Shown here: positions 1-64,000 of the stretch, piece after piece
Position numbering within the stretch: position 1 is the stretch's first letter
Layout of the letters: each line of letters opens with the position of its first letter
NCBI RefSeq assembly: GCF_001553405.1
Contig: NZ_KQ960952.1
Location: 277,965 to 341,964 of the forward strand
DNA length: 64,000 bases
DNA from: Megasphaera hutchinsoni
Lineage (GTDB): Bacteria > Bacillota > Negativicutes > Veillonellales > Megasphaeraceae
Reading direction: 5' to 3'
The notes under the pieces: generated by a model
What the model was told of the DNA's origin: nothing
The model's input: the letters and a program-made list of their open reading frames with translations, nothing else
Databases searched by the model: none
Made by a program: the position numbers and the translations under genes

Positions 1-67
1 ATATATCTTATATAATTATTGCTTAATATATATGGTACTGAAAAAGAATCCTTCTGTCAAGATAAGC

Positions 68-1525
68 TTACACTAAGCCACTGTTCATTAAGCGCGTCAC
101 AACCTTATCATGCCCCATCAAGGAAATAATAACATCTAAATCAGGACCATGCATATTACCTGTTAAAGCGACACGAATAGGCATATATACAAATTTTCCT
201 TTCACGCCTATTTCTTTTTGAATCTTTTTAAATAAAGGGCGTACCGTATCAGCCGTTATTACTTCTAAGTCTGTATATTCTTTTTTAAACATACGCAATA
301 CATCTGCTGCTGAAGGTTCTCGTAAAACCGCTGCCGCTTCTTCATTTTCCGGCTCATATTCATCAGTAAAAAAGATACGTGCCGCCTCTACGACTTGTGC
401 TCCAAATTGAATGTGATTTCTCAGTGCACTTACCATCGCTTTTAACCAATCATGCTGTGTTTTAACCATATCATCATTGACATATCCCACTTTTTGTAAA
501 TGTGGTAAGCACAATGTCAATAACTGTTCTTCATCCAACCCCTTCATATAATGAAAATTAATCCAATTCAATTTTTCAATATCAAAAACGGCCGGATTTT
601 TAGCTACTCGCTCTAAAGAAAATTGCTGAATCAATTCTTGTTGACTTAAAATCTCGTTTTCCCCTTCTGGCGTCCATCCTAATAATCCTAAGAAATTAAA
701 AATAGCTTCTGGTAAATATCCTAAATCGCGATATTGTTGAACCGATGTCGCACCATGACGTTTACTCATTTTTTTCTTATCCGCACCTAATATCAACGAA
801 ACATGTGCAAACGTAGGTGGTGTAAAACCTAAAGCATGGTATAAAACTAATTGTCGCGGCGTATTAGAAAGATGTTCTTCCGCCCGAATAACATGTGTAA
901 TCTTCATTAATGCATCATCTAAAACAACGCAGTAATTATAAACAGGAATACCATCTGATTTTACAATAACAAAATCACCAATTTGATTAGAGTCAAATTC
1001 AACATGCCCTCGTACTATATCGTCAATAGCTAAAATTTCATTACACGGCGTTTTAATACGAATAACATACGGTCTACCTTCTTTTAAATATTGATCGATC
1101 GTTTCTTTTGGCAACTGTCGACAGGTTCCCTCATATTTAGGTGTTTCACCCTTGGCTAATTGATCTTGTTTTTGCTTTTCTAAGGTTTCCGTGTCACAAA
1201 AACAGTAATACGCTTTTCCTTCTGCTAATAACTTATCTGTATACTGTTTGTATAAATCCAACCGTTCTGTTTGCCTGTATGGGCCATAATCGCCCCCTAT
1301 ATCAATACCTTCATCCCAATTAATATGGAGCCAACGTAACGCTTCTTTTATATTATCTTCCGATTCTTTAGTCGAACGTTTTCTATCAGTATCTTCAATA
1401 CGAACAATAAAATCTCCCTGTGTATGTTTTGCTATTAAATAATTAAATAACGCAGAACGAGCACCACCTATATGAAATGGTCCGGTTGGACTCGGTGCAA
1501 ATCGAACTCGAATTTTATTAGCCAT
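68..1525 (-). CDS. gltX: Glutamyl-tRNA synthetase
   Basis: Cytoplasmic class I aminoacyl-tRNA synthetase that charges tRNA-Glu (and possibly tRNA-Gln where GatCAB is used). The 485-residue length is normal for the family. The N-terminus carries the ATP-binding PSPTGPFHIGG signature, and KMSKR follows about residue 255 (DKKKMSKRHG). The Cys residues in YYCFCD and YEGTCR match the zinc-binding insert of many bacterial GltX. An AGGAGG site lies just upstream of the ATG. It is the last recognised gene of the ctsR-to-gltX block, 16 nt after ispDF. No convincing terminator is visible in the 67 bases beyond it. Confidence 0.97.
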   Translation of the reverse strand: MANKIRVRFAPSPTGPFHIGGARSALFNYLIAKHTQGDFIVRIEDTDRKRSTKESEDNIKEALRWLHINWDEGIDIGGDYGPYRQTERLDLYKQYTDKLLAEGKAYYCFCDTETLEKQKQDQLAKGETPKYEGTCRQLPKETIDQYLKEGRPYVIRIKTPCNEILAIDDIVRGHVEFDSNQIGDFVIVKSDGIPVYNYCVVLDDALMKITHVIRAEEHLSNTPRQLVLYHALGFTPPTFAHVSLILGADKKKMSKRHGATSVQQYRDLGYLPEAIFNFLGLLGWTPEGENEILSQQELIQQFSLERVAKNPAVFDIEKLNWINFHYMKGLDEEQLLTLCLPHLQKVGYVNDDMVKTQHDWLKAMVSALRNHIQFGAQVVEAARIFFTDEYEPENEEAAAVLREPSAADVLRMFKKEYTDLEVITADTVRPLFKKIQKEIGVKGKFVYMPIRVALTGNMHGPDLDVIISLMGHDKVVTRLMNSGLV

Positions 1526-1541
1526 TATAATTCCTCCTATA

Positions 1542-2732
1542 TTACTTCATGTTATGTTTTATTATCATTGCTACCGCTTGTGCAGCCATTCCCTCTTCCC
1601 TACCGACAAACCCCAAATGTTCTGTCGTCGTTGCTTTTATAGATATCGCCGTTTTATCAATACGTAATGCAATAGCTATACGTTCTATCATTTGCGGGAT
1701 ATATGATTTTAATTTAGGTCTTTGTGCTAAGAGCATGACATCAATGTTATGAATACAATAGCCACCTGTAGAAATAATCTCTCTTACTTTTTCTAATAAA
1801 AGTAAACTAGAAATTCCTTTTAATGTTTGATCCGTATCGGGAAAATACGTTCCAATATCCGCTAATCCCGCAGCTCCTAATAAAGCATCCATTACGGCAT
1901 GCACTAATACATCCGCATCCGAATGACCAGCTAATCCGTGCGAAAAAGGAATAGAAACACCCCCAAGTATTAACTTTTTTCCTTCCACCAACGGATGCAC
2001 ATCATATCCTATGCCTATACGTGGAATTGATTTGCATGGTACCGACGCTTCCAATATAGTGATATCTTCTCGTGTCGTAACCTTGAGATTTCGTTCATCT
2101 CCAGGCAAAACGATAATTTTTTTACCCATTGCCTCTACCAGTGAAGCATCATCTGTTCCTGATAGATGATGCTTTCTAGCATACTGATGAGCCTGTAATA
2201 AAGTATGACGTTGAAATATTTGCGGCGTTTGAGCTGCAATAAGTTGACTGCGCTTTAACGTTTGTATTTCCTGCGTACCATACAATTCTGTATGAGAAAC
2301 CTGTTTAATCGTATCTTTAACAGGAATAGCATAAATCGCAGCTTCCGCCTGTTCCATTACAGGCACGGCTCGATCAAAATATTCGGGACCAGCCATCGGT
2401 CTTGAACCATCATGAACCATAACGATATCCATCGCTTCACTCGTTGCCAATAAGCCTTGATAAACCGAATCTTCTCTTTCTTTACCACCTAATACATATC
2501 TCACTATTTGCCGTGGATGTAATTCATGCACCATTTTTTTTATATCAGCATAATCACATTCTGCATAGACAATAATTACCTCGGTTACTAAGGTTGCCTG
2601 AAAAACATGACTCAATGTATGTTGTAATACTGGTTTTCCCCATAAAGGAAAAAACAATTTATTTCGCTTATATCCAAAACGACTTCCCGAACCAGCCGCC
2701 ACTACAATCACCGCTACATTCAATAATGTCAC
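1542..2732 (-). CDS. ispDF: Bifunctional IspD/IspF (MEP isoprenoid pathway)
   Basis: A fusion of two MEP-pathway enzymes. Residues about 1-230 are IspD (CTP:2-C-methylerythritol-4-phosphate cytidylyltransferase), with the VVAAGSGSRFG nucleotide loop. Residues about 235-396 are IspF (MEcPP synthase), with GYDVHPL and the metal-binding HSDADVLVHAVMDALLG motif. The two are separate adjacent genes in Bacillus. The start is GTG, directly abutting the TAG stop of the upstream PIN/TRAM gene, with GGAAG as a modest ribosome site. dxr and ispG of the same pathway lie in the 26-29 kb operon, so much of the MEP route is in this window. Confidence 0.96.
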   Translation of the reverse strand: MTLLNVAVIVVAAGSGSRFGYKRNKLFFPLWGKPVLQHTLSHVFQATLVTEVIIVYAECDYADIKKMVHELHPRQIVRYVLGGKEREDSVYQGLLATSEAMDIVMVHDGSRPMAGPEYFDRAVPVMEQAEAAIYAIPVKDTIKQVSHTELYGTQEIQTLKRSQLIAAQTPQIFQRHTLLQAHQYARKHHLSGTDDASLVEAMGKKIIVLPGDERNLKVTTREDITILEASVPCKSIPRIGIGYDVHPLVEGKKLILGGVSIPFSHGLAGHSDADVLVHAVMDALLGAAGLADIGTYFPDTDQTLKGISSLLLLEKVREIISTGGYCIHNIDVMLLAQRPKLKSYIPQMIERIAIALRIDKTAISIKATTTEHLGFVGREEGMAAQAVAMIIKHNMK

Positions 2733-3884
2733 CTACGCTTCCAATACCTTTACAAAAATCATCCGACCTGCGGCCGTTTGCAGAACCGATGTCACCACAA
2801 CACCAATTGTTTTACCAATATAGGGTTCACCATTTTCTACAACAATCATCGTTCCATCGTCTAAATAAGCAACCCCTTGCATCGACTCTTTACCCGCCTT
2901 AACTACGTAAACATACATGTTTTCTCCAGGAATACAGGCTGTTTTTAAGGCATTAGATAAAGCATTAATATTTAATACAACAACACCTTGCAAAGCGGCT
3001 ACTTTATTTAAATTATAGTCATTCGTAACCACCTTTACTTGTAATTTTTTGCCAAGCCGCACTAATTTAGAATCGACCCCTTGAATATCATCAAAATCAT
3101 CATTTAAAATACGTATTTCTACATGCTTATCTTCTTGCATTTTTTTTAAAATATCTAAGCCTCGTCTTCCTCTAATACGTTTTAATGAATCCGATGAATC
3201 TGCAATTAATTGGAGTTCTTCTAAGACAAAAACAGGCACCAATATCGGTCCCTCAATAAAACCGGTACTACAAATTTCTGCAATCCTTCCATCAATAATA
3301 GCACTTGTATCCAGTAATTTTCCTGAACTTACTATGGTTTTATCTTTAGTATTATCGCGACCTTGTCGACCCATACGAAAATTCATAATTGCACCCGATA
3401 TATCCGTTTTTTTCTTCAAAAAAACACTAACTCCCGCATAGCCAAAAATCACACTAAATACAATAGGTCCATACGCACCAATGAGAGGCAGGCGATAAAA
3501 AGTAAGTCCAACTAAATTAGCAATAATAAGTCCAAAAAGCAATCCCAAAGTTCCAATAACTAAATCCTGCCCTTCAAAATCACCGACACTAAGTTCAATA
3601 CGATGAATAGAACGCCAAATAAGACGAATTAAAAAAGGAGAAAACAAAAAGCCAATGATGCTACCTATTATAGCCCCCAACACATAAATGGCAGCTTTAG
3701 CAAGAGTAGTACCAAAAATACTACCATTAAACCAATCAACTTCCACTTCTTGATCAAAAAAAGAGGAGCCAATAAAACGATCAGCCAATAATACAAAAAT
3801 AACAGCAAAAATTAATACCATGATCCCTTTCATGATATTATCAGCAATAATTTTACTGTTAAATTTCCTGGAGTTACGTGGCAT
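2733..3884 (-). CDS. PIN/TRAM-domain membrane protein (YacL family)
   Basis: About 383 residues. Four hydrophobic segments in the first ~160 residues anchor the protein in the membrane. They are followed by a PIN-type nuclease-like domain starting KLLDTSAIIDGR, with acidic residues (DTS, EEL, ND) at the expected positions. A C-terminal TRAM RNA-binding-like domain follows (PGENMYVYVVKAGKE onward). The family matches B. subtilis YacL, whose role is poorly defined. I chose the ATG at 3884 because AAGGAG sits six bases upstream; a GTG at 3926 would add 14 residues. It lies between radA and ispDF, as in Bacillus, but disA, usual between radA and yacL, is absent. Confidence 0.9.
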   Translation of the reverse strand: MPRNSRKFNSKIIADNIMKGIMVLIFAVIFVLLADRFIGSSFFDQEVEVDWFNGSIFGTTLAKAAIYVLGAIIGSIIGFLFSPFLIRLIWRSIHRIELSVGDFEGQDLVIGTLGLLFGLIIANLVGLTFYRLPLIGAYGPIVFSVIFGYAGVSVFLKKKTDISGAIMNFRMGRQGRDNTKDKTIVSSGKLLDTSAIIDGRIAEICSTGFIEGPILVPVFVLEELQLIADSSDSLKRIRGRRGLDILKKMQEDKHVEIRILNDDFDDIQGVDSKLVRLGKKLQVKVVTNDYNLNKVAALQGVVVLNINALSNALKTACIPGENMYVYVVKAGKESMQGVAYLDDGTMIVVENGEPYIGKTIGVVVTSVLQTAAGRMIFVKVLEA

Positions 3885-3976
3885 AATCTCCTTTTCGTTT
3901 CGTTTTTTTTGATGCATAAATCTCACATCCTGACTTTAAAAATCATGATCCATCATGTATCCTATCTTCTTTCATC

Positions 3977-5356
3977 CTATTCCGATGAAAAAGCAATTTG
4001 TACTGCTTCCTGAATTGTTTTTACTGTATGTATTTTGCAAGAGGAAACGCCTTGTTTCATTATGTCATCTCTATTGCCATATGGCAAAATATAAGTCGTA
4101 AATCCTAAGGTTATACCTTCTTGTATACGTCGTAATACATGTGGAATACGTCGAATATCTCCCGTTAACCCCACTTCTCCCATGACGACTGTATTTCTAT
4201 CTAAAGGAGTATCCCGTAAGGCTGAATAAATAGACATCAATGTTGCCAAATCGGCAGCTGTTTCCGATATTTTTAAACCACCTACCATATTAACATAAAC
4301 ATCATAAGAACCCAACCGTAAACCCAATTGTTTTTCTAATACCGCTAACAAAATAATCAACCGATTATAGTCCATGCCTGAAGCCGTTCGCCTCGGTACG
4401 GAAAAAATAGAGTGTGTCGTTAACGCCTGAATTTCACAAAGCAAAGGTCGCACACCATCCATTACAGCCGTAATGACTGCCCCTGGATACACTTGTGTCC
4501 GTTCTGCTAATAATAACTGCGAAGGATTACGCACTTCTTGTAACCCCTTTTCCGTCATCGTAAATAATCCTGATTCACTAGTAGAGCCAAACCTATTCTT
4601 AATTCCCCGTAAAACTCGAAATTGATAATTTTTTTCCCCCTCAAAATGTAATACCACATCCACCATATGTTCCATAACCCGTGGACCTGCAATCGTACCT
4701 TCTTTCGTCACATGACCAATAACCAATACCGAAATATTTTCCGTCTTGGCAAATCCCATTAACTTTACAGTGCACTCTCGAATTTGACTTAAACTTCCAG
4801 GTGCACCTTCACAATCTTCAGTATACATCGTTTGAATAGAATCTACAATAAGCAGAGCCGGTCGTAAACGTATCGCCATTTGTAAAATCATATCTAGCGA
4901 TATATCCGATTGTACCATAATCGCTGACGATGTTATACCTAAACGTTCTGCCCGCAATTTAATTTGCCCCGCTGATTCTTCTCCAGAACTGTACATTACC
5001 TTTCCTTTATTAGCCACAGATGCAGCCATTTGCAACACTAACGTTGACTTACCAATACCAGGATCACCGCTTAATAAAATTAATGATCCCGGGACAATAC
5101 CGCCGCCTAAAACACGATCTAATTCAGCAATACCTATTTCCATACGTATAAGTGAAGCCATTTCAATATCACTCAATGAACATAATTTAGCACTCGTACC
5201 ATGACGCGGCAATACCTGTCGCGAAGAAGTATTCCTAGAAGGCACAGGTGCTTCTTCTAAGGTATTCCAATTTCCGCACTGCGGACATTTACCAAACCAC
5301 CGACTACTAATACTACCGCATTCGGTACATACAAATTGTGTTTTTACTTTTCGCAT
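3977..5356 (-). CDS. radA: DNA repair protein RadA
   Basis: A 459-residue RecA-like ATPase (Sms/RadA) that drives branch migration in recombinational repair. Visible parts in order: an N-terminal four-cysteine zinc finger (CTECG and CPQCG), Walker A GDPGIGKST, the family-specific KNRFG motif (GIKNRFGST), and a C-terminal Lon-protease-like domain (VNMVGGLKI, GEVGLTGDIR) without evident protease function. Length is typical. It starts 10 nt below the mcsB stop and is probably co-transcribed. In Bacillus clpC normally lies between mcsB and radA; here nothing does. Confidence 0.97.
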   Translation of the reverse strand: MRKVKTQFVCTECGSISSRWFGKCPQCGNWNTLEEAPVPSRNTSSRQVLPRHGTSAKLCSLSDIEMASLIRMEIGIAELDRVLGGGIVPGSLILLSGDPGIGKSTLVLQMAASVANKGKVMYSSGEESAGQIKLRAERLGITSSAIMVQSDISLDMILQMAIRLRPALLIVDSIQTMYTEDCEGAPGSLSQIRECTVKLMGFAKTENISVLVIGHVTKEGTIAGPRVMEHMVDVVLHFEGEKNYQFRVLRGIKNRFGSTSESGLFTMTEKGLQEVRNPSQLLLAERTQVYPGAVITAVMDGVRPLLCEIQALTTHSIFSVPRRTASGMDYNRLIILLAVLEKQLGLRLGSYDVYVNMVGGLKISETAADLATLMSIYSALRDTPLDRNTVVMGEVGLTGDIRRIPHVLRRIQEGITLGFTTYILPYGNRDDIMKQGVSSCKIHTVKTIQEAVQIAFSSE

Positions 5357-5366
5357 AATTCTATCC

Positions 5367-6410
5367 CTATACCTTATATTTTTCTAATGCTTTTTGTACA
5401 AAAGCTGCCCTATTTATCTCGATAGAAGTGCACTTATTCTTCGTCATTACATCAGCGATATCTGCATCACGTGCGGCAAAAAACAATTGGTCACATGCAA
5501 TTAGCGGAAGGGCGATATACCGAGAGGCCACAGCCCATCGTAATTGGCTCCATAAACGCATACATTCTAACCGATTAAGCATATAAGCATACGAAAGAAT
5601 CGCATAAGCACGCTTCCCCATATCGATAAAAGCAGCTTGATTCTCTTCTATATATTGCAAACGGCATTGTCGTTCTTCATTTACAATACGTTGCACTACT
5701 TTGAATATTCGCTCCATTATATCCTGTTCTGTCACACCTAAAGTCACTTGATTTGTTAATTGAAAAATATGTGTTTCTGGTGTTACATCTCGTTGTAGCA
5801 AAAATCCTTCATTGGTAATAAAAGGGATAAGATAACGTAACCGCTGTTGTTGTACTATACCAGGTAAATGTAACAAGATATTAATTTTTAAGCCCGTTCC
5901 CAACAGTGCGGGCGAAGCCGTTATATATCCCAATTTACGATGAAAAGCAACTGGTAACACCGCTTCTAAGGCATCATCACAAGCATTAGCCCGTTGCCAA
6001 AGTGGCTTAAGGGAAAACCCTGTACAAGCTGTATTAATCTGTATATGATCGGTTCCATTAAGTTGCAATTGTAATGCCCCATCAGCAGAAATTGCGAGTC
6101 CCGTATACTTTCTATTGGTCATTTCAGCCGTTATCCAATGCCAAGAAACAAACCATTCTTTTTCTTTTGCCGTAAGCGAATCAATATCAATCCATTGTAA
6201 ACAATAAAATTCCGTTTCACGTGCAAGATATAGAGCTTGCTTAATATCTTGATAAACCTTCGATAAGACCTCTGCCGTTGCAACTAAGGGAAACGCATAC
6301 GAACGTATATTTCGATGAATATGAACTCTGCTTTCAAGCACGACATCATACGCCGCTTGAGCATGTTCTTGCCATGACGCAAACATATCCTGAAATCGTT
6401 GGTTTCCCAT
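5367..6410 (-). CDS. mcsB: McsB-like protein arginine kinase homolog, probably catalytically impaired
   Basis: Collinear with McsB of the phosphagen kinase fold, 347 residues. In Bacillus and Geobacillus McsB phosphorylates arginines to mark proteins for ClpCP. Several hallmark residues differ here. The NEEDH catalytic-Glu motif reads NGTDH (residues 118-122). The CPTNVGTGLR motif reads SPALLGTGLK (166-175), so the position of the Bacillus Cys167 is Ser. SSRIRLAR reads ESRVHIHR (26-33). The C-terminal RD phospho-arginine pocket (RDIRRAA) reads IEINRAA. The FQLTNQVTLG strand and overall fold motifs remain. It begins 2 nt after mcsA. I infer a pseudokinase or strongly altered enzyme; residue numbering of the reference is from memory. 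Confidence 0.85.
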   Translation of the reverse strand: MGNQRFQDMFASWQEHAQAAYDVVLESRVHIHRNIRSYAFPLVATAEVLSKVYQDIKQALYLARETEFYCLQWIDIDSLTAKEKEWFVSWHWITAEMTNRKYTGLAISADGALQLQLNGTDHIQINTACTGFSLKPLWQRANACDDALEAVLPVAFHRKLGYITASPALLGTGLKINILLHLPGIVQQQRLRYLIPFITNEGFLLQRDVTPETHIFQLTNQVTLGVTEQDIMERIFKVVQRIVNEERQCRLQYIEENQAAFIDMGKRAYAILSYAYMLNRLECMRLWSQLRWAVASRYIALPLIACDQLFFAARDADIADVMTKNKCTSIEINRAAFVQKALEKYKV

Positions 6411-6412
6411 TT

Positions 6413-6862
6413 CTATTTCCCAATCCCTTCGTCTAAACTATCAATGAGTTGCCGAAGATGTGCTTCTTCTTTTTGGTTATGATTTACTACCGCTTGGGCT
6501 AAATGTTGCTGTAATTGTCGTACTTTTTGTGCAGTAGAAAAAACGCCATGTCCTCGATTAGGTACTTTTCCCATATGTCTTTCTCCTTCTTGTATGCGTC
6601 GTACTAGTGCTGCAATGTGTGAAGAAAACGTTTCATAGCATACAGCACAACCAAACATTCCCTTTTTTTGAAACGACTCAAAGGTAGTGCCACAAAAAGG
6701 ACAAGCTATATGCTCCTCTCTATTATCGACTTGTTCCATATCTTCACTAGAATCATCGTTCCATGACAATAAAGAGATTTCTTGTGTGCTTTCTTTTACC
6801 GCTTTCTTGTCTCCTTTTAAAAGTGTCAGTGCTGGAAGTATTTTATAACTATCATCTTTCAT
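6413..6862 (-). CDS. mcsA: McsA-like protein with a single zinc finger
   Basis: McsA is the zinc-binding activator and adaptor of McsB. This 149-residue protein has only one CxxC pair set (C54/C57 and C72/C75; CPFC and CAVC), followed by the conserved HMGKVPNRG segment and a C-terminal UVR-like helix. Bacillus McsA is about 180 residues with two such fingers; here the first ~50 residues are Cys-free and acidic. GAGGAAATGAT precedes the ATG. It lies between ctsR and mcsB with 2-14 nt gaps, clearly one operon. Confidence 0.88.
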   Translation of the reverse strand: MKDDSYKILPALTLLKGDKKAVKESTQEISLLSWNDDSSEDMEQVDNREEHIACPFCGTTFESFQKKGMFGCAVCYETFSSHIAALVRRIQEGERHMGKVPNRGHGVFSTAQKVRQLQQHLAQAVVNHNQKEEAHLRQLIDSLDEGIGK

Positions 6863-6876
6863 ATCATTTCCTCGGT

Positions 6877-7323
6877 TTATATATGTTCTAAAATACGACT
6901 AACAACCGCTAATCGCTGTTGTTCATCATCGACCTCCGCAAATAAGGCCGTAAAGGTATGATGCAATAATACGGCGTCACGGTTGGTAATGCGTTTTTGT
7001 TTTAATAGACGAAACAATACTCGATCTAGATCTTGCAACCGAATTGAAATAACGGGCATTTGTTCTGATACAACAACAGGAGAGTGCTCCGTTTTTTTAT
7101 TTCTCATCTTCGCAATACGTACAAAACCTCCCGATCCTCGTCTTGATTCCACGTGATACCCTTTCGCATTAGAAAAACGAGTGCTTAAAACATAACTAAT
7201 TTGAGAAGGTGCACATTGTAATTCATCTGCTAATTCATTTCGTTTTAAAATAACATTTTCTTTTTCTTCTTTTAATAATTTATGCAAAATTAATTTCTCT
7301 ATTTCGTCTGCTAATACACTCAT
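6877..7323 (-). CDS. ctsR: Heat-shock repressor CtsR
   Basis: About 148 residues. The N-terminal winged-helix DNA-binding domain has the characteristic glycine-rich wing (ESRRGSGGFVRI; usually RGGGG), and the C-terminal dimerisation domain is present. CtsR represses clp and other protein-quality genes in Firmicutes. I chose ATG 7323 because AGGTGAT, a strong match to the anti-Shine-Dalgarno sequence, lies four bases before it; a GTG at 7332 overlaps that site. It is the first gene of the block ending at gltX and is preceded by a sigma-A promoter whose spacer contains a heptad repeat resembling a CtsR box. Confidence 0.93.
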   Translation of the reverse strand: MSVLADEIEKLILHKLLKEEKENVILKRNELADELQCAPSQISYVLSTRFSNAKGYHVESRRGSGGFVRIAKMRNKKTEHSPVVVSEQMPVISIRLQDLDRVLFRLLKQKRITNRDAVLLHHTFTALFAEVDDEQQRLAVVSRILEHI

Positions 7324-7370
7324 GTCTATCACCTACATTCTGCATATTGAAATGGTTATTCTCACGTCTT

Positions 7371-7399
7371 ATTATATTAGACTTTTTGACTTTTTGCAA
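7371..7399 (-). promoter_or_regulatory. ctsR operon promoter with CtsR-like heptads
   Basis: On the minus strand TTGCAA, a 17-nt spacer and TATAAT form a good sigma-A promoter. The spacer and -10 region hold AGTCAAA-A-AGTCTAA, two heptads resembling the CtsR half-site RGTCAAA but with a 1-nt rather than the usual 3-nt gap. Autoregulation is inferred. Confidence 0.7.
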
Positions 7400-7427
7400 C
7401 AAAAATAGCTCTACAACGAAAGAGCTA
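7400..7427 (-). terminator. Rho-independent terminator after metH
   Basis: Minus-strand stem TAGCTCT/AGAGCTA with an 8-nt loop followed by TTTTTG. It lies 22 nt past the metH stop and immediately upstream of the ctsR promoter, separating the two operons. Confidence 0.85.
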
Positions 7428-7448
7428 CTTTCCTTGTAAAGCTACTAC

Positions 7449-9896
7449 TTATGCCAATAGCGTATTCACTAATTTTACACAATCAGCCGCATCTTTGGAA
7501 TACCCATCAGCTCCTATTTCTTCAGCAAAACTAGGTGTAACGGCAGCACCACCAATGATTATCTTCCCTGTATAAGCTTTTTCTTTTGCTAATAATACGA
7601 CATCTTTCATTCGCATCATCGTTGTTGTCATTAATGCAGAAAGCCCTATTATCGCGGCATGTTCCTTTAAAGCCGTATCCAAAATAGTTTCTGCCGGAAC
7701 ATCTTTGCCTAAATCAATGACATGATATCCATAATTACGTAGCATTAACCCCACCAAATTTTTACCAATATCATGCACATCGCCTTCTACCGTCGCAATA
7801 ACAATAGTAGGCATTGCCATTTTATTCGATGCACGCTTGATTTGTGGCTCTAAAAAAGAAATCGCTTGTTCCATCGTATTAGCACTCGCAATTAATTGTG
7901 GTAAAAAATATAATTGCTTATTATATAATTCCCCTACTTCATTAATTGCGGGAATGAGTAAGTGATTAATAATATCTTCTGGTTTCATGCCCTTATTAAG
8001 CTCTTCTTGAGCAAAAGAAACAATCTCATCCTTTTCACCTTCTAATACGGCACGATATACTTTATTATCATTTTCCTTTTTGGGTGCTGATTCTAGTGTT
8101 GATGTTGTATTCGTTATCTGCGTTCGTTTAATCATCGTTTGTTCTTCAGCTGAATGTTTTTCAAATAATTGAATCTGCTTAATATAAGCGATATCACTTT
8201 CAGGCCGATGCATCAACATATTCGCGGCAGCTGCTACATTCATCAGCATATCTTGCGACGGATTAGCTATCGCCAAATTTAAGCCCCCAGAAATAGCCAT
8301 CGCTAAAAAGGTCATATTGACATATGTCCGTTGCGGCAAACCAAAAGAAATATTAGATAACCCGCATACAGTCGCTAAATTTCGTTTTTTACAATAGGTA
8401 AAAGTAGCCAAACAATCTAATGCCGCCGTAGGCGTAGCACCAGCAGTTGCGACCAAGCCATCAACTACAATATCGGCTTCCGTTAAATGAAATTCTTTTG
8501 CTTTTTCCACAATTTGTTCAATAATTGCATGTTTTTCCTCAATCGTTTGAGGAATGCCTTCATCTGATACAGGCAAAGCAATAAACATAGCCCCATATTT
8601 TTTAGCTAATGGTAACACCTGCTTTATTTTATCTGTTTCTAAGGAAATAGAGTTAATTAATGCTCGACCTGGATAAATGCGTAACGCCGCTTCCAATACT
8701 TCAGGATAACTAGAATCAATGCAAAGAGGCAAACCCGTAACCGAAGTAACTTCATAAATAGCTCGCACCATCATATCTTTTTCATCAATACCATTCGTTC
8801 CCATGTTGATATCTAAGATAGCGGCACCACGTTCTTCTTGTTCTCGGGCCATCGTACGTACCAGACGCAAGGAACCTGCTCGTAATTCTTCTTGTAACTT
8901 TTTCTTTCCCGTTGGATTAATACGTTCACCAATGACGCAAAATGAACCATGTAAGTCAATTTCTTGTATCTTTCGCTCTGATGTCACTATTCGTCTATGT
9001 TCTGCCTTATAAGGAAGTGGAGAAAGATGTTTCATTGCTTCTTTTAACGCCTTAATATGTTCAGGCGTTGTACCACAACAACCGCCAATAATCCGTGCTC
9101 CAGCATGAACTAAAGCCGTTCCCGCTTCAGCAAATACTTCCGGTGTTGTTTTATATACCGTATGCCCTTGTTCTAGTTCAGGTAATCCCGCATTAGGCTT
9201 AGCTAATATAGGTATGGATGCATACGCATGCATCGTTTTTACAATCTCTACCATATCTTCTGGTCCAGTTGAACAGTTTAACCCTACTGCATCCACTCCC
9301 ATTGCTTGTAATACTACTACCGCTACTTCTGGTGGCGTTCCATACAACGTTCGCCCATCAGCCTCGAAAGTAAGACTTGCCATGATGGGAAGATCACAAC
9401 ATTCCCGAATAGCTAAAACACAAGCACGCGTTTCCTGTAAACTCATCATCGTTTCAACCACAAATAAATCTACACCTGCATCATATAAAATCTGTGCTTG
9501 TTCTCGATAAACATCAACTAATTCTTCAAAAGTCAATTCGCCTAAAGGATATAATTGCTGCCCCGTCATAGTCATATCACCAGCTACTTTTGCATTTCCC
9601 TGCGCCGCTTCTTTAGAAAAAGACACTAGTTGTGTATTTATTTCTACGATCTTATCTTCCAACCCATATTCGGCTAATTTAATTCTATTTCCCGTAAACG
9701 TTGGTGCATACAAAATATCCGTCCCAGCTTGTACAAATTGCTGTTGTAGTACAATAATCGTCTGTTTATTTTCTAAAATCCATGCTTCTGGGCAAACACC
9801 AACAGGCATTCCTGCCGCTTGTAAATTAGTTCCCGTTGCCCCATCTAAAAAAAGAATACCTTCCTTGAGCCATGCATGAAATTCATCTCTTTTCAT
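7449..9896 (-). CDS. metH: Cobalamin-dependent methionine synthase lacking the reactivation domain
   Basis: An 815-residue MetH that transfers methyl from methyltetrahydrofolate to homocysteine via cobalamin. Domains in order: homocysteine methyltransferase (about 1-295; zinc Cys in GLNCSTG and GGCCGTT), pterin-binding domain (about 310-570; GERINPTGKK, DINMGTNG), cobalamin cap (about 610-690), and Rossmann B12 domain with the base-off motif DVHDIGKN. The protein stops at the end of the B12 domain; the C-terminal SAM-binding reactivation domain of the 1227-residue E. coli enzyme is missing. It overlaps the upstream activator-like gene by 14 nt, suggesting that gene supplies reactivation. Confidence 0.95.
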   Translation of the reverse strand: MKRDEFHAWLKEGILFLDGATGTNLQAAGMPVGVCPEAWILENKQTIIVLQQQFVQAGTDILYAPTFTGNRIKLAEYGLEDKIVEINTQLVSFSKEAAQGNAKVAGDMTMTGQQLYPLGELTFEELVDVYREQAQILYDAGVDLFVVETMMSLQETRACVLAIRECCDLPIMASLTFEADGRTLYGTPPEVAVVVLQAMGVDAVGLNCSTGPEDMVEIVKTMHAYASIPILAKPNAGLPELEQGHTVYKTTPEVFAEAGTALVHAGARIIGGCCGTTPEHIKALKEAMKHLSPLPYKAEHRRIVTSERKIQEIDLHGSFCVIGERINPTGKKKLQEELRAGSLRLVRTMAREQEERGAAILDINMGTNGIDEKDMMVRAIYEVTSVTGLPLCIDSSYPEVLEAALRIYPGRALINSISLETDKIKQVLPLAKKYGAMFIALPVSDEGIPQTIEEKHAIIEQIVEKAKEFHLTEADIVVDGLVATAGATPTAALDCLATFTYCKKRNLATVCGLSNISFGLPQRTYVNMTFLAMAISGGLNLAIANPSQDMLMNVAAAANMLMHRPESDIAYIKQIQLFEKHSAEEQTMIKRTQITNTTSTLESAPKKENDNKVYRAVLEGEKDEIVSFAQEELNKGMKPEDIINHLLIPAINEVGELYNKQLYFLPQLIASANTMEQAISFLEPQIKRASNKMAMPTIVIATVEGDVHDIGKNLVGLMLRNYGYHVIDLGKDVPAETILDTALKEHAAIIGLSALMTTTMMRMKDVVLLAKEKAYTGKIIIGGAAVTPSFAEEIGADGYSKDAADCVKLVNTLLA

Positions 9897-12078
9897 ATAC
9901 TTCCTCCTTTACTACCATTCCACCTGAAAAATTCAACGCGTTAATATATATATCTTGGAAAGATGCATCATTACTCAAAATACATTCCTTTGTCTTCTGT
10001 CGAAGTATTTTCATTTCCTCTATGCAAGAAGGATCATATAAAACTGCCGTAGCACCTCGTAAAGACGTATTACCTACTGTTTGAATCGGTACAACTAAAT
10101 CACTTGGTAATAGCCCAATATCAATTGCCATAGCTGGTTGTAGATAATATCCAAACCCACCAGCTACATAAAAATGCTTTATCTCTTGCCATGTTATACC
10201 ATATTTTTTTAGCACAATTTCCATTCCTGCCCGAATGGCACCCTTTGCCATTTGTAATGCACGAATATCACGTTGTGTAACATAAATAAATTCTCCCGTT
10301 TCTTGTTGTACCAACGGTACCCCTTGTTCTTGCCACGGCTCTACTAACGTTCCATATGCATCCACATAATCTGCTCGTCTAAGAGCAGTTAAAGCAGCAA
10401 CTAAACCAGTACCACAAATCCCTTTTGGCGGAAGATTTCCGATTGTCCGTACAAAAAAAGAACCATATCGAAACTCTACTTGACTAATAGCACCAGGAAT
10501 ACTGCCACAACCATATTGAATACTACCGCCCTCAAATGCTGGCCCCGCTGGAGCAGATGCAACCAGCAACTGATCGCAATTACCAAGAGCGATTTCACCA
10601 TTTGTTCCTAAATCAACTAACAACGATATATCCTTATATTTCGTCATGTCACATAAATAAATCCCTGCCGTAATATCACTACCAACATATGCACTTAAAT
10701 GCGGTAAAAAGGTTACATCACACCCTGACAATTCTAGTATCTGTGGTAATATCTGTTGACAAGGAATAGTTTCTCCACCATACGAAACTGGTGCAAATGG
10801 CCAGCTCCCCAATCCTTTACAAGAAAAACCACGTAATAAATGATACATAACCGTATTAGCAGAAATAACAATATGGTGAATATGGGAATAAAGATTTCCC
10901 TGTATATGCATTAAGCGACGAATCAATTCTACTATATTTTGTTGAATAATATGTTGTAGTTCCTTATCCTTTCCCTGTAAAGAAGCTTGAATACGGCTAA
11001 CTACATCTGCTCCCCAAATACGTTGACCATTTTCACCCGTAATCGTATCAATTACCTGTTGTTTTGATATATCTACGAGAGATAGAGCTAGCGTTGTCGT
11101 TCCAATATCTATGGCTATCCCTAAATCAGCAACGGAAGATATATCTGTATTGTTTGTTGCCGATTGTCCTAAAGCAAGATATGTATTTTCTTGTTTCGGC
11201 ACTTCTAATAGTGTCGACGTTTTAGTTACACTTTGACAAGCCATTCTCCATCCTGCCTGCAACTCATTTTCTGTAAACACCTGCTTATCAGCAGTAGTAA
11301 TCGGTATATCTCCCTGTAACACCCTAATTTTACATTTACCACATTTACCCATACCTCCACAATCATGCGGCAAAAAAACCTGTTGTGCTTGTAAATAGTG
11401 CTGAACCGCTTCTCCCGCCGGACAATTTATCCTAACTGTCGCCTTTGTCGGTTCGGCTTTCATAAAGCAATGTTCACGACTACACTGACTACAATCATGC
11501 TTACTATTCATCTCCGTGCTACCTTTGCGAATATCAAAAAGGATACTCATCGTTTTTAAAGGATGCCATATACATTTTTCGTCTAACGTAACATTCAATG
11601 TCCGCTGAGTAGCTAATGCCGTAGCTAATTTAATCTGTATCCCTAAAGGCACATTCATTCCAGGTTCATAGCGCTTGATAATACCCACATTCGCTTGACG
11701 ACAAGCCTCTTCAATATATTGTAAAACTTGCTCTTCCCATTGATATAATCCAGCATCACTCATTGCATTAGCTATATAGCCCGCAAAAAAATCTCCTTTT
11801 TCAAATTGTCGATCAATCCATTTATCAATGCTTGAACCTAGCGTCAGCACTGCATATAATTGATTATTTACCAGATCTAACGTGAATGCCCCTTTTGCTT
11901 GTACAGTTACTCGAAAAGAAGGCAATAGCTGACTATAATATTTCTCCCCCTTATCATAGCCTATACTATTTTTGCCATATCCCGCTACTTGTAAAACCCT
12001 TTCTTTTAAAGGAAGAATCATACGACTATTCACTATACGTATATCTGAAACACTAGTATTATTCGATTGATATGACAT
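9883..12078 (-). CDS. Fusion: MetH-activation-like domain + [2Fe-2S] ferredoxin + RACo-type corrinoid activator
   Basis: A 731-residue protein in three parts. Residues 1-~205 resemble the stand-alone MetH activation-domain family, with the HPLKTMS segment and a Cys cluster (C196, C199, C204). Residues ~215-300 form a plant-type [2Fe-2S] domain (C240, C246, C249, C281). Residues ~318-731 are an ASKHA ATPase of the RACo/DUF4445 type (AIDIGTTTLALSL, VDLGTNGEIAL, GICGTGL, VAGGFG). RACo proteins use ATP to drive reduction of inactive Co(II) corrinoid to Co(I). I infer that it reactivates the adjacent MetH. ATG 12078 has AAAGGAG upstream; a longer start at 12120 is less likely. A TATAAT lies about 35 nt upstream, without a clear -35. 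Confidence 0.85.
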   Translation of the reverse strand: MSYQSNNTSVSDIRIVNSRMILPLKERVLQVAGYGKNSIGYDKGEKYYSQLLPSFRVTVQAKGAFTLDLVNNQLYAVLTLGSSIDKWIDRQFEKGDFFAGYIANAMSDAGLYQWEEQVLQYIEEACRQANVGIIKRYEPGMNVPLGIQIKLATALATQRTLNVTLDEKCIWHPLKTMSILFDIRKGSTEMNSKHDCSQCSREHCFMKAEPTKATVRINCPAGEAVQHYLQAQQVFLPHDCGGMGKCGKCKIRVLQGDIPITTADKQVFTENELQAGWRMACQSVTKTSTLLEVPKQENTYLALGQSATNNTDISSVADLGIAIDIGTTTLALSLVDISKQQVIDTITGENGQRIWGADVVSRIQASLQGKDKELQHIIQQNIVELIRRLMHIQGNLYSHIHHIVISANTVMYHLLRGFSCKGLGSWPFAPVSYGGETIPCQQILPQILELSGCDVTFLPHLSAYVGSDITAGIYLCDMTKYKDISLLVDLGTNGEIALGNCDQLLVASAPAGPAFEGGSIQYGCGSIPGAISQVEFRYGSFFVRTIGNLPPKGICGTGLVAALTALRRADYVDAYGTLVEPWQEQGVPLVQQETGEFIYVTQRDIRALQMAKGAIRAGMEIVLKKYGITWQEIKHFYVAGGFGYYLQPAMAIDIGLLPSDLVVPIQTVGNTSLRGATAVLYDPSCIEEMKILRQKTKECILSNDASFQDIYINALNFSGGMVVKEEVYEKR

Positions 12079-12163
12079 GATTTTCTCTCCTTTTATTCGT
12101 GTATGGGTTGTATTATACACTACTTACAAAGGTACTTCTAGCAATTACAACAAATTGTCAACA

Positions 12164-12195
12164 AAAATAAAAAAAGCGAACCTTATTGGTCCGCT
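12164..12195 (-). terminator. Terminator after htpX
   Basis: Minus-strand hairpin AGCGGACC-loop-GGTTCGCT followed by a run of seven T, 14 nt beyond the htpX stop. It separates htpX from the corrinoid activator gene. Confidence 0.85.
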
Positions 12196-12208
12196 TCATA
12201 AAATCTAC

Positions 12209-13063
12209 TTATCCATGCAATTTTCGATCAAGTTCCTGTAGTTTGGCAATACGCTTTTCCGTAGATGGATGTGTGCTAAATAAATTTAACATGCCATCGC
12301 GAATCCCCGCTAGTGGATTAATAATACATAAATGAGCCGTTGCCTTTGTTGCTCCCGGCATAACTCTATGATGGGCATAATTATCTATTTTAGCTAATGC
12401 ACGTGCCAAAGAAATTGGATCATCGCATAATTTTCCACCCTCTTCATCCGCCATATATTCTCTTGTTCGAGAAATAGCAAACTGTATCAACGCAGCAGCA
12501 ATAGGTGCAATCACAATGGTAACCAACAAAGCAACAGGATTATTTCCATCATCATCATCGCCACCGCGACCAAATATAGCTACCCATTGAGCTACATTGG
12601 CTAACATCGTAATCACACTAGCAAAACAAGCGACCATCGTACTAATCAAAATATCCCTATGCAATACATGTGACATTTCATGAGCCAAGACGCCACGCAT
12701 TTCATCTTTATCTAATAATGTTAAAATTCCTTCCGTTGCAGCAACAGCGGCGTGCGAAGGATTTCGCCCAGTTGCAAAAGCATTGGGCACATCTGTCGGG
12801 ATAATATATACACGCGGCATCGGTAATTCTGCTTTTTTCGCTAATTCAGCAACAATTTGATACAAAACATGATGTTCATCTACTTCTCTTGCCCGATACA
12901 TACGTAATACCATCGAATCGCTAAACCAGTATGAAAAAAAATTCATGCCAATCGCAATAATAAACATGATGTATAATCCCGAACGACCACCAAAAATCCC
13001 ACCTATCGCCATCATAATACAGGCTAATAACGTCATTAAAAACGCTGTTTTTACACTGTTCAT
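12209..13063 (-). CDS. htpX: HtpX membrane metalloprotease
   Basis: A 284-residue M48 integral-membrane zinc protease for quality control of membrane proteins. Two N-terminal membrane segments precede the catalytic HEMSH motif, and two further hydrophobic segments follow (about residues 145-170 and 175-195). The third-ligand region is around SRTREYMADEEGG. Length is typical. GAGGG precedes the ATG. It stands alone between terminators with a perfect consensus promoter upstream. A sequence near its transcription start closely resembles the repeat in the ctsR promoter, so CtsR control is possible. Confidence 0.95.
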   Translation of the reverse strand: MNSVKTAFLMTLLACIMMAIGGIFGGRSGLYIMFIIAIGMNFFSYWFSDSMVLRMYRAREVDEHHVLYQIVAELAKKAELPMPRVYIIPTDVPNAFATGRNPSHAAVAATEGILTLLDKDEMRGVLAHEMSHVLHRDILISTMVACFASVITMLANVAQWVAIFGRGGDDDDGNNPVALLVTIVIAPIAAALIQFAISRTREYMADEEGGKLCDDPISLARALAKIDNYAHHRVMPGATKATAHLCIINPLAGIRDGMLNLFSTHPSTEKRIAKLQELDRKLHG

Positions 13064-13082
13064 AGTAACCCTCTACTTTCCT

Positions 13083-13098
13083 AAAGGTCAAAAAGTTT
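13083..13098 (+). promoter_or_regulatory. CtsR-like heptad repeat near the htpX start of transcription
   Basis: The plus strand reads GGTCAAA-A-AGTTTAA, matching the AGTCAAA-A-AGTCTAA at the ctsR promoter in 13 of 15 positions. It lies between the htpX -10 box and the ATG, a usual place for an operator. The factor is inferred only from similarity to the known RGTCAAA half-site. Confidence 0.4.
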
Positions 13099-13111
13099 AA
13101 TTTATATTTTT

Positions 13112-13140
13112 ATTATACGTAAAAACATAGTTTTTGTCAA
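13112..13140 (-). promoter_or_regulatory. htpX promoter, perfect consensus
   Basis: TTGACA, 17-nt spacer, TATAAT on the minus strand, ending about 49 nt before the htpX ATG. A promoter this strong usually implies repressor control. Confidence 0.85.
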
Positions 13141-13180
13141 TGATTATGCCATTTTCGCAAGCATTGGGATAAATTTTTCC

Positions 13181-13810
13181 CTATAATAACGGCGTTAATA
13201 AAAACATATAAAAGTGTAAAATCCCTTGCTGTGCAGGAATCAATATATACCCTAAAATAGGCGTTGCTAGTATAACAAGGAAGATAAGTAAGGCATATTT
13301 TTCTAATATGAAAAAATACTTTCGCCTATATTGCCCCGGCAATATACACCATAAAATATGAGAACCATCTAATGGTGGAATAGGTAATAAATTGAAAAAG
13401 CCAAAATTGATATTATACAAAACAATAAGTTGTAAAACCATTTCCAACGCAGGCATAGAAAACGAAACCCGTGACATCAAAAATATATCTATAGCTAGTG
13501 CGATAAAAGCAAAGAGAAAATTGGCAAACGGACCTGCTAAAGAAACAAGTATTTCCCCTTTGTAGTAATTTTTAAAATTACGCCCATCAACAGGAACGCC
13601 CTTAGCCCAACCAAATTGAAGCAATAACAAAAAAATGGTTCCAGTCACGGAAAGATGCGCAAATGGATTTAATGTTAATCGACCGGCAAATTTAGGTGTC
13701 ATATCCCCCATTTTTACAGCCATCAAAGCATGAGCATATTCATGTATCGTTATGGCTAATAATAATCCCGGCACACTGGCAACAAACTGAATCAAATCCC
13801 AATGAAACAT
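13181..13810 (-). CDS. Site-2 protease family protein (M50)
   Basis: A 209-residue polytopic membrane protein of the small M50 zinc metalloprotease group. The catalytic HEYAH motif lies near residue 23 and the second metal-site motif NLLPIPPLDG near residue 145; about five or six membrane helices are visible. There is no PDZ domain, unlike RseP at 27-28 kb. ATG 13810 is supported by AGGAGG seven bases upstream; an upstream in-frame start at 13885 has no such site. The substrate is unknown. It is monocistronic or the distal gene after the RpiR-family gene; the AT-rich gap of 184 nt holds two TATAAT boxes but no clear -35. Confidence 0.9.
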   Translation of the reverse strand: MFHWDLIQFVASVPGLLLAITIHEYAHALMAVKMGDMTPKFAGRLTLNPFAHLSVTGTIFLLLLQFGWAKGVPVDGRNFKNYYKGEILVSLAGPFANFLFAFIALAIDIFLMSRVSFSMPALEMVLQLIVLYNINFGFFNLLPIPPLDGSHILWCILPGQYRRKYFFILEKYALLIFLVILATPILGYILIPAQQGILHFYMFLLTPLL

Positions 13811-13994
13811 AACGCGTCCTCCTAAATAAGTGTATACGTTTTTGTTATTTATTATAACCATGTTCTTACTATATCGATGTAACACATGTAGGAATATAAC
13901 TTACCTCAACAAAAACGATTGTTTCTATTATATCATTATTTTTATCGATTGGAAGACATCAACCCGATTTTCTTTATTCAATAATTGCATACCG

Positions 13995-14855
13995 TTACAA
14001 AGGTAATTTTTGCTTATGGATTTCTCGCCGCATATTTTCCATATTTTCATTAAAACTAGACAAACGTAACATGGTCAAACGGGCATATAAAATATCCCCG
14101 ATTGCCATATGAATAAGCCGAGAAGAACTTGCTTCTGATGTAAATTGAACTTCTCTTCCCATTCCACACAAGCATATATCTCCTAGCTTAGCTAAATAGG
14201 ACTGCCCATGACTAGTAATTACAATGATGCGAGCACCTCGTTTTCTGGCCACTTGTACAGAGTGAATCAATTCTTTTGATCGTCCCGTATGTGAAACGGC
14301 AATCACGACATCATCCGCATGTAACAATGTCGCCGATGTAACCTGCATATGCGAATCACTATACGCTTGAACTACAAGACCTAATCGCAAAAATCTTGTA
14401 GCTATATCTTGACATACCGTTGCGGAATTACCAAACCCATATACCACTACACGATCCGCCTTTTGCAGGAGTTCCACAGCTTTTTCGATTTGAGCATAAT
14501 CTAAGAGGGATGCCGTATCTTGCAATCCCTCTGTTATATTTCTAAATATCTTTAACATGACCGTATAACTTGAATCTTCCCCTTGTATATCATGATATCC
14601 TTCAGTTAAAGCTACTGAAAGGCCTGTCGTGAGTTGTCTTTTTACTTCTTGTAGTCCATGACAACCGACTTTTTTACAAAATCTAGAAACGGTAATCTCT
14701 GAGCTCTGTGTATGCTTTGCAATATCTGTAATTGTCTGATCCATTACTTGCATCGCATTGTTCATCATATAATCAGCAATACGTTTTTCTGTTTTGGTCA
14801 ATTCCCCATAAACACTACGTAAAAAAGGAAATAATTGCATATGTGCAAGCGTCAT
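13995..14855 (-). CDS. RpiR-family transcriptional regulator (HTH + SIS)
   Basis: About 286 residues. The N-terminal HTH_6 domain (residues ~1-75; TITDIAKHTQSSEITVSRFCKKVG) is joined to a SIS sugar-phosphate-binding domain (~115-265; VVYGFGNSATVCQDIA, VIAVSHTGRSKELI). RpiR proteins sense phosphosugars and control sugar operons. It is the third gene after gntK and gnd, 24 nt below gnd, so the likely ligand is 6-phosphogluconate or a related intermediate. ATG 14855 is preferred because GGAGGAG lies six bases upstream; the ATG at 14861 abuts the ribosome site. Confidence 0.93.
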   Translation of the reverse strand: MTLAHMQLFPFLRSVYGELTKTEKRIADYMMNNAMQVMDQTITDIAKHTQSSEITVSRFCKKVGCHGLQEVKRQLTTGLSVALTEGYHDIQGEDSSYTVMLKIFRNITEGLQDTASLLDYAQIEKAVELLQKADRVVVYGFGNSATVCQDIATRFLRLGLVVQAYSDSHMQVTSATLLHADDVVIAVSHTGRSKELIHSVQVARKRGARIIVITSHGQSYLAKLGDICLCGMGREVQFTSEASSSRLIHMAIGDILYARLTMLRLSSFNENMENMRREIHKQKLPL

Positions 14856-14879
14856 GATCATCTCCTCCTCCGTCTAAAA

Positions 14880-16292
14880 TTACTTTTTATAGTGTTCTTG
14901 CCATAAGTGATGTACTGCCCCTTCTTGATCGATCCGTTGAAACGTATGTGCACCAAAATAATCACGTAATCCTTGTATCAAATTTGCCCCCATACAAGGA
15001 CTGCGATATGCATCAATATACGTAATAGCATTAGTAAAGGCAGGCATAGGAATCCCCGATGCAATTCCTATAGCTACAACATGCCGCAATGCTGCTTCTC
15101 CCGCTTTAAGATGATCAATAAAAAATGGATAAAATAATAAATTATCCAACTGGGAATCACCTTCATAAGCTTGACTAATCGTACTCAAAAAATCAGCTTG
15201 AATAATACATCCTGCACGAAAAATTTCCGCTATGCGTTGATACGGTAACTGCCAATGATATACTTGTGAGGCCTGTTTGTATAAAGAAAATCCTTGTGCA
15301 TAGGCCACTATTTTAGCTGCATATAAACTTCTTCGTACAGCTTCAATAAATGCATCTGTATGCTGGACTGTTATATCGCCCGAAGGATATATTTGTTTAG
15401 CTTTTTCTCTTTCAACTGCTTGCGATAACACACGGGCATTACATGCTGCCATAATAAGAGAAATATCTACGCCTTCCTCTATGCCTTCCAAACATGTCCA
15501 CCGTCCGGTTCCCTTTTGTTCCGCTTTATCAACAATATAATCTAATACAAATTTATGATTTTCATCAGTTTCCGCAAAAATATCCGCACTAATACCGATG
15601 AGGTAACTATGTAGTTCACCTTGGTTCCATTGGTGAAAAATATTACCTAAATTACGATTATCATATGCCCCCACATATTTTAATAGCAAATAAGCTTCAG
15701 CGATTAATTGCATATCCGCATATTCAATACCATTATGCACCATCTTAACAAAATGACCGGCTCCATCGGGACCCATATATGCACAACAAGGTTTGCCATC
15801 AGGTGCCTTCGCGGCAATATCGTTATAAATAGCATGAATTTCTTCATACGCTTCTTTAGCCCCGCCAATCATAATCGCCGGTCCTCGTCTCGCTCCTTTT
15901 TCACCACCGGATATTCCCATACCTATAAAATGAATACCTTGTTCTTGACAGTGTTTTACCCGTCGTTGTGTATCTTTAAAATAAGAATTTCCACCATCAA
16001 TAAGAATATCTCCTGCTTCTAAATACGGTAAAATCTTATCTATCATCGTGTCTACGGGCTCCCCAGCCTTAATCATAAACATCACTTTACGTGGTCGCTC
16101 TAATGACTGGATATAAGTAGCCAAATCGTAATACGCCGTAATATGTTCATGCGGATTCATACGAACAAACTGTCTTGTTGTCTGAGGCGTGTGATTATAA
16201 ACAGCTACATCGTAACCATGGTCAGCCATATTAAGTGCTAAATTGCTTCCCATAACCCCCATGCCAAGCACGCCTATGGTATGTAAAATCAT
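14880..16292 (-). CDS. gnd: 6-phosphogluconate dehydrogenase, decarboxylating
   Basis: A 470-residue enzyme oxidising 6-phosphogluconate to ribulose 5-phosphate and CO2. It has the Rossmann fingerprint GVLGMGVMGSNLAL, the catalytic-loop GISGGEKGARRGP, the substrate Lys/Asn segment HFVKMVHNGIEY and the family C-terminal FGAHTF. The usual NADP 2'-phosphate motif N-R-S/T-x-x-K reads N-H-T-P-Q-T (33-38), so the basic residues are lost and cofactor preference may be NAD. It sits between gntK (13-nt gap) and the RpiR-type gene, forming a gluconate-to-pentose-phosphate operon. Confidence 0.95.
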   Translation of the reverse strand: MILHTIGVLGMGVMGSNLALNMADHGYDVAVYNHTPQTTRQFVRMNPHEHITAYYDLATYIQSLERPRKVMFMIKAGEPVDTMIDKILPYLEAGDILIDGGNSYFKDTQRRVKHCQEQGIHFIGMGISGGEKGARRGPAIMIGGAKEAYEEIHAIYNDIAAKAPDGKPCCAYMGPDGAGHFVKMVHNGIEYADMQLIAEAYLLLKYVGAYDNRNLGNIFHQWNQGELHSYLIGISADIFAETDENHKFVLDYIVDKAEQKGTGRWTCLEGIEEGVDISLIMAACNARVLSQAVEREKAKQIYPSGDITVQHTDAFIEAVRRSLYAAKIVAYAQGFSLYKQASQVYHWQLPYQRIAEIFRAGCIIQADFLSTISQAYEGDSQLDNLLFYPFFIDHLKAGEAALRHVVAIGIASGIPMPAFTNAITYIDAYRSPCMGANLIQGLRDYFGAHTFQRIDQEGAVHHLWQEHYKK

Positions 16293-16305
16293 AAAAACCT
16301 CCTAC

Positions 16306-17850
16306 TTATAATTTATTTTGATATGCTGTAATAATCGCAAATTCATCTTGCAAACGATGGTATAGTCGTTCAAACACACCATACAATGCTTCATATATCA
16401 CTCTATTTTCAGGTTGCGGCGTATATACTTTTTGAGAATGAACTAAATGTGCTGTATCAGATATATCGTGTAATACGCCTTCAGAAATAAAACCTAATAC
16501 AGCTGCACCAAACGCAGCACCTTCACTATTATCAGGCAGGGTTAACGGTTCATTCAAAATATCCGCTAACATCTGCAACCATAATTTTGATTTTGTAAAA
16601 CTACCGCTAACACGAATATCTTGAATGGTGTCAAATTCACGCAAAGCAGACATAACACTATTTAAACTATAACAAATTCCTTCCATCGCCGCACGAATCA
16701 TATGAGAACGACTATGATTTAGGGAAAAACCAAAAAACATACCGCGCAATTCCGAATTCCAATACGGAGCTCGTTCACCGGTAAAACAAGGTAAACAAAT
16801 CAACCCTTCAGAACCAGGTTGCACGTGTTCCGCTTTCATCGTCATCAAATCATATGGATCAATATCTAAATGTTCCAATGTGCTGCCCCCATAATGACAA
16901 ATATTATCTCGTAACCACCGTAAAATAATACCGCCATTATTGATAGCACCTCCAGCTACCCATATATTATCAACTAAATTATAGCACCATGTACGCATTT
17001 GTGCGTCCACACGTGGTTTATCAATGAGCATCCGCAAGGCACCACTTGTTCCTATCGTCCCGCTTAATTGGCCTGGTGCTACCGCACCAATCCCTACATT
17101 TACTAACACACCATCCGTTGCCCCGATAACGACAGGCATCCCCACGGGTAATCCCATTGCAAGAGCTGCGTTTTTTGACAATGCACTACGATAAGTAGTA
17201 GATACGACTGGTGGCATATATTCCTTATTAATACCTATGTACGATAAAATATCATCATCCCATGCGAGAGTATGTTCATTATAGATGCCACTTGCCGAAG
17301 CAGTTGAACGATCTATTAGCCATTCACCTGTCAGATGATAAAAAATATAATCCTTAATCGAACCGACATATTGCATTTTTGCAAATAATTCGGATTGATT
17401 TTCCCGTAACCACTTAATTTTAGCTAAAGGATAACATGCATGAATCGGGCAGCCTGTTCGTTCGTAAAAAATACGTTCTGTATTACCATCAGACTTAATA
17501 GCTCGTACCACAGAAGCACTTCTACTATCTGCCCATGTTTGCATATCCATAATAGGTTCTTTTTCTTTATTCAGCCCTACAAAACTATGCATAACCGTAC
17601 TTAACACAATACCTTGTAATACTTTATTTTTATACCGTAATTGATGAGACGTCTTCTTAATCACATCCACAACAGCATCATATATTTGTAATGGACTTTC
17701 TTCTGCCCAATCAGGATGCGGCGTCATCAATGGATAAAATGCTTCAAAGCCACATATTCTTTCTCCATCTGCTGTATAGGCAATTGCCCGTACACCCGTA
17801 GTTCCTACATCCACGCCAATCCAAACGGAGGTAGTTATTCCTAAATTCAT
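16306..17850 (-). CDS. gntK: Gluconokinase (FGGY family)
   Basis: A 514-residue sugar kinase with the ASKHA phosphate motif GVDVGTTGVRAI. Segments typical of gluconokinases include TWADSRS, ERTGCPIH and SIKDYIF, and the FGGY C-terminal half follows (GSFTKSKLW, GAAFGAAVLG). It phosphorylates gluconate for the downstream Gnd. Other FGGY kinases are similar, but the gnd linkage supports gluconate. AAAGGATGG precedes the ATG. No gluconate permease lies nearby. It is the first gene of the three-gene operon and has a promoter at 17893-17921. Confidence 0.92.
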   Translation of the reverse strand: MNLGITTSVWIGVDVGTTGVRAIAYTADGERICGFEAFYPLMTPHPDWAEESPLQIYDAVVDVIKKTSHQLRYKNKVLQGIVLSTVMHSFVGLNKEKEPIMDMQTWADSRSASVVRAIKSDGNTERIFYERTGCPIHACYPLAKIKWLRENQSELFAKMQYVGSIKDYIFYHLTGEWLIDRSTASASGIYNEHTLAWDDDILSYIGINKEYMPPVVSTTYRSALSKNAALAMGLPVGMPVVIGATDGVLVNVGIGAVAPGQLSGTIGTSGALRMLIDKPRVDAQMRTWCYNLVDNIWVAGGAINNGGIILRWLRDNICHYGGSTLEHLDIDPYDLMTMKAEHVQPGSEGLICLPCFTGERAPYWNSELRGMFFGFSLNHSRSHMIRAAMEGICYSLNSVMSALREFDTIQDIRVSGSFTKSKLWLQMLADILNEPLTLPDNSEGAAFGAAVLGFISEGVLHDISDTAHLVHSQKVYTPQPENRVIYEALYGVFERLYHRLQDEFAIITAYQNKL

Positions 17851-17892
17851 TTTTTTCCATCCTTTCTATATGAATACGCACCTATACTGTAT

Positions 17893-17921
17893 ATTATATG
17901 TGTCCTCTTTAATAAAAGCAA
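17893..17921 (-). promoter_or_regulatory. gntK operon promoter
   Basis: Minus-strand TTGCTT, 17-nt spacer, TATAAT, about 40 nt upstream of the gntK ATG. Confidence 0.65.
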
Positions 17922-18186
17922 CAATCATTTCATTTTATAACATTTCTTTTGATATAGTATTATCATAAATACGATAAATTCTAATCGTCCTTAGAATAAT
18001 TCTTAGTCGCACCACCACTATTGGTATTATACATAATAAGCCCCTCTACATGAAAATAACGTTATCCTAAGAAACGTGACATTTTTTTCACCGCTACTGA
18101 TTATCTCTCTTTTTTACAGTAACTTTTCAAAGAAGGAACTAACCGTAACCTTGTACTATATACTTGCATTAGCCCTATCGTTTTGC
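17922..18186. other. AT-rich intergenic region with an isolated 7-1-7 palindrome
   Basis: No credible gene is visible; a short plus-strand frame at 18076-18294 has no ribosome site or family likeness. At 17991-18005 TTAGAAT-A-ATTCTTA forms a 7-1-7 inverted repeat (6 of 7 pairs) reminiscent of Fur/PerR-type boxes, about 70 nt upstream of the gntK -35. Its role is unknown. Confidence 0.3.
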
Positions 18187-18215
18187 AAAAAAAAACACCA
18201 TCATCTGACGGTGTT
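18187..18215 (-). terminator. Terminator downstream of the yneA-like gene
   Basis: Minus-strand hairpin AACACC...GGTGTT followed by a run of T, about 90 nt past the LysM gene stop. A second ggtgtt copy at 18235 may allow an alternative fold. Confidence 0.75.
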
Positions 18216-18304
18216 ATCTATTTCACTATTTTTTGGTGTTTTTACTCGTATCACAGATAGAATAACCTATTTTTCAATACAGTATACAGTCTAAATTCTT
18301 GCCA

Positions 18305-18643
18305 CTAGCTATTAAGTTTTGCCCTAACTTCATCTGCTTGTGTAACCAAAACTGGTATTTTTAACATTTGCCCTGGTTGTAAACTTTCATCTTCTTGCAA
18401 ACCGTTAATCGTAACAATCCGATCGACTACTGGCCGAACATCTTCATGTTGCTCAGCTATAACATGAGCATAGTGCCACAGTGTATCACCTTCATGCACC
18501 TGCACAGTAACATACGTCATATCTTTAGCAGGAGATACCCATCCCAACTGGCTGCCCACAACTAAGATAAAAGCACATAAGCAAAATAAAGAGGCCATTC
18601 TTTTTTGTATAGTATATGTAGCTTTTTTATGTACTCGTTTCAT
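18305..18643 (-). CDS. yneA: YneA-like SOS cell-division inhibitor (TM + LysM)
   Basis: About 112 residues: a basic N-terminus, one membrane helix near residues 15-35, then a single LysM domain (VTVQVHEGDTLWHYA ... NGLQEDESLQPGQMLKIP). Size, architecture and divergent position next to lexA match B. subtilis YneA, a LexA-controlled protein that delays division during DNA damage. ATG 18643 is chosen because AAGGAG lies eight bases upstream; a GTG at 18652 overlaps that site. Its promoter is perfect consensus with a LexA box inside the spacer and another in the leader. The symbol rests on context and architecture, since LysM sequence alone is not specific. Confidence 0.8.
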   Translation of the reverse strand: MKRVHKKATYTIQKRMASLFCLCAFILVVGSQLGWVSPAKDMTYVTVQVHEGDTLWHYAHVIAEQHEDVRPVVDRIVTINGLQEDESLQPGQMLKIPVLVTQADEVRAKLNS

Positions 18644-18668
18644 AATCGTCACTCCTTCTATATTTATA

Positions 18669-18680
18669 GAACGAACGTTC
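18669..18680. promoter_or_regulatory. LexA box 1
   Basis: GAACGAACGTTC fits the Gram-positive SOS operator GAAC-N4-GTTC exactly. It lies in the leader of the yneA-like gene, just after the predicted transcription start. Confidence 0.85.
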
Positions 18681-18697
18681 GTTTGTTTGTTGAATTT

Positions 18698-18726
18698 ATT
18701 ATATCAACGAACATTCGTTCTGTCAA
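18698..18726 (-). promoter_or_regulatory. yneA-like promoter, perfect consensus
   Basis: Minus-strand TTGACA, 17-nt spacer, TATAAT. LexA box 2 fills most of the spacer, so bound LexA would block polymerase. Confidence 0.9.
18709..18720. promoter_or_regulatory. LexA box 2
   Basis: GAACATTCGTTC, an exact GAAC-N4-GTTC operator placed between the -35 and -10 of the yneA-like promoter. Confidence 0.9.
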
Positions 18727-18735
18727 CAAAAAATA

Positions 18736-18747
18736 GAACAAACGTTT
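18736..18747. promoter_or_regulatory. LexA box 3
   Basis: GAACAAACGTTT matches GAAC-N4-GTTC with one mismatch and overlaps the edge of the lexA -35 element, consistent with weaker autorepression. Confidence 0.75.
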
Positions 18748-18774
18748 GAATTCATTCTATATATCAGCTATAAT
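18746..18774 (+). promoter_or_regulatory. lexA promoter
   Basis: TTGAAT, 17-nt spacer, TATAAT; the start codon follows about 31 nt later. Confidence 0.75.
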
Positions 18775-18805
18775 TAAAATATATTAATATAAGGAGTAGT
18801 AGCTT

Positions 18806-19420
18806 ATGACTTCAGAAACAACATTAACAACACGGCAACGCCAAATATTAGAATATATTCGTAATTGCATACATCACTATGGCTATCCACCTTCGGTAAG
18901 AGAAATTTGTAAAGAAGTAGGCCTTAGCTCTACTTCTACTGTTCACGGTTATTTACAAACACTAGAAACCAAAGGATTTATTCGTCGTGATCCTTCTAAA
19001 AATCGTACAATTGAATTGGTCGATGAAAGCACTTGGCGTTCAAAAAAACTAACGCCGTTACCTCTCGTTGGACAAGTCCGTGCCGGGGAACCTTTATTAG
19101 CAGAAGAATGTGTAGAAGATGTCTATCCTTTTGCTGCTGAATTTATCGGTGAAGATGACGCCTTTTTATTATCGGTAAAAGGTGATAGTATGCAAGATGC
19201 AGGCATTTTAGAAGGTGATTTACTGATTGTGCGACAACAAAACACCGCTCACAACGGCGATATTGTCGTAGCCTTACTTGATGATTCAGCAACAGTAAAA
19301 CGCTATTACCTCGAAAAAGATTGTATTCGACTACAACCAGAAAATGATGCCTATGAACCAATATACACAAAACATTGCTCTATTCTAGGAAAAGTAATTG
19401 GTGTATTTCGGCGCTATTAA
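18806..19420 (+). CDS. lexA: SOS repressor LexA
   Basis: 204 residues. The winged-helix DNA-binding domain (TTRQRQILEYI, SSTSTVHGYL) is joined to the S24 autoprotease domain. The Ala-Gly cleavage site is in VRAGEP, the nucleophile Ser in GDSMQDAGI and the general-base Lys in ATVKRYY. AAGGAG precedes the ATG. It is divergent from the yneA-like gene across three LexA boxes. One of the few plus-strand genes in the window. Confidence 0.97.
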   Translation: MTSETTLTTRQRQILEYIRNCIHHYGYPPSVREICKEVGLSSTSTVHGYLQTLETKGFIRRDPSKNRTIELVDESTWRSKKLTPLPLVGQVRAGEPLLAEECVEDVYPFAAEFIGEDDAFLLSVKGDSMQDAGILEGDLLIVRQQNTAHNGDIVVALLDDSATVKRYYLEKDCIRLQPENDAYEPIYTKHCSILGKVIGVFRRY

Positions 19421-19436
19421 ACTTTATCTATATGAC

Positions 19437-19465
19437 TTGAACCACCTTTAATGATATGCTATAAT
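19437..19465 (+). promoter_or_regulatory. tRNA-Leu promoter
   Basis: TTGAAC, 17-nt spacer, TATAAT, ending 13 nt before the mature tRNA. The tRNA therefore has its own promoter just after lexA. Confidence 0.8.
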
Positions 19466-19478
19466 AATCATCAGACTT

Positions 19479-19562
19479 GCGAGTGTGGCGGAATGGCAGA
19501 CGCGCTGGACTTAGGATCCAGTGCCTCACGGCGTGAGGGTTCAAGTCCCTCCACTCGCACCA
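19479..19562 (+). tRNA. tRNA-Leu (anticodon UAG)
   Basis: 84 nt including encoded CCA. The acceptor stem pairs GCGAGTG with CACTCGC, followed by discriminator A. The anticodon arm is CTGGA-CTTAGGA-TCCAG, giving TAG in the loop (reads CUN/CUA). A long class II variable arm (CCTCACGGCGTGAGG) and GGTTCAAGTCC T-arm are present, as expected for leucine. Confidence 0.97.
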
Positions 19563-19567
19563 AAAAA

Positions 19568-19595
19568 GACACTTCTATGATAGAAGTGTCTTTTT
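19568..19595. terminator. Bidirectional terminator between tRNA-Leu and the histidine kinase
   Basis: Stem GACACTTCTA/TAGAAGTGTC with a 3-nt loop, flanked by A6 on one side and T6 on the other. It ends the tRNA on the plus strand and the fol/two-component operon on the minus strand; the kinase stop codon sits against its edge. Confidence 0.92.
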
Positions 19596-21145
19596 TATTT
19601 ACTTTTTTTATATTTCGATTCATCTTTGCTAAGGGTAAACCAAAACGTCACCCCGTCCGTTTCATTACGCATACCATAAGATTCACAGTGTAACGAAACC
19701 AAAGCCGCAACAATTCCTAACCCAAGACCATGTCCACCAAACGTTCTTTCTATCTTTCGTGTCCGCGATGTATCTACTTTATAGAAAGGTTGCCAAATTA
19801 ATTTTTGCTCATCTGGCGGAATCGTAATACCTTGATTATAAATATTAATACGATACCCTTGGGGAATATCTTCTACAAAAACACGCATTTCATGATTCGG
19901 TGAGGTATAATCAATAGCATTGCTAATAAGATTATTAATAATAACTTCAATTCGAGCAGGATCGCCAAAAACAGTAATTTTATGAGGAATATCCCAATGA
20001 GCTTTAATATTTTTATTCCTAATCACCTGTGAAAATTGTTCTTGCACTTCATAAATTAATGCTGCAAAATCAAAAAAAACAGGTTGTAACTCCAACGTTC
20101 CCATTTCCAATCGCGATACATCAAGTAAATCTTTTACAAACCCACCCATTTTTCCTGCTTCTCGCTGAATGATACGACAATATTTTCTTTGGGTCTCTTC
20201 ATCCAATGATAACGTTTCTAATCCTTCAGCATACCCCTGAATAATTGCTAAAGGCGTTTTCAATTCATGCGAAACAGCAAATAAAAATTTCTGTCGCATC
20301 GATTCTAATTCTTTAATCCTAAATAATTCGTGTTGTAAACGGTTATTTACTTTATTTCTTGCCGCTAACGCACCTTGCAACTGTCTTGCTAAATCATTAA
20401 AGCTTTTCCCGAGAGAACCAATTTCATCCGTACGATTTTGTCGCCATCTCTTAGTGAAATCCAATTTTGCCATAGCCGCTGAAATATGCTGTAACTCACG
20501 TAAAGGCAACGTAATCCAACGCGAAACAAAGAAAGATAAACAAAGCGCAGCAAAAATCCAAATAAGTCCAATAGTAACAATAAATTGTTGAATAACCGAG
20601 CTATATTGCCCAATTGTAGACATGGGACTACAAATAATATAATACGTATTAGCATCTATTTTTCCCACTAAACTAAAGTATTGAAACTCGCGATTCCGCT
20701 GCGAATGCTGCACTTTATCCAATTTATCAGGCGATGGATTTTTTCCTTCTAATAGATCTCGTAGTACTTGGATGTACTGTAATTCTTCTCTCCCATAATA
20801 CGTAGGTGCAATAGGAGTCATAAAAAAGGTAATATCACTAGCGGATGAAATATCTTCCGGCCCCGTATAAATAGGCAACGTCGTATAAATAATTTCTCCC
20901 TGATGAACAATAACAATATCAGCACCTAAATCATAGCCTAATTGCCCTAAAGCATTGTAATTTAACTGATGTTCTTTATAAAATTTTTTTATCTGGTAAC
21001 CTGCGAAAAGCATTTTTTCTTTCTTCACCATAGAAAAATACGGTCTAAAGCCAATGCCAATTGCAAGCATTAAAGACGCCACACATACTAGTGTAAAAAT
21101 GCCAATAAACAAGCAGATTCTGGTACCTAAAGATAATGTTTTCAT
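19595..21145 (-). CDS. Membrane sensor histidine kinase
   Basis: 516 residues. Membrane helices at about 10-32 and 186-208 enclose an extracytoplasmic sensor of about 150 residues. Then come a HAMP domain (WITLPLRELQHI), HisKA with phospho-acceptor His in FAVSHELKTPL, and HATPase_c with N-box NLISNAIDYT and G-box GHGLGLGIV. It begins inside the response-regulator stop codon (ATGA overlap), so the pair is translationally coupled. The signal is unknown. Its position at the end of the folate operon is unusual. Confidence 0.94.
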   Translation of the reverse strand: MKTLSLGTRICLFIGIFTLVCVASLMLAIGIGFRPYFSMVKKEKMLFAGYQIKKFYKEHQLNYNALGQLGYDLGADIVIVHQGEIIYTTLPIYTGPEDISSASDITFFMTPIAPTYYGREELQYIQVLRDLLEGKNPSPDKLDKVQHSQRNREFQYFSLVGKIDANTYYIICSPMSTIGQYSSVIQQFIVTIGLIWIFAALCLSFFVSRWITLPLRELQHISAAMAKLDFTKRWRQNRTDEIGSLGKSFNDLARQLQGALAARNKVNNRLQHELFRIKELESMRQKFLFAVSHELKTPLAIIQGYAEGLETLSLDEETQRKYCRIIQREAGKMGGFVKDLLDVSRLEMGTLELQPVFFDFAALIYEVQEQFSQVIRNKNIKAHWDIPHKITVFGDPARIEVIINNLISNAIDYTSPNHEMRVFVEDIPQGYRINIYNQGITIPPDEQKLIWQPFYKVDTSRTRKIERTFGGHGLGLGIVAALVSLHCESYGMRNETDGVTFWFTLSKDESKYKKSK

Positions 21146-21801
21146 TTTGAATTATAACGATAGCCATATCCACGTACAGTTTGAATAAAGCAACCTTTAT
21201 TCCCTAATTTAATGCGCAAACGATTAATATGCGTATCAACCGTACGTAAATCCCCATAATATTCATAATTCCATACTTGATTTAAAATTTGTCGCCGACT
21301 CAAAGCTTTTCCAGCATTACTCATTAAGTAATTTAATAACTTATATTCCGTAGGACTTAAATCAATATTCTTTCCATCTAATACCACTTGTCGTGCATCC
21401 CTATCAATAGCAACGCCATCTTGTTCCATTTCACTCTCTTTTGTGGAACGACGAAACATCGCCTTGATTTTTGCAACTAAAATTTTAGGGCTAAAGGGCT
21501 TCGTAATATATTCATCTACACCTAAATCATATGCAAATAATTGGTCAATTTCTTCTCCTTTCGCCGTAATCATAATAATAGGAACCATCGATTCACGCCG
21601 AATTTCTCGGCACACCGTCCAACCATCATATCCTGGCATCATAACATCTAATAATACTAAATCAGGATGATATTTGTCATACATTTCGATCGCTTCTTTA
21701 CCATCAGCCGCTTCGATAACTTCATATCCTTCGGGTGTTAAAAAGTCATTTACTAATTGACGCATCAATTGTTCATCATCTGCAATTAATATTTTTTCCA
21801 T
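21142..21801 (-). CDS. OmpR-family response regulator
   Basis: 219 residues. The receiver domain has the acidic pocket ADDE, phospho-acceptor Asp in LLDVMMPG, switch Thr in MITAKG and Lys in ITKPFSP. The C-terminal winged-helix Trans_reg_C domain includes LSPTEYKLLNYL and TVDTHINRLRIKLG. It overlaps folK by 16 nt upstream and the kinase by 4 nt downstream. The regulon cannot be read from the sequence. Confidence 0.95.
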   Translation of the reverse strand: MEKILIADDEQLMRQLVNDFLTPEGYEVIEAADGKEAIEMYDKYHPDLVLLDVMMPGYDGWTVCREIRRESMVPIIMITAKGEEIDQLFAYDLGVDEYITKPFSPKILVAKIKAMFRRSTKESEMEQDGVAIDRDARQVVLDGKNIDLSPTEYKLLNYLMSNAGKALSRRQILNQVWNYEYYGDLRTVDTHINRLRIKLGNKGCFIQTVRGYGYRYNSK

Positions 21802-22292
21802 AGTTTCGCCTTTCTATATTTATGTATTTGAGATACATCTTTTACCAATAAAGTAAGCCACTCCTCTATGGGACGTCCTTCTATTTCTAATGTTGGCTCA
21901 ATTTCTTGTAATGGCACAAGTACAAATGCACGTTTTGTTAAATAAGGATGAGGAATTTGTAAATCCGGTTTCGTACAGACCTCATCACGACTGTACACGA
22001 TATCTATATCTATCGTCCGAGTCCCCCATTTTTCTTGCCTAATACGTCCTAATTTTTTTTCTATTTGCAAACATCGCTGCAATAATTCAGATCCCGTATA
22101 CGTACTATCTACCGTTAAGGCGGCATTTAAAAACATCGGTTGATCTATTTTTCCCCACGGCATCGTTTCATATAATGACGAAACGTGCTGTATCGAGCAA
22201 GCATTATCACCACGTAATAAAAAAACAGCTTGAGCTAAATTTTGTTCCCGTTGTCCTATATTCGCCCCTATACTAAGATAAAATCTATTCAT
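21786..22292 (-). CDS. folK: HPPK, 6-hydroxymethyl-dihydropterin pyrophosphokinase
   Basis: 168-residue folate enzyme that transfers pyrophosphate from ATP to 6-hydroxymethyl-7,8-dihydropterin. Family segments include SIGANIGQREQNL, SSLYETMPWG, FLNAALTV and the signature TRTIDIDIVYS with catalytic Asp residues. It overlaps folB by 8 nt and the response regulator by 16 nt. Its product feeds FolP upstream in the same operon. Confidence 0.96.
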   Translation of the reverse strand: MNRFYLSIGANIGQREQNLAQAVFLLRGDNACSIQHVSSLYETMPWGKIDQPMFLNAALTVDSTYTGSELLQRCLQIEKKLGRIRQEKWGTRTIDIDIVYSRDEVCTKPDLQIPHPYLTKRAFVLVPLQEIEPTLEIEGRPIEEWLTLLVKDVSQIHKYRKAKLWKKY

Positions 22293-22650
22293 TTACAGCC
22301 CTTTCAATAGACACATTAACATCTTGCACCAATCCACCAATAGGTGCTTGCGGTTTATGTACGGTTACCCCTACTTTTTTTAGTATCGCAAAAGTAGACA
22401 ATAAAGTTTGAGCAATATCTTCTGCTACAGCTTCAATTAAACAAAAAGATTTTTCTGTTACGATTTCTTTTATTACAGTATATACTGTACCATAATCAAC
22501 CGTTTCTGACAAAGTGTCATTTTTTCCTGCTTGTTCTAACGATAAATATAACGTGACATCAACATAAAATGGTTGCCCATTCGTTTTTTCTTCTGCAAAA
22601 CAACCATGATATCCCCAAAATGTTAACCCTTGCAAATGAATACTATCCAT
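22285..22650 (-). CDS. folB: Dihydroneopterin aldolase
   Basis: 121-residue T-fold enzyme cleaving 7,8-dihydroneopterin to 6-hydroxymethyl-dihydropterin and glycolaldehyde. Conserved segments are GLTFWGYHGCFAEEK, SETVDYG, LIEAVAEDIA and the catalytic Lys in VHKPQAP. ATG 22650 has AAAGGAG upstream and starts 2 nt after the folP stop; a start at 22686 would extend into folP without support. Confidence 0.95.
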   Translation of the reverse strand: MDSIHLQGLTFWGYHGCFAEEKTNGQPFYVDVTLYLSLEQAGKNDTLSETVDYGTVYTVIKEIVTEKSFCLIEAVAEDIAQTLLSTFAILKKVGVTVHKPQAPIGGLVQDVNVSIERAVNE

Positions 22651-22652
22651 CA

Positions 22653-23498
22653 CTATTTCTCCTTTAGTACTTCTGCCATAATACACATACGCTTAATAGG
22701 CTTTACATCATGCACGCGAATAATCGAAGCTCCACGTAATACACCGGACACACATACAGCACCCGTTCCTTCCAGCCGTTCAGTTACGGGCAGATCCAAC
22801 ACATCACCAATAAAACCCTTCCGCGAAGGGCCTAACAATAATGGATAGGGTAATGCCGTAAATTCATGCAGATGTTTGATAATATATATATTTTGTTCCG
22901 TTGTTTTGCCAAAAAAACCAATACCTGGATCCGTGATAATACGAGATGGATCAACTCCTGCTTTAACCGCTATTTCTACGGAAGTACGAAAGAATTTTTT
23001 CATATCTAAAAGCAAATCACCATAATCTGTCGTATCTTGATTATGCATCACAATCACCGGTACATTATATTTAGCTGCTACTTTTGCCATTTTTCCAGGT
23101 TCTTTAGCGTATTGCAAACCCCATATATCATTCATAATATGGGCACCTAGCGACATCGCATATTCAGCCGTTTCTGCCTTGAACGTATCAACCGAAACAG
23201 GTACCGTTGAATGTGCTAATACGTCTGGTAAAAAACGTGATAATCTATTAATTTCTTCGACAGCACTAATAGGAGTAAAACCTGGACGAGATGATTCCGC
23301 ACCAATATCAATAATATCTGCACCATCACGAATCATTTCTTCCATATGTGCAATCGCTTTAGCCACAGTATTCCACTGTCCTCCATCAGAAAAAGAATCA
23401 GCTGTAACATTTAAAATCCCCATAATAAGAGGCCGTTCGCCTAAGGTTAACGTTTTTCCATCGGTCCATGTATAATGTCTCATTTCAACGCCCATCAT
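22653..23498 (-). CDS. folP: Dihydropteroate synthase
   Basis: About 281 residues, TIM barrel, joining p-aminobenzoate to dihydropterin pyrophosphate; target of sulfonamides. Signatures are IMGILNVTADSFSDGG, GADIIDIGAESSRPG, the IMNDIWG segment and GPSRKGFIG. It overlaps the folE stop by about 14 nt. ATG 23498 has AAGGA upstream; adjacent GTG 23501 and ATG 23495 are alternatives. Confidence 0.96.
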   Translation of the reverse strand: MMGVEMRHYTWTDGKTLTLGERPLIMGILNVTADSFSDGGQWNTVAKAIAHMEEMIRDGADIIDIGAESSRPGFTPISAVEEINRLSRFLPDVLAHSTVPVSVDTFKAETAEYAMSLGAHIMNDIWGLQYAKEPGKMAKVAAKYNVPVIVMHNQDTTDYGDLLLDMKKFFRTSVEIAVKAGVDPSRIITDPGIGFFGKTTEQNIYIIKHLHEFTALPYPLLLGPSRKGFIGDVLDLPVTERLEGTGAVCVSGVLRGASIIRVHDVKPIKRMCIMAEVLKEK

Positions 23499-24087
23499 CA
23501 CTCGTTCCTTCCATTAATAAATTCCATGCTTGATGATACATATCACTACCACTTTGAATAATACCAGCCGTTGCCGTTGTAATAATATTCGTATCACCAG
23601 CTAATCCATGCATCATGGTCATGCATAAATGAGTCGCTTCAACTACCACTAATACCCCTTCAGGTTGCAAACCACGACATAAAGAAAGACTCAATTCTTG
23701 TGTTAATCGTTCTTGTAACTGCGGACGTTTCGTCAGTGTTTCCACAGCACTAACAAAATGACCAAACCCAGCAACCTTTCCTTTATGAGGATAATAAGCA
23801 ATATGTACTGTCCCAAAAAAAGGCAATAAATGATGTTCACACATGGATTGAAAACGGATATTGCGAATAGCCACTAAGCCATCTACTTCTGTTTGAATCG
23901 GTTGTGCCCATTCATCATCTGGATTTTTCCAAAGACCAGAAAAAAAATTGATAAATGCATCAGTTACCCGATTCGGCGTTTTCTCCATCTGTAATACCTT
24001 GAGGTCTAAGCCGAGGGTCTCTAAAAAAGTTTGCATTGCCTGTACAGCCTTTTCTCGTTGTATCTGTGGCTGTCGTATTTCTATCAT
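23485..24087 (-). CDS. folE: GTP cyclohydrolase I-like protein with altered triphosphate pocket
   Basis: 200 residues, collinear with FolE of the T-fold family, which makes dihydroneopterin triphosphate from GTP. The zinc and catalytic residues are present (MCEHH at 82-86; H153 and C155 in THLCM), and so is the guanine-anchoring Glu (E126 in RPQLQER). The three basic residues that hold the GTP triphosphate in E. coli FolE (Lys136, Arg139, Arg185) align with H110, S113 and M159. The family MRGVRKPG segment reads MMHGLAGD. It heads the folE-P-B-K run, so a folate role is likely, but the true substrate may not be GTP. Gene symbol reflects homology and context. Confidence 0.88.
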   Translation of the reverse strand: MIEIRQPQIQREKAVQAMQTFLETLGLDLKVLQMEKTPNRVTDAFINFFSGLWKNPDDEWAQPIQTEVDGLVAIRNIRFQSMCEHHLLPFFGTVHIAYYPHKGKVAGFGHFVSAVETLTKRPQLQERLTQELSLSLCRGLQPEGVLVVVEATHLCMTMMHGLAGDTNIITTATAGIIQSGSDMYHQAWNLLMEGTSDDGR

Positions 24088-24193
24088 AATTGAAAATACT
24101 CCTTCATTAAAATCATTTTTTGCTAATATACCGGTTTGCTTTTTATGTACTTAGCCAAAACATAACAACAATAAATAACCGTAACTTGACACC

Positions 24194-24700
24194 TTATGTT
24201 TCCGATATATACGAACTAACCAATCGACCAATAACAATTCCTAATGTTCCCGTAATAAGTTGAGGCCAACTCATAGCGAATAAAATCATCTTTGATACTT
24301 TTGGTGGTACATTGATACACATGAATAATAAGGTAAAACCCCCAAATAATACGATCGTTTTTACAATGACTGCTAATATATTTCCCAAACTGCGTGATGA
24401 AGACTTAAATAGACGTAAGATGATAATATACACAAGATTGCCTATCGCGACCAAAGGGATAAACAAGGGAAACGGCAACATACCCTCTAACCAAGCAAAG
24501 ATAGGCGTAATGATGGCTATGGCTATCCATCCATTTCCTTTTAACCGTAGTGCGGCAACAACTAAGCATGCATTAACGAGCGAACCAATAAAAAATAAAC
24601 TAACCTGTGGTGGCACTGGTAATACTAAACGTATCCCTTGTAATACTAAAGTAAGTGCTACTAATAAAGCGGTACGCGTAAGTTGTCCAGTTTGATTCAT
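24194..24700 (-). CDS. Small polytopic membrane protein, probable ECF-transporter S component
   Basis: About 168 residues with five or six membrane helices and short loops, resembling substrate-binding S components of energy-coupling factor vitamin transporters. It starts LTRTALLVALTLVLQGIRL and contains FFIGSLVNACLVVAALRL. The substrate cannot be named from sequence; its place 106 nt upstream of folE, without a visible terminator, hints at folate or another pteridine. No EcfA/EcfT genes are near, as expected for group II systems. ATG 24700 has GAGGG nine bases upstream; ATG 24709 abuts that site. Confidence 0.7.
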   Translation of the reverse strand: MNQTGQLTRTALLVALTLVLQGIRLVLPVPPQVSLFFIGSLVNACLVVAALRLKGNGWIAIAIITPIFAWLEGMLPFPLFIPLVAIGNLVYIIILRLFKSSSRSLGNILAVIVKTIVLFGGFTLLFMCINVPPKVSKMILFAMSWPQLITGTLGIVIGRLVSSYISET

Positions 24701-24734
24701 GAAAAACATCCCTCTCTATGTTTTTTACTAAAAC

Positions 24735-24763
24735 TTGCTATAATAGACATAACCCTATATAAT
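24735..24763 (+). promoter_or_regulatory. Possible acyltransferase promoter
   Basis: TTGCTA, 17-nt spacer, TATAAT on the plus strand, about 38 nt before the acyltransferase ATG. The whole 92-nt divergent gap is AT-rich, so other -10 boxes are possible. Confidence 0.5.
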
Positions 24764-24801
24764 AACCACATTATATCTTATTGTATAATTAGAGGTGCTA
24801 A

Positions 24802-25905
24802 ATGTCAAAAAGATTTGTTTATTCCATAAATAATATGCGTGGATTATGTATGCTTGGTGTCATTGCCATTCACATTGGTTCTATTGCATTGACGAATCCC
24901 TATCCTAATATCTGGTTAATTGGGATTCTCGAAATTTTATCACGATATTCCGTACCAGCGTTCTTCTTTCTTTCCGCTTTCGGTTTATTCTACAATCATC
25001 CTTTAACCCAATCTTTTTCCTATTTAGAGTATATAAAAAAACGATTGAAAACAGTCTTGATTCCTTATTTAGCCTGGTCTCTTTTTTATCTTCTCTACAC
25101 TGCTACCATAAGCCATCAAGTGCAACTACTTTATCCTTTAGCGATATTGAAATCTCTTTGGTACGGCTTGGGTATGTATCATTTGTATTTTCTCGTCATT
25201 TTATTGTGGTTTTATCTGCTCATGCCTGTTTGGCGCTATCTATTAACCTACATTAATCAATATCCTCGACTCATCATGCCTCTATTGTTTATTAGTAATG
25301 TGCTATTTAATTATTATTCATCCTATATATGGATAACTCCCGCCCATTCATTTTGGCACGATGCTATCGCTTATCGCTTAAATTATCTAATTTTCCATTA
25401 TCTTTTTATCTTTTTATTCGGTGCTTTTGTCGCCACCCATTGGCAAATAGTACTTCATTGGCTTCATCAACATGGAAAACTACTTTGTTTTGCTCAACTA
25501 GTTACAACAGCAGGAATGATAAGTGCCTATCTCGGCGTTATGCATGCATGGCACTATGATCCCTTGTCAGCTGTATTTACCATCCATCAACTTAGTCCTA
25601 TCGGGATGTGTTATACCGTTTCAACGTTGCTGTTTTGCCTATACATTTGGGAATGCCATACCTTTCCTCCATTTTGGCATACCTTTTTTCAACGACTAGG
25701 CGATGCGTCATACCCGATATATCTCATTCATCCGTTATTTTTAAGTATGGGTACAGGTTTATTAAATCATTATCACATTATTCCTTCTACTCGTTATATC
25801 CTGTTATTATATGTAAGTATTACCTTACTCTCTTACATCTACGCCTCTATCCTAGGCAAAATTTCACTTCCCTCTTTTCTACGACTCTGTTTACAAGGAA
25901 AATAA
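24802..25905 (+). CDS. Acyltransferase 3 family membrane protein
   Basis: A 367-residue integral membrane protein with about ten hydrophobic helices, of the family that O-acylates cell-surface sugars (OafA/WecH/YrhL-like). The N-terminal NNMRGLCMLGVIAIHIGS carries the conserved R-G-x-x-x-x-x-V-x-x-x-H pattern, followed by AFFFLSAFGLF and YLIHPLFL near the C-terminus. The acceptor is unknown; in a diderm it could be LPS, peptidoglycan or an exported glycan. It is an isolated plus-strand gene between minus-strand operons, which may mark an insertion, though base composition looks similar to the neighbours. Confidence 0.85.
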   Translation: MSKRFVYSINNMRGLCMLGVIAIHIGSIALTNPYPNIWLIGILEILSRYSVPAFFFLSAFGLFYNHPLTQSFSYLEYIKKRLKTVLIPYLAWSLFYLLYTATISHQVQLLYPLAILKSLWYGLGMYHLYFLVILLWFYLLMPVWRYLLTYINQYPRLIMPLLFISNVLFNYYSSYIWITPAHSFWHDAIAYRLNYLIFHYLFIFLFGAFVATHWQIVLHWLHQHGKLLCFAQLVTTAGMISAYLGVMHAWHYDPLSAVFTIHQLSPIGMCYTVSTLLFCLYIWECHTFPPFWHTFFQRLGDASYPIYLIHPLFLSMGTGLLNHYHIIPSTRYILLLYVSITLLSYIYASILGKISLPSFLRLCLQGK

Positions 25906-25925
25906 ACAACTACTAGCGTTACATT

Positions 25926-25983
25926 GATATACAACTAAAAACGACATCGATATATATATCGATGTCATTTTTAGTTGTATATC
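25926..25983. terminator. 58-nt near-perfect palindrome, bidirectional terminator
   Basis: Two 29-nt arms with one mismatch meet at a TATATATA centre between the convergent acyltransferase and ispG genes. The TTTTTAGTTG arms give T-runs on both strands. The arms are much longer than a terminator requires. Confidence 0.75.
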
Positions 25984-25994
25984 AAACAATATCA

Positions 25995-27068
25995 CTATAC
26001 CTTATTTTTTTCTAAAGAAGCATATATTTCCTCTAATAAACTATCCACCAGCTGATCCTCTGGAACGGTACGCAATACCTTTCCATGCGAAAAAACAATG
26101 CCTTTCCCCATACCGCCGGCAATACCAAAATCAGCTTCTTTTGCCTCCCCTGGTCCATTAACAATACAGCCCATAACCGCTACTTTAATCGGTACTTTCA
26201 ACTTAGAAATGGCTTCCTGTACACGTTCAGCCAAACCAATTAAATTTACTTGAGTCCGTCCACAAGTAGGACAAGATATAAGTGTAGGACCAAAAGAACG
26301 CAATCCTAAAGCACTTAAAATTTCCTTCCCAACTTTAATTTCTTCCGCTGGATCCCCTGTTAAAGATACTCTAATCGTATCGCCAATTCCCTCGGCAAGT
26401 AACGTTCCAATTCCAATTGCCGATTTAATCGTTCCTTCCTTAACCAAACCTGCCTCAGTAACACCTAAATGCAACGCATAAGGAACCTTATCAGCTAACC
26501 GCTGATAAGCTTCTATCATTAACGGAACCTCTGACGCTTTTAGAGAAATAACCATCTGCTTATAATCCAATCGCTCTAAAATACGAATATGCCGCAAAGC
26601 ACCTTCTACCATCGCGGCTGCATTGGGATGCCCGCCATAAGCTGCTAAAATATCCGCCGGCAAAGACCCCGTATTAATACCAATACGAATAGGAATCCCC
26701 TTAGGTTTTACCTTTTCTACAACCTCTATTACCCGTTCTTCTTTGCCAATATTACCTGGATTAATCCGTAACGCATCCACACCACTATCAATGGCTTGTA
26801 AAGCTAATCGATAATCAAAATGAATGTCCCCTACGATAGGCACAGGAGATGCCTCAACCACAGCACGCAATCCTTTTGCCGCCGTCATATCTGGTACGGC
26901 AAAACGAATAATTTCAGCACCTAAGGATGCTAAGCGCAATGTATCTTGTACAGCAGCCACTTCTTCTTTGGGATTTACTGTCGACATCGTCTGAATAGAA
27001 ATGGGATAGGTTCCACCTATTCCCATATGGCGCAGCTTAACTGGCAAAGCTACACGTCTTACCTTCAT
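25995..27068 (-). CDS. ispG: 4-hydroxy-3-methylbut-2-enyl diphosphate synthase (IspG/GcpE)
   Basis: 357-residue [4Fe-4S] enzyme of the MEP pathway, converting MEcPP to HMBPP. The N-terminal TIM barrel contains PISIQTMSTVNPKEE and GDIHFDYRLAL; the C-terminal iron-sulfur domain has ligands in ISCPTCGRT and MGCIVNGPGEAKEAD. Normal size. It is the last gene of the rpsB-to-ispG series, 15 nt after rseP, followed by the large palindromic terminator. Confidence 0.97.
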   Translation of the reverse strand: MKVRRVALPVKLRHMGIGGTYPISIQTMSTVNPKEEVAAVQDTLRLASLGAEIIRFAVPDMTAAKGLRAVVEASPVPIVGDIHFDYRLALQAIDSGVDALRINPGNIGKEERVIEVVEKVKPKGIPIRIGINTGSLPADILAAYGGHPNAAAMVEGALRHIRILERLDYKQMVISLKASEVPLMIEAYQRLADKVPYALHLGVTEAGLVKEGTIKSAIGIGTLLAEGIGDTIRVSLTGDPAEEIKVGKEILSALGLRSFGPTLISCPTCGRTQVNLIGLAERVQEAISKLKVPIKVAVMGCIVNGPGEAKEADFGIAGGMGKGIVFSHGKVLRTVPEDQLVDSLLEEIYASLEKNKV

Positions 27069-27083
27069 GTAATTCTGTCCTTT

Positions 27084-28136
27084 CTATAATAACCGCAATA
27101 TATCTTTTACTAACGAAAAAAGAAATATAGATCCTAAAATAACCATACCTGTAATTTGTACATACATCAATGCACGTTCAGGCAATCGTTTCCTACGCAC
27201 GGCTTCCAATAACAAAAGGATAATATGCCCTCCATCAAGTACGGGAATAGGTAACAAATTAATAATTCCCAAATTGGTACTCAAAAATGCCGTAAACATC
27301 AACAATGAAGAAAAACCAAGAGATGCTACTTGACCAGCTAATTGTGCGATGCCAATGGGTCCAGCTATATCGGCACCCGTTTTACCCACTATCATCTGAT
27401 AAATACCTTGCACCATGACAGAGCTTAATCGCCCTACACGTATAACCGCTAATTTTCCTGCTTCGCCAAACGGGTGGGTATGCGTTTTTTGTACTGGATA
27501 AATTCCCATAGTTACACGTTTAGTCGTTTCATCAACATGCGGAATAATACTTTTACTGATCCTATTTCCCTGACGCTGTATCTCAACCGTCAGCACTTCT
27601 TTATCATGATTAGCTAATGCCACCGTAATATCATCCCATTGCTGAATGGGGTTACCATTGATAGAAAGGATTCTGTCACCAGCTTGCAACTTACTCTGCG
27701 CAGCTGGCGAATCAGCAATTGTCGCACCAACAACAGGTTCAGTCGATATACTAACAGTCCCTTCAACCCAATAAATTCCCCAAACCAAAACAATAGCCAA
27801 TAAAAAATTCATCATCGCACCAGCTACCATCACCAAAAAACGAGCAGCTAACGGTTTAGACGTAAACCACTTGGTTTTATCTATTTCTACCGTAGTATCA
27901 TCTTCTCCACCATTGACATCTACCATACCAGCAATGCGATTAAAGCCGCCCAAGGGAATCATACGCAATGAATAGAGCGTACTGCCCCACCGCCGACTAA
28001 TCAACGTTGGACCAAACCCAACAGCAAATTCATCCACTTGCATTCCTGTAATCTTAGCCGTTATAAAATGCCCTAATTCATGAATGACCACGATCACACT
28101 AAATACAAAAATGGTCGCCAAGATAGTAACGAGCAT
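27084..28136 (-). CDS. rseP: RIP metalloprotease RseP
   Basis: 350-residue intramembrane zinc protease (M50). The catalytic motif VVIHELGHF lies in the first helix, one PDZ domain is central (GATIADSPAAQSKLQAGDRILSING), and the second metal motif NLLPIPVLDGGH is near the C-terminus. Homologs cleave anti-sigma factors and leftover signal peptides. ATG 28136 lies one base after the dxr stop with AAAGGG upstream. The order dxr-rseP-ispG is conserved in many Firmicutes. Confidence 0.95.
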   Translation of the reverse strand: MLVTILATIFVFSVIVVIHELGHFITAKITGMQVDEFAVGFGPTLISRRWGSTLYSLRMIPLGGFNRIAGMVDVNGGEDDTTVEIDKTKWFTSKPLAARFLVMVAGAMMNFLLAIVLVWGIYWVEGTVSISTEPVVGATIADSPAAQSKLQAGDRILSINGNPIQQWDDITVALANHDKEVLTVEIQRQGNRISKSIIPHVDETTKRVTMGIYPVQKTHTHPFGEAGKLAVIRVGRLSSVMVQGIYQMIVGKTGADIAGPIGIAQLAGQVASLGFSSLLMFTAFLSTNLGIINLLPIPVLDGGHIILLLLEAVRRKRLPERALMYVQITGMVILGSIFLFSLVKDILRLL

Positions 28137-28137
28137 A

Positions 28138-29301
28138 CTACACACCCTTTCTATTATCAATAACTTGCCTTACCCAATGCCGCCCCCATTCATCCGCAGC
28201 TTGTATATCCGCTAAGGACATAATTGGCATAACCTGATGTTCTTTCATCCCTTGTGCTACCATAGTAAAAATTTGTGAAAAAGATATTCTTTTTTGTAAA
28301 AAAGCATATACAGCTTCCTCATTTATAGCATTTAGTACACAAGGCATCGTTCCACCTATTTTTCCTGCTTCATAGGCTAGAGGCAAAGAAGGAAATTTAT
28401 CATCATCTGGAGTAAAAAAAGACAATTCGCCTAAAGTTTGCCAATTAATCGATTTTGCCCCCTTAACAGCGAAGCGTTTGGGATAAGAAAAAGCATATTG
28501 TATAGGCAACCGCATATCGGGTATGCCCAATTGTGCCAAAACAGACATATCTGTAAATTGCACCATCGAATGAATCATGCTCTGAGGCTGAATAACCACT
28601 TGAATACGCTCAAAGGGGATAGAAAATAACCAATGAGCTTCAATAACTTCTAACCCTTTATTAAACATCGTAGCCGAATCAATCGTAATTTTATTTCCCA
28701 TATGCCATGTAGGATGACGCAAACAAGAAGAAACCGTAATATCATCAAACAATTGTTTCGGGGTATGAAAATGAGGACCACCTGAAGCAGTAATAATTAA
28801 TGCATCAACTTCTTCACTTTTTCTTCCCTGTAAACATTGAAAAATAGCTCCATGCTCACTATCTACGGGTAAAATAGCAACATTTTTTTCTGCTGCCCGT
28901 TTCATAACCAATTCGCCAGCAGCAACCAATGTTTCCTTGTTCGCCAATGCAATATCTATACCCTTGTCAATAGCCTTTAAGGTTGGTTCAATCCCAGCCG
29001 CTCCTACTAATGAAGTCAATACCATATCTGCATCGACCTCATCTAATAATTGCAATAACCCATCTCGCCCAACAAAAACAGTACACTGCTCACCCACTTC
29101 CGCTTGTAATCGTTGTGCAGATGCGGGATCAATCATACAAGCAAACATGATATGGTGGGTAAGAATTTGTTTCGCCAATTTTTGCCAATGTGAATACGCT
29201 GCTACTGCTACTACTGAAAATGCCGTGGGATTGGCCTCTATCACATCCATTGCCTGGCTTCCAATCGAACCTGTACTTCCAAGAATAATAATTTTTTTCA
29301 T
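28138..29301 (-). CDS. dxr: 1-deoxy-D-xylulose 5-phosphate reductoisomerase
   Basis: 387 residues. NADPH-dependent conversion of DXP to MEP, the committed MEP step and the fosmidomycin target. Visible: Rossmann start ILGSTGSIGSQAMDVI, metal and substrate segments LPVDSEHGAIFQ, TASGGPH, HPTWHMGNKITIDSATM and NKGLEVIEAHWLF. It lies between cdsA and rseP with 2-15 nt gaps. Confidence 0.97.
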   Translation of the reverse strand: MKKIIILGSTGSIGSQAMDVIEANPTAFSVVAVAAYSHWQKLAKQILTHHIMFACMIDPASAQRLQAEVGEQCTVFVGRDGLLQLLDEVDADMVLTSLVGAAGIEPTLKAIDKGIDIALANKETLVAAGELVMKRAAEKNVAILPVDSEHGAIFQCLQGRKSEEVDALIITASGGPHFHTPKQLFDDITVSSCLRHPTWHMGNKITIDSATMFNKGLEVIEAHWLFSIPFERIQVVIQPQSMIHSMVQFTDMSVLAQLGIPDMRLPIQYAFSYPKRFAVKGAKSINWQTLGELSFFTPDDDKFPSLPLAYEAGKIGGTMPCVLNAINEEAVYAFLQKRISFSQIFTMVAQGMKEHQVMPIMSLADIQAADEWGRHWVRQVIDNRKGV

Positions 29302-29316
29302 TCATACCCCTTCTTA

Positions 29317-30144
29317 CTAGGTAACGATATATACATAAAGTAATACCATCGGTGCCGCTACCAATAAACTATCAAACCTATCTAACACGCCTCCATGCCC
29401 AGGAATTAATGTACCCGAATCCTTCACTCCACAAGTGCGCTTCAATACCGATTCAATGAGGTCTCCCAATGGTGCCATAACTGCAATGATAATTCCGATT
29501 AAAAAGCCATGAATAACCGGAATCTGCCCTACTACTGCAACAATCATAGCCACTACAATCGTACCGATACAACCACCTATAATCCCCTCTTTCGTCTTAC
29601 CAGGACTAATGGCAACACATAATTTATGCGTTCCCCAATATTTTCCCACAAAAAAAGCACACGTATCACTAGCCCAAGTAGAAAAAATAAGTAGAAACAT
29701 AATCACCCTCGTTGAATCTACCCCAAAAGGAACCTGATCTAATCCTAAGTGAATTCCAAGAGAGCTACACCGAAGTGCTAGCATCGCCGTAAAACCAAAT
29801 GCAACATACACTAAGCCCATAAAAGCATAGGCCGAATCGACGAATTTAATCTTATTATGAAAAAATATGGGACGAAGTAAAGACCAATAAACCAATATAG
29901 CACCCAATAGAATCGTACACTGTATTTGTGAAAACCAAACCGATCCTAAAAACAAAAGTAACCACCCATAACCAAAAAGAATGGGTACATTAACAGAAAT
30001 ATGGCGTACTAATCGAATATATTCTCGCCACCCCCACATTGTCAATAAAATGATAGCAATAAAAAACAGCCAATTGCCTTCATAAATCACACCAATCGCC
30101 AATAACCCCCCGATTATACCGGAAAGTATTCGTTTACCTAACAT
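29317..30144 (-). CDS. cdsA: Phosphatidate cytidylyltransferase
   Basis: 275-residue membrane enzyme making CDP-diacylglycerol. About seven or eight helices precede the C-terminal signature GDLIESVLKRTCGVKDSG followed by PGHGGVLDRFDSL. It follows uppS by 16 nt in the standard uppS-cdsA-dxr order. Confidence 0.96.
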   Translation of the reverse strand: MLGKRILSGIIGGLLAIGVIYEGNWLFFIAIILLTMWGWREYIRLVRHISVNVPILFGYGWLLLFLGSVWFSQIQCTILLGAILVYWSLLRPIFFHNKIKFVDSAYAFMGLVYVAFGFTAMLALRCSSLGIHLGLDQVPFGVDSTRVIMFLLIFSTWASDTCAFFVGKYWGTHKLCVAISPGKTKEGIIGGCIGTIVVAMIVAVVGQIPVIHGFLIGIIIAVMAPLGDLIESVLKRTCGVKDSGTLIPGHGGVLDRFDSLLVAAPMVLLYVYIVT

Positions 30145-30160
30145 ATACTAATCTCCTATT

Positions 30161-30928
30161 CTATTTTAACCCGCCAAATCGACGTTCTCGTTGTTGATAT
30201 GCGATAATTGCTTCTCTCAATGTATCTATTGTAAAATCTGGCCAACATACAGGAGTATACCAAAATTCAGCATACGCTACTTGCCATAACAAAAAATTAC
30301 TAAGACGCTTATCATTTCCAGGTCTAATGACTAAATCCACTTCATTATAAGGATCCGTATACAAAGCATGAGAAACCATTTTCTCTGTAATATCCTCCGG
30401 GGAAACGGCTTTTTCTTGAACATCCACAATAATGTTCCGAATAGCTTGCACTAATTCTGCACGACCACCATAATTAATCGCAATATTTAAGACTAACCCA
30501 TCATTCGTGACTGTATTTTTTTCAGCCTCTTTCAATTGTACTTGTAACGAATCTGGAATTCGTGATAAATCACCAATAAAACGTAATCGCACATGATGTT
30601 CACCTAGTGCCAATAAATGATTTTGTAAATACTCTCCCATAAGCTTCATAATATATGAAACCTCTGCTTCTGGCCGTTTCCAATTCTCCGTTGAAAAAGC
30701 ATAAACCGTAAGGACTTTAATTCCCAACTCATGTGCACCTATCACAATTTTTTTTAACGTATCTGCTCCAGCACGATGTCCCATACTGCGTGGAAGATTT
30801 CTCCGCTGTGCCCAACGCCCATTTCCATCCATAATAATGGCAACATGAGTAGGTATATTGGTTGTATCAATTATTGATGCCACATCTTTTTTTTTATTTC
30901 CTAACAATGCTGTCAAAAATTTAAACAT
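30161..30928 (-). CDS. uppS: Undecaprenyl diphosphate synthase
   Basis: 255-residue cis-prenyltransferase making the C55 carrier for peptidoglycan and other glycans. Motifs: IMDGNGRWAQRR, GHRAGADTLK, LTVYAFSTENWKRP and the C-terminal DLVIRPGNDKRLSNFLLWQ. It follows the small protein gene by 4 nt. Confidence 0.97.
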   Translation of the reverse strand: MFKFLTALLGNKKKDVASIIDTTNIPTHVAIIMDGNGRWAQRRNLPRSMGHRAGADTLKKIVIGAHELGIKVLTVYAFSTENWKRPEAEVSYIMKLMGEYLQNHLLALGEHHVRLRFIGDLSRIPDSLQVQLKEAEKNTVTNDGLVLNIAINYGGRAELVQAIRNIIVDVQEKAVSPEDITEKMVSHALYTDPYNEVDLVIRPGNDKRLSNFLLWQVAYAEFWYTPVCWPDFTIDTLREAIIAYQQRERRFGGLK

Positions 30929-30932
30929 CTTT

Positions 30933-31169
30933 TTATTCCTCGTTTGCTAAAGCTTGTAATACGGAATTACTCATAATCAAATTATAATTAACCAAAAGAC
31001 ATATTTTCCCTTGGTCTTCTGTTACTCGTACTACATAATCCGCTGTTTCATCACAGGTAAAAAAACGACTAATAGCACGTGTACGCACTACTTGATACGG
31101 AATATTTTCTTGTTCTAATATAGATTTGGCATACCCCAAAGGCATGCCAATAAAAACTTTTTTCTCCAT
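30933..31169 (-). CDS. Small conserved-looking protein of unknown function
   Basis: 78 residues with no recognised family. It starts inside the frr stop codon (TAATG) and ends 4 nt before uppS, so translation is clearly coupled to essential genes. The sequence alternates hydrophobic beta-like stretches (PYQVVRT, DYVVRV, KICLLVN) after one N-terminal helix (GYAKSILEQE), with single Cys residues in FTCDE and KICLL. The shape loosely recalls small potato-inhibitor-like folds, but I would not assign it. No signal peptide or membrane helix. Confidence 0.8.
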   Translation of the reverse strand: MEKKVFIGMPLGYAKSILEQENIPYQVVRTRAISRFFTCDETADYVVRVTEDQGKICLLVNYNLIMSNSVLQALANEE

Positions 31170-31729
31170 TATACTTCCATAACTTCTTTTTCTTTTTTGC
31201 TTTTTAGCTCATCAATTAACTTAATCTTTTTATCAGTCAACTTTTGTATTTGATCCTGTATTTCTTTACTTTCGTCTTCGGTTACTTCTTTTCCTTTTTC
31301 CATCTTTTTAATAGAATCATTTGCATCACGTCTAATGTTACGGATAACTACCTTAGACTCTTCGGCGTATTTACTTACTTTTTTCGTCAATTCTTTCCGC
31401 CGTTCTTCCGTAGGTTTTGGTATTTCCAGGCGAATCATCGTACCATCATTATTTGGATTTAATCCCAAATCTGATTTTAAAATAGCTCTTTCAATATCAC
31501 CTAAAATATTTCGTTCCCACGGCACAATAGTCAATAACGTAGGTTCGGGTGCCGACACATTTGCCACTTGTTTAATAGGTGTAGCTGCACCATAATAATC
31601 CACCATAACTCGATCCAATAAACTCGTACTTGCACGACCAGTACGTACCGATGAAAAATCCCGTTTCAATGCTTCAATTGTTTTATCCATTTTTTCTTCA
31701 TATCCTGCCAATAATACTTTACCATCCAT
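31169..31729 (-). CDS. frr: Ribosome recycling factor
   Basis: 186 residues; with EF-G it splits post-termination ribosomes. Family segments: DFSSVRTGRAS, VDYYGAATP, GLNPNNDG, LTKKVSKYAEESKV and AIRNIRRDAND-type helix. ATG 31729 is supported by AGGAAGTGAT; the frame extends upstream to 31750 without such support. It overlaps the next gene by 1 nt. Confidence 0.97.
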   Translation of the reverse strand: MDGKVLLAGYEEKMDKTIEALKRDFSSVRTGRASTSLLDRVMVDYYGAATPIKQVANVSAPEPTLLTIVPWERNILGDIERAILKSDLGLNPNNDGTMIRLEIPKPTEERRKELTKKVSKYAEESKVVIRNIRRDANDSIKKMEKGKEVTEDESKEIQDQIQKLTDKKIKLIDELKSKKEKEVMEV

Positions 31730-31767
31730 TACAATCACTTCCTTTTTCAATGTACGTATCTTTATAG

Positions 31768-32487
31768 TTATTCACTCACAAGAGTGCCTATCCCTTTTCC
31801 CTGTGCTGCCAAAACAATATTTTCAGCCTGATCTAAATTAAAAACAACAATAGGAATATGATTATTCATACAAAGTGTCGTTGCCGTAGCATCCATTACC
31901 TTAAGATCTTTATTAATGACATCTAAATACGATAAAGTAGTAAACATCTTAGCATCCTTATTTACCTTTGGATCGCTATCATATACTCCATCAACGCCAT
32001 TTTTAGCCATTAAAATAGCATCTGCTTCAATTTCAGCAGCACGCAAAGCCGCAGTTGTATCCGTAGAAAAATAAGGATTTCCTGTGCCCGCGCCAAAAAT
32101 AACAACCCGACCTTTTTCCATATGTCGAATAGCTCTACGCCGAATATAGGGTTCTGCTACTTGTTGCATATTAATTGCCGTTTGCACCCGTGTAGCAACA
32201 TTAAAATTTTCTAACGCATCTTGTAACGCCAATGCATTCATCACCGTCGCAAGCATCCCCATATAATCAGCCGATACGCGATCCATTCCACGTGAACTAC
32301 CCGATAACCCCCGCCAAATATTTCCACCACCGACAACAATAGCTACTTGAATACCTGCTTGATTAACAAACGCGATCTGCTTTGCAATTCTTTCAACAGT
32401 TTCTGTATCGATTCCATATCCTTTTGTTCCTGCTAAGGCTTCGCCACTTAGCTTTAAAATAATGCGTTTATACTGTTTCGTCTCCAT
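31768..32487 (-). CDS. pyrH: UMP kinase
   Basis: 239-residue hexameric amino-acid-kinase-fold enzyme phosphorylating UMP. Motifs: [33 protein letters not shown] and [17 protein letters not shown]. It lies between tsf and frr; a terminator-like hairpin precedes it, so expression may be reduced relative to rpsB-tsf. Confidence 0.97.
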
Positions 32488-32518
32488 CTAGGCCTCCCGT
32501 GCTGTTCAAATAGTATGA

Positions 32519-32556
32519 GAAAATAAGAGAACACCAAATAAAGCGTTCTCTTATTT
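32519..32556 (-). terminator. Internal terminator or attenuator between tsf and pyrH
   Basis: Minus-strand stem AAATAAGAGAAC/GTTCTCTTATTT with a 12-nt loop and trailing T residues, 8 nt beyond the tsf stop. A weak TTGGTG-16-TACTAT promoter overlapping it could restart transcription for pyrH. Confidence 0.7.
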
Positions 32557-32564
32557 AAATAAAC

Positions 32565-33215
32565 TTATTTTTTAACTTGTGCCATTACTTCAGAAACGAA
32601 ATCATCATTGCGTTTTTCCATGCCTTCGCCCAATTCATATCGAACATATCGACGAATATCAATTTTTTCACCAATTTTAGCAATTTGTTCTGTAATGACT
32701 TGACTTATCGTCTTATCTGCATCTTTAATAAATTCTTGGTCAAGTAAACAATTTTCTTTATAATATTTTTCAATCCGGCCCACGATCATCTTATCGACAA
32801 TATGTTGTGGTTTTCCTTCATTTAACGCTTGCTTCGATAATACTTCGCGTTCATGATCCAATACTTCTTGAGGTACTTCTTCACGTTTTAAATAAGCCGG
32901 TTTTGCTGCAGCAATTTGCATCGCTATATCTTTACACAAATCTTTAAAACCATCTGTCTGTGCCACAAAATCTGTTTCACAATTCACTTCTACCAATACA
33001 CCAATACGACCATTTCCGTGAATATAAGAATATACTAAACCTTCTGCAGCGATACGATCTGCTTTCTTAGCAGCAGCAGCCAATCCCTTTTCTCGTAAAA
33101 AATCAATGGCCTTGTCTAAATCTCCATCCGTAGCACTTAAAGCTTTTTTACAATCCATCATACCAGCGCCAGTTTTCGTTCTTAATTCTTTTACCAAACC
33201 TGCTGTAATTGCCAT
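32565..33215 (-). CDS. tsf: Elongation factor Ts, short form
   Basis: 216-residue guanine-nucleotide exchange factor for EF-Tu. The N-terminal UBA-like domain has [16 protein letters not shown], and the core includes [16 protein letters not shown]. coli and Bacillus EF-Ts are about 283-293 residues, so this belongs to the shorter form with a single reduced core. ATG 33215 follows GGAGG; a frame start at 33224 is not supported. Confidence 0.96.
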
Positions 33216-33266
33216 TCTATACAACCTCCAACTATACCATATTTACGACTAATAATTCCGATATAT

Positions 33267-33995
33267 CTAGTTTTCTGCACTTTCTTCAGCTTGTTCGCCT
33301 GCTTCAACCTGTTCCCCTTGATTACCTTCTAATACAGCATCAGCAATTTTACCAGCTAATAATTTTACTGCACGAATAGCATCATCATTTGCGGGAATTG
33401 GATAATCAATTAAATCTGGATCACAATTTGTATCTACGGTTGCAATAATAGGAATATGCAATTTACGTGCTTCCGCTACAGCAATTTCTTCTTTCTTCGG
33501 ATCGATTACAAAAAGTGCATCCGGCAACTTCTTCATTTCTTTAATACCGCCAAGATATCTATGTAATTTTTCCATTTCATGTTTTAACAAGATAACTTCT
33601 TTTTTAGGTAATACATCAAAAATACCATCAGCTTCCTGTTTTTCTAATTCTTTCAAGCGTTTCACACGTTTTTCAATCGTTTGGAAGTTAGTCAACATAC
33701 CGCCCAACCAACGTTCATTAACGAAAAATTGATTGCACCGTTCAGCTTCACTTTTAATCGAATCTTGAGCTTGCTTTTTTGTTCCTACAAAAAGCAATTT
33801 TCCGCCATTAGCTACTATGTCGCGAGCAAAATTATACGCTTCTTCCGTTTTCTTCACGGTTTTCTGCAAATCAATAATATAAATCCCATTGCGTTCTGTA
33901 AAAATAAAGCGTTTCATTTTAGGATTCCACCGACGTGTTTGATGTCCAAAATGAACACCCGCTTCTAATAATTGTTTCATTGATACTACTGCCAT
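33267..33995 (-). CDS. rpsB: 30S ribosomal protein S2
   Basis: 242 residues. Family signatures: [41 protein letters not shown] and [20 protein letters not shown]. An acidic C-terminal tail ([15 protein letters not shown]) is present. It heads the long translation/envelope series, preceded by AGGAGG and an approximately 95-nt leader from the promoter at 34098-34126. Confidence 0.98.
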
Positions 33996-34097
33996 AATTC
34001 ATTCCTCCTGTTTTTTCCGCCGTTCCTTCATCATCTGCCATCACTATTTTAAGCACAGGTACAGACTCTGTGAACGTGTGTAATATAAACCTTTGCT

Positions 34098-34126
34098 ATT
34101 ATATCACAAGAACGAGAGATAAACAA
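34098..34126 (-). promoter_or_regulatory. rpsB promoter
   Basis: Minus-strand TTGTTT, 17-nt spacer, TATAAT. The spacer lies inside the inverted repeat at 34108-34144. Confidence 0.7.
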
Positions 34127-34144
34127 GATGTATCCCTCGTTCTT
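34108..34144 (-). terminator. Hairpin after the G5/3D gene, overlapping the rpsB promoter
   Basis: Arms of 14 bp (AAGAACGAGGGATA with TATCTCTCGTTCTT, one G-T pair), 16 nt past the G5/3D gene stop. There is no T-run, so termination would be weak; it could also be a protein-binding or attenuating site for rpsB. Confidence 0.5.
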
Positions 34145-34160
34145 ATGAATCATACTACTA

Positions 34161-35138
34161 TTATTTTAAAATATATACAGAAACATTACGTCGCCCAAAA
34201 GTACGACACTCATTATACGTTTCCATACATAAATCAATGCGATTTCCTAAAATAGCACCACCCGTATCCTCTGCTACGGCAACACCATAACCAGGTACAT
34301 ATACTTTTGTACCTAGCGGAATAACACGAGGATCCACAGCTACAACCCCACGCCTCGCACGAGTTCCCATACGCGTCAGCCCCTTGCCATTACCATCAGT
34401 AGGTAGATAAGCCGTCGCCTTCATCGAAATCCGTTTCGTATATGCAGATATATTTCCTGCTCCTGTGTGAATAGCTTGTTTTGTACCAACACGACGAATT
34501 AAAGGTTTCATTTCGGTGACTACTTTTGTTTTAACCACCTCACGCGAAACTACATTTCCTTCCATCGTAATGGTTTTAATAGTTACCTTTTTAACCCCAT
34601 TTTGTCCTAATTGGATCTGCTTTTCTTGCCCTTTCAGCAGCGTTTCATCAGGAATATTTTCTATGGCAAATGGAACTATTTCGTCTTCTTGGATTTCTTT
34701 TTCACTAAACGAACCAACTGTAATCGTCATACCTTTAACAACCGCTTGTTGAGGATTGCCATATGGGCGATAATGCTTGCGACTATACCCATATTGTTCT
34801 GCTACTTCCCATACCGTTTTTTTCGCTGTCATCACCTGTTTTACTTGGTCACGACAGACTAACGTCACGGGAACAGCTCTTCTCACTGTAATCGTAGTTC
34901 CATCTTCTAAATTCGGCGTAGAAAGTTCTGCTTCATCATATGGTCCCAATAGAATATTCTGTTCTCGTAATAATGCATCTTTTTTTATTGCATACGTATA
35001 GACAATCTGTTTTGCCCCATCTAATTCGATAACAACCGTTTTGCCATTTTTCACAAAACCAGTTAGCGAAACCACTAAAATAAGAGCAACAATAGTGACA
35101 TACATACGAGTTATGGGCCCTTGATATCGTTTGGTCAT
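34161..35138 (-). CDS. G5- and 3D-domain cell-wall protein (YabE/resuscitation-factor-like)
   Basis: 325 residues. One N-terminal membrane helix or signal anchor (MYVTIVALILVVSLTGF) is followed by two DUF348 ubiquitin-like repeats (about 35-125), a G5 domain (about 145-225; IPDETLLKG, EGNVVSREVV) and a C-terminal 3D domain (about 235-325) with its Asp residues in VDPRVIPLG, EDTGG and RIDLC. Such proteins are peptidoglycan-lytic or remodelling enzymes. ATG 35138 has AGGAGG upstream; a frame start at 35171 lies inside the promoter leader. Monocistronic. Confidence 0.88.
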   Translation of the reverse strand: MTKRYQGPITRMYVTIVALILVVSLTGFVKNGKTVVIELDGAKQIVYTYAIKKDALLREQNILLGPYDEAELSTPNLEDGTTITVRRAVPVTLVCRDQVKQVMTAKKTVWEVAEQYGYSRKHYRPYGNPQQAVVKGMTITVGSFSEKEIQEDEIVPFAIENIPDETLLKGQEKQIQLGQNGVKKVTIKTITMEGNVVSREVVKTKVVTEMKPLIRRVGTKQAIHTGAGNISAYTKRISMKATAYLPTDGNGKGLTRMGTRARRGVVAVDPRVIPLGTKVYVPGYGVAVAEDTGGAILGNRIDLCMETYNECRTFGRRNVSVYILK

Positions 35139-35161
35139 CAAATCCCTCCTAACTGAGCCAC

Positions 35162-35190
35162 ATTCTACCAAAGACGGACACGACTGTCAA
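35162..35190 (-). promoter_or_regulatory. Promoter of the G5/3D gene
   Basis: Minus-strand TTGACA, 17-nt spacer, TAGAAT, 24 nt before the ATG; the best promoter in the gap to ppk. Confidence 0.8.
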
Positions 35191-35584
35191 TTTTACGTGG
35201 TTTACAATAAAGGGGTTAATTGGCTTTTTCATTCATTTTTCGTCTAATTGTCAACTTTATAGTACGGTTGTTTTAGCTTGTAATACTGCGTATTGAGGGA
35301 ATTTGATAAAGGTTAACGTTAATCACCACTTTCATTTTAAAATTCATTTAAAAACTTCTATTTAGAATCCCTTAATTTTTATTTTTTTGATGATTTTAAC
35401 TAATTTCACCCACTTTAAAATTGACGCTCTTCATATTTTTTCTTTTTCCCATTTTTATGCCCCTTTTCTCTGTCCCTCAGTAATGGACATTGCGTTTTTT
35501 TTCTTTTGACCAAGCCATTATAAGAACTTCCATTCTGCCCAAAAACTACTTATATGACCGATCATTTTTCATAAAAATAATCCA
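35191..35584. other. AT-rich intergenic region without a recognisable gene
   Basis: Almost 400 nt with long T-tracts on the plus strand. A TTGACA at about 35257-35262 (minus strand) lacks a good -10. A short plus-strand GTCC/GGAC stem-loop near 35484-35501 is followed shortly by eight T and could end a small RNA, but I see no matching promoter and make no RNA call. Confidence 0.4.
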
Positions 35585-35627
35585 TATAAAAATATCCTCT
35601 TTACCAATTTCAGTAAAAAGGATATTT
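35585..35627 (-). terminator. Terminator after ppk
   Basis: Minus-strand 15-bp stem AAATATCCTTTTTAC paired with GTAAAGAGGATATTT (one mismatch) running into TTTTTAT, directly after the ppk stop. Confidence 0.85.
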
Positions 35628-35630
35628 CAT

Positions 35631-37712
35631 TTAATGCTCCCTTATCGTATGTAAATGTTTGATCCGCTGTTCTGCTTCACGTTGCAGCTGTTCCTGTGCT
35701 TGTATAGGTGCTTCTCCTTTTATCCCTACATAATGATACACGCCATCAGAATCCATAATATATGACTTCGTATTATCCTGTAAATAAAGTGACAAAATTT
35801 CTTTCACCCGTTGTTTATGTGGCTCGTACTCGATAGGAACCATTAATTCAACCCGTTCATTCAAATTACGGGGCATCCAATCAGCAGAAGATAAAAATAC
35901 ATCCTCCTTGCCATCATTATAAAAATAAAACAACCGGCTATGCTCTAAAAATCTTCCAATAATACTACGAACCTCTATATTCTCACTAACCCCTGGTACA
36001 CCGGGCCGTAACACACAAATACCACGTACAATTAATTGAATTTTAACCCCCGCTGCAGACGCTTCATACAACTTAGCAATAACCGCTTTATCTAACAATG
36101 AATTCATTTTCGCTTGAATTAATGCTTTTTTACCCGCCTTCGCATGGGCTATTTCCTGCTCGATTTCTCTATAAATATCTTCTCGCAAATGAATCGGAGC
36201 AACCGATAATTTATGCCATTTAGGTGGATCAGAATATCCCGAAAGAAAATTAAAAAAAGCGGAAGCATCCTCGCCTATTAACGAATTGGCTGTCAAAATA
36301 CCTACGTCCGTATAAATACGTGCCGTTTTCCCATTATAATTTCCCGTAGCCAAATGAACATATCGCTTTATCCCATCCTCTTCACGCCGCACCACTAACG
36401 TAATTTTAGAATGGGTCTTTAAACCCACTAAACCATAAATAACATGACAACCAGCTTTTTCTAATTTCCGTGCCATATAAATATTATTTTCTTCATCAAA
36501 CCGTGCTTTTACTTCCATTAGCACCGTAACTTGCTTGCCATTTTCCGCTGCCGCGGCTAAAGCTGAAATAATGGGCGACTTACTACTCACACGATATAAG
36601 GTTTGCTTAATAGCTAAAACTTTTGGATCTTCTGAAGCCAGACGAATAAATTCTTCGATTATTTCAAACTGTTCATACGGATGATGTACCATAATATCTC
36701 TTGCCAAAATTGCTTTCCATAAATCCTTTTCACCTACTTCAGCCAATTCAAAAGAAGGTTGTGGTTTATATGGAATATAATGCATTCCTTCTTCTCCCAT
36801 CGTATTCGCAACAGAGAAAAATACTGTATGATCTAGCGGACCCGCAACAGTATAAATATCACGTTCTTCAAGTTGTAATTCTTTCCGCAAAAATTCTTTT
36901 ACTAACCTACTAGACGTATTCGCAATTTCTAAACGTACTGCCGCCCCTTTTTTTCGTTTTTTCAAAGATTTTTCAACTTCCACTAGCACATCTTCTACAT
37001 CTTCATTAATATCAAAATCGGCATCCCTAGTAACCCGAAAAGGAACTGTTTCTAAAATTTCATAACCCAAAAAAAATCGCTCTGCAAAAGCCGCCAAAAT
37101 ATCTTCTAAGAACAAAAATTCTCTTATTTCCGTAGATGATGGCACCTTGACAATTCGCTTAATAATTGGCGATGGCACTGGTAAAATAGCGGTTTTCACA
37201 GTGCCATCTCGTTTTTTCAATAACACCGCTAAATTTAAATTCAAACTAGCCAAAAACGGAAAAGGATGACTAGAATCCACGGCCATCGGCGTAACAACCG
37301 GATATATTTCACGTTCAAAAAAGGATTCTAACCATTTTTGTTGTTCCTCCGTCAGTGCGGATACAGGTATAAATGCGATCCCTTTATCCCGTAAACGAGC
37401 AAGAATACTACGACTATATCGATATTGAGTTTGTACCAATTCATGTGCCATCCCCTGAATTGCGGCAAATTGTTGACGTGGGGTTAATCCAGAAATATCA
37501 ATATGCTTTACACCACTTTCAATTAAATGCTTTACACCAGCAACACGAATCATAAAAAACTCATCCAAATTTGATGCCGAAATAGCAATGAACTTTAATT
37601 GTTCCATAATTGGATTTGACGGAACAACCGCTTCACGTAACACCCTTTCATTAAAGGTAATCCAAGTACATTCTCGATTTAAAAAATACTCATGCGATTC
37701 ATATGTAGACAT
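35631..37712 (-). CDS. ppk1: Polyphosphate kinase 1
   Basis: 693-residue enzyme polymerising ATP gamma-phosphate into polyphosphate. N-terminal EYFLNRECTWITFNERVLREA, phospholipase D-like catalytic halves with LVGLKTHSKITLV (phospho-His) and LEHSRLFYFYNDG plus SSADWMPRNLNERVEL. Normal length. It is divergent from the ppx-like gene, making a synthesis/breakdown pair. An extended -10 (TGGTATAAT) lies about 65 nt upstream. Confidence 0.97.
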   Translation of the reverse strand: MSTYESHEYFLNRECTWITFNERVLREAVVPSNPIMEQLKFIAISASNLDEFFMIRVAGVKHLIESGVKHIDISGLTPRQQFAAIQGMAHELVQTQYRYSRSILARLRDKGIAFIPVSALTEEQQKWLESFFEREIYPVVTPMAVDSSHPFPFLASLNLNLAVLLKKRDGTVKTAILPVPSPIIKRIVKVPSSTEIREFLFLEDILAAFAERFFLGYEILETVPFRVTRDADFDINEDVEDVLVEVEKSLKKRKKGAAVRLEIANTSSRLVKEFLRKELQLEERDIYTVAGPLDHTVFFSVANTMGEEGMHYIPYKPQPSFELAEVGEKDLWKAILARDIMVHHPYEQFEIIEEFIRLASEDPKVLAIKQTLYRVSSKSPIISALAAAAENGKQVTVLMEVKARFDEENNIYMARKLEKAGCHVIYGLVGLKTHSKITLVVRREEDGIKRYVHLATGNYNGKTARIYTDVGILTANSLIGEDASAFFNFLSGYSDPPKWHKLSVAPIHLREDIYREIEQEIAHAKAGKKALIQAKMNSLLDKAVIAKLYEASAAGVKIQLIVRGICVLRPGVPGVSENIEVRSIIGRFLEHSRLFYFYNDGKEDVFLSSADWMPRNLNERVELMVPIEYEPHKQRVKEILSLYLQDNTKSYIMDSDGVYHYVGIKGEAPIQAQEQLQREAEQRIKHLHTIREH

Positions 37713-38085
37713 GCCTATCTTCTCCCCATAGAAACGTAACGCCTATACTTCCCAAACTACTGTTAATTAATGTTATTATACCATATATATGTAATGTATT
37801 CTATTATATACACCATACAAAAAACATGTATATTATCTTTCCTGCAATAAAAAATATACTTATTATTCTTATATTATATACGTTATTGCTACATCCTCCA
37901 CAAATAATCTCCTAAAAACTAAATAGAAACCAATCTCTAAATATTCCTATAAAATAGAGTTTCATAATCAAAAGTAAAATCCCCCTTATTTTCTTTCATA
38001 AAAAATAGAAAATCATCATAATACTGTGTATAATAGATACATATTAACCTATGTACATCAAAAAATAAGTCAAACGAGGTATTTC
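37713..38085. other. Divergent ppk/ppx intergenic region
   Basis: About 370 nt, very AT-rich, no gene. It contains an extended -10 for ppk on the minus strand (37775-37783, TGGTATAAT) and a TATAAT at 38030-38035 for ppx on the plus strand, each with a poor -35. I see no clear Pho-box or palindromic operator. Confidence 0.5.
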
Positions 38086-39618
38086 ATGGAAAAACTGGCC
38101 ATCATCGATATGGGTTCTAATTCTATTCGTTTTTTAGTATTGGAAATAGCTGATAATAACTCTTTTTCCTTTGTCTATCAAGAGAAAGAAACCATCCGGT
38201 TGGGATTAGGACTTGCCAAAACAGGAAAATTACGTGACGAAGGAATGCAAAAAGCCTTACAGTGTTTAACCATGTACAAACATTTAATGTCTGTCATGAA
38301 TATTACGACTTGTTTAGCGGTCGCTACGGCTGCCGTGCGAAACGCTACAAACGGACAGGCTTTTTTAGAACAAATTTACACAGAAACACAAATTAAGTTA
38401 GACGTCATTTCTGGCGAAAGAGAAGCCTATTTAGGTTATTTAGGAGTTATCAATACGATAAAAGAACGAAATTTTCTTCTTTTTGATTTGGGCGGTGCAA
38501 GTATCGAGTTAACCTTAGTTCGCGATGGTTCTCCTCGTCAATCCGTTTCACTACCTATTGGTGCCGTTACCTTGATGGAGCGCTTTCAACTCCAAGACAA
38601 TATCACCGAAAAGGCCTTACAAAATTGTGAAAAATACATTCGCAAAACCTTGTCCTCTATCTCTTGGTTACATAAAACTAAACTACCACTCATTGGAATT
38701 GGTGGCACTGCACGAACCTTTGCTAAAATGAACCAAAAGGCAACAAATTACGATTTTTCTAAAATTCATAATTATCATCTTTCCCTCGACCGCTTCCTTG
38801 CCCTATATACGCAAGTTGTTTCCAAACCGCATAGTCGGCGGAAAAAAATACCTGGTCTTTCAAATGATCGAGTCGATGTCATCGTTTCTGGAGCCGCTGT
38901 ACTCAAAGAAGTTTTTGCTCTTGCCGAAAGCGAAGAAATGATTATCAGCGGTTGTGGCTTACGCGAAGGCATTTTTTACGAATACTACACCAAACGTTGC
39001 CATTTTCCGTCACCCCAAATTCCCAATATACTTGATTTCAGCATTACCAATTTTATTGGCACACTTGGCTCTGTTATTAATCAAGTTCACAATCAACATG
39101 TAACTGCCTTGTCCCTGCAACTCTTTGATCAATTACAATCGTTACATCACTATGGCCCAACGGAGAGACAATTACTCATGACAGCAGCACGCTTACATGA
39201 TATCGGCAAAGTGATTAATTTTTATAATCACGCTAGGCATTCTGCTTTTATGATCGGCCATGCCCCATTATATGGACTTACCCATCGCGAACAACTGATC
39301 GCTGCATTTATCGCTGGTTTCCATCATGGTATTAGTCGCAAGACTTGGATTGCTTATCGGTATGCCAATATGGCTTCGCCCGAAGATTGGGTTATGATTC
39401 GTAAGCTTTCTACCCTTTTAGCTATTGCCGATGCAGCTGATATTACGTATGAACAAGTAATAACAGAATGTCATGTCACATTACAAGATAATATCGTTGT
39501 GTTAATATTAACGTCTGTTCCAGGTATTAATCACGACGCTTCTGATTCAGCCATTCATCAATATATCAAGCAATTTAAAAAAGAATTTAATACTTCTCTA
39601 GTTATTGTTTGGAAATAA
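38086..39618 (+). CDS. ppx: Ppx/GppA-family exopolyphosphatase with HD domain
   Basis: 510 residues. The N-terminal ASKHA domain (IDMGSNSIRFLVLEI, LFDLGGASIELT, GIGGTARTFAKM) hydrolyses polyphosphate or pppGpp; the C-terminal HD-type domain shows ARLHDIGKV and HRE. Either substrate is possible from the fold. ATG 38086 follows GAGG; the frame extends to 38026 without a ribosome site. It faces ppk across 373 nt. Confidence 0.92.
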   Translation: MEKLAIIDMGSNSIRFLVLEIADNNSFSFVYQEKETIRLGLGLAKTGKLRDEGMQKALQCLTMYKHLMSVMNITTCLAVATAAVRNATNGQAFLEQIYTETQIKLDVISGEREAYLGYLGVINTIKERNFLLFDLGGASIELTLVRDGSPRQSVSLPIGAVTLMERFQLQDNITEKALQNCEKYIRKTLSSISWLHKTKLPLIGIGGTARTFAKMNQKATNYDFSKIHNYHLSLDRFLALYTQVVSKPHSRRKKIPGLSNDRVDVIVSGAAVLKEVFALAESEEMIISGCGLREGIFYEYYTKRCHFPSPQIPNILDFSITNFIGTLGSVINQVHNQHVTALSLQLFDQLQSLHHYGPTERQLLMTAARLHDIGKVINFYNHARHSAFMIGHAPLYGLTHREQLIAAFIAGFHHGISRKTWIAYRYANMASPEDWVMIRKLSTLLAIADAADITYEQVITECHVTLQDNIVVLILTSVPGINHDASDSAIHQYIKQFKKEFNTSLVIVWK

Positions 39619-39627
39619 GCAACATAT

Positions 39628-39674
39628 AAAAAAGCTATACGTATACAATTATACTGCATACGTATAGCTTTTTT
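39628..39674. terminator. Bidirectional terminator between ppx and the orphan gene
   Basis: Near-perfect 16-bp arms AAAAAAGCTATACGTA / TACGTATAGCTTTTTT; the last codon of the minus-strand neighbour lies within the outer T-run. Confidence 0.9.
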
Positions 39675-40227
39675 ATATATGATCACGGCGATGAAATAAA
39701 GAACTGATTTTTTCTACAACCGATTTTGTTTCCTTCGTTTCTATGGGAAAACGATATAACGTACCTTGTTGTTCAATGAAAGAAAAAAACGAATCAATCA
39801 CCTCTTCCATTTCTTCTAACGTTTCCCACGACACCTGTTCTAATAACATAATTTTTTGTTTTTCCCAATGCATTACCTGCTGTTGCAAACGAGAAAAATC
39901 ATATTGGTTAATATCTTCTTGTGTATACTGAGACTGCAATATAAATAAACACTTCTGCCACCGTGATGCCGACAGAATTGGCTCTTCTGCCATCAACGTT
40001 AACAACCATTGCTCTATAATACTATCAAAAAAATAAACTAACGTAACCCACGCCGCTCGTTCATACCGACTAGCCAAAAAATCATCATGCTTATTTCCCT
40101 TCCGCCAAGCATGATTAGCACAATCACGATAAAAAACATAATCTTCCCATAAGATATTATACATTGATCCTTTACATATATTTATATCCCCATTTTTAAA
40201 AATAGTAATATCCAAGCTTGAACGCAT
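39673..40227 (-). CDS. Unrecognised 184-residue protein
   Basis: I do not recognise a family. It is rich in aromatic and acidic residues, with several Trp (LWEDYVFY, AAWVTLVYF, QWLLTLM, HWEKQK, SWETLEEMEE), and looks largely helical. It has no signal peptide or clear membrane span, though WVTLVYFFDSII is hydrophobic. The C-terminus is basic (HRRDH). ATG 40227 follows AAAGGAG by eight bases; the open frame continues through the 40255-40295 hairpin to 40278, which is less likely coding. It has no promoter of its own that I can see and may depend on read-through from the yerC-like gene. Confidence 0.75.
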   Translation of the reverse strand: MRSSLDITIFKNGDINICKGSMYNILWEDYVFYRDCANHAWRKGNKHDDFLASRYERAAWVTLVYFFDSIIEQWLLTLMAEEPILSASRWQKCLFILQSQYTQEDINQYDFSRLQQQVMHWEKQKIMLLEQVSWETLEEMEEVIDSFFSFIEQQGTLYRFPIETKETKSVVEKISSLFHRRDHI

Positions 40228-40254
40228 CCTATACACTCCTTTAGATATATTCCG

Positions 40255-40295
40255 CATAAAGAAAAGACTCCTCATCAAGGAGTCTTTTCTTTATG
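40255..40295 (-). terminator. Perfect 18-bp hairpin between yerC-like gene and orphan gene
   Basis: Arms CATAAAGAAAAGACTCCT and its exact complement with a 5-nt loop. On the minus strand the T-rich tail (TTTTCTTT) is part of the stem. It may end the yerC-like transcript or attenuate entry into the orphan gene, whose ribosome site starts only about 15 nt later. Confidence 0.75.
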
Positions 40296-40370
40296 CACTG
40301 GTACTATCATACTATCACTTGATTCACTCCAAAACGAAGTAACTCTATTTATTCTATCAACAAACTGCAT

Positions 40371-40679
40371 TTATTTCTTCTTATGAGAAGGGTATAATCG
40401 TTCTAAAATTTTATCATAACCACCCGTCCCGTATACTAAACACCGTTTAATACGGCTAATTGTAGCCGTACTAGCCCCTGTTTGTTTTACAATATCTTCA
40501 TAAATTTCGCCCTGCTTGAGCATACGTGCTACTTCTAACCTAGCAGCTATTGCCTTAATTTCTGCAATTGTACAAATATCTTCAAAAAATTCATAGCACT
40601 CTTCCATCGTTTTAAGCTTTAAAATAGCTGCAAATAGCTGATCATTAAGAGGACCTTGTAATTTTTTATTAGTGCTCAT
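40371..40679 (-). CDS. YerC/YecD (TrpR-superfamily) DNA-binding protein
   Basis: 102 residues. All-helical TrpR-like protein with ECYEFFEDICTIAEI and a helix-turn-helix (EDIVKQTGASTATISRIKRCL) followed by GTGGYDKIL, the family hallmark. It is not expected to bind tryptophan; the regulon in Firmicutes is unclear. It has its own promoter and lies 75 nt beyond the polC stop. Confidence 0.92.
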   Translation of the reverse strand: MSTNKKLQGPLNDQLFAAILKLKTMEECYEFFEDICTIAEIKAIAARLEVARMLKQGEIYEDIVKQTGASTATISRIKRCLVYGTGGYDKILERLYPSHKKK

Positions 40680-40720
40680 TTATCACACCTCAAGCTTTCC
40701 TATCAATTAAATTCATGCTT

Positions 40721-40749
40721 ATTATAATGCACACCAGCATACATGTCGA
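40721..40749 (-). promoter_or_regulatory. Promoter of the yerC-like gene
   Basis: Minus-strand TCGACA, 17-nt spacer, TATAAT, 42 nt before the ATG, in the gap after polC. Confidence 0.75.
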
Positions 40750-40754
40750 TATCT

Positions 40755-43700
40755 TTACATTGCAAATAAATCCATTTGTTCATCATCGGGAAGCCCCCCT
40801 AAACAACCCTCTTCTGCCATTAATTCGATTAACGTCGGCCCTACTTTACCCCGAACCCGCAAATCGGCTTTAGATGTAAATAAACCGTGATTACGTGCTT
40901 CCACGATTTGTTCCGCCACATTTTCACCTAATCCCTCAACAGCAGTCAAAGGAGGTAAAATTTTCCCTTCACAGATGATAAAATGTTTCGCATGCGAACG
41001 CTGAATATCTACATTCAAAAAAGAGAACCCACGCAAGCTCATTTCCACGGCTAGCTCTAAGGCCGAGTACAAGTCTTGCTCTATTTTCGATGCGGCATTT
41101 CCTTTGGCGGCAATCGTTTTCATCACATGTTTTTGTGTTTCCAATCCGTGAATCATCGCCGACAACTTAAAGGCCTTTGCACGAATGGAAAAATACGCAG
41201 CATAATAAGCTAAAGGATAGTTAATCTTAAACCAGGCGATGCGGAATGCCATCATAACATACGCTACCGCATGAGCACGTGGAAAGAGATAGCCAATTTT
41301 CTTGCAGGAATCAATAAACCATGCCGGGATATTTCCCTCTTTTAATTCATTTTCATAATTCGTTGTCTTTTCTCCTACTTTATTAACTTTATCAATGCCT
41401 TTTCCCTTGCGCACATTTTCCATAACTTTAAAACTCGTCTTAGGTGCAATGCCATGCTGAATGAGATAGTTCATAATATCATCACGTGTAGAAACGGCTT
41501 CTTTTAAAGGTACCGTTCCAGACGTAATCAAATCTTGAGCATTATTTAACCATACATCTGTTCCATGTGAAAAACCAGAAATGCGCACTAATTCAGAAAA
41601 TGTTTTAGGACGTGTATCAACAAGCATCTTACGTACAAAAGATGTACCAAACTCAGGAATACCTAAACTTCCCACAGGTGAACCTAATTCTTCCGCCGTT
41701 AAGCCTAAAGCATCAGTACTAGAAAATAAACTCATCGTTTGGGGATCATCAAAAGGAATATCACGTGCATTGACTCCCGTCCAATCTTCTAACAACCGAA
41801 TAACTGTTGGATCATCATGTCCTAATATATCAAGCTTTACCAATCGACCTTCAATAGAATGATAATCGAAATGAGTAGTAATAATGCCACAATCTTTTTT
41901 ATTAGCTGGATATTGCACGGGCGTAAAATGATGCACATCCATATCCCGAGGAATGACCATAACGCCGCCTGGATGTTGCCCCGTCGTATTTTTAACACCT
42001 GTACACCCACTTACCAAACTATTAATGTAAGCCTCATTAACAGTAATATTTTTCGCTTCTGCCCATTTCATCACATATCCATATGCCGTTTTATCCTTAA
42101 CAGCACCAATCGTGCCTGCCCTAAATACATTATCCTTACCAAAAAGTTCTTCCGTATATTTATGAGCCTTCGGATGATATTCACCAGAAAAATTAAGATC
42201 TATATCAGGTACCTTATCTCCATCAAACCCAAGGAAAATAGCAAACGGAATATTATGCCCATCCTTATGTAAAACCGTACCACAATGTGGGCAAACCTTA
42301 TCAGGTAAATCAAAACCACCTCCCACTTCGCCATGCGTAAAGAATTCACTATATTGACAATAAGGGCAAACATAATGCGGTGGCAATGGATTTACTTCCG
42401 TAATATCCGCCATCGTCGCTACAAAAGACGAACCTACGGATCCACGCGAACCAACCAAATAACCATCATCATGCGAGTGCTTAACTAACTTATGCGCAAT
42501 ATAATATAACACACCAAACCCATTTCCTAAAATAGACGTAAATTCTTCTTCCAAGCGAGCTGTAACAATCTCGGGCAAAGGATTTCCATAAACTTGATGA
42601 GCCTTTGTATAACACATATTTTTTAATGCATCCGATGAACCAGGAATTTTTGGAAAATACAATGTTTCCTTTGGTATCGGCCGTACAGCTTCAATCATAT
42701 CGTTAATTTTGTTCGTATTAGTGATAACCACTTCTTTAGCTCGATCTTCACCTAAATACGCAAATTCTTCTAACATTTCATCGGTAGTCCGGAAATACAA
42801 ATCAGGTTGATACTGTGCATCTTTAAATCCTTTTCCAGTCATTAAGATTTCTCTATAAATTTTGTCTTCAGGATTTAAAAAATGTGCATCACCAGTGGCT
42901 ACGGTCAATTTTCCTAAGTCATCCCCTAAGCGTAAAATCGTGCGATTAATCTGACGAAGTGCTTCCTCATCTTTCACATATCCCTCACGTAATAAAAATT
43001 CATTATTAGAAATAGGTTGAATTTCTAAATAATCATACCACGAAGCAATCTTCTTTAATTCCGCATATGGCAATTTTTTCTGCACCATGGACCGAATCAA
43101 TTCCCCTGCTTCACAGGCTGTTCCCAAAATTAACCCTTCACGATACTCATTTAGCACTTTTCGTGGAATACGCGGACGTCCGCGATAAATATATTTAAGA
43201 TGAGAAATACTAACTATTTTATATAAATTACGGATACCAATCTGATTTTTAGCTAAAATAATGATGTGATACGATTGATCGATATGCTCATCAAATAAAT
43301 ATCCTTCCATACCATAAATAACTTTTACCTGATTAGATTTATCCTGCGATATTTCTTGTAATAGTGGAAAAGACTGCACAACTCCATGATCCGTCACGGC
43401 AACAGCAGGATGACGCCATTTTTTTACCGTTTTAATCAAATCTTTAACCGTAATAAGGGCATCCATATCACTCATCACTGTATGTAAATGTAATTCAACA
43501 CGCGGTGTTGGATGCTTATCTTCTCGTTCTACTGCATCATCTTCAACCAGCATAATATCTTCTACATTCAAGAGATAATCCTTTTCATACTCATCATATT
43601 GCATACTTCCACTTACCAAGACATGTGCTCCCACCACAAATTGTGCCTTAAGACTATCATACATACCTTGCGTAAGCGAATTACGGCGTTTAAACTTTCC

Positions 43701-44360
43701 ATTCGTTTGATTTGATATCTCAAAAAAACGTTTACCACTTACCCCATTGGTCTTATCCGCCATTTGAAAGGTAAGTAAAATACGCTTAGATTTAAACTCA
43801 CGAAAATCGACTTTAACCACTTTTCCCTTTAGCACAACTTTATTGTCTTCTTCTCCTAACACCTCATTAATCGCAGTAGGCTCAGCTGTAATAGCTTTGC
43901 CTAACAATACATCCGAAGTATGCTGTTCATCCGCCTTTACTTGTTTCGAAGATTGTTTTACTACTTTACAAGCATTCCAATAAGCTTCATCATAAATATC
44001 TTCGTTTTCCTTATGCACCAGATCGTAATAGTCTTCATGAGGAATATCATATTCCCCTATATTAGGCGTATTATCAAACGTAGCAATGGATTGTAATTCC
44101 TCCATCCCCTCAACTGGATTATCATCAATGGAATTCCCCTCTGGCTGAGTGTGGTGTATTTCCAATTTTCCATGAATAGCTAATACCTCAGCTACACGTG
44201 CTTGAATTTCTGTTGTAGTGACAGTAGCCGTATCAGATGTTGTATACACCCAATATTCTTCTGTCGATGGATTGACACGTATTTCTTTTATTTGTATAGA
44301 TTTCTTCTCGGTGCACGGCACAACGAATGTTTTTTTAGGAACAATACGCCATACTTTCAT
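40755..44360 (-). CDS. polC: DNA polymerase III alpha subunit PolC without embedded exonuclease
   Basis: 1201 residues versus about 1430-1460 in Bacillus. Order: N-terminal domain (1-~75), acidic linker, OB fold (~173-275), PHP domain (starts ~287, VELHLHTVMSD), polymerase palm/fingers with zinc site C665/C668/C690/C693 and catalytic Asp in VPDIDLNFSGE (719, 721), HhH and C-terminal region. In Bacillus PolC a DnaQ-like exonuclease (FDVETTG...) is inserted within the PHP domain. Here GMEGYLFDEHIDQ (350-362) passes directly to SYHIIILAKNQIG (363-375), so proofreading is absent from this chain. AAGGAG precedes the ATG. It follows holA by 34 nt. Confidence 0.95.
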   Translation of the reverse strand: MKVWRIVPKKTFVVPCTEKKSIQIKEIRVNPSTEEYWVYTTSDTATVTTTEIQARVAEVLAIHGKLEIHHTQPEGNSIDDNPVEGMEELQSIATFDNTPNIGEYDIPHEDYYDLVHKENEDIYDEAYWNACKVVKQSSKQVKADEQHTSDVLLGKAITAEPTAINEVLGEEDNKVVLKGKVVKVDFREFKSKRILLTFQMADKTNGVSGKRFFEISNQTNGKFKRRNSLTQGMYDSLKAQFVVGAHVLVSGSMQYDEYEKDYLLNVEDIMLVEDDAVEREDKHPTPRVELHLHTVMSDMDALITVKDLIKTVKKWRHPAVAVTDHGVVQSFPLLQEISQDKSNQVKVIYGMEGYLFDEHIDQSYHIIILAKNQIGIRNLYKIVSISHLKYIYRGRPRIPRKVLNEYREGLILGTACEAGELIRSMVQKKLPYAELKKIASWYDYLEIQPISNNEFLLREGYVKDEEALRQINRTILRLGDDLGKLTVATGDAHFLNPEDKIYREILMTGKGFKDAQYQPDLYFRTTDEMLEEFAYLGEDRAKEVVITNTNKINDMIEAVRPIPKETLYFPKIPGSSDALKNMCYTKAHQVYGNPLPEIVTARLEEEFTSILGNGFGVLYYIAHKLVKHSHDDGYLVGSRGSVGSSFVATMADITEVNPLPPHYVCPYCQYSEFFTHGEVGGGFDLPDKVCPHCGTVLHKDGHNIPFAIFLGFDGDKVPDIDLNFSGEYHPKAHKYTEELFGKDNVFRAGTIGAVKDKTAYGYVMKWAEAKNITVNEAYINSLVSGCTGVKNTTGQHPGGVMVIPRDMDVHHFTPVQYPANKKDCGIITTHFDYHSIEGRLVKLDILGHDDPTVIRLLEDWTGVNARDIPFDDPQTMSLFSSTDALGLTAEELGSPVGSLGIPEFGTSFVRKMLVDTRPKTFSELVRISGFSHGTDVWLNNAQDLITSGTVPLKEAVSTRDDIMNYLIQHGIAPKTSFKVMENVRKGKGIDKVNKVGEKTTNYENELKEGNIPAWFIDSCKKIGYLFPRAHAVAYVMMAFRIAWFKINYPLAYYAAYFSIRAKAFKLSAMIHGLETQKHVMKTIAAKGNAASKIEQDLYSALELAVEMSLRGFSFLNVDIQRSHAKHFIICEGKILPPLTAVEGLGENVAEQIVEARNHGLFTSKADLRVRGKVGPTLIELMAEEGCLGGLPDDEQMDLFAM

Positions 44361-44394
44361 ACTACACTCCTTACCTTTCTATCCCTACCCACTA

Positions 44395-45420
44395 TCATAA
44401 TATACTATGATAATTAGGCTTACATGCACTACACAACAAGGGTTCTATATCGTCAATTGATAATACCCCTTGACGAATATCAAACTGTAAATGAAACAAA
44501 AAAAGAGATAATGCTCTTAATGATGCAATCGACCAATTCTTTCCCTTTTGTTTAATATGCCATAATTCGCCTCTCATCGGTCTTCCCATATTGATTTCTT
44601 GCATAATCTCTAACAGCTGCTTTTCGCCCATCCTCATCGCTTGTAATTCCTTATAAGCAATCATTAACCGCACGGTCCTACCTAACGTTCCTAAATTTTT
44701 TATATACTGTTTACTATTAAACAAGGATGCACAAAAAGGCTGTATTTTCTCTTGCTGCTGAGCAAAAAAATAATCCATAAAAGTAAACAATTTTTTATCC
44801 ATATTATCCACAAATAAATGATCGACATCCTCTTTTCGGATATCTTGATGCGGCTCGATGATAAGGCATAAACGTTCTAATTCTGAAACAATATAACGAA
44901 GAGGGAGTGTTTCCCATGTCGAAAATAATGCTTGCAAATACGTTCTCCCAGCTGGCAATAAACGATGCCCCTGTTGCTGCAGATATTGTTGTATAAACGT
45001 AAGAATATCGGATACCTCTAAGGGATTGCAACGTACAACTGAAGCAAACGGAAGTAGTGCCTTAAATAAAGGATCTTTTTCATCGACTGTTCCTTCTATA
45101 TAGAATAACAAACCACTTGTTTCTGCCAATGAAGTAACTTTATCTATAAACCATTCTTCTTGAGACGTCAATTTTTTTCGCGAGGCCCCTTTGTGTTTTC
45201 CTCGTATAACACTGGGTTGTTGCCATATGACAATATCTTTTCCGCCAAACAAATCGGTTGACTCTAACATCTCAACGACTTCTTGCATCGTTGCCGCAGC
45301 GCCATAAGTGTGTACCCGTATCTCCGCTTTTAGCCGTGTCGAACAAGCTTGTAAAAAAGACTTTTTCCCCTGTTCTAATAAATATTCTTCTTGTCCCAAA
45401 ACAAAGCAAATTCCGTTCAT
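44395..45420 (-). CDS. holA: DNA polymerase III delta subunit
   Basis: 341-residue clamp-loader subunit that opens the sliding clamp. N-terminal AAA+-like fold with FVLGQEEYLLEQ, LFGGKDIVIW and the C-terminal collar region (RLMIAYKELQAMRMG, LFLFHLQFDIRQG). Sequence divergence is normal for this subunit. It starts within the comEC stop (ATGA), the common comEA-comEC-holA order, and is followed here by polC, placing two replisome genes together. Confidence 0.93.
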   Translation of the reverse strand: MNGICFVLGQEEYLLEQGKKSFLQACSTRLKAEIRVHTYGAAATMQEVVEMLESTDLFGGKDIVIWQQPSVIRGKHKGASRKKLTSQEEWFIDKVTSLAETSGLLFYIEGTVDEKDPLFKALLPFASVVRCNPLEVSDILTFIQQYLQQQGHRLLPAGRTYLQALFSTWETLPLRYIVSELERLCLIIEPHQDIRKEDVDHLFVDNMDKKLFTFMDYFFAQQQEKIQPFCASLFNSKQYIKNLGTLGRTVRLMIAYKELQAMRMGEKQLLEIMQEINMGRPMRGELWHIKQKGKNWSIASLRALSLFLFHLQFDIRQGVLSIDDIEPLLCSACKPNYHSIL

Positions 45421-47501
45421 AGGGTAACTCCTTTATATCGTTGAAAATACCATTTTCCCTTATAATATGAAGCAATCAACTCGCCTGTCGTAGCTGGCGA
45501 AAAGCAAGAAATTCCCTCATATGCTGCTTTTTGTAACCACGCCGTACAAGCAGGAATACCCTTAACCGGACAATGAACAATCCACACTCCCGCACCTATT
45601 GGGGGAATAACATTACCCGTATCAGCACGATATAATTCTACACAGGATCCTGTCGGCACCTTATACAAACCAATACCATCCCACCAGAAATAAGGAATAC
45701 CTGGATTACAAAGCATTTCACATCCTCCCTTTTTCAACTGATGGATAGATGCACCTATGTCCATATATGGTGCTAATAAGGAAGCTAACGCCGGCGTTTC
45801 CCTGCCCGTAAGGGTGCATTCCTGTAAAACGAAAACGCCTTCATACCGTAACAAAGGTATTATTGTAGATACGACTTGTTCTGCCGTTTTACGACTTTCT
45901 TTATTATACCATAATCGAGCTAAATTATCTTTATCTATTACACAAATTGCCGTATCTTTGCCAACATCAAAACTATATACACGATACGTTGGCTGATACC
46001 ACCACAACACCATATGCCAGAGCACACAACTCATAACCAAGGAATAAATAACGGAACGACAACGCCAAGAAGAAAAAAGTAAACACCCAATAAAAACATA
46101 CCAAAGAATCACATCTGGCACCAACCAAGCACCATGCCAATAACGACTATATGGCAGGGCCGCTAAAAAATCATTTCCCTTAATAGCAAGCAACAATAAC
46201 GGCTGTGCGATGGCTAAACATACATGCATCATGCCTAAAGAAAAAAAACTTATAACAGCCGCACTCAAGCCTAATATAATTACTACATCTAGTACAGGTG
46301 CTACCAATATATTGGCTACCAACGAATAAACGGGAAATGCTTGAAATGCCTTAAATAATAAGGGCACGATAAATACATGTGCACTTACACATAGCGACGT
46401 AGTTTCACACAAAAAAGACGGTAAAAAAGAAAAAAATTCTTTCATGCGCGAATAAAAACACAAGATTCCAGCCGTAGCACCACAAGATAATTGAAATCCT
46501 AAATCAAATACAATAAACGGACTGCTTAGCATCATGATACCCATAGCTATACCCAACGCATGCACCCCTATATATTCGCGTTTAGCTACGAGGCTATATA
46601 CGTTGATTAAACTCATCAATAAAGAACGCGTGACAGGAGCTACAAACCCCGATAATGCACCATAAATAATCATGACCGTTGCAACAACAAAAAACCAAGA
46701 ATACCCTTTTACACCTATCCCTCGACCAATCAATTGTAAAATCGTAAATAATAAAATCATATGTGAACCCGACACCGAAAGAATATGAATAAGACCCGTT
46801 ATCGCAAAAGACTCTACTAAAGATGGGGGTAACGTTTCATATTCGCCCCCAAATAACAAGGCACTCATAACGCGTGCATCCTTAGTACCAAGGGCGGACT
46901 GAAACTTCCAATACAGCTGCTGACGTATATTCATCATACGATATCGCCAGCCCGAACGAGTTGCTACATAAAATACCTCTGTGTTTTTTTTAATATACAT
47001 GGAGCCAAATATATGCTGTTCTTTATCCCTATGATAGCGATCAAAACTACCTCGATTTTGGTAATACGAAAGTGCTTGTATCTTTCCACGCACCCGCAAT
47101 ACATCCCCTATTTGATACTTTGGTTCTGCCGGTATGCGAAGATATATTTTCCCCTTATAAGGTGCTTGCAACGATACTATATACGTAGTCATCTCGCCCG
47201 TATTCGTTATAATTGTTCTTTTTTTCTCTTCCACCACGCCTACGACTTGTATATATTTACCGATCATATAATATGGCAGCTGTGCATACTCACTTTCAGC
47301 AAATTGAATTCGTATTACCCCTATGCCTAAAGCAATCAACATCAAACACACAAAAAGCTGTGCCGTTGGCAAATGTTTCCGTCCTAAAAGTAACGCCCCT
47401 AAACAGACAACTCCACCGCTCCCCCAAATAGGAAAACCATATGCAGTTCCCAAAATTCCTGCAATCATAGCTAGGGCCATACTAATGCCGACATATTTCA
47501 T
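45417..47501 (-). CDS. comEC: DNA-uptake channel ComEC with degenerate C-terminal domain
   Basis: 694 residues. An N-terminal OB-like DUF4131 region (about 60-180) is followed by the Competence membrane domain with about ten helices (LIHILSVSGSHMILLF, GFVAPVTRSL, ILVAPVLDVVIILG). The family's C-terminal metallo-beta-lactamase domain is collinear to about residue 515 (YSFDVGKDTAICVID), but the metal site expected as HxHxDH reads LQECTLTGRETPA. The putative nuclease is therefore probably dead. ComEC carries single-stranded DNA across the inner membrane. 4-nt overlaps with comEA and holA. Confidence 0.93.
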   Translation of the reverse strand: MKYVGISMALAMIAGILGTAYGFPIWGSGGVVCLGALLLGRKHLPTAQLFVCLMLIALGIGVIRIQFAESEYAQLPYYMIGKYIQVVGVVEEKKRTIITNTGEMTTYIVSLQAPYKGKIYLRIPAEPKYQIGDVLRVRGKIQALSYYQNRGSFDRYHRDKEQHIFGSMYIKKNTEVFYVATRSGWRYRMMNIRQQLYWKFQSALGTKDARVMSALLFGGEYETLPPSLVESFAITGLIHILSVSGSHMILLFTILQLIGRGIGVKGYSWFFVVATVMIIYGALSGFVAPVTRSLLMSLINVYSLVAKREYIGVHALGIAMGIMMLSSPFIVFDLGFQLSCGATAGILCFYSRMKEFFSFLPSFLCETTSLCVSAHVFIVPLLFKAFQAFPVYSLVANILVAPVLDVVIILGLSAAVISFFSLGMMHVCLAIAQPLLLLAIKGNDFLAALPYSRYWHGAWLVPDVILWYVFIGCLLFSSWRCRSVIYSLVMSCVLWHMVLWWYQPTYRVYSFDVGKDTAICVIDKDNLARLWYNKESRKTAEQVVSTIIPLLRYEGVFVLQECTLTGRETPALASLLAPYMDIGASIHQLKKGGCEMLCNPGIPYFWWDGIGLYKVPTGSCVELYRADTGNVIPPIGAGVWIVHCPVKGIPACTAWLQKAAYEGISCFSPATTGELIASYYKGKWYFQRYKGVTL

Positions 47502-48034
47502 ACTTTTATCGAATATTTAAACTCATCATATTTAGATGGTCCAATTCCCTTAACCTTACAAATGTCCTGACAAGTTGTAAAAGGGCCATTTTTATTGCGA
47601 TACATGACAATCCGTTTCGCCGTGGTCGGGCCAATCCCTGATAATGTACTTAATTCTCGTTCATCGGCCTGATTAATATTCACCAATCCATCATCTTCTT
47701 GTGTATCTTTCGGCACCCCTTGACGAGTATAAGGAATATGAATATGACTTCCATCAGTAGCCGTCGCTGCCATATTTACTTTGCTAACATCCGCATAGGC
47801 CACCACATCGCCTGCAGCATGGACCACTTCCCCAATACGCACGCCTTCATCAAAACTATATAATCCCGGATGCCGAACCGCTCCCGTAATAAACACATAA
47901 TGAATCCCATCTTCTGGTTTCGTCACAACAGGAACGGGTTTTGCTGTAACCTGTTGTGACATGTATATTTGCCAACTAGTCAAACCAACTACACTCATTG
48001 CAATCACACATAACCCAAGTTTCCATTTTTTCAT
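47498..48034 (-). CDS. comEA: Competence protein ComEA, DNA receptor
   Basis: 178 residues. N-terminal membrane anchor, SLBB domain (HYVFITGAVRHPGLYSFDEG) and a C-terminal helix-hairpin-helix pair (INQADERELSTLSGIGPTTAKRI, ICKVKGIGPSKYDEF). It binds incoming double-stranded DNA outside the cytoplasmic membrane and passes it to ComEC. ATG 48034 has AAGGAGG upstream. First gene of comEA-comEC-holA-polC. Confidence 0.95.
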   Translation of the reverse strand: MKKWKLGLCVIAMSVVGLTSWQIYMSQQVTAKPVPVVTKPEDGIHYVFITGAVRHPGLYSFDEGVRIGEVVHAAGDVVAYADVSKVNMAATATDGSHIHIPYTRQGVPKDTQEDDGLVNINQADERELSTLSGIGPTTAKRIVMYRNKNGPFTTCQDICKVKGIGPSKYDEFKYSIKV

Positions 48035-48149
48035 CACATGTCCTCCTTACAGTACATACGTATCCTTGCTTTTATTGTAACCAACAACATATAGAAAGAG
48101 GCAAAACTTCATCAATTCTTCATACAACCCCAATAACAACGTTATAAAA

Positions 48150-48193
48150 ATAAAAAACGTATCCCAAAAATATATTTTAAGGATACGTTTTTA
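48150..48193 (-). terminator. Terminator after the Trk operon
   Basis: Minus-strand stem AAAACGTATCC/GGATACGTTTT with trailing T6 ATTTTT, about 12 nt past the second trkH stop. Confidence 0.88.
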
Positions 48194-48204
48194 CGTTATC
48201 GTCT

Positions 48205-49659
48205 TTACCAATTTTTATAACTTTTCCAAAAAGACGGCATGAATAATGCTAACACCGTGAAAGACTCCAACCGTCCCATCAACATGACGATGGACACAAT
48301 AACCTTACTAAATGCTGGTAAGGGTGCATACGTACACGTAGCGCCAAACATACCAAACCCTGGTCCACAATTACTCAAACAAGAAACACTTACACTCATC
48401 GCCGCAAAAAGAGGCACACCATCCCATACTAACAAAAAAACACATACCACATTAATCATGACACATACGAAAAAAAATCGGGCAACGCCATGAACAATAT
48501 CCGCTGATACTTCCTCATGATTAGAATATACCGTCATCACTGCACCAGGATGAATTTTTTGCCGTATCGTGTTCAGTAGCAAATGCCCTAACAACATCAC
48601 ACGCGTAACTTTAAAACCACCAGCTGTTGAACCAGCACAACCGCCAATAAACATCAACAATAATAAGACCAATTTTGAAAAACTTGGCCATTGATCAAAA
48701 TCCGTTGATACATAACCAGTTGAAGAAGACAATGACACCACTTGGAATAATGCTTGTCGTACCGCCGTAATCCCCGGTACATCCATAACCATCATAATAT
48801 TGCCAGCAATGGTAAGCGTAGCAATAGCAACCAACGCCAAATAGCATCGATATTCCGTGTTCTCCCAAGCAACACGCCACCCTCGTTTCCACATCGCAAC
48901 ATACATCCCAAAATTTGCACTCGAAAGCAACATAAAGACGATAAGTATCCCTTCAATATAGGGACTATGAAAATGGGCGACACTATCATTATAAGGCGAA
49001 AATCCGCCCGTAGCAATCGTAGAAAAAGCGTGATTTAAAGCGATAACCGGCGATAAACCACTGACCCAAAGTGCCAAAAACACTGCCCCCGTAAATATTG
49101 CATAAACGATAAATAACGCTTGTGCCATTTCTCTAATACGAGGCAACGAACGCGACGACGATGGTCCCGTACTTTCCGCATTGAACATATGCACCGTACC
49201 ATGTCCTAATTGCGGTAAAAAAGCAATGAAAATAACAATAATTCCCAAACCGCCTAACCAATGCGTTTCACTCCGCCAAAGCAATACACTTTGAGGAATA
49301 AGTGATACATCAGAAATAACCGTTGCCCCCGTACCAGAAAAGCCAGAAATACTTTCCGTCCAACCTTCAATCACACCCAAATAATGACCTAATATATACG
49401 GCAACATACCAATTAAAGCAACTGCAACCCAACCTAAGGTGGTAATGGCAATCCCCTCACGCACACTCAACGAACGCTGAATAACCGTACCATACAGCCG
49501 AAAACCTCTGCCGATACCAAAAGCAATAAGAATCGTCATACCAAAAGTGAACCAACAACTTTCACCATACCACAAGGCTACACCAAGGGGTAAAAAAAGC
49601 GTAATTGCTACGGCTGTCAATAAATTGCCTAATACATATATAACTACTTTACTATCCAT
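48205..49659 (-). CDS. trkH: TrkH-family potassium uptake protein (paralog 1)
   Basis: 484-residue membrane channel subunit of the Trk/Ktr superfamily. Its four pore loops carry the selectivity glycines: SGFSGTGATV, STIATGGFSP, SSSTGYVST and NCGPGFGMFG. About ten helices. It pairs with the RCK protein TrkA. GGAG precedes the ATG, 9 nt after the second trkH paralog. Confidence 0.94.
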   Translation of the reverse strand: MDSKVVIYVLGNLLTAVAITLFLPLGVALWYGESCWFTFGMTILIAFGIGRGFRLYGTVIQRSLSVREGIAITTLGWVAVALIGMLPYILGHYLGVIEGWTESISGFSGTGATVISDVSLIPQSVLLWRSETHWLGGLGIIVIFIAFLPQLGHGTVHMFNAESTGPSSSRSLPRIREMAQALFIVYAIFTGAVFLALWVSGLSPVIALNHAFSTIATGGFSPYNDSVAHFHSPYIEGILIVFMLLSSANFGMYVAMWKRGWRVAWENTEYRCYLALVAIATLTIAGNIMMVMDVPGITAVRQALFQVVSLSSSTGYVSTDFDQWPSFSKLVLLLLMFIGGCAGSTAGGFKVTRVMLLGHLLLNTIRQKIHPGAVMTVYSNHEEVSADIVHGVARFFFVCVMINVVCVFLLVWDGVPLFAAMSVSVSCLSNCGPGFGMFGATCTYAPLPAFSKVIVSIVMLMGRLESFTVLALFMPSFWKSYKNW

Positions 49660-49668
49660 GCCTATCTC

Positions 49669-51108
49669 CTACCACTGCCGCCGCAGATATTGTATTCCCG
49701 TATGTACCATGATAAAAAAGGAAAAAATTTCTATCCGGCCGATTATCATCAACAACGCACTATATACTTTTACCCACATAGGTAAAAAAACAATATCTCC
49801 ATGACTAAATAGATACACAGTCGTCCCTGTACTAGAAAGAGCACCAATCGATAAACCCATGGCGGTTAAAGGAGATATACCACCTAAAGAAATAACCAAT
49901 GCCGAAACGAAAAAAACCGCTACAAACAAGAAAAAATACGTCAATATACGACTCATAATTTGCATTTCCACGGGCATTTTATTGACCGATATATGCAATA
50001 CCATGCGAGGATGTAAAGTACGCTTCATTTCTTGAATTGCTACCTTTATGAGAATAATACAACGTATAATCCGCAAACCACCTGTAACCGATCCCATACC
50101 GCCACCAATAAATGCACTAATAAACAAGATAAACACGGCCATATCTGGCCACTTTGCTACATCCGTAAGCACATAACCACTCGTTGATAAAAACGACAAT
50201 GTATGAAATAATCCATATTCTATAGCCTCTATCATCGAATAAGAACATATGCGATACAAGACGACAGCAATACCTAAACCACCGCAAAGGATTAGTCCCA
50301 TAAACACACGCCATTCAATATCACAAAACATATCTTTAAGGCGTTCATATCTCATTTCTTTACTAAAAAGCAAAAAATTTCCTGCCCCCAATAACATACC
50401 TATACTCGTCACACCAAGCACACCAGGCATATGTGCATATGTACCTAGCGTCTGATAACCACCACCCATGGAAACTGTCAATAACGCCTGAACTAATGCA
50501 TCCTGTAACGGCATATGACAAAGCACATAACCACTTATGATGAGTAACGTAAAACAAACATAAAGAAAACCCAATCGCTTTGCCCGCCCATCCAGCTGAT
50601 GAAACAAGGGACTAAAATGAATACGTTGACGAGCTGACAAAAATAATCCGAAACAGCCACTTACCTGAGGCATAATCGTTGCCAGCAAGAGTATAAAATG
50701 CAATCCACCTAGCCAGGTTAATACACCTCGCCATATGCCAAGCACAGCTATCTGCTGAATATACACAGGATGTAAGACGATACCCGTTGTTGTACATGCC
50801 GAAGCACTTTCAAAAAACGCATCGCCCACACTGTACTGCCCTGTCAAAAAAAAGGGAATCATGCCTAACCCCGTCATCACCATCCAGATCACGCCCATAT
50901 ACCAAGCACTTTCACGGACACTACATTGTTTATTATGATGGCGACCATAATATATACAGCCTACACTTAAAACCAATGCGGCAAAAAAAGAAGGCAAAAA
51001 TAACCCCTCCGTACCAACGAAAAAGGAAATCCCAACGGGAAACAAAAAAACAATCCCATCAATACATAACATCCGTCCTAATAAAAAGAAAAACAATCGA
51101 TTGTTCAT
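49669..51108 (-). CDS. trkH: TrkH-family potassium uptake protein (paralog 2)
   Basis: 479-residue paralog of the following gene, more diverged. Pore-loop glycines remain (ACTTTGIV, VSMGGGYQ, STSGYVLT, SSTGTTVY). It starts 2 nt after the TrkA stop. Tandem trkH genes behind one trkA suggest two channels sharing one gate, or a mixed dimer. Confidence 0.92.
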   Translation of the reverse strand: MNNRLFFFLLGRMLCIDGIVFLFPVGISFFVGTEGLFLPSFFAALVLSVGCIYYGRHHNKQCSVRESAWYMGVIWMVMTGLGMIPFFLTGQYSVGDAFFESASACTTTGIVLHPVYIQQIAVLGIWRGVLTWLGGLHFILLLATIMPQVSGCFGLFLSARQRIHFSPLFHQLDGRAKRLGFLYVCFTLLIISGYVLCHMPLQDALVQALLTVSMGGGYQTLGTYAHMPGVLGVTSIGMLLGAGNFLLFSKEMRYERLKDMFCDIEWRVFMGLILCGGLGIAVVLYRICSYSMIEAIEYGLFHTLSFLSTSGYVLTDVAKWPDMAVFILFISAFIGGGMGSVTGGLRIIRCIILIKVAIQEMKRTLHPRMVLHISVNKMPVEMQIMSRILTYFFLFVAVFFVSALVISLGGISPLTAMGLSIGALSSTGTTVYLFSHGDIVFLPMWVKVYSALLMIIGRIEIFSFFIMVHTGIQYLRRQW

Positions 51109-51109
51109 C

Positions 51110-52456
51110 TTAATTCCTACCTTTAAAATACGTCATGACCTTTTGCGAATGCGCCATTTCCATCATAAGAATCGCCCGATCCCCTTCCATAAGTGTCGAC
51201 GCACCATTAGGAATATATGTTTTGCCGTCACGTACATACGCACATACCAAACATTCTTTTGGCAAGTTAATATCCATTAATCGCTTATTCACGACGGGAG
51301 CCCCCTGACGAACCTGCACTTCTACGGCTTCCGCCTTAGCGCCTTCTAACAAAGACACCGAAATAACACCGCCTTGCCGTGCTATCGCTAAAACTTCACT
51401 TGCCGACAACAACCGCGTTGAAAGCACCACATCTACCCCTACTTTTTCCATCAAATCAGCATATTCCATACGTGATACGCGCACAATCGTTTTTTTTGCA
51501 CCTAAATGTTTTGCAATCAATGCTAGCATTAAATTCAACCGATCATCATCAGTTACGCAAACAACCGCATCAGCCACAGCAATTCCCTCTTGTTCTAACA
51601 GATCGATATCCGTCCCATCACCACAAATAGCCATGCCATTACGTAAATGTTCCGCTACAAGCAAACTTCGTTCCTTATCCTTATCAATAATCTTTACATC
51701 CACATCCTGTTGATCGAGTAACGGTGCTAAAAAACGACCAGTCCGCCCAGCCCCGATAATCATGACTCGTTTAATCCGTGTTACATCATGCTTGAGCCAC
51801 TCCTTACTAAACGCCTCTATCCCCTTCGGTTCCCCAATAAAATACGCATTATCATCAGGCATTAATTGATCATCACCATGGGGAATAATCATTTTCTTGT
51901 TTCTAAAAATCATGCTAACCAATATATTCTTTGGAATAGCCAAATCCTTAAAAGGAATTCCAATCAGTGCCGACTTAGAAGACATCTTCGTTTCTAACAT
52001 GCGCACCTTGCCATTGGCAAAATCTTCTACATTAAGTGCGGCCGGCGTCATCAAAATGCGATTAATTTCCTTTGCCGTAATAAATTCAGGATTTAACAAA
52101 CGATCAATATCAAAATTTTCTTTTAAATACTCTCGTGCCTCCGACATAAATTCCATATCACGAATACGAGCAGCCGTATACTTCACCCCGTGCTTTTTAG
52201 CTAAAATACAAGCAACCATGTTTACTTCATCAACAGCCGTAGCCGCAATCAGCATATCGGCGCCACGAATATCTGGATCATTCATCGTCAACGGACTCGA
52301 ACCATTAGCCGCAATCGTTAACACATCCAAATTATTTTTTATCACTTCCAATCGTTCTTCGTCATGATCGACAACAACGACATCAAAATCTTCATTAGAT
52401 AAAAGCTCGGCAATCGTATATCCTAACTTACCTGCCCCAATAATAACTATACGCAA
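51110..52456 (-). CDS. trkA: Trk potassium uptake NAD-binding subunit TrkA
   Basis: About 448 residues, two RCK repeats: RCK_N with IVIIGAGKLGYTIAE then TrkA_C, repeated from VMIIGAGRTGRFLAP. It gates TrkH in response to NAD(H) or ATP. Family proteins begin M-K-I-V-I-I-G, which fits a TTG start at 52456 with GAGGTGA five bases upstream; a GTG at 52465 overlaps that ribosome site. First gene of trkA-trkH-trkH. Confidence 0.94.
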   Translation of the reverse strand: MRIVIIGAGKLGYTIAELLSNEDFDVVVVDHDEERLEVIKNNLDVLTIAANGSSPLTMNDPDIRGADMLIAATAVDEVNMVACILAKKHGVKYTAARIRDMEFMSEAREYLKENFDIDRLLNPEFITAKEINRILMTPAALNVEDFANGKVRMLETKMSSKSALIGIPFKDLAIPKNILVSMIFRNKKMIIPHGDDQLMPDDNAYFIGEPKGIEAFSKEWLKHDVTRIKRVMIIGAGRTGRFLAPLLDQQDVDVKIIDKDKERSLLVAEHLRNGMAICGDGTDIDLLEQEGIAVADAVVCVTDDDRLNLMLALIAKHLGAKKTIVRVSRMEYADLMEKVGVDVVLSTRLLSASEVLAIARQGGVISVSLLEGAKAEAVEVQVRQGAPVVNKRLMDINLPKECLVCAYVRDGKTYIPNGASTLMEGDRAILMMEMAHSQKVMTYFKGRN

Positions 52457-52577
52457 ACTGCTCACCTCAACACATCCTATACCGAATATAAACCCTTTCT
52501 CTGGCTACTATCATACGCTTTTTACCAATGTAAAAGCAAGTAAAAACAGTTCCCCTTGCCATCACAATACAATATAG

Positions 52578-53210
52578 CTATACACCCCGCATATCAGGTG
52601 GCCAAATATACTTATGCATCTGCAATTGTAACCGCCATGACGTCAATGAATACCGCTCCATATATGTTACAATATCACGTGGTGCTAACGTTTCAAACAC
52701 AGCCCCAACATAAATAGCACATGTAGGTTGCACCTCTTCACACAATATACGTGCTACCTCTAAATCTTGATATGACCCAACTACAAATTTTAACACATCT
52801 TGCGATCGCAGATGCCGAAAATTAGGTGCATACATTTTTTCTTCCATTTGCGAAAACGGACCTTTGTAATCAATAGTAAACCAAACATGTGGATATACCA
52901 TATAAGGTAAAATATCGACACTTCCATTTGTTTCAATATTAACATCCTGTGCCGAAAGTGCTTGCAATAAACCATGAATCGGTTGTAATAATGGCTCACC
53001 ACCAGTCAGCGTAACATTCCGATAACGGACAGCCGCTACAATATCTTCAACGTCCATCGACCGCCCTTCAGCAAAAGCATAGGTTGTATCACAATAAATA
53101 CAACGCAAATTACACCCACATAATCGAATAAAAGAGGCGAGCTCACCAGCTCGCCTACCTTCACCATCAATACTATGAAAAATTTCATTAATATACAACT
53201 TATTTTTCAT
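52578..53210 (-). CDS. queE: 7-carboxy-7-deazaguanine synthase (radical SAM)
   Basis: About 210 residues, converting 6-carboxytetrahydropterin to CDG in queuosine biosynthesis. Begins INEIFHSIDGEG, has the radical SAM cluster motif CNLRCIYCDT and TLTGGEPLLQ. It overlaps queD by 11 nt. ATG 53210 fits family length; ATG 53222 lacks spacing for a ribosome site. Confidence 0.95.
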   Translation of the reverse strand: MKNKLYINEIFHSIDGEGRRAGELASFIRLCGCNLRCIYCDTTYAFAEGRSMDVEDIVAAVRYRNVTLTGGEPLLQPIHGLLQALSAQDVNIETNGSVDILPYMVYPHVWFTIDYKGPFSQMEEKMYAPNFRHLRSQDVLKFVVGSYQDLEVARILCEEVQPTCAIYVGAVFETLAPRDIVTYMERYSLTSWRLQLQMHKYIWPPDMRGV

Positions 53211-53529
53211 AGATAGCCACATTCCCTTCGCTTTCTTGTATTTCCACTTTTACACAATAAGGCACCGTATCGCAAATCCATTTAGCCAAATTTTCTGCCG
53301 TAGGATTAAAGGGAAACAATTCATTCAAATATTGATGATCCAATTTACCATGCACCAATTCTTTAATTTGCTTAAAATCAACGATCATACCCTGTTCATT
53401 TAATTCAGCCGCTTGACAAGTAACATAAATAATCCAATTATGGCCATGTAAATGACGACATTTACTCTCATAATCTAAATGCAACTGATGTGCAGCAGAT
53501 ATTTCCAGTCGCTTTCTAACCGTAAACAT
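53200..53529 (-). CDS. queD: 6-carboxytetrahydropterin synthase
   Basis: 109-residue T-fold enzyme acting on dihydroneopterin triphosphate. Zinc His residues lie in AAHQL and LHGHNW; the catalytic Cys is in KCRHLHGHN; the C-terminus has EIQESEG. queD and queE are adjacent; queC and queF are not in this window. Its substrate must come from a GTP cyclohydrolase, which makes the altered FolE at 23.5 kb relevant. Confidence 0.95.
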   Translation of the reverse strand: MFTVRKRLEISAAHQLHLDYESKCRHLHGHNWIIYVTCQAAELNEQGMIVDFKQIKELVHGKLDHQYLNELFPFNPTAENLAKWICDTVPYCVKVEIQESEGNVAIYEK

Positions 53530-53543
53530 ACACGTATTGCCCC

Positions 53544-54251
53544 CTACTCTTCAATAGCCGTATCCAAGGCAATGTGAATCATATTATTAAATGAAAGCTG
53601 TCGTTCTTCGGGAGTGCAAGCTTCTTTAGTAATCAACTGATCGCTAACCGTAAATAATCCCAACGCAGCAACGCCATACTTAGCGGCCAACACATATAAC
53701 CCAGCTGTTTCCATTTCTACCGCAAGGATATCGTAAGCAGACAATTTATCGTTATCAATTTCATCATCATAAAAGCGATCAACTGAAATAACATTTCCTA
53801 CCCGTACAGGAATATGTGCCGCTATGGCGTTATCATACGCCTTCCGTAGCAACTCAAAATTAGCAATCGGAGCAAACTGAATAGATGGACCAAAAATATT
53901 GCGAATAATCCCCGAATCGGTAGTCGCTGCTTGGGCTATCACCACATCACGCAAAGGAATATCCTTTTGCATCCCCCCACACGTGCCTACGCGAATTAAC
54001 CGTTTTGCCCCATATTCACGAATTAATTCCTGCACATAAATAGAAATAGAAGGAATACCCATTCCCGTTCCCTGTACAGAAATTCGCTTACCTTTATATG
54101 TACCCGTAAACCCTAACATATTACGTATATCCGTATAACATATAACATCCTTTAAAAAGGTTTCTGCAATATACTTAGCACGTAAAGGATCCCCTGGTAA
54201 TAATACCGTTTCAGCAATTTGTCCCGTTGTCGCTGCAATATGTAAACTCAT
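53544..54251 (-). CDS. deoD: Purine-nucleoside phosphorylase DeoD type
   Basis: 235-residue hexameric enzyme splitting purine nucleosides with phosphate. Motifs: [45 protein letters not shown] and the catalytic Asp in TVSDQL. It precedes queD by 14 nt and may share its transcript. AAGGAGG upstream. Confidence 0.96.
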
Positions 54252-54298
54252 ATCTAACCTCCTTGAGAATATCCATCACCATTTTCTGTATATGAAGT

Positions 54299-54307
54299 AT
54301 TATAACA
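54299..54307 (-). promoter_or_regulatory. deoD extended -10 promoter
   Basis: Minus-strand TGTTATAAT, an extended -10 element within a 15-nt sequence repeated in inverted form at 54393-54407. Confidence 0.55.
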
Positions 54308-54395
54308 CATTTTTTCTACAACGATAGTTATTCCCGTAAATTAATCTAGCCACACGAGAAATTGTCCTGTCCAATACCCATATCTACAAAACATG

Positions 54396-54404
54396 TGTTA
54401 TAAT
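54396..54404 (+). promoter_or_regulatory. FAH-gene extended -10 promoter
   Basis: Plus-strand TGTTATAAT within ATGTGTTATAATACT, the exact inverted partner of 54296-54310, 47 nt before the ATG. Confidence 0.55.
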
Positions 54405-54450
54405 ACTGATACAAATAACCTAACTATACTTAGTAAAAGGAGACTTAATC

Positions 54451-55359
54451 ATGGGCATAAAAAAATTAGCAACCTTTGAGTTTGCTGGATATCCGCAGTG
54501 GGGCGTTCTCACTGAAGACGAAACCGGCATTTATAGTGCCTTTTCCTTAGAAGAAGCATTTTTCATTCCCCTTCCAGAAACACTATTAGAATTTGTACGT
54601 TTAGGTAACGACGGACTATTAGCACTAGCCAGTGCATGGGAACAAAACGAAACAACAAAAGCCGTTTCACCTATTGCCTTAGACACAGTACAAATACTAG
54701 CCCCCTTTCCTGAAGTAGAAAGAAACATCTTCTGTGTAGGAAAAAATTATAGTGACCACATTGACGAATTAAAAGACCTAGCACCCCAGCTAGCACCACA
54801 GCCAACCCATCCTGTAATTTTTACCAAAGCGGCCACCTCCGTAATTGGCACAAACGAAATCATTCAATCCCATAAAGGAATTACAAAAGAACTCGATTAC
54901 GAGGGGGAACTGGCCGTCATCATTGGCAAAACAGGCATCGACATCAGCGAAGCCGAAGCAATGAACTATGTATACGGTTTTACCATCCTCAACGACATTA
55001 CTGCACGCGATTTACAACGCAATCACGAACAATGGTTTCTCGGCAAAAGCCTGCAAACCTTCTGTCCCATGGGGCCCTACCTCCTCTTGCGTGATGCTGC
55101 ACCTTCCTCCTTTACCATTACCACTGAAGTAAACGGACAACTACGGCAAGATGCCTCAACGGCAGAATGCATATTCTCTATTGCCCACTTAATTCATACC
55201 CTATCGCAAGGCATGCCCTTGATGGCCGGAGATGTACTCGCAACAGGCACCCCTTCAGGTGTTGGCATGGGCTTTAACCCACCACGCTATCTGAAAACAC
55301 ACGATACGGTAAGCGTCAACATATCCGCTATCGGTACCTTAACCAACACCATCGAATAA
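54451..55359 (+). CDS. Fumarylacetoacetate hydrolase family protein
   Basis: 302 residues. Members hydrolyse or decarboxylate beta-dicarbonyl acids (acylpyruvates, oxaloacetate, catechol meta-cleavage products). FAH core: FCVGKNYSDHIDEL, metal-binding ELDYEGELAVIIG, FTILNDITARDLQ, GKSLQTFCPMGP and ATGTPSGVGMGF. The substrate is not predictable; the sequence is most like the oxaloacetate decarboxylase/acylpyruvase (FAHD1) group. AAGGAG upstream; monocistronic, with promoter and terminator. Confidence 0.92.
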   Translation: MGIKKLATFEFAGYPQWGVLTEDETGIYSAFSLEEAFFIPLPETLLEFVRLGNDGLLALASAWEQNETTKAVSPIALDTVQILAPFPEVERNIFCVGKNYSDHIDELKDLAPQLAPQPTHPVIFTKAATSVIGTNEIIQSHKGITKELDYEGELAVIIGKTGIDISEAEAMNYVYGFTILNDITARDLQRNHEQWFLGKSLQTFCPMGPYLLLRDAAPSSFTITTEVNGQLRQDASTAECIFSIAHLIHTLSQGMPLMAGDVLATGTPSGVGMGFNPPRYLKTHDTVSVNISAIGTLTNTIE

Positions 55360-55386
55360 ATAAAAAGCAAAAATAGCATGACACAC

Positions 55387-55424
55387 AGACCTACCTAGTG
55401 CAACTACACATGGTAGGTCTTTTA
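55387..55424 (+). terminator. Terminator after the FAH gene
   Basis: AGACCTACC/GGTAGGTCT stem followed by TTTTA, 28 nt beyond the stop. Confidence 0.8.
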
Positions 55425-55533
55425 CCATACTCTATTCGCTTGGTTACCTAGTAAAAAGACTGTGCTTATATCACTGCTATCATTTGCTAAATAAAGTACA
55501 CATGTATCTATTTATTTTCACAACTCCCATATA

Positions 55534-55563
55534 ATCTAAATGCGGTTTGAACTGCGTTTAGAT
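55534..55563. repeat. 30-nt inverted repeat in the FAH-MATE gap
   Basis: ATCTAAATGCGG pairs with CTGCGTTTAGAT (two imperfect pairs), followed on the plus strand by CTTTTC. It is about 100 nt beyond the MATE stop. Function uncertain: second terminator or remnant. Confidence 0.45.
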
Positions 55564-55666
55564 CTTTTCAAACCATGTCCACATACCTCATATGAATATA
55601 TGTTTATAAGCCCAAAGTTAACATCATTTTCTATTATTAACAAAAAATGTTTTTTCTATTAATTTA

Positions 55667-57004
55667 TTATTTTCCTACTTTTTTCATCGTATGTTGAACA
55701 TACATATAACATCCCCCTGTAAAGAAACAAGCAATGATCCAACATAACGGACTGGCCATACAAATTCCCCAATACCCCCAAATAGTGGCTAACCCAAAGG
55801 CCGCACCTCCGCGAACAAATAATTCTAATAGACTACTAACGAGAGGTACGCTAGATATGCCCATCCCTTGTAAAGCATTGCGATAAACAAAAATTTGTCC
55901 CAAAAAGATATAACAAGGAACGGATGTATAAACATATAGCATAGCTTGTTTCATCAATAAAGGATCATAAGTCGTCGTAAACAAACGAACGACATCATGC
56001 CCTAATAAAAACATGCTCACAGCGGCAATCACACAAAATCCAAACGATAAAAGCGAACATTGATGAACGCCTTGACGTATACGTTCATATTTGCCTGCAC
56101 CGTAATTCTGTGCCGTATATACAGCCATTGATATACCAAATGAAATCATCGGTTGCATGGCTAGTTGTTCCATCCGTGTAGCTGAAACAAAGCCAGCAAT
56201 CGTTTCTGGTCCAAACGTATTACAAACAGATTGCACAGCTAAAATACCCAAACTAATAATGACAAATTGCAACGCCATAGGTATACCTAGACGCAAGTGT
56301 TGCCAAGCAAAATAGGTATCCCACTGCCAATCAGATACATGAAAGCGAAGTAAGGGAAAGCGTTTATACATATAGCCAAAACAAGCTGCTGTGGCAATAA
56401 GTTGTGAAATAACCAAGGCGATCGCCGAACCTGCTACGCCCCAACCAAATTGAATGATAAACAATAAGGCTAGAATAATATTAATGACCGATGAAAGAAT
56501 TAAAAAATATAAAGGAGTCTTACTATCGCCTAAGGCTCGACAAACATTCGATAACAAGTTATATAGCATCATTGCAATTAGACCATAGACAATAATAATA
56601 ATATAGTGATAGGAATTATCATATAATTGGGGGGAAATGTTCATAAAATGCATTACATAGGGCATACTCCAAACCATACCTATCGTAAGAATAATACTGA
56701 AAATAATGGATAACAGTAAGGACATAGCAAAACTACGCCGTACGCCATTGTGATCACCTGCCCCAAAATGCTGCCCCGTAATGACTGTAAACCCTGCCGA
56801 TAAGCCTACCGTGATACCGAGCAGTGCCATAAAAACTGGACCAGTTGCACCTACGGCAGCTAAGGCTTCTACACCGATTGTCCGACCAACGATAATGACA
56901 TCAGCAATATTATAAAATTGTTGAAATAAATTTCCTATTAATAAGGGAATCATAAACGCAAGCATTAGGCGTAAAGGATTCCCCGATGTCATACTTTTTA
57001 CCAT
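55667..57004 (-). CDS. MATE-family multidrug efflux transporter
   Basis: 445 residues, twelve predicted helices in two homologous halves (PLLIGNLFQQFYNIADVIIVG and the matching second-half segment). It exports cationic drugs or metabolites with Na+ or H+. The specific substrate is unknown. AAAGGAG precedes the ATG. Monocistronic, downstream of the RND operon terminator. Confidence 0.93.
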   Translation of the reverse strand: MVKSMTSGNPLRLMLAFMIPLLIGNLFQQFYNIADVIIVGRTIGVEALAAVGATGPVFMALLGITVGLSAGFTVITGQHFGAGDHNGVRRSFAMSLLLSIIFSIILTIGMVWSMPYVMHFMNISPQLYDNSYHYIIIIVYGLIAMMLYNLLSNVCRALGDSKTPLYFLILSSVINIILALLFIIQFGWGVAGSAIALVISQLIATAACFGYMYKRFPLLRFHVSDWQWDTYFAWQHLRLGIPMALQFVIISLGILAVQSVCNTFGPETIAGFVSATRMEQLAMQPMISFGISMAVYTAQNYGAGKYERIRQGVHQCSLLSFGFCVIAAVSMFLLGHDVVRLFTTTYDPLLMKQAMLYVYTSVPCYIFLGQIFVYRNALQGMGISSVPLVSSLLELFVRGGAAFGLATIWGYWGICMASPLCWIIACFFTGGCYMYVQHTMKKVGK

Positions 57005-57086
57005 ACATACTCCTTTCCTATCCCCTCTATTTGGATAGCAGTACTATTATATCACAAATATTCCTTTTCCATCGCTCCACAAGAAG

Positions 57087-57130
57087 AAGAAAAGAAATGA
57101 ATTATCCTTAGATAATTCATTTCTTTTCTT
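57087..57130. terminator. Terminator after the RND operon
   Basis: Perfect 20-bp arms (AAGAAAAGAAATGAATTATC and complement) around a 4-nt loop, ending 8 nt from the acrB stop. Confidence 0.88.
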
Positions 57131-57137
57131 ATACTAT

Positions 57138-60100
57138 CTATATACGAATCTTTATTCGTTGCACAATGATAAATAATAAAGGAATGAAAAAGATCCCTAA
57201 TATTGTCGCCATGGATGTACCACAAACGACAGTAATCCCCATAGTAATACGTGAAGAAGCACCAGCTCCCGATGCCACGATCAATGGGATAGCCCCAAAG
57301 ATAAAAGCAAGCGACGTCATGACAATAGGTCGAATACGGATCTTTGCCGCCTCAATCACGGCCGACACGATATCCATCCCTCTTTCTTCTACCCGTACTT
57401 TTGCGTATTCAATAATTAAGATAGCATTTTTTGCGGACAACCCAATCACCGCTAAAATACCAATTTGGAAATAAATATTATTTTGCAAATGCAATACATA
57501 CGCAAACAGAGATGCACCAAATAACCCCGTTGGCACGCTAAGCAAGACGGCAAACGGTACCTTAAAGCTTTCGTATAATGCCGCTAAAATGAGGAACACA
57601 AAAAGTAGTGCTAAAGCAAAAATATATATAGTCTTGTTCCCTGCTTCTACTTCTTCCCGACTCATACCACTCCATTCATACGCATAACCTTCACCCAGGG
57701 TTTGTTGTGCAACCTCACGCAAAGCTTGTAACGCATCGCCTGAACTATATCCTTTAGCTGGCATTCCCTGCAATTTAATCGCTGGATAATTATTAAAACG
57801 AGTGATAATGGAAGCAGATCCCATAGGAGAAGGTGTAACAAAATGTTGTATAGGCACCATATTTCCCTGTTTATCGCGTACGAAGATATGCGACAGATCC
57901 GTAATTTGACCTCGATAATCCGAAGCAGCTTGAACGAACACCTTAAAGTTACGCCCAAACATCATAAAATCATTTACTTGATAGGAACCATAAAAAATTT
58001 GCAGTGTCTGATATAATTCTTTAAGATTTACCCCTTCACGGGCAATCTTTTGCCGATCAAGCATTAATTCATACCCCGGTGTGTCACTTGTAAAGGCGGT
58101 AAAAATTGCCGCTATTTCCGGTCGTTCCTTTGCCTTTTCAAGAAATTGTTGCGCTGTCTGTCCTAATTCAGCAATAGTATGACCGCCACGGTTTTCAATT
58201 TGTAATGAAAAACCCGAAGACGTTCCCATGCCATCAATCGGAGGCGGATTCATTGCCAACACAGTCGCTTCTGGAACAGCCATGCCTTGTTTCATTATCT
58301 TACCCACAAGCATATATGAAGATAATTCCAAACCAGGCCGTTTTTTCCAATCATCCATACCAATAAAGGAAGTCATCCCATTCGCCTTAGGGCCACCCGC
58401 CAAGACACTAAACCCTACTACATTAAGCATATTAGCCACGCCTGGCTGCTGTTGTACCCATTTACTAAAGGCAGAGCCCACTTTTTGGGTTTCTTCTTGC
58501 GACATTCCCTCTGGCAATGTCATATTTAAAATAACAAACCCATTATCCTCGGGTGGAACAAATCCCTTGGGCAACGATATAAACAACATCGCTGTCAATC
58601 CGCTAATCACAACTAAGACTACCAGACTTAAACGCAAGTGATTTTTTATCTGTACTAACCGCTTTCCATACGCATTTATAAGACGTTCTACTCTATCATT
58701 AAACCATATAAAAAAGCGTACCCCCACATGCGGTGTCGAACGTTTTTCATGTGGTCGTAACAATAATGGACAAAGTGCCGGTGTTAATGTCAACGCCACC
58801 CAAGCTGAAATACCTACAGATACGGCAATTGTCAAGGCAAATTGTCGATATAATACACCACTCATACCGCCTAAAAATGCAACTGGTACAAAGACGGCTG
58901 CTAGTACACAAGCTACACCAATAACAGGTTTTTGTACATTTTCCATCGCTATATACGTAGCCTCTCGCGGCGTTCGATTATGATACTTCATTTCATAGAC
59001 CACCGCTTCAATCACGACAATCGCATCATCTACCAACAAACCAATCGCTAAGACCATAGCAAATAACGTAAGCGTATTAATGGAAAACCCCAATACGGTA
59101 AAACAAGCAAACGTCCCTAATAACGAAACGGGAACAGCAATTAGCGGGATCAATGTAGACCGTGCATTTTGCAAAAATAAAAAGACAATCAAAGCGACCA
59201 ACAACAATGCTTCAACAAATGTTTTAAGTACTTCTTCAATAGATGCTTTCACAAAGACAGTACTATCATAAATAATTTTATAATTCATATCATCAGGAAA
59301 GCGAGCTTGTTCTTTTTCTAATACTTTTTTGATTTCCCCTACAGTCTGCATAGCATTAGCGTCAGATGTAAGCGAAACCATGAATCCCATCGCGGGATGT
59401 CCGTTGACATTACTTTCCATCGAATAATCTTGTGCACCTAATTGCACGCTGGCAATATCCCCTACATAAATAGGTGAACCGTCAGGGTTTGTTTTGATAA
59501 CAACATGCTTAAATTCATCCACCGATTGCAAGCGGCCATTCGCTCGTAAGGGATATTGATAAATACCATCGACTTGTCCTGGCTGAGCACCCACCATACC
59601 CACAGCAGCTTGTGCGTTTTGTGTGCGTAAAGCATTCACTACTTCCATGGGAGTAACTTTAAAAATACCCATTTTCATTGGATTGAGCCAAATCCGCATA
59701 GCATAATCCGAACCAAATTCTTGTACATTCCCTACCCCAGGAATTGATTTTATCGTATCTAAAAAATACTGCGACGCGTAATTTTTCATAAAAATAGGAT
59801 CATATGTTCCATGCGGCGATACTAAAGCAAACACCATCGCCATTGAAGTTGTCGATTTTTGTACCGAAATACCAGCCTGTGCTACTTCTTGCGGTAACAA
59901 GGGAGCAATTTGCTGAATGCGATTTTGCATATTAATAACATCCATATCCACATTACTGCCTGGCTCAAATTGTGCCTGCAACGAATATAGTCCCATGTCA
60001 TTGCCCATACTTTCGATACTAACCAAATGGTCAATACCACTTAACTGCTTTTCAAGTACACTAGCAACGGTTGCATTAATAACTTCCGCATTTGCCCCCA

Positions 60101-60251
60101 TATACCGTGTAAATACACGTACTTGTGGAGGCGTTACATTCGGATACTTAGCAACGGGCAAGGTACCCAAAGCAATTAAACCCAAAATAGAAATAATGAG
60201 GGATATAACGATAGCAAAAATAGGTCTACGTATAAAAAATTTAGATATCAC
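57138..60251 (-). CDS. RND efflux transporter (AcrB/HAE1 family)
   Basis: 1037-residue inner-membrane trimeric pump. N-terminal FFIRRPIFAIVISLIISILG, twelve helices and two large periplasmic loops. Proton-relay Asp pair in LAIGLLVDDAIVVIEAV (TM4) and Lys in VIGLSAKNAILIIEY (TM10) are intact, so the pump should be active. It starts 4 nt after the adaptor gene. No TolC-like channel is adjacent; one must be elsewhere. Strong evidence for an outer membrane. Confidence 0.96.
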   Translation of the reverse strand: MISKFFIRRPIFAIVISLIISILGLIALGTLPVAKYPNVTPPQVRVFTRYMGANAEVINATVASVLEKQLSGIDHLVSIESMGNDMGLYSLQAQFEPGSNVDMDVINMQNRIQQIAPLLPQEVAQAGISVQKSTTSMAMVFALVSPHGTYDPIFMKNYASQYFLDTIKSIPGVGNVQEFGSDYAMRIWLNPMKMGIFKVTPMEVVNALRTQNAQAAVGMVGAQPGQVDGIYQYPLRANGRLQSVDEFKHVVIKTNPDGSPIYVGDIASVQLGAQDYSMESNVNGHPAMGFMVSLTSDANAMQTVGEIKKVLEKEQARFPDDMNYKIIYDSTVFVKASIEEVLKTFVEALLLVALIVFLFLQNARSTLIPLIAVPVSLLGTFACFTVLGFSINTLTLFAMVLAIGLLVDDAIVVIEAVVYEMKYHNRTPREATYIAMENVQKPVIGVACVLAAVFVPVAFLGGMSGVLYRQFALTIAVSVGISAWVALTLTPALCPLLLRPHEKRSTPHVGVRFFIWFNDRVERLINAYGKRLVQIKNHLRLSLVVLVVISGLTAMLFISLPKGFVPPEDNGFVILNMTLPEGMSQEETQKVGSAFSKWVQQQPGVANMLNVVGFSVLAGGPKANGMTSFIGMDDWKKRPGLELSSYMLVGKIMKQGMAVPEATVLAMNPPPIDGMGTSSGFSLQIENRGGHTIAELGQTAQQFLEKAKERPEIAAIFTAFTSDTPGYELMLDRQKIAREGVNLKELYQTLQIFYGSYQVNDFMMFGRNFKVFVQAASDYRGQITDLSHIFVRDKQGNMVPIQHFVTPSPMGSASIITRFNNYPAIKLQGMPAKGYSSGDALQALREVAQQTLGEGYAYEWSGMSREEVEAGNKTIYIFALALLFVFLILAALYESFKVPFAVLLSVPTGLFGASLFAYVLHLQNNIYFQIGILAVIGLSAKNAILIIEYAKVRVEERGMDIVSAVIEAAKIRIRPIVMTSLAFIFGAIPLIVASGAGASSRITMGITVVCGTSMATILGIFFIPLLFIIVQRIKIRI

Positions 60252-60255
60252 GTAA

Positions 60256-61416
60256 TTACCCCTCCTTCATCTCGCCAATAGAAACAGTTTTCTTATCAAT
60301 ATCCGCCTTGGTTAACCGATGAAAAGATAAATCGACCCCCTTCATTTTTTGAAAACCATCGACAACGATAATATCGCCTGCTTGAATGCCTGAACGAATA
60401 ATCCAATACGCACCATACTTTTTACCCGGTTGTACTTCTTTCGTATGTACCTTATTAGACGCATCGACGACTGAAATAAAATATTTCCCGAGCGTTTGTT
60501 GTACTGCTCGTTGCGGTACTAACAGCACTTTTTGACGCACTGGTTGAGAGGCTATGACCGTACCATATAACCCAGGAATCAAGATATGATGTGGATTAGC
60601 AAAAGACGCTTTGATCAAAACAGAACCAGCACTACCTTCCATACTATGATTAACTTGTACAACTCGTCCTTTTTCTGGATACATACTGCCATCAGAAAGG
60701 CGTAATTGTAAGGCTTGTCCCCACGTGCTATGATTCATATTACCTTTTGCCCACTGCAAATACGCTTCCTCTCCCAAGGAAAAAGAAACCAATACGGGAT
60801 CGGTTGAAGAAATCGTAACGACAGGCGTATTTCCAGCCGTAACATACGTTCCTACGGGTACATCATCCACCCCTAATACGCCCGTAAAAGGAGCATATAT
60901 CACCGTATCAGCGAGCGTGTCTTGAGCTGCTCGTACGCGTGTTTCTTGAGCTTGTACAACCGCTTCTTGTTGCCGCATCAAGGATTCTTGATCTGTAACC
61001 ATCTGTGTAGAAACGGCATGTTGCTTACTCAATTGCTGATATCGATGATAATTCAACGCCTGATTGGCTAAGACAGCTTTGGCACGTGCCGCTTCTGCTT
61101 TTGCCACGGCGAGTGCATTTTCTTGATCACGCTTATCTAGCCGAAAGAGCGGTTGTCCTGCCCGTACATTTTGCCCACCTTGCACATATTTTTCTACGAT
61201 CCGCCCGGATACATTCGCTCGTATCGGTACCTTTTCTGCCGCAATAACCATGCCACTATACTCATCTTGCAACGTCACTTCTTCAGCTGTGACCTCATAA
61301 GTATTCACCGCAATCGGCCCCTTTGGCAAACCAGCCGGTGCACCACAACCGCTTAACATACAAACCATAACAATAGCTATTACACTACTTATCAACCCTT
61401 TTCGGTTTCCGCTCAT
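60256..61416 (-). CDS. RND periplasmic adaptor lipoprotein (AcrA/HlyD type)
   Basis: 386 residues. Lipoprotein signal with lipobox LSGC near residue 25, then lipoyl/barrel-sandwich (SGRIVEKYVQGGQNVRAGQPLFRLDK), alpha-hairpin (~85-155), second lipoyl half (IYAPFTGVLGVDDVPVGTYV), beta-barrel and membrane-proximal domain. It links the pump to an outer-membrane channel. ATG 61416 has GGGAGG upstream and overlaps the TetR gene by 32 nt. Confidence 0.95.
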   Translation of the reverse strand: MSGNRKGLISSVIAIVMVCMLSGCGAPAGLPKGPIAVNTYEVTAEEVTLQDEYSGMVIAAEKVPIRANVSGRIVEKYVQGGQNVRAGQPLFRLDKRDQENALAVAKAEAARAKAVLANQALNYHRYQQLSKQHAVSTQMVTDQESLMRQQEAVVQAQETRVRAAQDTLADTVIYAPFTGVLGVDDVPVGTYVTAGNTPVVTISSTDPVLVSFSLGEEAYLQWAKGNMNHSTWGQALQLRLSDGSMYPEKGRVVQVNHSMEGSAGSVLIKASFANPHHILIPGLYGTVIASQPVRQKVLLVPQRAVQQTLGKYFISVVDASNKVHTKEVQPGKKYGAYWIIRSGIQAGDIIVVDGFQKMKGVDLSFHRLTKADIDKKTVSIGEMKEG

Positions 61417-61993
61417 CGCACATCCTCCCATTCACCTTAATTCCATATAAAAGCATATCTAAGCATTTTGTCATATAGGAAAAAAACGAATACTCATGTT
61501 CCATTTCATCCATATAATCCAATATATCCGCAGCGGCATTCTTGACAAGATGCATAAACAAGGAAATATCAAACGTGCGAAAGATTCCCTCATCTTGACC
61601 TTGTGCTACCAATAATTCAAGGATCTCCCAATCTCGATTAACCATAATCCGTAATTTTTTTCGTACTTCTGGGACTCGTGATAACCATACATTCATATGG
61701 CGAACAGAAAATACCTGTGCTTGCCTTGATGACATCTGAAAAAATTTCATCATTTTTTCATCCGTTGGTAATGTCGTATCCTCTAATAATGCTTTATGTT
61801 CTCGATATAACTCATCCGCAAAAGCAACTAAGGATTGCCAAATGATATCTTGCTTCGATGTAAAATGTTCATACACCGTGCGTTTACTGATATGTAACCG
61901 CTTAGCTAGCTCATCTATATGAAAATCAGCCCCTTGCGTATTCACCAAAAACAAAGCTTCTGATAAAATTCGCTGTTGTATTGTTTCTTCCAT
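61385..61993 (-). CDS. TetR-family repressor of the RND operon
   Basis: 202 residues. N-terminal TetR helix-turn-helix (IDELAKRLHISKRTVYEHFTSK), variable helical ligand domain. First gene of tetR-acrA-acrB, so it probably represses its own operon and responds to a pump substrate. ATG 61993 has GAGGAG upstream; the frame extends to 62080 across the promoter. Confidence 0.93.
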   Translation of the reverse strand: MEETIQQRILSEALFLVNTQGADFHIDELAKRLHISKRTVYEHFTSKQDIIWQSLVAFADELYREHKALLEDTTLPTDEKMMKFFQMSSRQAQVFSVRHMNVWLSRVPEVRKKLRIMVNRDWEILELLVAQGQDEGIFRTFDISLFMHLVKNAAADILDYMDEMEHEYSFFSYMTKCLDMLLYGIKVNGRMCDERKPKRVDK

Positions 61994-62048
61994 GTAAATA
62001 TCTCCTCTATTTGGGAAAACTTTTTCATAAAACTCAGTACCACAATCT

Positions 62049-62077
62049 AGTTTACGCTTTATGTAAAAAAAAGTCAA
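62049..62077 (-). promoter_or_regulatory. tetR-acrAB promoter
   Basis: Minus-strand TTGACT, 17-nt spacer, TAAACT; moderate -10. I see no clear palindromic operator. Confidence 0.5.
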
Positions 62078-62091
62078 CAAAGGTAACTACA

Positions 62092-62130
62092 CAAAAAAAC
62101 GCTTTTTACGTAACATACTTGTAAAAAGCG
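62092..62130 (-). terminator. Terminator after thiM
   Basis: Minus-strand CGCTTTTTAC/GTAAAAAGCG with an 11-nt loop and trailing T7, 29 nt past the thiM stop. Confidence 0.9.
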
Positions 62131-62158
62131 TTCTTCATTTATACTATTATTTATATTC

Positions 62159-62986
62159 CTATACCTTCATAGGGGTAGTAATTTGGCCATATTGAAAAAA
62201 ACTATCTTTATCTAAACTATATATACCATCACACAACGTCGCATGTAGACTCCCAGGACCGCATCCTACTGCTTGTTCGCCTACTATGGCCATCGACATA
62301 ATCGCCGCCGCGGTAGCAATAAATGGCGTAGCAACCGAACTATAAGCAGCTGCCAAGGCACCAATCATACACCCCGTACCAGTAACATAGGGTAACGTGG
62401 CACACCCATTTTGTAAAAAGATCGCCCCTGTTGCATCAGCCACAACATCATTCTTTCCCGTTACCCCTAAAGTCGCATGCAAATATGCTGCCCCATCCTG
62501 CCAAAATGACGGCTCTAATTGCATCTCATCCTGTGCATCCACGCCCTTAGTGCCAGCATGGGTCGTTTCTAATAAACAATATAACTCACTACTGTTTCCC
62601 TTAATAATCGACACAGGAATAGTCTGCAAAAAAGCCCGTATTTCTGTTGTTCGCCACAACGTACTACCCACACCGACAGGATCCAATACAATCGGAATAT
62701 GTTGTTCTATCGCTACTTCGGCGGCACAATACATAGCACGTAGACGTTCCTTTTTTAAAACCCCCATATTCAGCAACAAGGCTTTCGCTTGTTTTACCAC
62801 ATCGGCAACTTCCCGTATCTCTTCTGCCATAATCGGCGAAGCACCAAGAGCAAGCGTTATATTTGCACAATCATTCATCGTCACAGGACTTGTTATTTCA
62901 TGAATAAGTGGCTTTTGTTGCCGCACCCGTTCCCGTGCCTGTGCAACCTCCATCAAAATATGCTGTATTCGTTTTCCTCTCTCCAT
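62159..62986 (-). CDS. thiM: Hydroxyethylthiazole kinase
   Basis: 275-residue ribokinase-like enzyme phosphorylating 4-methyl-5-(2-hydroxyethyl)thiazole in thiamine salvage. Motifs: TMNDCANITLALGASPIM, LNMGVL, VVLDPVGVGST, IKGNSSE and VTGTGCMIGAL with catalytic Cys. No thiD or thiE is adjacent and there is no TPP riboswitch in the short gap to ftsY. GGGGGA upstream. Confidence 0.95.
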   Translation of the reverse strand: MERGKRIQHILMEVAQARERVRQQKPLIHEITSPVTMNDCANITLALGASPIMAEEIREVADVVKQAKALLLNMGVLKKERLRAMYCAAEVAIEQHIPIVLDPVGVGSTLWRTTEIRAFLQTIPVSIIKGNSSELYCLLETTHAGTKGVDAQDEMQLEPSFWQDGAAYLHATLGVTGKNDVVADATGAIFLQNGCATLPYVTGTGCMIGALAAAYSSVATPFIATAAAIMSMAIVGEQAVGCGPGSLHATLCDGIYSLDKDSFFQYGQITTPMKV

Positions 62987-62999
62987 ACGCTATCCCCCG

Positions 63000-63920
63000 T
63001 TATGCTTCCGCTTTGTCAAACAATGCTGCCGCAAATTGAGTTGCCTCAAAGGGACGTAAATCATCCATACCTTCACCAACACCAACCCAGCGAACAGGGA
63101 CGCCGAGCGTACGTTTAACCGATAAGATAACGCCACCTTTCGCCGTACCGTCTAATTTTGTCAAAACGACACCCGTAAGAGGAACTACTTTCCCAAACAA
63201 TGCCGCTTGTTGCACCGCATTTTGTCCGGTCGTAGCATCTAACACGAGTAACGTTTCATGCGGGGCACCCTCAATATTTTTTCCTGCCACACGTGCCATT
63301 TTCCGCAATTCTTCCATCAGATTCGCTTTCGTATGCAATCGCCCGGCTGTATCCACCAAAAGTACATCAATACCACGTGCCTTGGCTGCTGCTGTAGCAT
63401 CAAAAACAACAGCTGCCGCATCTGCCCCTTCTTTATGTTTAATAATTGGCACATTCGCACGATTCGCCCAAATAGTCAACTGTTCCGATGCAGCTGCCCG
63501 AAATGTATCCCCTGCAGCGACCATAACCGTTTTTCCTTCCTGTAAATAATAGTTCGCTAACTTGCCAATCGTCGTTGTTTTTCCTACACCATTTACACCA
63601 ACAACAAAAATCACATGCGTTCCATTAGTCCATGTAACGGGCGTATTATTTTCTTTTAACAATTCGGTAATACACTTTTCCAAATAAGGAATGACATCGC
63701 TTCCCGACTGAATTTCTTTATTTTTTACACCACAACGAATCTGCTGCAAAATGTAATCGGTTGTATCCATACCAACATCACTGGTTAAAAGAACCGCTTC
63801 TAAATCTTCATACATTTCATCGTCAATCTTAGCATATCCTAAGACAACCGATTCTACGTTTTGCAATAACGAATGTTTTGTTTTCTCTAATCCTTTTTTT
63901 AACGTTGAAAAAAATCCCAT
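63000..63920 (-). CDS. ftsY: Signal recognition particle receptor FtsY
   Basis: 306-residue SRP GTPase receiving ribosome-nascent chains at the membrane. N domain (FFSTLKKGLEKTKHSLL), then G domain: GVNGVGKTTTIGKLA, DTFRAAASEQL, LVDTAGR and TKLDGTAKGG. The short form lacks the long acidic A domain of E. coli, as in other Firmicutes. It begins one base after the smc stop. Confidence 0.97.
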   Translation of the reverse strand: MGFFSTLKKGLEKTKHSLLQNVESVVLGYAKIDDEMYEDLEAVLLTSDVGMDTTDYILQQIRCGVKNKEIQSGSDVIPYLEKCITELLKENNTPVTWTNGTHVIFVVGVNGVGKTTTIGKLANYYLQEGKTVMVAAGDTFRAAASEQLTIWANRANVPIIKHKEGADAAAVVFDATAAAKARGIDVLLVDTAGRLHTKANLMEELRKMARVAGKNIEGAPHETLLVLDATTGQNAVQQAALFGKVVPLTGVVLTKLDGTAKGGVILSVKRTLGVPVRWVGVGEGMDDLRPFEATQFAAALFDKAEA

Positions 63921-63921
63921 A

Positions 63922-64000
63922 TTATGTTCCTTCTTTCATAATATCATCAATTTTTATACTTACTAACCGAGATACACCCTTTTCTTCCATCGTAATTCCC
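63922..64000 (-). CDS. smc: Chromosome segregation protein Smc, C-terminal 25 residues (partial)
   Basis: The frame entering from the right edge ends at a TAA at 63922-63924 and encodes a tail beginning GITMEEKGVSRLVSI, which matches the end of the Smc head domain. One base separates its stop from the ftsY ATG, the normal smc-ftsY order. Only the extreme C-terminus is in view, so identity rests on this short match plus synteny. Confidence 0.75.
   Translation of the reverse strand, partial: GITMEEKGVSRLVSIKIDDIMKEGT

Follow-up and report, generated by a model that had tools for sequence, protein, structure and literature searches.

McsB is the protein-arginine kinase of Bacillus, Geobacillus and Staphylococcus, with structures such as 6TV6, 6FH1-3 and 8GQD; in the stress response, it marks damaged proteins by phosphorylation of their arginine residues. 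In arginine kinase, Glu225, Glu314 and Cys271 hold the guanidinium group, and Arg126, Arg229 and Arg309, among others, hold the phosphates (PMC11075012 and PMC12467219). PMC12467219 also describes that, in 8GQD, a loop of McsB contacts the zinc finger of McsA. An activity of McsB that is independent of phosphorylation is described for thiol stress in B. subtilis, where McsA holds McsB until oxidation; oxidized McsA frees McsB, which removes CtsR from DNA independently of its kinase activity (review PMC5506225). According to the same review, the ClpCP-adaptor function of McsB requires its kinase activity, and the shared dependence on this activity makes it difficult to separate the kinase role from the adaptor role. 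CtsR also works without arginine phosphorylation in the circuits of lactic acid bacteria (ClpE, ClpL), in which mcsA and mcsB are absent (PMC6305308).

Here we describe an McsB homolog encoded in a stretch of 64,000 nucleotides from Megasphaera hutchinsoni, referred to as the window. It shares with the canonical kinases the fold, the domain order, the ctsR-mcsA-mcsB operon and the McsA-facing loop. However, the catalytic Glu, Cys and Asn and four phosphate-binding Arg residues are lost, as is the RD pair, the lid is shortened, and the genome has neither clpC nor a YwlE motif. A search of the openly licensed literature, with subscription papers mostly outside its scope, found no publication on a kinase-dead McsB.

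RESULTS

The mcsB gene and its predicted fold

The mcsB frame is unbroken and codes for 347 amino acids. Composition-matched shuffles of the gene (2000) had a mean of 23.8 in-frame stops and a minimum of 11, which rules out that the frame is open by chance, and the gene shows coding-type GC by codon position. The product matched PF00217 with 116.8 bits and five NCBIfam arginine-kinase models, all of them below their equivalog cut-offs (the best with 223 bits versus a cut-off of 385, another with 187 versus 500), and phmmer aligned it with the solved McsBs 8wtb, 6tv6, 8gqd and 6fh1. Solved McsBs were also the best Foldseek matches of the predicted structure (pLDDT 87.7, pTM 0.86), with a TM score of 0.89 to 6tv6; VIA-align placed 344 residues on 6tv6_C with a Z score of 40.0 and an rmsd of 2.6 A. 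Both the guanidino-kinase catalytic domain and the C-terminal dimerisation domain of McsB were found, as judged from PF00217 and the alignment with 6tv6_C. The McsB of M. massiliensis is likewise predicted to fold (pLDDT 91.1).

Residues of the active site

Residues are numbered as in Geobacillus McsB and were read from an alignment to solved McsBs. The earlier note had listed NGTDH in place of NEEDH, a Ser for the Cys of CPTN, an Arg lost from SSRIRLAR and GTGLK in place of GTGLR; the alignment bears out all four (E120G and E121T, C167S, R30H and R176K), the full motifs being changed from SSRIRLAR to ESRVHIHR, from NEEDHIR to NGTDHIQ and from CPTNVGTGLR to SPALLGTGLK. Its observation of many changes within an intact frame also holds, and the losses are more numerous than it claimed: R125Q, N170L and R207Q come in addition, and the lid loop, which reads LQ....RDVTPET instead of VRGTYGEGSEALG, is about 4 residues shorter. 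Furthermore, T169 is changed to Ala and E212 is absent, whereas R28, R33, D122 and H123 are retained. The catalytic set E121, R125, C167, N170, R176 and R207 is, hence, T, Q, S, L, K and Q in the window protein, and the sequence alignments revealed no alternative Glu or Arg at the site, the finding that the earlier note had named as a refutation of its claim. From the motifs, we take the altered residues to be the counterparts of the Glu, Cys and Arg residues of arginine kinase.

Apart from the RD pair, the altered columns are invariant across 30 McsBs of two other families of the order (f3 and f4, see below). Only 4 of the 17 active-site columns that are near-invariant in 87 canonical McsBs are retained in the window protein. 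Outside the active site, it keeps just 34 of 56 near-invariant columns, which counts against the explanation that we prefer below, compared to a mean of 46.3 in its family relatives; by these alignments, it is the most decayed McsB of its family.

The RD pair of the phospho-arginine receptor (R337/D338) was located with the help of primers printed in PMC8370763. It is lost, as the earlier note had claimed, but the reading "IE" given there is obtained only without a gap, and the gapped alignment gives "IN". The pair is also absent from all 9 McsB rows of family f2, one of which is cut by a contig end. Its use as an activity marker was dropped since canonical McsBs outside the order often lack RD, which was present in only 22 of 57.

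Taken together, the fold is retained and the chemistry very probably lost, as far as alignments and the structural model can tell. The missing residues, the confident model, its match to 6tv6_C and the missing YwlE motif lend good support to the claim of the earlier note that arginine phosphorylation was lost and the fold retained.

Operon structure and loss of clpC

The genome of the window (G000) is a draft of 1.57 Mb in 32 contigs with a completeness of 99.3%. The order ctsR-mcsA-mcsB is present with tight spacing (Table 1). In all 53 other readable loci of the order, clpC follows directly on mcsB, but in the window radA does. A genome-wide search with PF10431 returned two proteins only, ClpB, which passes its cut-off (1317.7 versus 1232.1 bits), and ClpX, encoded next to clpP; neither clpC nor an HslU-type match was found in the whole genome, and in the latter respect it differs from most relatives. 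It is the only one of the order's 55 genomes with mcsB in which clpC was found missing. The earlier note had overlooked this loss, which makes the classical role of McsB as ClpC adaptor unavailable here. McsA is altered as well: it has two CxxC pairs, and none of the 54 other McsAs has fewer than four. Compared with 8GQD, the McsA-contacting loop of McsB and the second zinc finger of McsA are kept.

Table 1. Positions of the features of the mcsB locus and of putative CtsR sites in the window
Feature	Position	Strand	Basis or remark
radA; after clpC in relatives, directly after mcsB here	3977..5356	-	TIGR00416, 569 bits
mcsB-radA junction, 10 bp; clpC (~2.4 kb) here in relatives	5357..5366	-	gene order
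mcsB, pseudokinase-like McsB homolog, 347 aa	5367..6410	-	ORF, profile matches, residue table and model
mcsA, 149 aa; lacks the N-terminal zinc finger, retains the second (CPFC...CAVC)	6413..6862	-	NF053706, 86 bits, below cut-off; CxxC count
ctsR repressor (listed ORF; probable start ATG at 7323)	6877..7332	-	PF05848, 101.7 bits
ctsR promoter, TTGCAA-N17-TATAAT; spacer is operator-like AAAGTCAAAAAGTCTAA (7393-7377)	7371..7399	-	shared with relatives
HtpX-like M48 peptidase gene	12209-13063	-	beside operator-like site
CtsR-operator-like site, 2 mismatches, ~20 bp upstream of HtpX-like M48 peptidase gene	13084..13100	+	motif scan

Elsewhere in the order, G020 and G021 (both f2) have a ClpC-length match and no mcsB. 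As a further test we considered the phospho-arginine pocket of ClpC, presumably formed by E32/E106; it was uninformative because the GTEH segments stay in nearly all ClpCs of f1 and most of f2.

Spread of the losses among relatives

Our sample comprised 61 genomes of the order, 55 of them with mcsB, including 17 genomes of the window's own family (f1: Megasphaera, Anaeroglobus and Colibacter), 16 with mcsB. All 55 McsBs of the order were read, one of them (L075) cut by a contig end: the window protein and 15 f1 relatives, 9 of f2, 4 of f3 and 26 of f4. R125, C167, N170, R176 and R207 are missing from all 15 f1 relatives; R30 is kept in 15 and E120 in 14 of these. In f2, E120, E121 and C167 are missing from 9/9 proteins and the remaining positions are mixed. 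The McsBs of f3 and f4 are intact at every tabulated position. M. massiliensis, M. cerevisiae, M. paucivorans, Anaeroglobus geminatus and Colibacter massiliensis exemplify the state of f1: like the window, they have lost the five residues and the RD pair, and the YwlE motif is absent, but they differ from it in that R30 is kept, E120 mostly so, the lid has its full length, McsA has four CxxC pairs and clpC adjoins mcsB.

These counts rule out a single aberrant gene. The overall interpretation of the earlier note stands in its part on loss of phosphorylation with a kept fold; its picture of one aberrant gene was not borne out, the losses being family-wide in f1 and extending to core residues in all nine f2 proteins. 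They also bear on an error of assembly or annotation, which the draft state of the genome would allow for. Window and G000 sequences agree, however, and the 15 relatives, which come from separate assemblies and include several named isolates, show the same class of losses, so we reject an artefact as exceedingly improbable.

Another idea is that the pocket was remodelled to bind another nucleotide or ligand, as a sensor, or to transfer phosphate by other residues. The four residues kept in the window, together with R30 and E120 in the f1 relatives, indicate that the pocket was altered rather than erased. Contrary to this idea, the phosphate-holding Arg cluster, Glu121, Cys167 and part of the lid are all gone, and the replacements vary by species, unlike those of a conserved new site (R125 is replaced by Cys in 10, Val in 4 and Ile in 1 of the f1 relatives). 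A changed enzyme or sensor is, in our view, improbable.

In a phylogeny built from five genes of the neighbourhood (34 rows), f1 and the window group with f4 (support 99/99), and a single clade that unites f2 with f1 and the window is rejected (AU p=0.0106, with long branches flagged); on this tree, there were at least two independent losses. According to these sequences, the kinase-dead state is shared by the whole family f1 and has at least two origins within the order. The chemistry of arginine phosphorylation appears to have been lost across a group of gut and oral bacteria with the gene kept.

Stages of decay were also seen in other families of the class. In L147-L151, C167 is replaced by Tyr, Gln or Val and R207 by His or Gln with R176 kept, and L152 and L154 are far more eroded. 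In L155 (genome G321), a broken mcsB frame lies beside reading frames for ctsR and mcsA; mcsB seems to be dying at present in this lineage, to judge from the frame.

Loss of McsB residues and of the phosphatase YwlE

The presence of YwlE, the cognate arginine phosphatase, was judged from a degenerate DNA pattern that encodes CTGNTCR, which we regard as its active site, with Thr presumably as the specificity residue. The pattern was found in 0/17 genomes of f1, 0/12 of f2, 4/4 of f3 and 27/28 of f4, and it marks low-molecular-weight (LMW) phosphatases with CTGNTCRS in L256, L261 and L267. PF01451 matched in 23 of 29 genomes searched, and the LMW phosphatases of f1 and f2 were, where readable, of the CHGNICRS or C(V/I)xNSCRS type (3 of 30 listed loci had no clear motif). 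The whole window genome has neither the CTGNTCR motif nor a PF01451 match. G053 of f4 has the motif and no mcsB.

Across the 380 genomes of the class, PF00217 was found in 217 and the motif in 90. By subtraction of lists, 57 McsB carriers outside the order are motif positive and 105 motif negative; we read all 57 of the former and 33 of the latter, covering many genera and weighted to low scorers. With E/D121, R125, C167, R176 and R207 as core residues, core loss was seen in 0 of 87 motif-positive McsBs (57 outside and 30 inside the order) and in 37 of 58 motif-negative ones (window 1/1, f1 15/15, f2 9/9, others 12/33), counts that are not phylogenetically independent. Among the McsBs read, core loss was, hence, confined to genomes without the motif. 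As a strict marker of a dead McsB, the loss of YwlE nevertheless fails, because all core residues are intact in 21 of the 33 McsBs read from motif-negative genomes outside the order.

Selection and evolutionary rates

The kinase-dead McsBs of close f1 relatives are under purifying selection. Their dN/dS values (0.050 for L022/L027, 0.070 for L020/L021 and 0.031 for L028/L030) are near those of the corresponding radA genes (0.029, 0.055 and 0.053, respectively) and that of a canonical f3 McsB pair (0.074), which shows that the dead McsBs are constrained; an f2 pair gave 0.095. The ratio of McsB to RadA protein distance is about 2.0 within f1, 1.8 in f4 and 1.1 in f3. No close relative of the window mcsB was found in the genome collections searched, and therefore, the selection figures come from f1 relatives and not from the window gene. 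Distances of the window proteins to their relatives, expressed relative to RadA, are 0.93 for CtsR, 2.89 for McsA and 2.91 for McsB; conservation of CtsR thus equals that of RadA.

For the window genome, the data on the family as a whole cannot discriminate retained function from decay, which is the main rival. After loss of clpC, mcsA and mcsB may have become unimportant and be decaying, with CtsR working alone as an intrinsic thermosensor; the mcsB frame would then still be open owing to a recent onset of decay or to the position of the gene between ctsR and radA. Consistent with such a relic, McsA lacks its first zinc finger, McsA and McsB but not CtsR diverge at 2.9 times the rate of RadA, clpC and HslU-type matches are gone from a genome of small size, and G321 shows that an mcsB frame can break in this class. 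On the other hand, the frame is open with coding-type composition, the fold is confidently modelled, the operon spacing is still tight and purifying selection acts on the dead McsBs of relatives; moreover, G053 and G046 of f4, with neither a ClpC-length match nor mcsB, dropped the gene altogether. On balance, we regard a relic as unlikely, albeit a serious contender.

Putative CtsR operators

The element in the spacer of the ctsR promoter is also found between the -35 and -10 regions of ctsR in the relatives L029, L033 and L034, and a related AAAGTCAAAAAGAC lies at the ctsR promoter of several other f1 members. The Bacillus-type operator RGTCAAANNNRGTCAAA was not enriched in the window genome (32 matches versus 29 in the control) and was dropped as a regulon marker. 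A clade-type element, AAAGTCAAAAAGTC, which is a putative operator, is present in the promoters of both ctsR and clpB. Two tandem arrays of the AAAGTC type lie over the clpB promoter of the window genome (L036, G000:C28:90000-97500, at ~6916-6963), and the tandem form TTGACTTTTTGAC is found upstream of clpB in 13 of 16 f1 loci, the window genome counted; the remaining 3 had longer called frames, so that the scanned stretch may miss the promoter. From these motifs, ClpB looks like a main target of CtsR in f1.

DISCUSSION

We consider it moderately likely, from the sequences and the structural model, that the window McsB is a pseudokinase retained to modulate CtsR without kinase activity, in a ClpC-free module that controls the CtsR operon and ClpB. 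A scaffold or CtsR-binding function, as the earlier note had suggested, may be assigned to it. In our model, the protein, which retains the guanidino-kinase fold and the dimerisation domain, would not phosphorylate arginine, given its residues. The Megasphaera family would have given up arginine phosphorylation together with YwlE, and purifying selection would have preserved McsB for a non-catalytic role within the CtsR circuit, most likely that of a stoichiometric anti-repressor, gated by McsA, which counteracts CtsR directly at the operators. ClpC would then have been lost in the window genome, leaving CtsR, McsA and McsB as a module that would regulate the CtsR operon and the disaggregase ClpB, whose promoter carries the arrays described above.

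The removal of CtsR under thiol stress in B. subtilis resembles this model in that McsB has a job that needs no phosphoryl transfer; in B. subtilis (PMC5506225), McsB does this alongside its work as a functional kinase, whereas in the window it would be the sole activity left. The requirement of kinase activity for adaptor function, described in the same review, counts against our model. The circuits of lactic acid bacteria (PMC6305308) are similar in that CtsR works without arginine phosphorylation, but in the window mcsA and mcsB are both kept, although altered.

It is also imaginable that arginine phosphorylation was abandoned repeatedly in the class, only where the phosphatase is missing, that McsB became a selected pseudokinase each time, and that the window holds a ClpC-free switch controlling ClpB; to this wider scenario we attach tentative belief, well short of even.

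The annotation "protein arginine kinase" is probably wrong in Megasphaera-type bacteria, in which McsB would not be a valid drug target. The kept gene makes it possible to ask about a non-enzymatic role of McsB. Naturally occurring McsBs that lack catalytic residues, of which most coexist with ClpC and one does not, are ready-made separation-of-function variants, with which those parts of the McsB-CtsR-ClpC network that are independent of phospho-arginine can be tested.

Follow-up and report, generated by a model that had tools for sequence, protein, structure and literature searches.

The window, a 64,000-nucleotide stretch of the Megasphaera hutchinsoni genome, carries a folE gene on its minus strand (23485..24087). 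Its ORF, its PF01227 match and its fold match to solved GTP cyclohydrolase I chains assign it to GTP cyclohydrolase IA, the enzyme that opens folate synthesis, with a diverged phosphate site. The ORF is intact, encodes 200 amino acids and has a Shine-Dalgarno-like GGAG upstream; the PF01227 (GTP_cyclohydroI) match scores 164 bits against a cut-off of 27 and covers 172 of 179 positions. On the same strand, folE is followed in order by folP (dihydropteroate synthase; 22653..23501; PF00809, TIGR01496), which overlaps the folE end, folB (dihydroneopterin aldolase; 22285..22686; PF02152, TIGR00525) and folK (HPPK; 21786..22292; PF01288, TIGR01498). Directly upstream of folE lies a small membrane-protein gene (24194-24709), a candidate ECF S component whose position beside folE is conserved across most of the genus. 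An Rfam scan of the window matched one tRNA only, with no folate riboswitch upstream of the fol operon. The window also holds, on the minus strand, queD (53200..53529), whose product needs dihydroneopterin triphosphate, and queE (7-carboxy-7-deazaguanine synthase; 52578..53222). The queD ORF has a PTPS family match and is homologous to the QueD genes that adjoin queE in relatives, and homologues of the queE ORF likewise adjoin queD. A DeoD-like purine nucleoside phosphorylase gene adjoins this pair (52578-54251), and a similar neighbourhood is found in a related genome (G003, locus L219).

The AlphaFold model of the window FolE (pLDDT 93.5) best matches solved GTP cyclohydrolase I chains (Z 19-24), among them the Listeria monocytogenes enzyme (4uqf; Z 23.9), a full-length match with 186 residues aligned at 1.6 A. 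The next-best matches are QueF-like T-fold proteins, at Z <= 14. The fold and zinc triad are shared with the L. monocytogenes (4uqf) and Thermus thermophilus (1wm9) enzymes and with human GCH1. Likeness to GTP cyclohydrolase IA extends to the equivalents of His112, His179, Glu152 and Arg65 and to an operon shared with folP, folB and folK. Unlike the canonical enzyme, the window FolE has replacements at Ser135, Lys136, Arg139, Arg185, Gly186 and Lys188/189. It scores 153 bits against the NCBIfam folE equivalog TIGR00063, below the curated cut-off of 181.6. This failure was rejected as a sign of new function, since two que-linked enzymes with intact phosphate contacts also fail (L035, 165 bits; L037, 173 bits).

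The codons bear out the residue assignments of an earlier, sequence-only reading of this DNA. The zinc ligands Cys110, His113 and Cys181 are kept as C83, H86 and C155, the catalytic His112 and His179 as H85 and H153, and the guanine-binding Glu152 as E126. The positions of E. coli Lys136, Arg139 and Arg185, hereafter the clamp, are occupied by H110 (CAT), S113 (AGT; 23749..23751, minus strand) and M159 (ATG). H110 stands next to G109, which replaces the ribose-contacting Ser135 of canonical enzymes (G109-H110, 23758..23763, minus strand), and M159 stands next to H160 at the Gly186 position (M159-H160, 23608..23613, minus strand). The Lys188/Lys189 rim has become L162/A163. That reading had concluded that the whole triphosphate clamp was gone. 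Three contacts are indeed lost, but the T. thermophilus structure has four phosphate-binding residues, Lys134, Arg137, Arg183 and Arg64 (PMC4005822). The fourth, equivalent to E. coli Arg65, is kept as R40 (23968..23970, minus strand), the sole retained phosphate contact; H110 and H160 are, in addition, weakly basic. The active-site alignment had also been described as gap-free, which holds against Listeria FolE and genus relatives but not against the T. thermophilus and Mycobacterium tuberculosis enzymes, where a one-residue gap in the HMMER alignment places H160 opposite Arg185. Because of this placement, H160 may partly replace Arg185. In human GCH1, R216, taken as the Arg185 equivalent from its loop position, coordinates the beta- and gamma-phosphates (PMC7750480). 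A literature search for the clamp residues by name found nothing. Compensating Lys or Arg gains at the lost positions were considered and, on sequence, rejected, as the gains in related enzymes are N-terminal (position 36 and, in part, 30 and 54). The core net charge lies below that of canonical FolE (-5 versus about -2).

PF01227 proteins were drawn from 250 genomes of the class, whose class and family were deduced through relatives that have names, and a FolE tree was built without the clamp columns. Negativicutes FolE falls into two main groups, one adjoining queD-queE and the other heading folP-folB-folK. The folate-operon enzymes form one clade (48 rows, SH-aLRT 99) on a long stem (0.75), and the que-linked enzymes form a separate one (17 rows, SH-aLRT 96). 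The latter share the Pfam family and bacterial class of the window FolE but differ in clade, in their location among queuosine genes and in their clamp. All four basic contacts are kept in every que-linked enzyme (17/17) and in 52 of 60 canonical ones. Within the folate clade, four are kept in 14 rows, three in 26, two in seven and one in a single row, the window FolE, which has the lowest count among the 125 sequences compared. The H/S/M triple, whose conservation in Negativicutes had been raised earlier, is unique to this enzyme; its nearest relatives have HRR, HNR, HER or HDR clamps. The loss of Arg185 is therefore recent, and M159 is found in no other of the 48 clade members.

Residues on the phosphate side of the active site are indeed relaxed in the folate clade, which bears out the sequence-only reading in part, and the que-linked copies retain these residues. 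Overall variability is similar in the folate clade and canonical FolE (mean entropy 1.50 versus 1.52). Of 176 columns, Arg139 ranks second in relaxation in the folate clade, with Asp or Glu in many relatives, and the Ser135, Lys136, His179 and Arg185 columns and the Gly186-Lys189 rim, Gly186 itself included, are also relaxed. No variation occurs in the zinc and guanine columns across the 48 rows, the Arg65 equivalent is kept in 47, and position 185 is Lys or Arg in 46. Relaxation of the three clamp columns exceeds that of random triples drawn from 44 columns conserved in canonical FolE (p ~0.015, with shared ancestry uncorrected). By the contact counts given above, clamp loss in the window FolE also exceeds chance. 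Folate context by itself was rejected as the cause, as 21 of 23 canonical-clade FolE proteins in a folate context keep all four contacts.

Lys136, Arg139 and Arg185 are usual in GTP cyclohydrolase IA but not invariant. Other phyla show departures from KRR that arose independently, including EKR in Nitrospirota, HKI and NRR in Zixibacteria, and RAR and AKR in Microbacteriaceae. The Nitrospirota enzymes (L132, L146, L149, L189, L195) carry Glu in place of Lys136, with Lys replacing Arg139. The folate-operon enzymes of Microbacteriaceae (L134, L158, L163, L203, L200) have lost Lys136 or Arg139 (RAR, AKR, RNR), apparently independently. Variation also reaches a catalytic residue. FolE His179 mutants halt at the formamidopyrimidine intermediate. 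In E. coli FolE, activity is abolished when His179 is lost (PMC4005822). Gln occupies this position in 29 of the 48 folate-clade rows, in Selenomonadaceae-like (family f14) and Veillonella-like genomes (loci including L007, L017, L053, L061 and L068), in most cases alongside FolE2 or a que-linked FolE. Two genomes (G140, G181) combine a Gln179 FolE with no other known cyclohydrolase.

It had been proposed that a second cyclohydrolase might feed QueD. The genome, 1.57 Mb in a 32-contig assembly of 99.3% completeness, was searched and contains a single PF01227 protein and no FolE2. FolE2, or GTP cyclohydrolase IB (PF02649), belongs to another family and catalyses this reaction elsewhere in the class. 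Besides queD and queE in the window, queC and queF lie elsewhere in the genome, and a DHFR gene is present. With the queDECF set present and no second FolE or FolE2, QueD apparently depends on the window FolE alone for its triphosphate substrate. Four further genomes each have one folate-clade FolE together with queDECF, as in the window genome. Their clamps are HRR (G003), KDK (G055, locus L048; G140) and RDR (G181), with Gln179 in addition in the last two genomes. Judged from this co-occurrence without a second cyclohydrolase, triphosphate synthesis is probably retained in these sole enzymes, unless QueD takes a lower phosphate or a gene was missed in each assembly. Genomes with a sole FolE and queD gave no signal of keeping Arg139 more often, in a comparison of only three independent pairs on starred branches. 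In two sister-genus genomes (G187; G226, locus L215), queD and queE were not detected. The first of these has queC and queF, which suggests that a 7-deazaguanine precursor is salvaged or that QueC has been repurposed.

Folate genes also occur apart from folE. Three genomes of family f14 (G182, G067, G145) have folP-folB-folK and FolE2 but no folE, which indicates that the downstream folate genes are independent of a non-triphosphate FolE; an ordinary H2NTP producer is presumably enough for folate in this family. Two genomes from the same genus as the window (G229, G241; loci L222, L223) carry FolE2 and no PF01227 FolE, and folB and folK were not detected alongside their folP. In most bacteria folQ, the gene for dihydroneopterin triphosphate pyrophosphatase, has yet to be identified (PMC1971073). 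The window genome encodes three Nudix proteins, so the pyrophosphatase step is possible there.

The window gene is probably the sole, bona fide GTP cyclohydrolase IA of this organism, with a rebuilt and weaker phosphate site that marks the extreme of the folate-operon lineage. This reading is supported by the retained zinc, guanine and catalytic residues, by the single FolE, and by the queDECF, folP/folB/folK and DHFR genes, which together require a triphosphate-making cyclohydrolase. The four other sole-FolE genomes with queDECF, some of them with Asp139, also favour it, as do the Arg65 equivalent kept across nearly the whole clade, the variant clamps of other phyla and the three f14 genomes that have FolE2 but no folE. 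From these features we infer the activity, substrate and binding mode of the enzyme. It would convert GTP into 7,8-dihydroneopterin triphosphate, a product feeding both the folE-headed folate operon and QueD. Binding of GTP would rest on the guanine and zinc contacts and on R40, perhaps aided by H110 and H160 or a bound cation, at a probable cost in affinity. The enzyme belongs to a fast-evolving Negativicutes clade of folate-operon FolE, in which constraint would be relaxed on the outer half of the active site, the one facing the phosphates. Several points weigh against this reading. It is unusual to lose three of the four phosphate contacts as well as Ser135 and the Lys188/189 rim, and the Asp or Glu that many relatives have at 139 would repel phosphate. 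The clamp is lost in step with folate linkage, as would also be expected from a folate-dedicated enzyme that does not make the triphosphate, and sole-copy status depends on the 32-contig assembly.

A substrate such as GMP, GDP or guanosine, suggested earlier for the window FolE, is disfavoured. It is unlikely that the folate-operon clade as a whole uses one of these, with a product that enters FolB after little or no dephosphorylation and a que-linked FolE or FolE2 feeding QueD. Such a division would fit the clamp, intact in all 17 que-linked enzymes and relaxed in folate-linked ones, as well as the acidic residue 139 of many members and the lost Lys188/189 rim. It would also fit the presence of both FolE types in several Veillonella and Megasphaera-like genomes and of FolE2 plus the folate type in family f14. 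However, five genomes (G000, G003, G055, G140, G181) have only a folate-type FolE yet the full queDECF set, the clade keeps R65 (47/48) and Lys or Arg at 185 (46/48), and the three f14 genomes noted above run folP, folB and folK with FolE2 only. Quite unlikely, too, is that GTP is used through a changed binding mode, for example with a divalent cation that links the triphosphate both to His110 and to the acidic residue that many relatives have at 113. The pathway logic demands GTP and an HxxD/E motif (His110, Asp/Glu113) recurs in genus relatives (L036, L038, L047), but the window FolE itself has Ser at 113. It is very unlikely that the gene is decaying and barely active, with folate and queuosine needs mostly met by salvage. 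The three active-site changes peculiar to the species, among them the unique M159, and the small genome would suit decay, whereas the intact ORF, the kept catalytic core and the intact folP-folB-folK and que genes speak against it.

It is quite doubtful that FolE has split in Negativicutes into two enzymes, one for queuosine that requires the triphosphate and one reserved for folate that uses a less phosphorylated guanine nucleotide. Such a split, if true, would make the missing dihydroneopterin triphosphate pyrophosphatase unnecessary, and in the sole-copy genomes a lower phosphate would have to serve as the QueD substrate. The Lys/Arg clamp and His179 are usually regarded as fixed in GTP cyclohydrolase I. 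The folate-operon clade is a natural group in which these positions drift and the zinc and guanine sites stay constant, and genomes exist that rely on such a FolE for both folate and queuosine. With this clade, the extent to which FolE requires its triphosphate site can be tested directly. The clade also has a bearing on why most bacteria lack an identified pyrophosphatase gene (PMC1971073).
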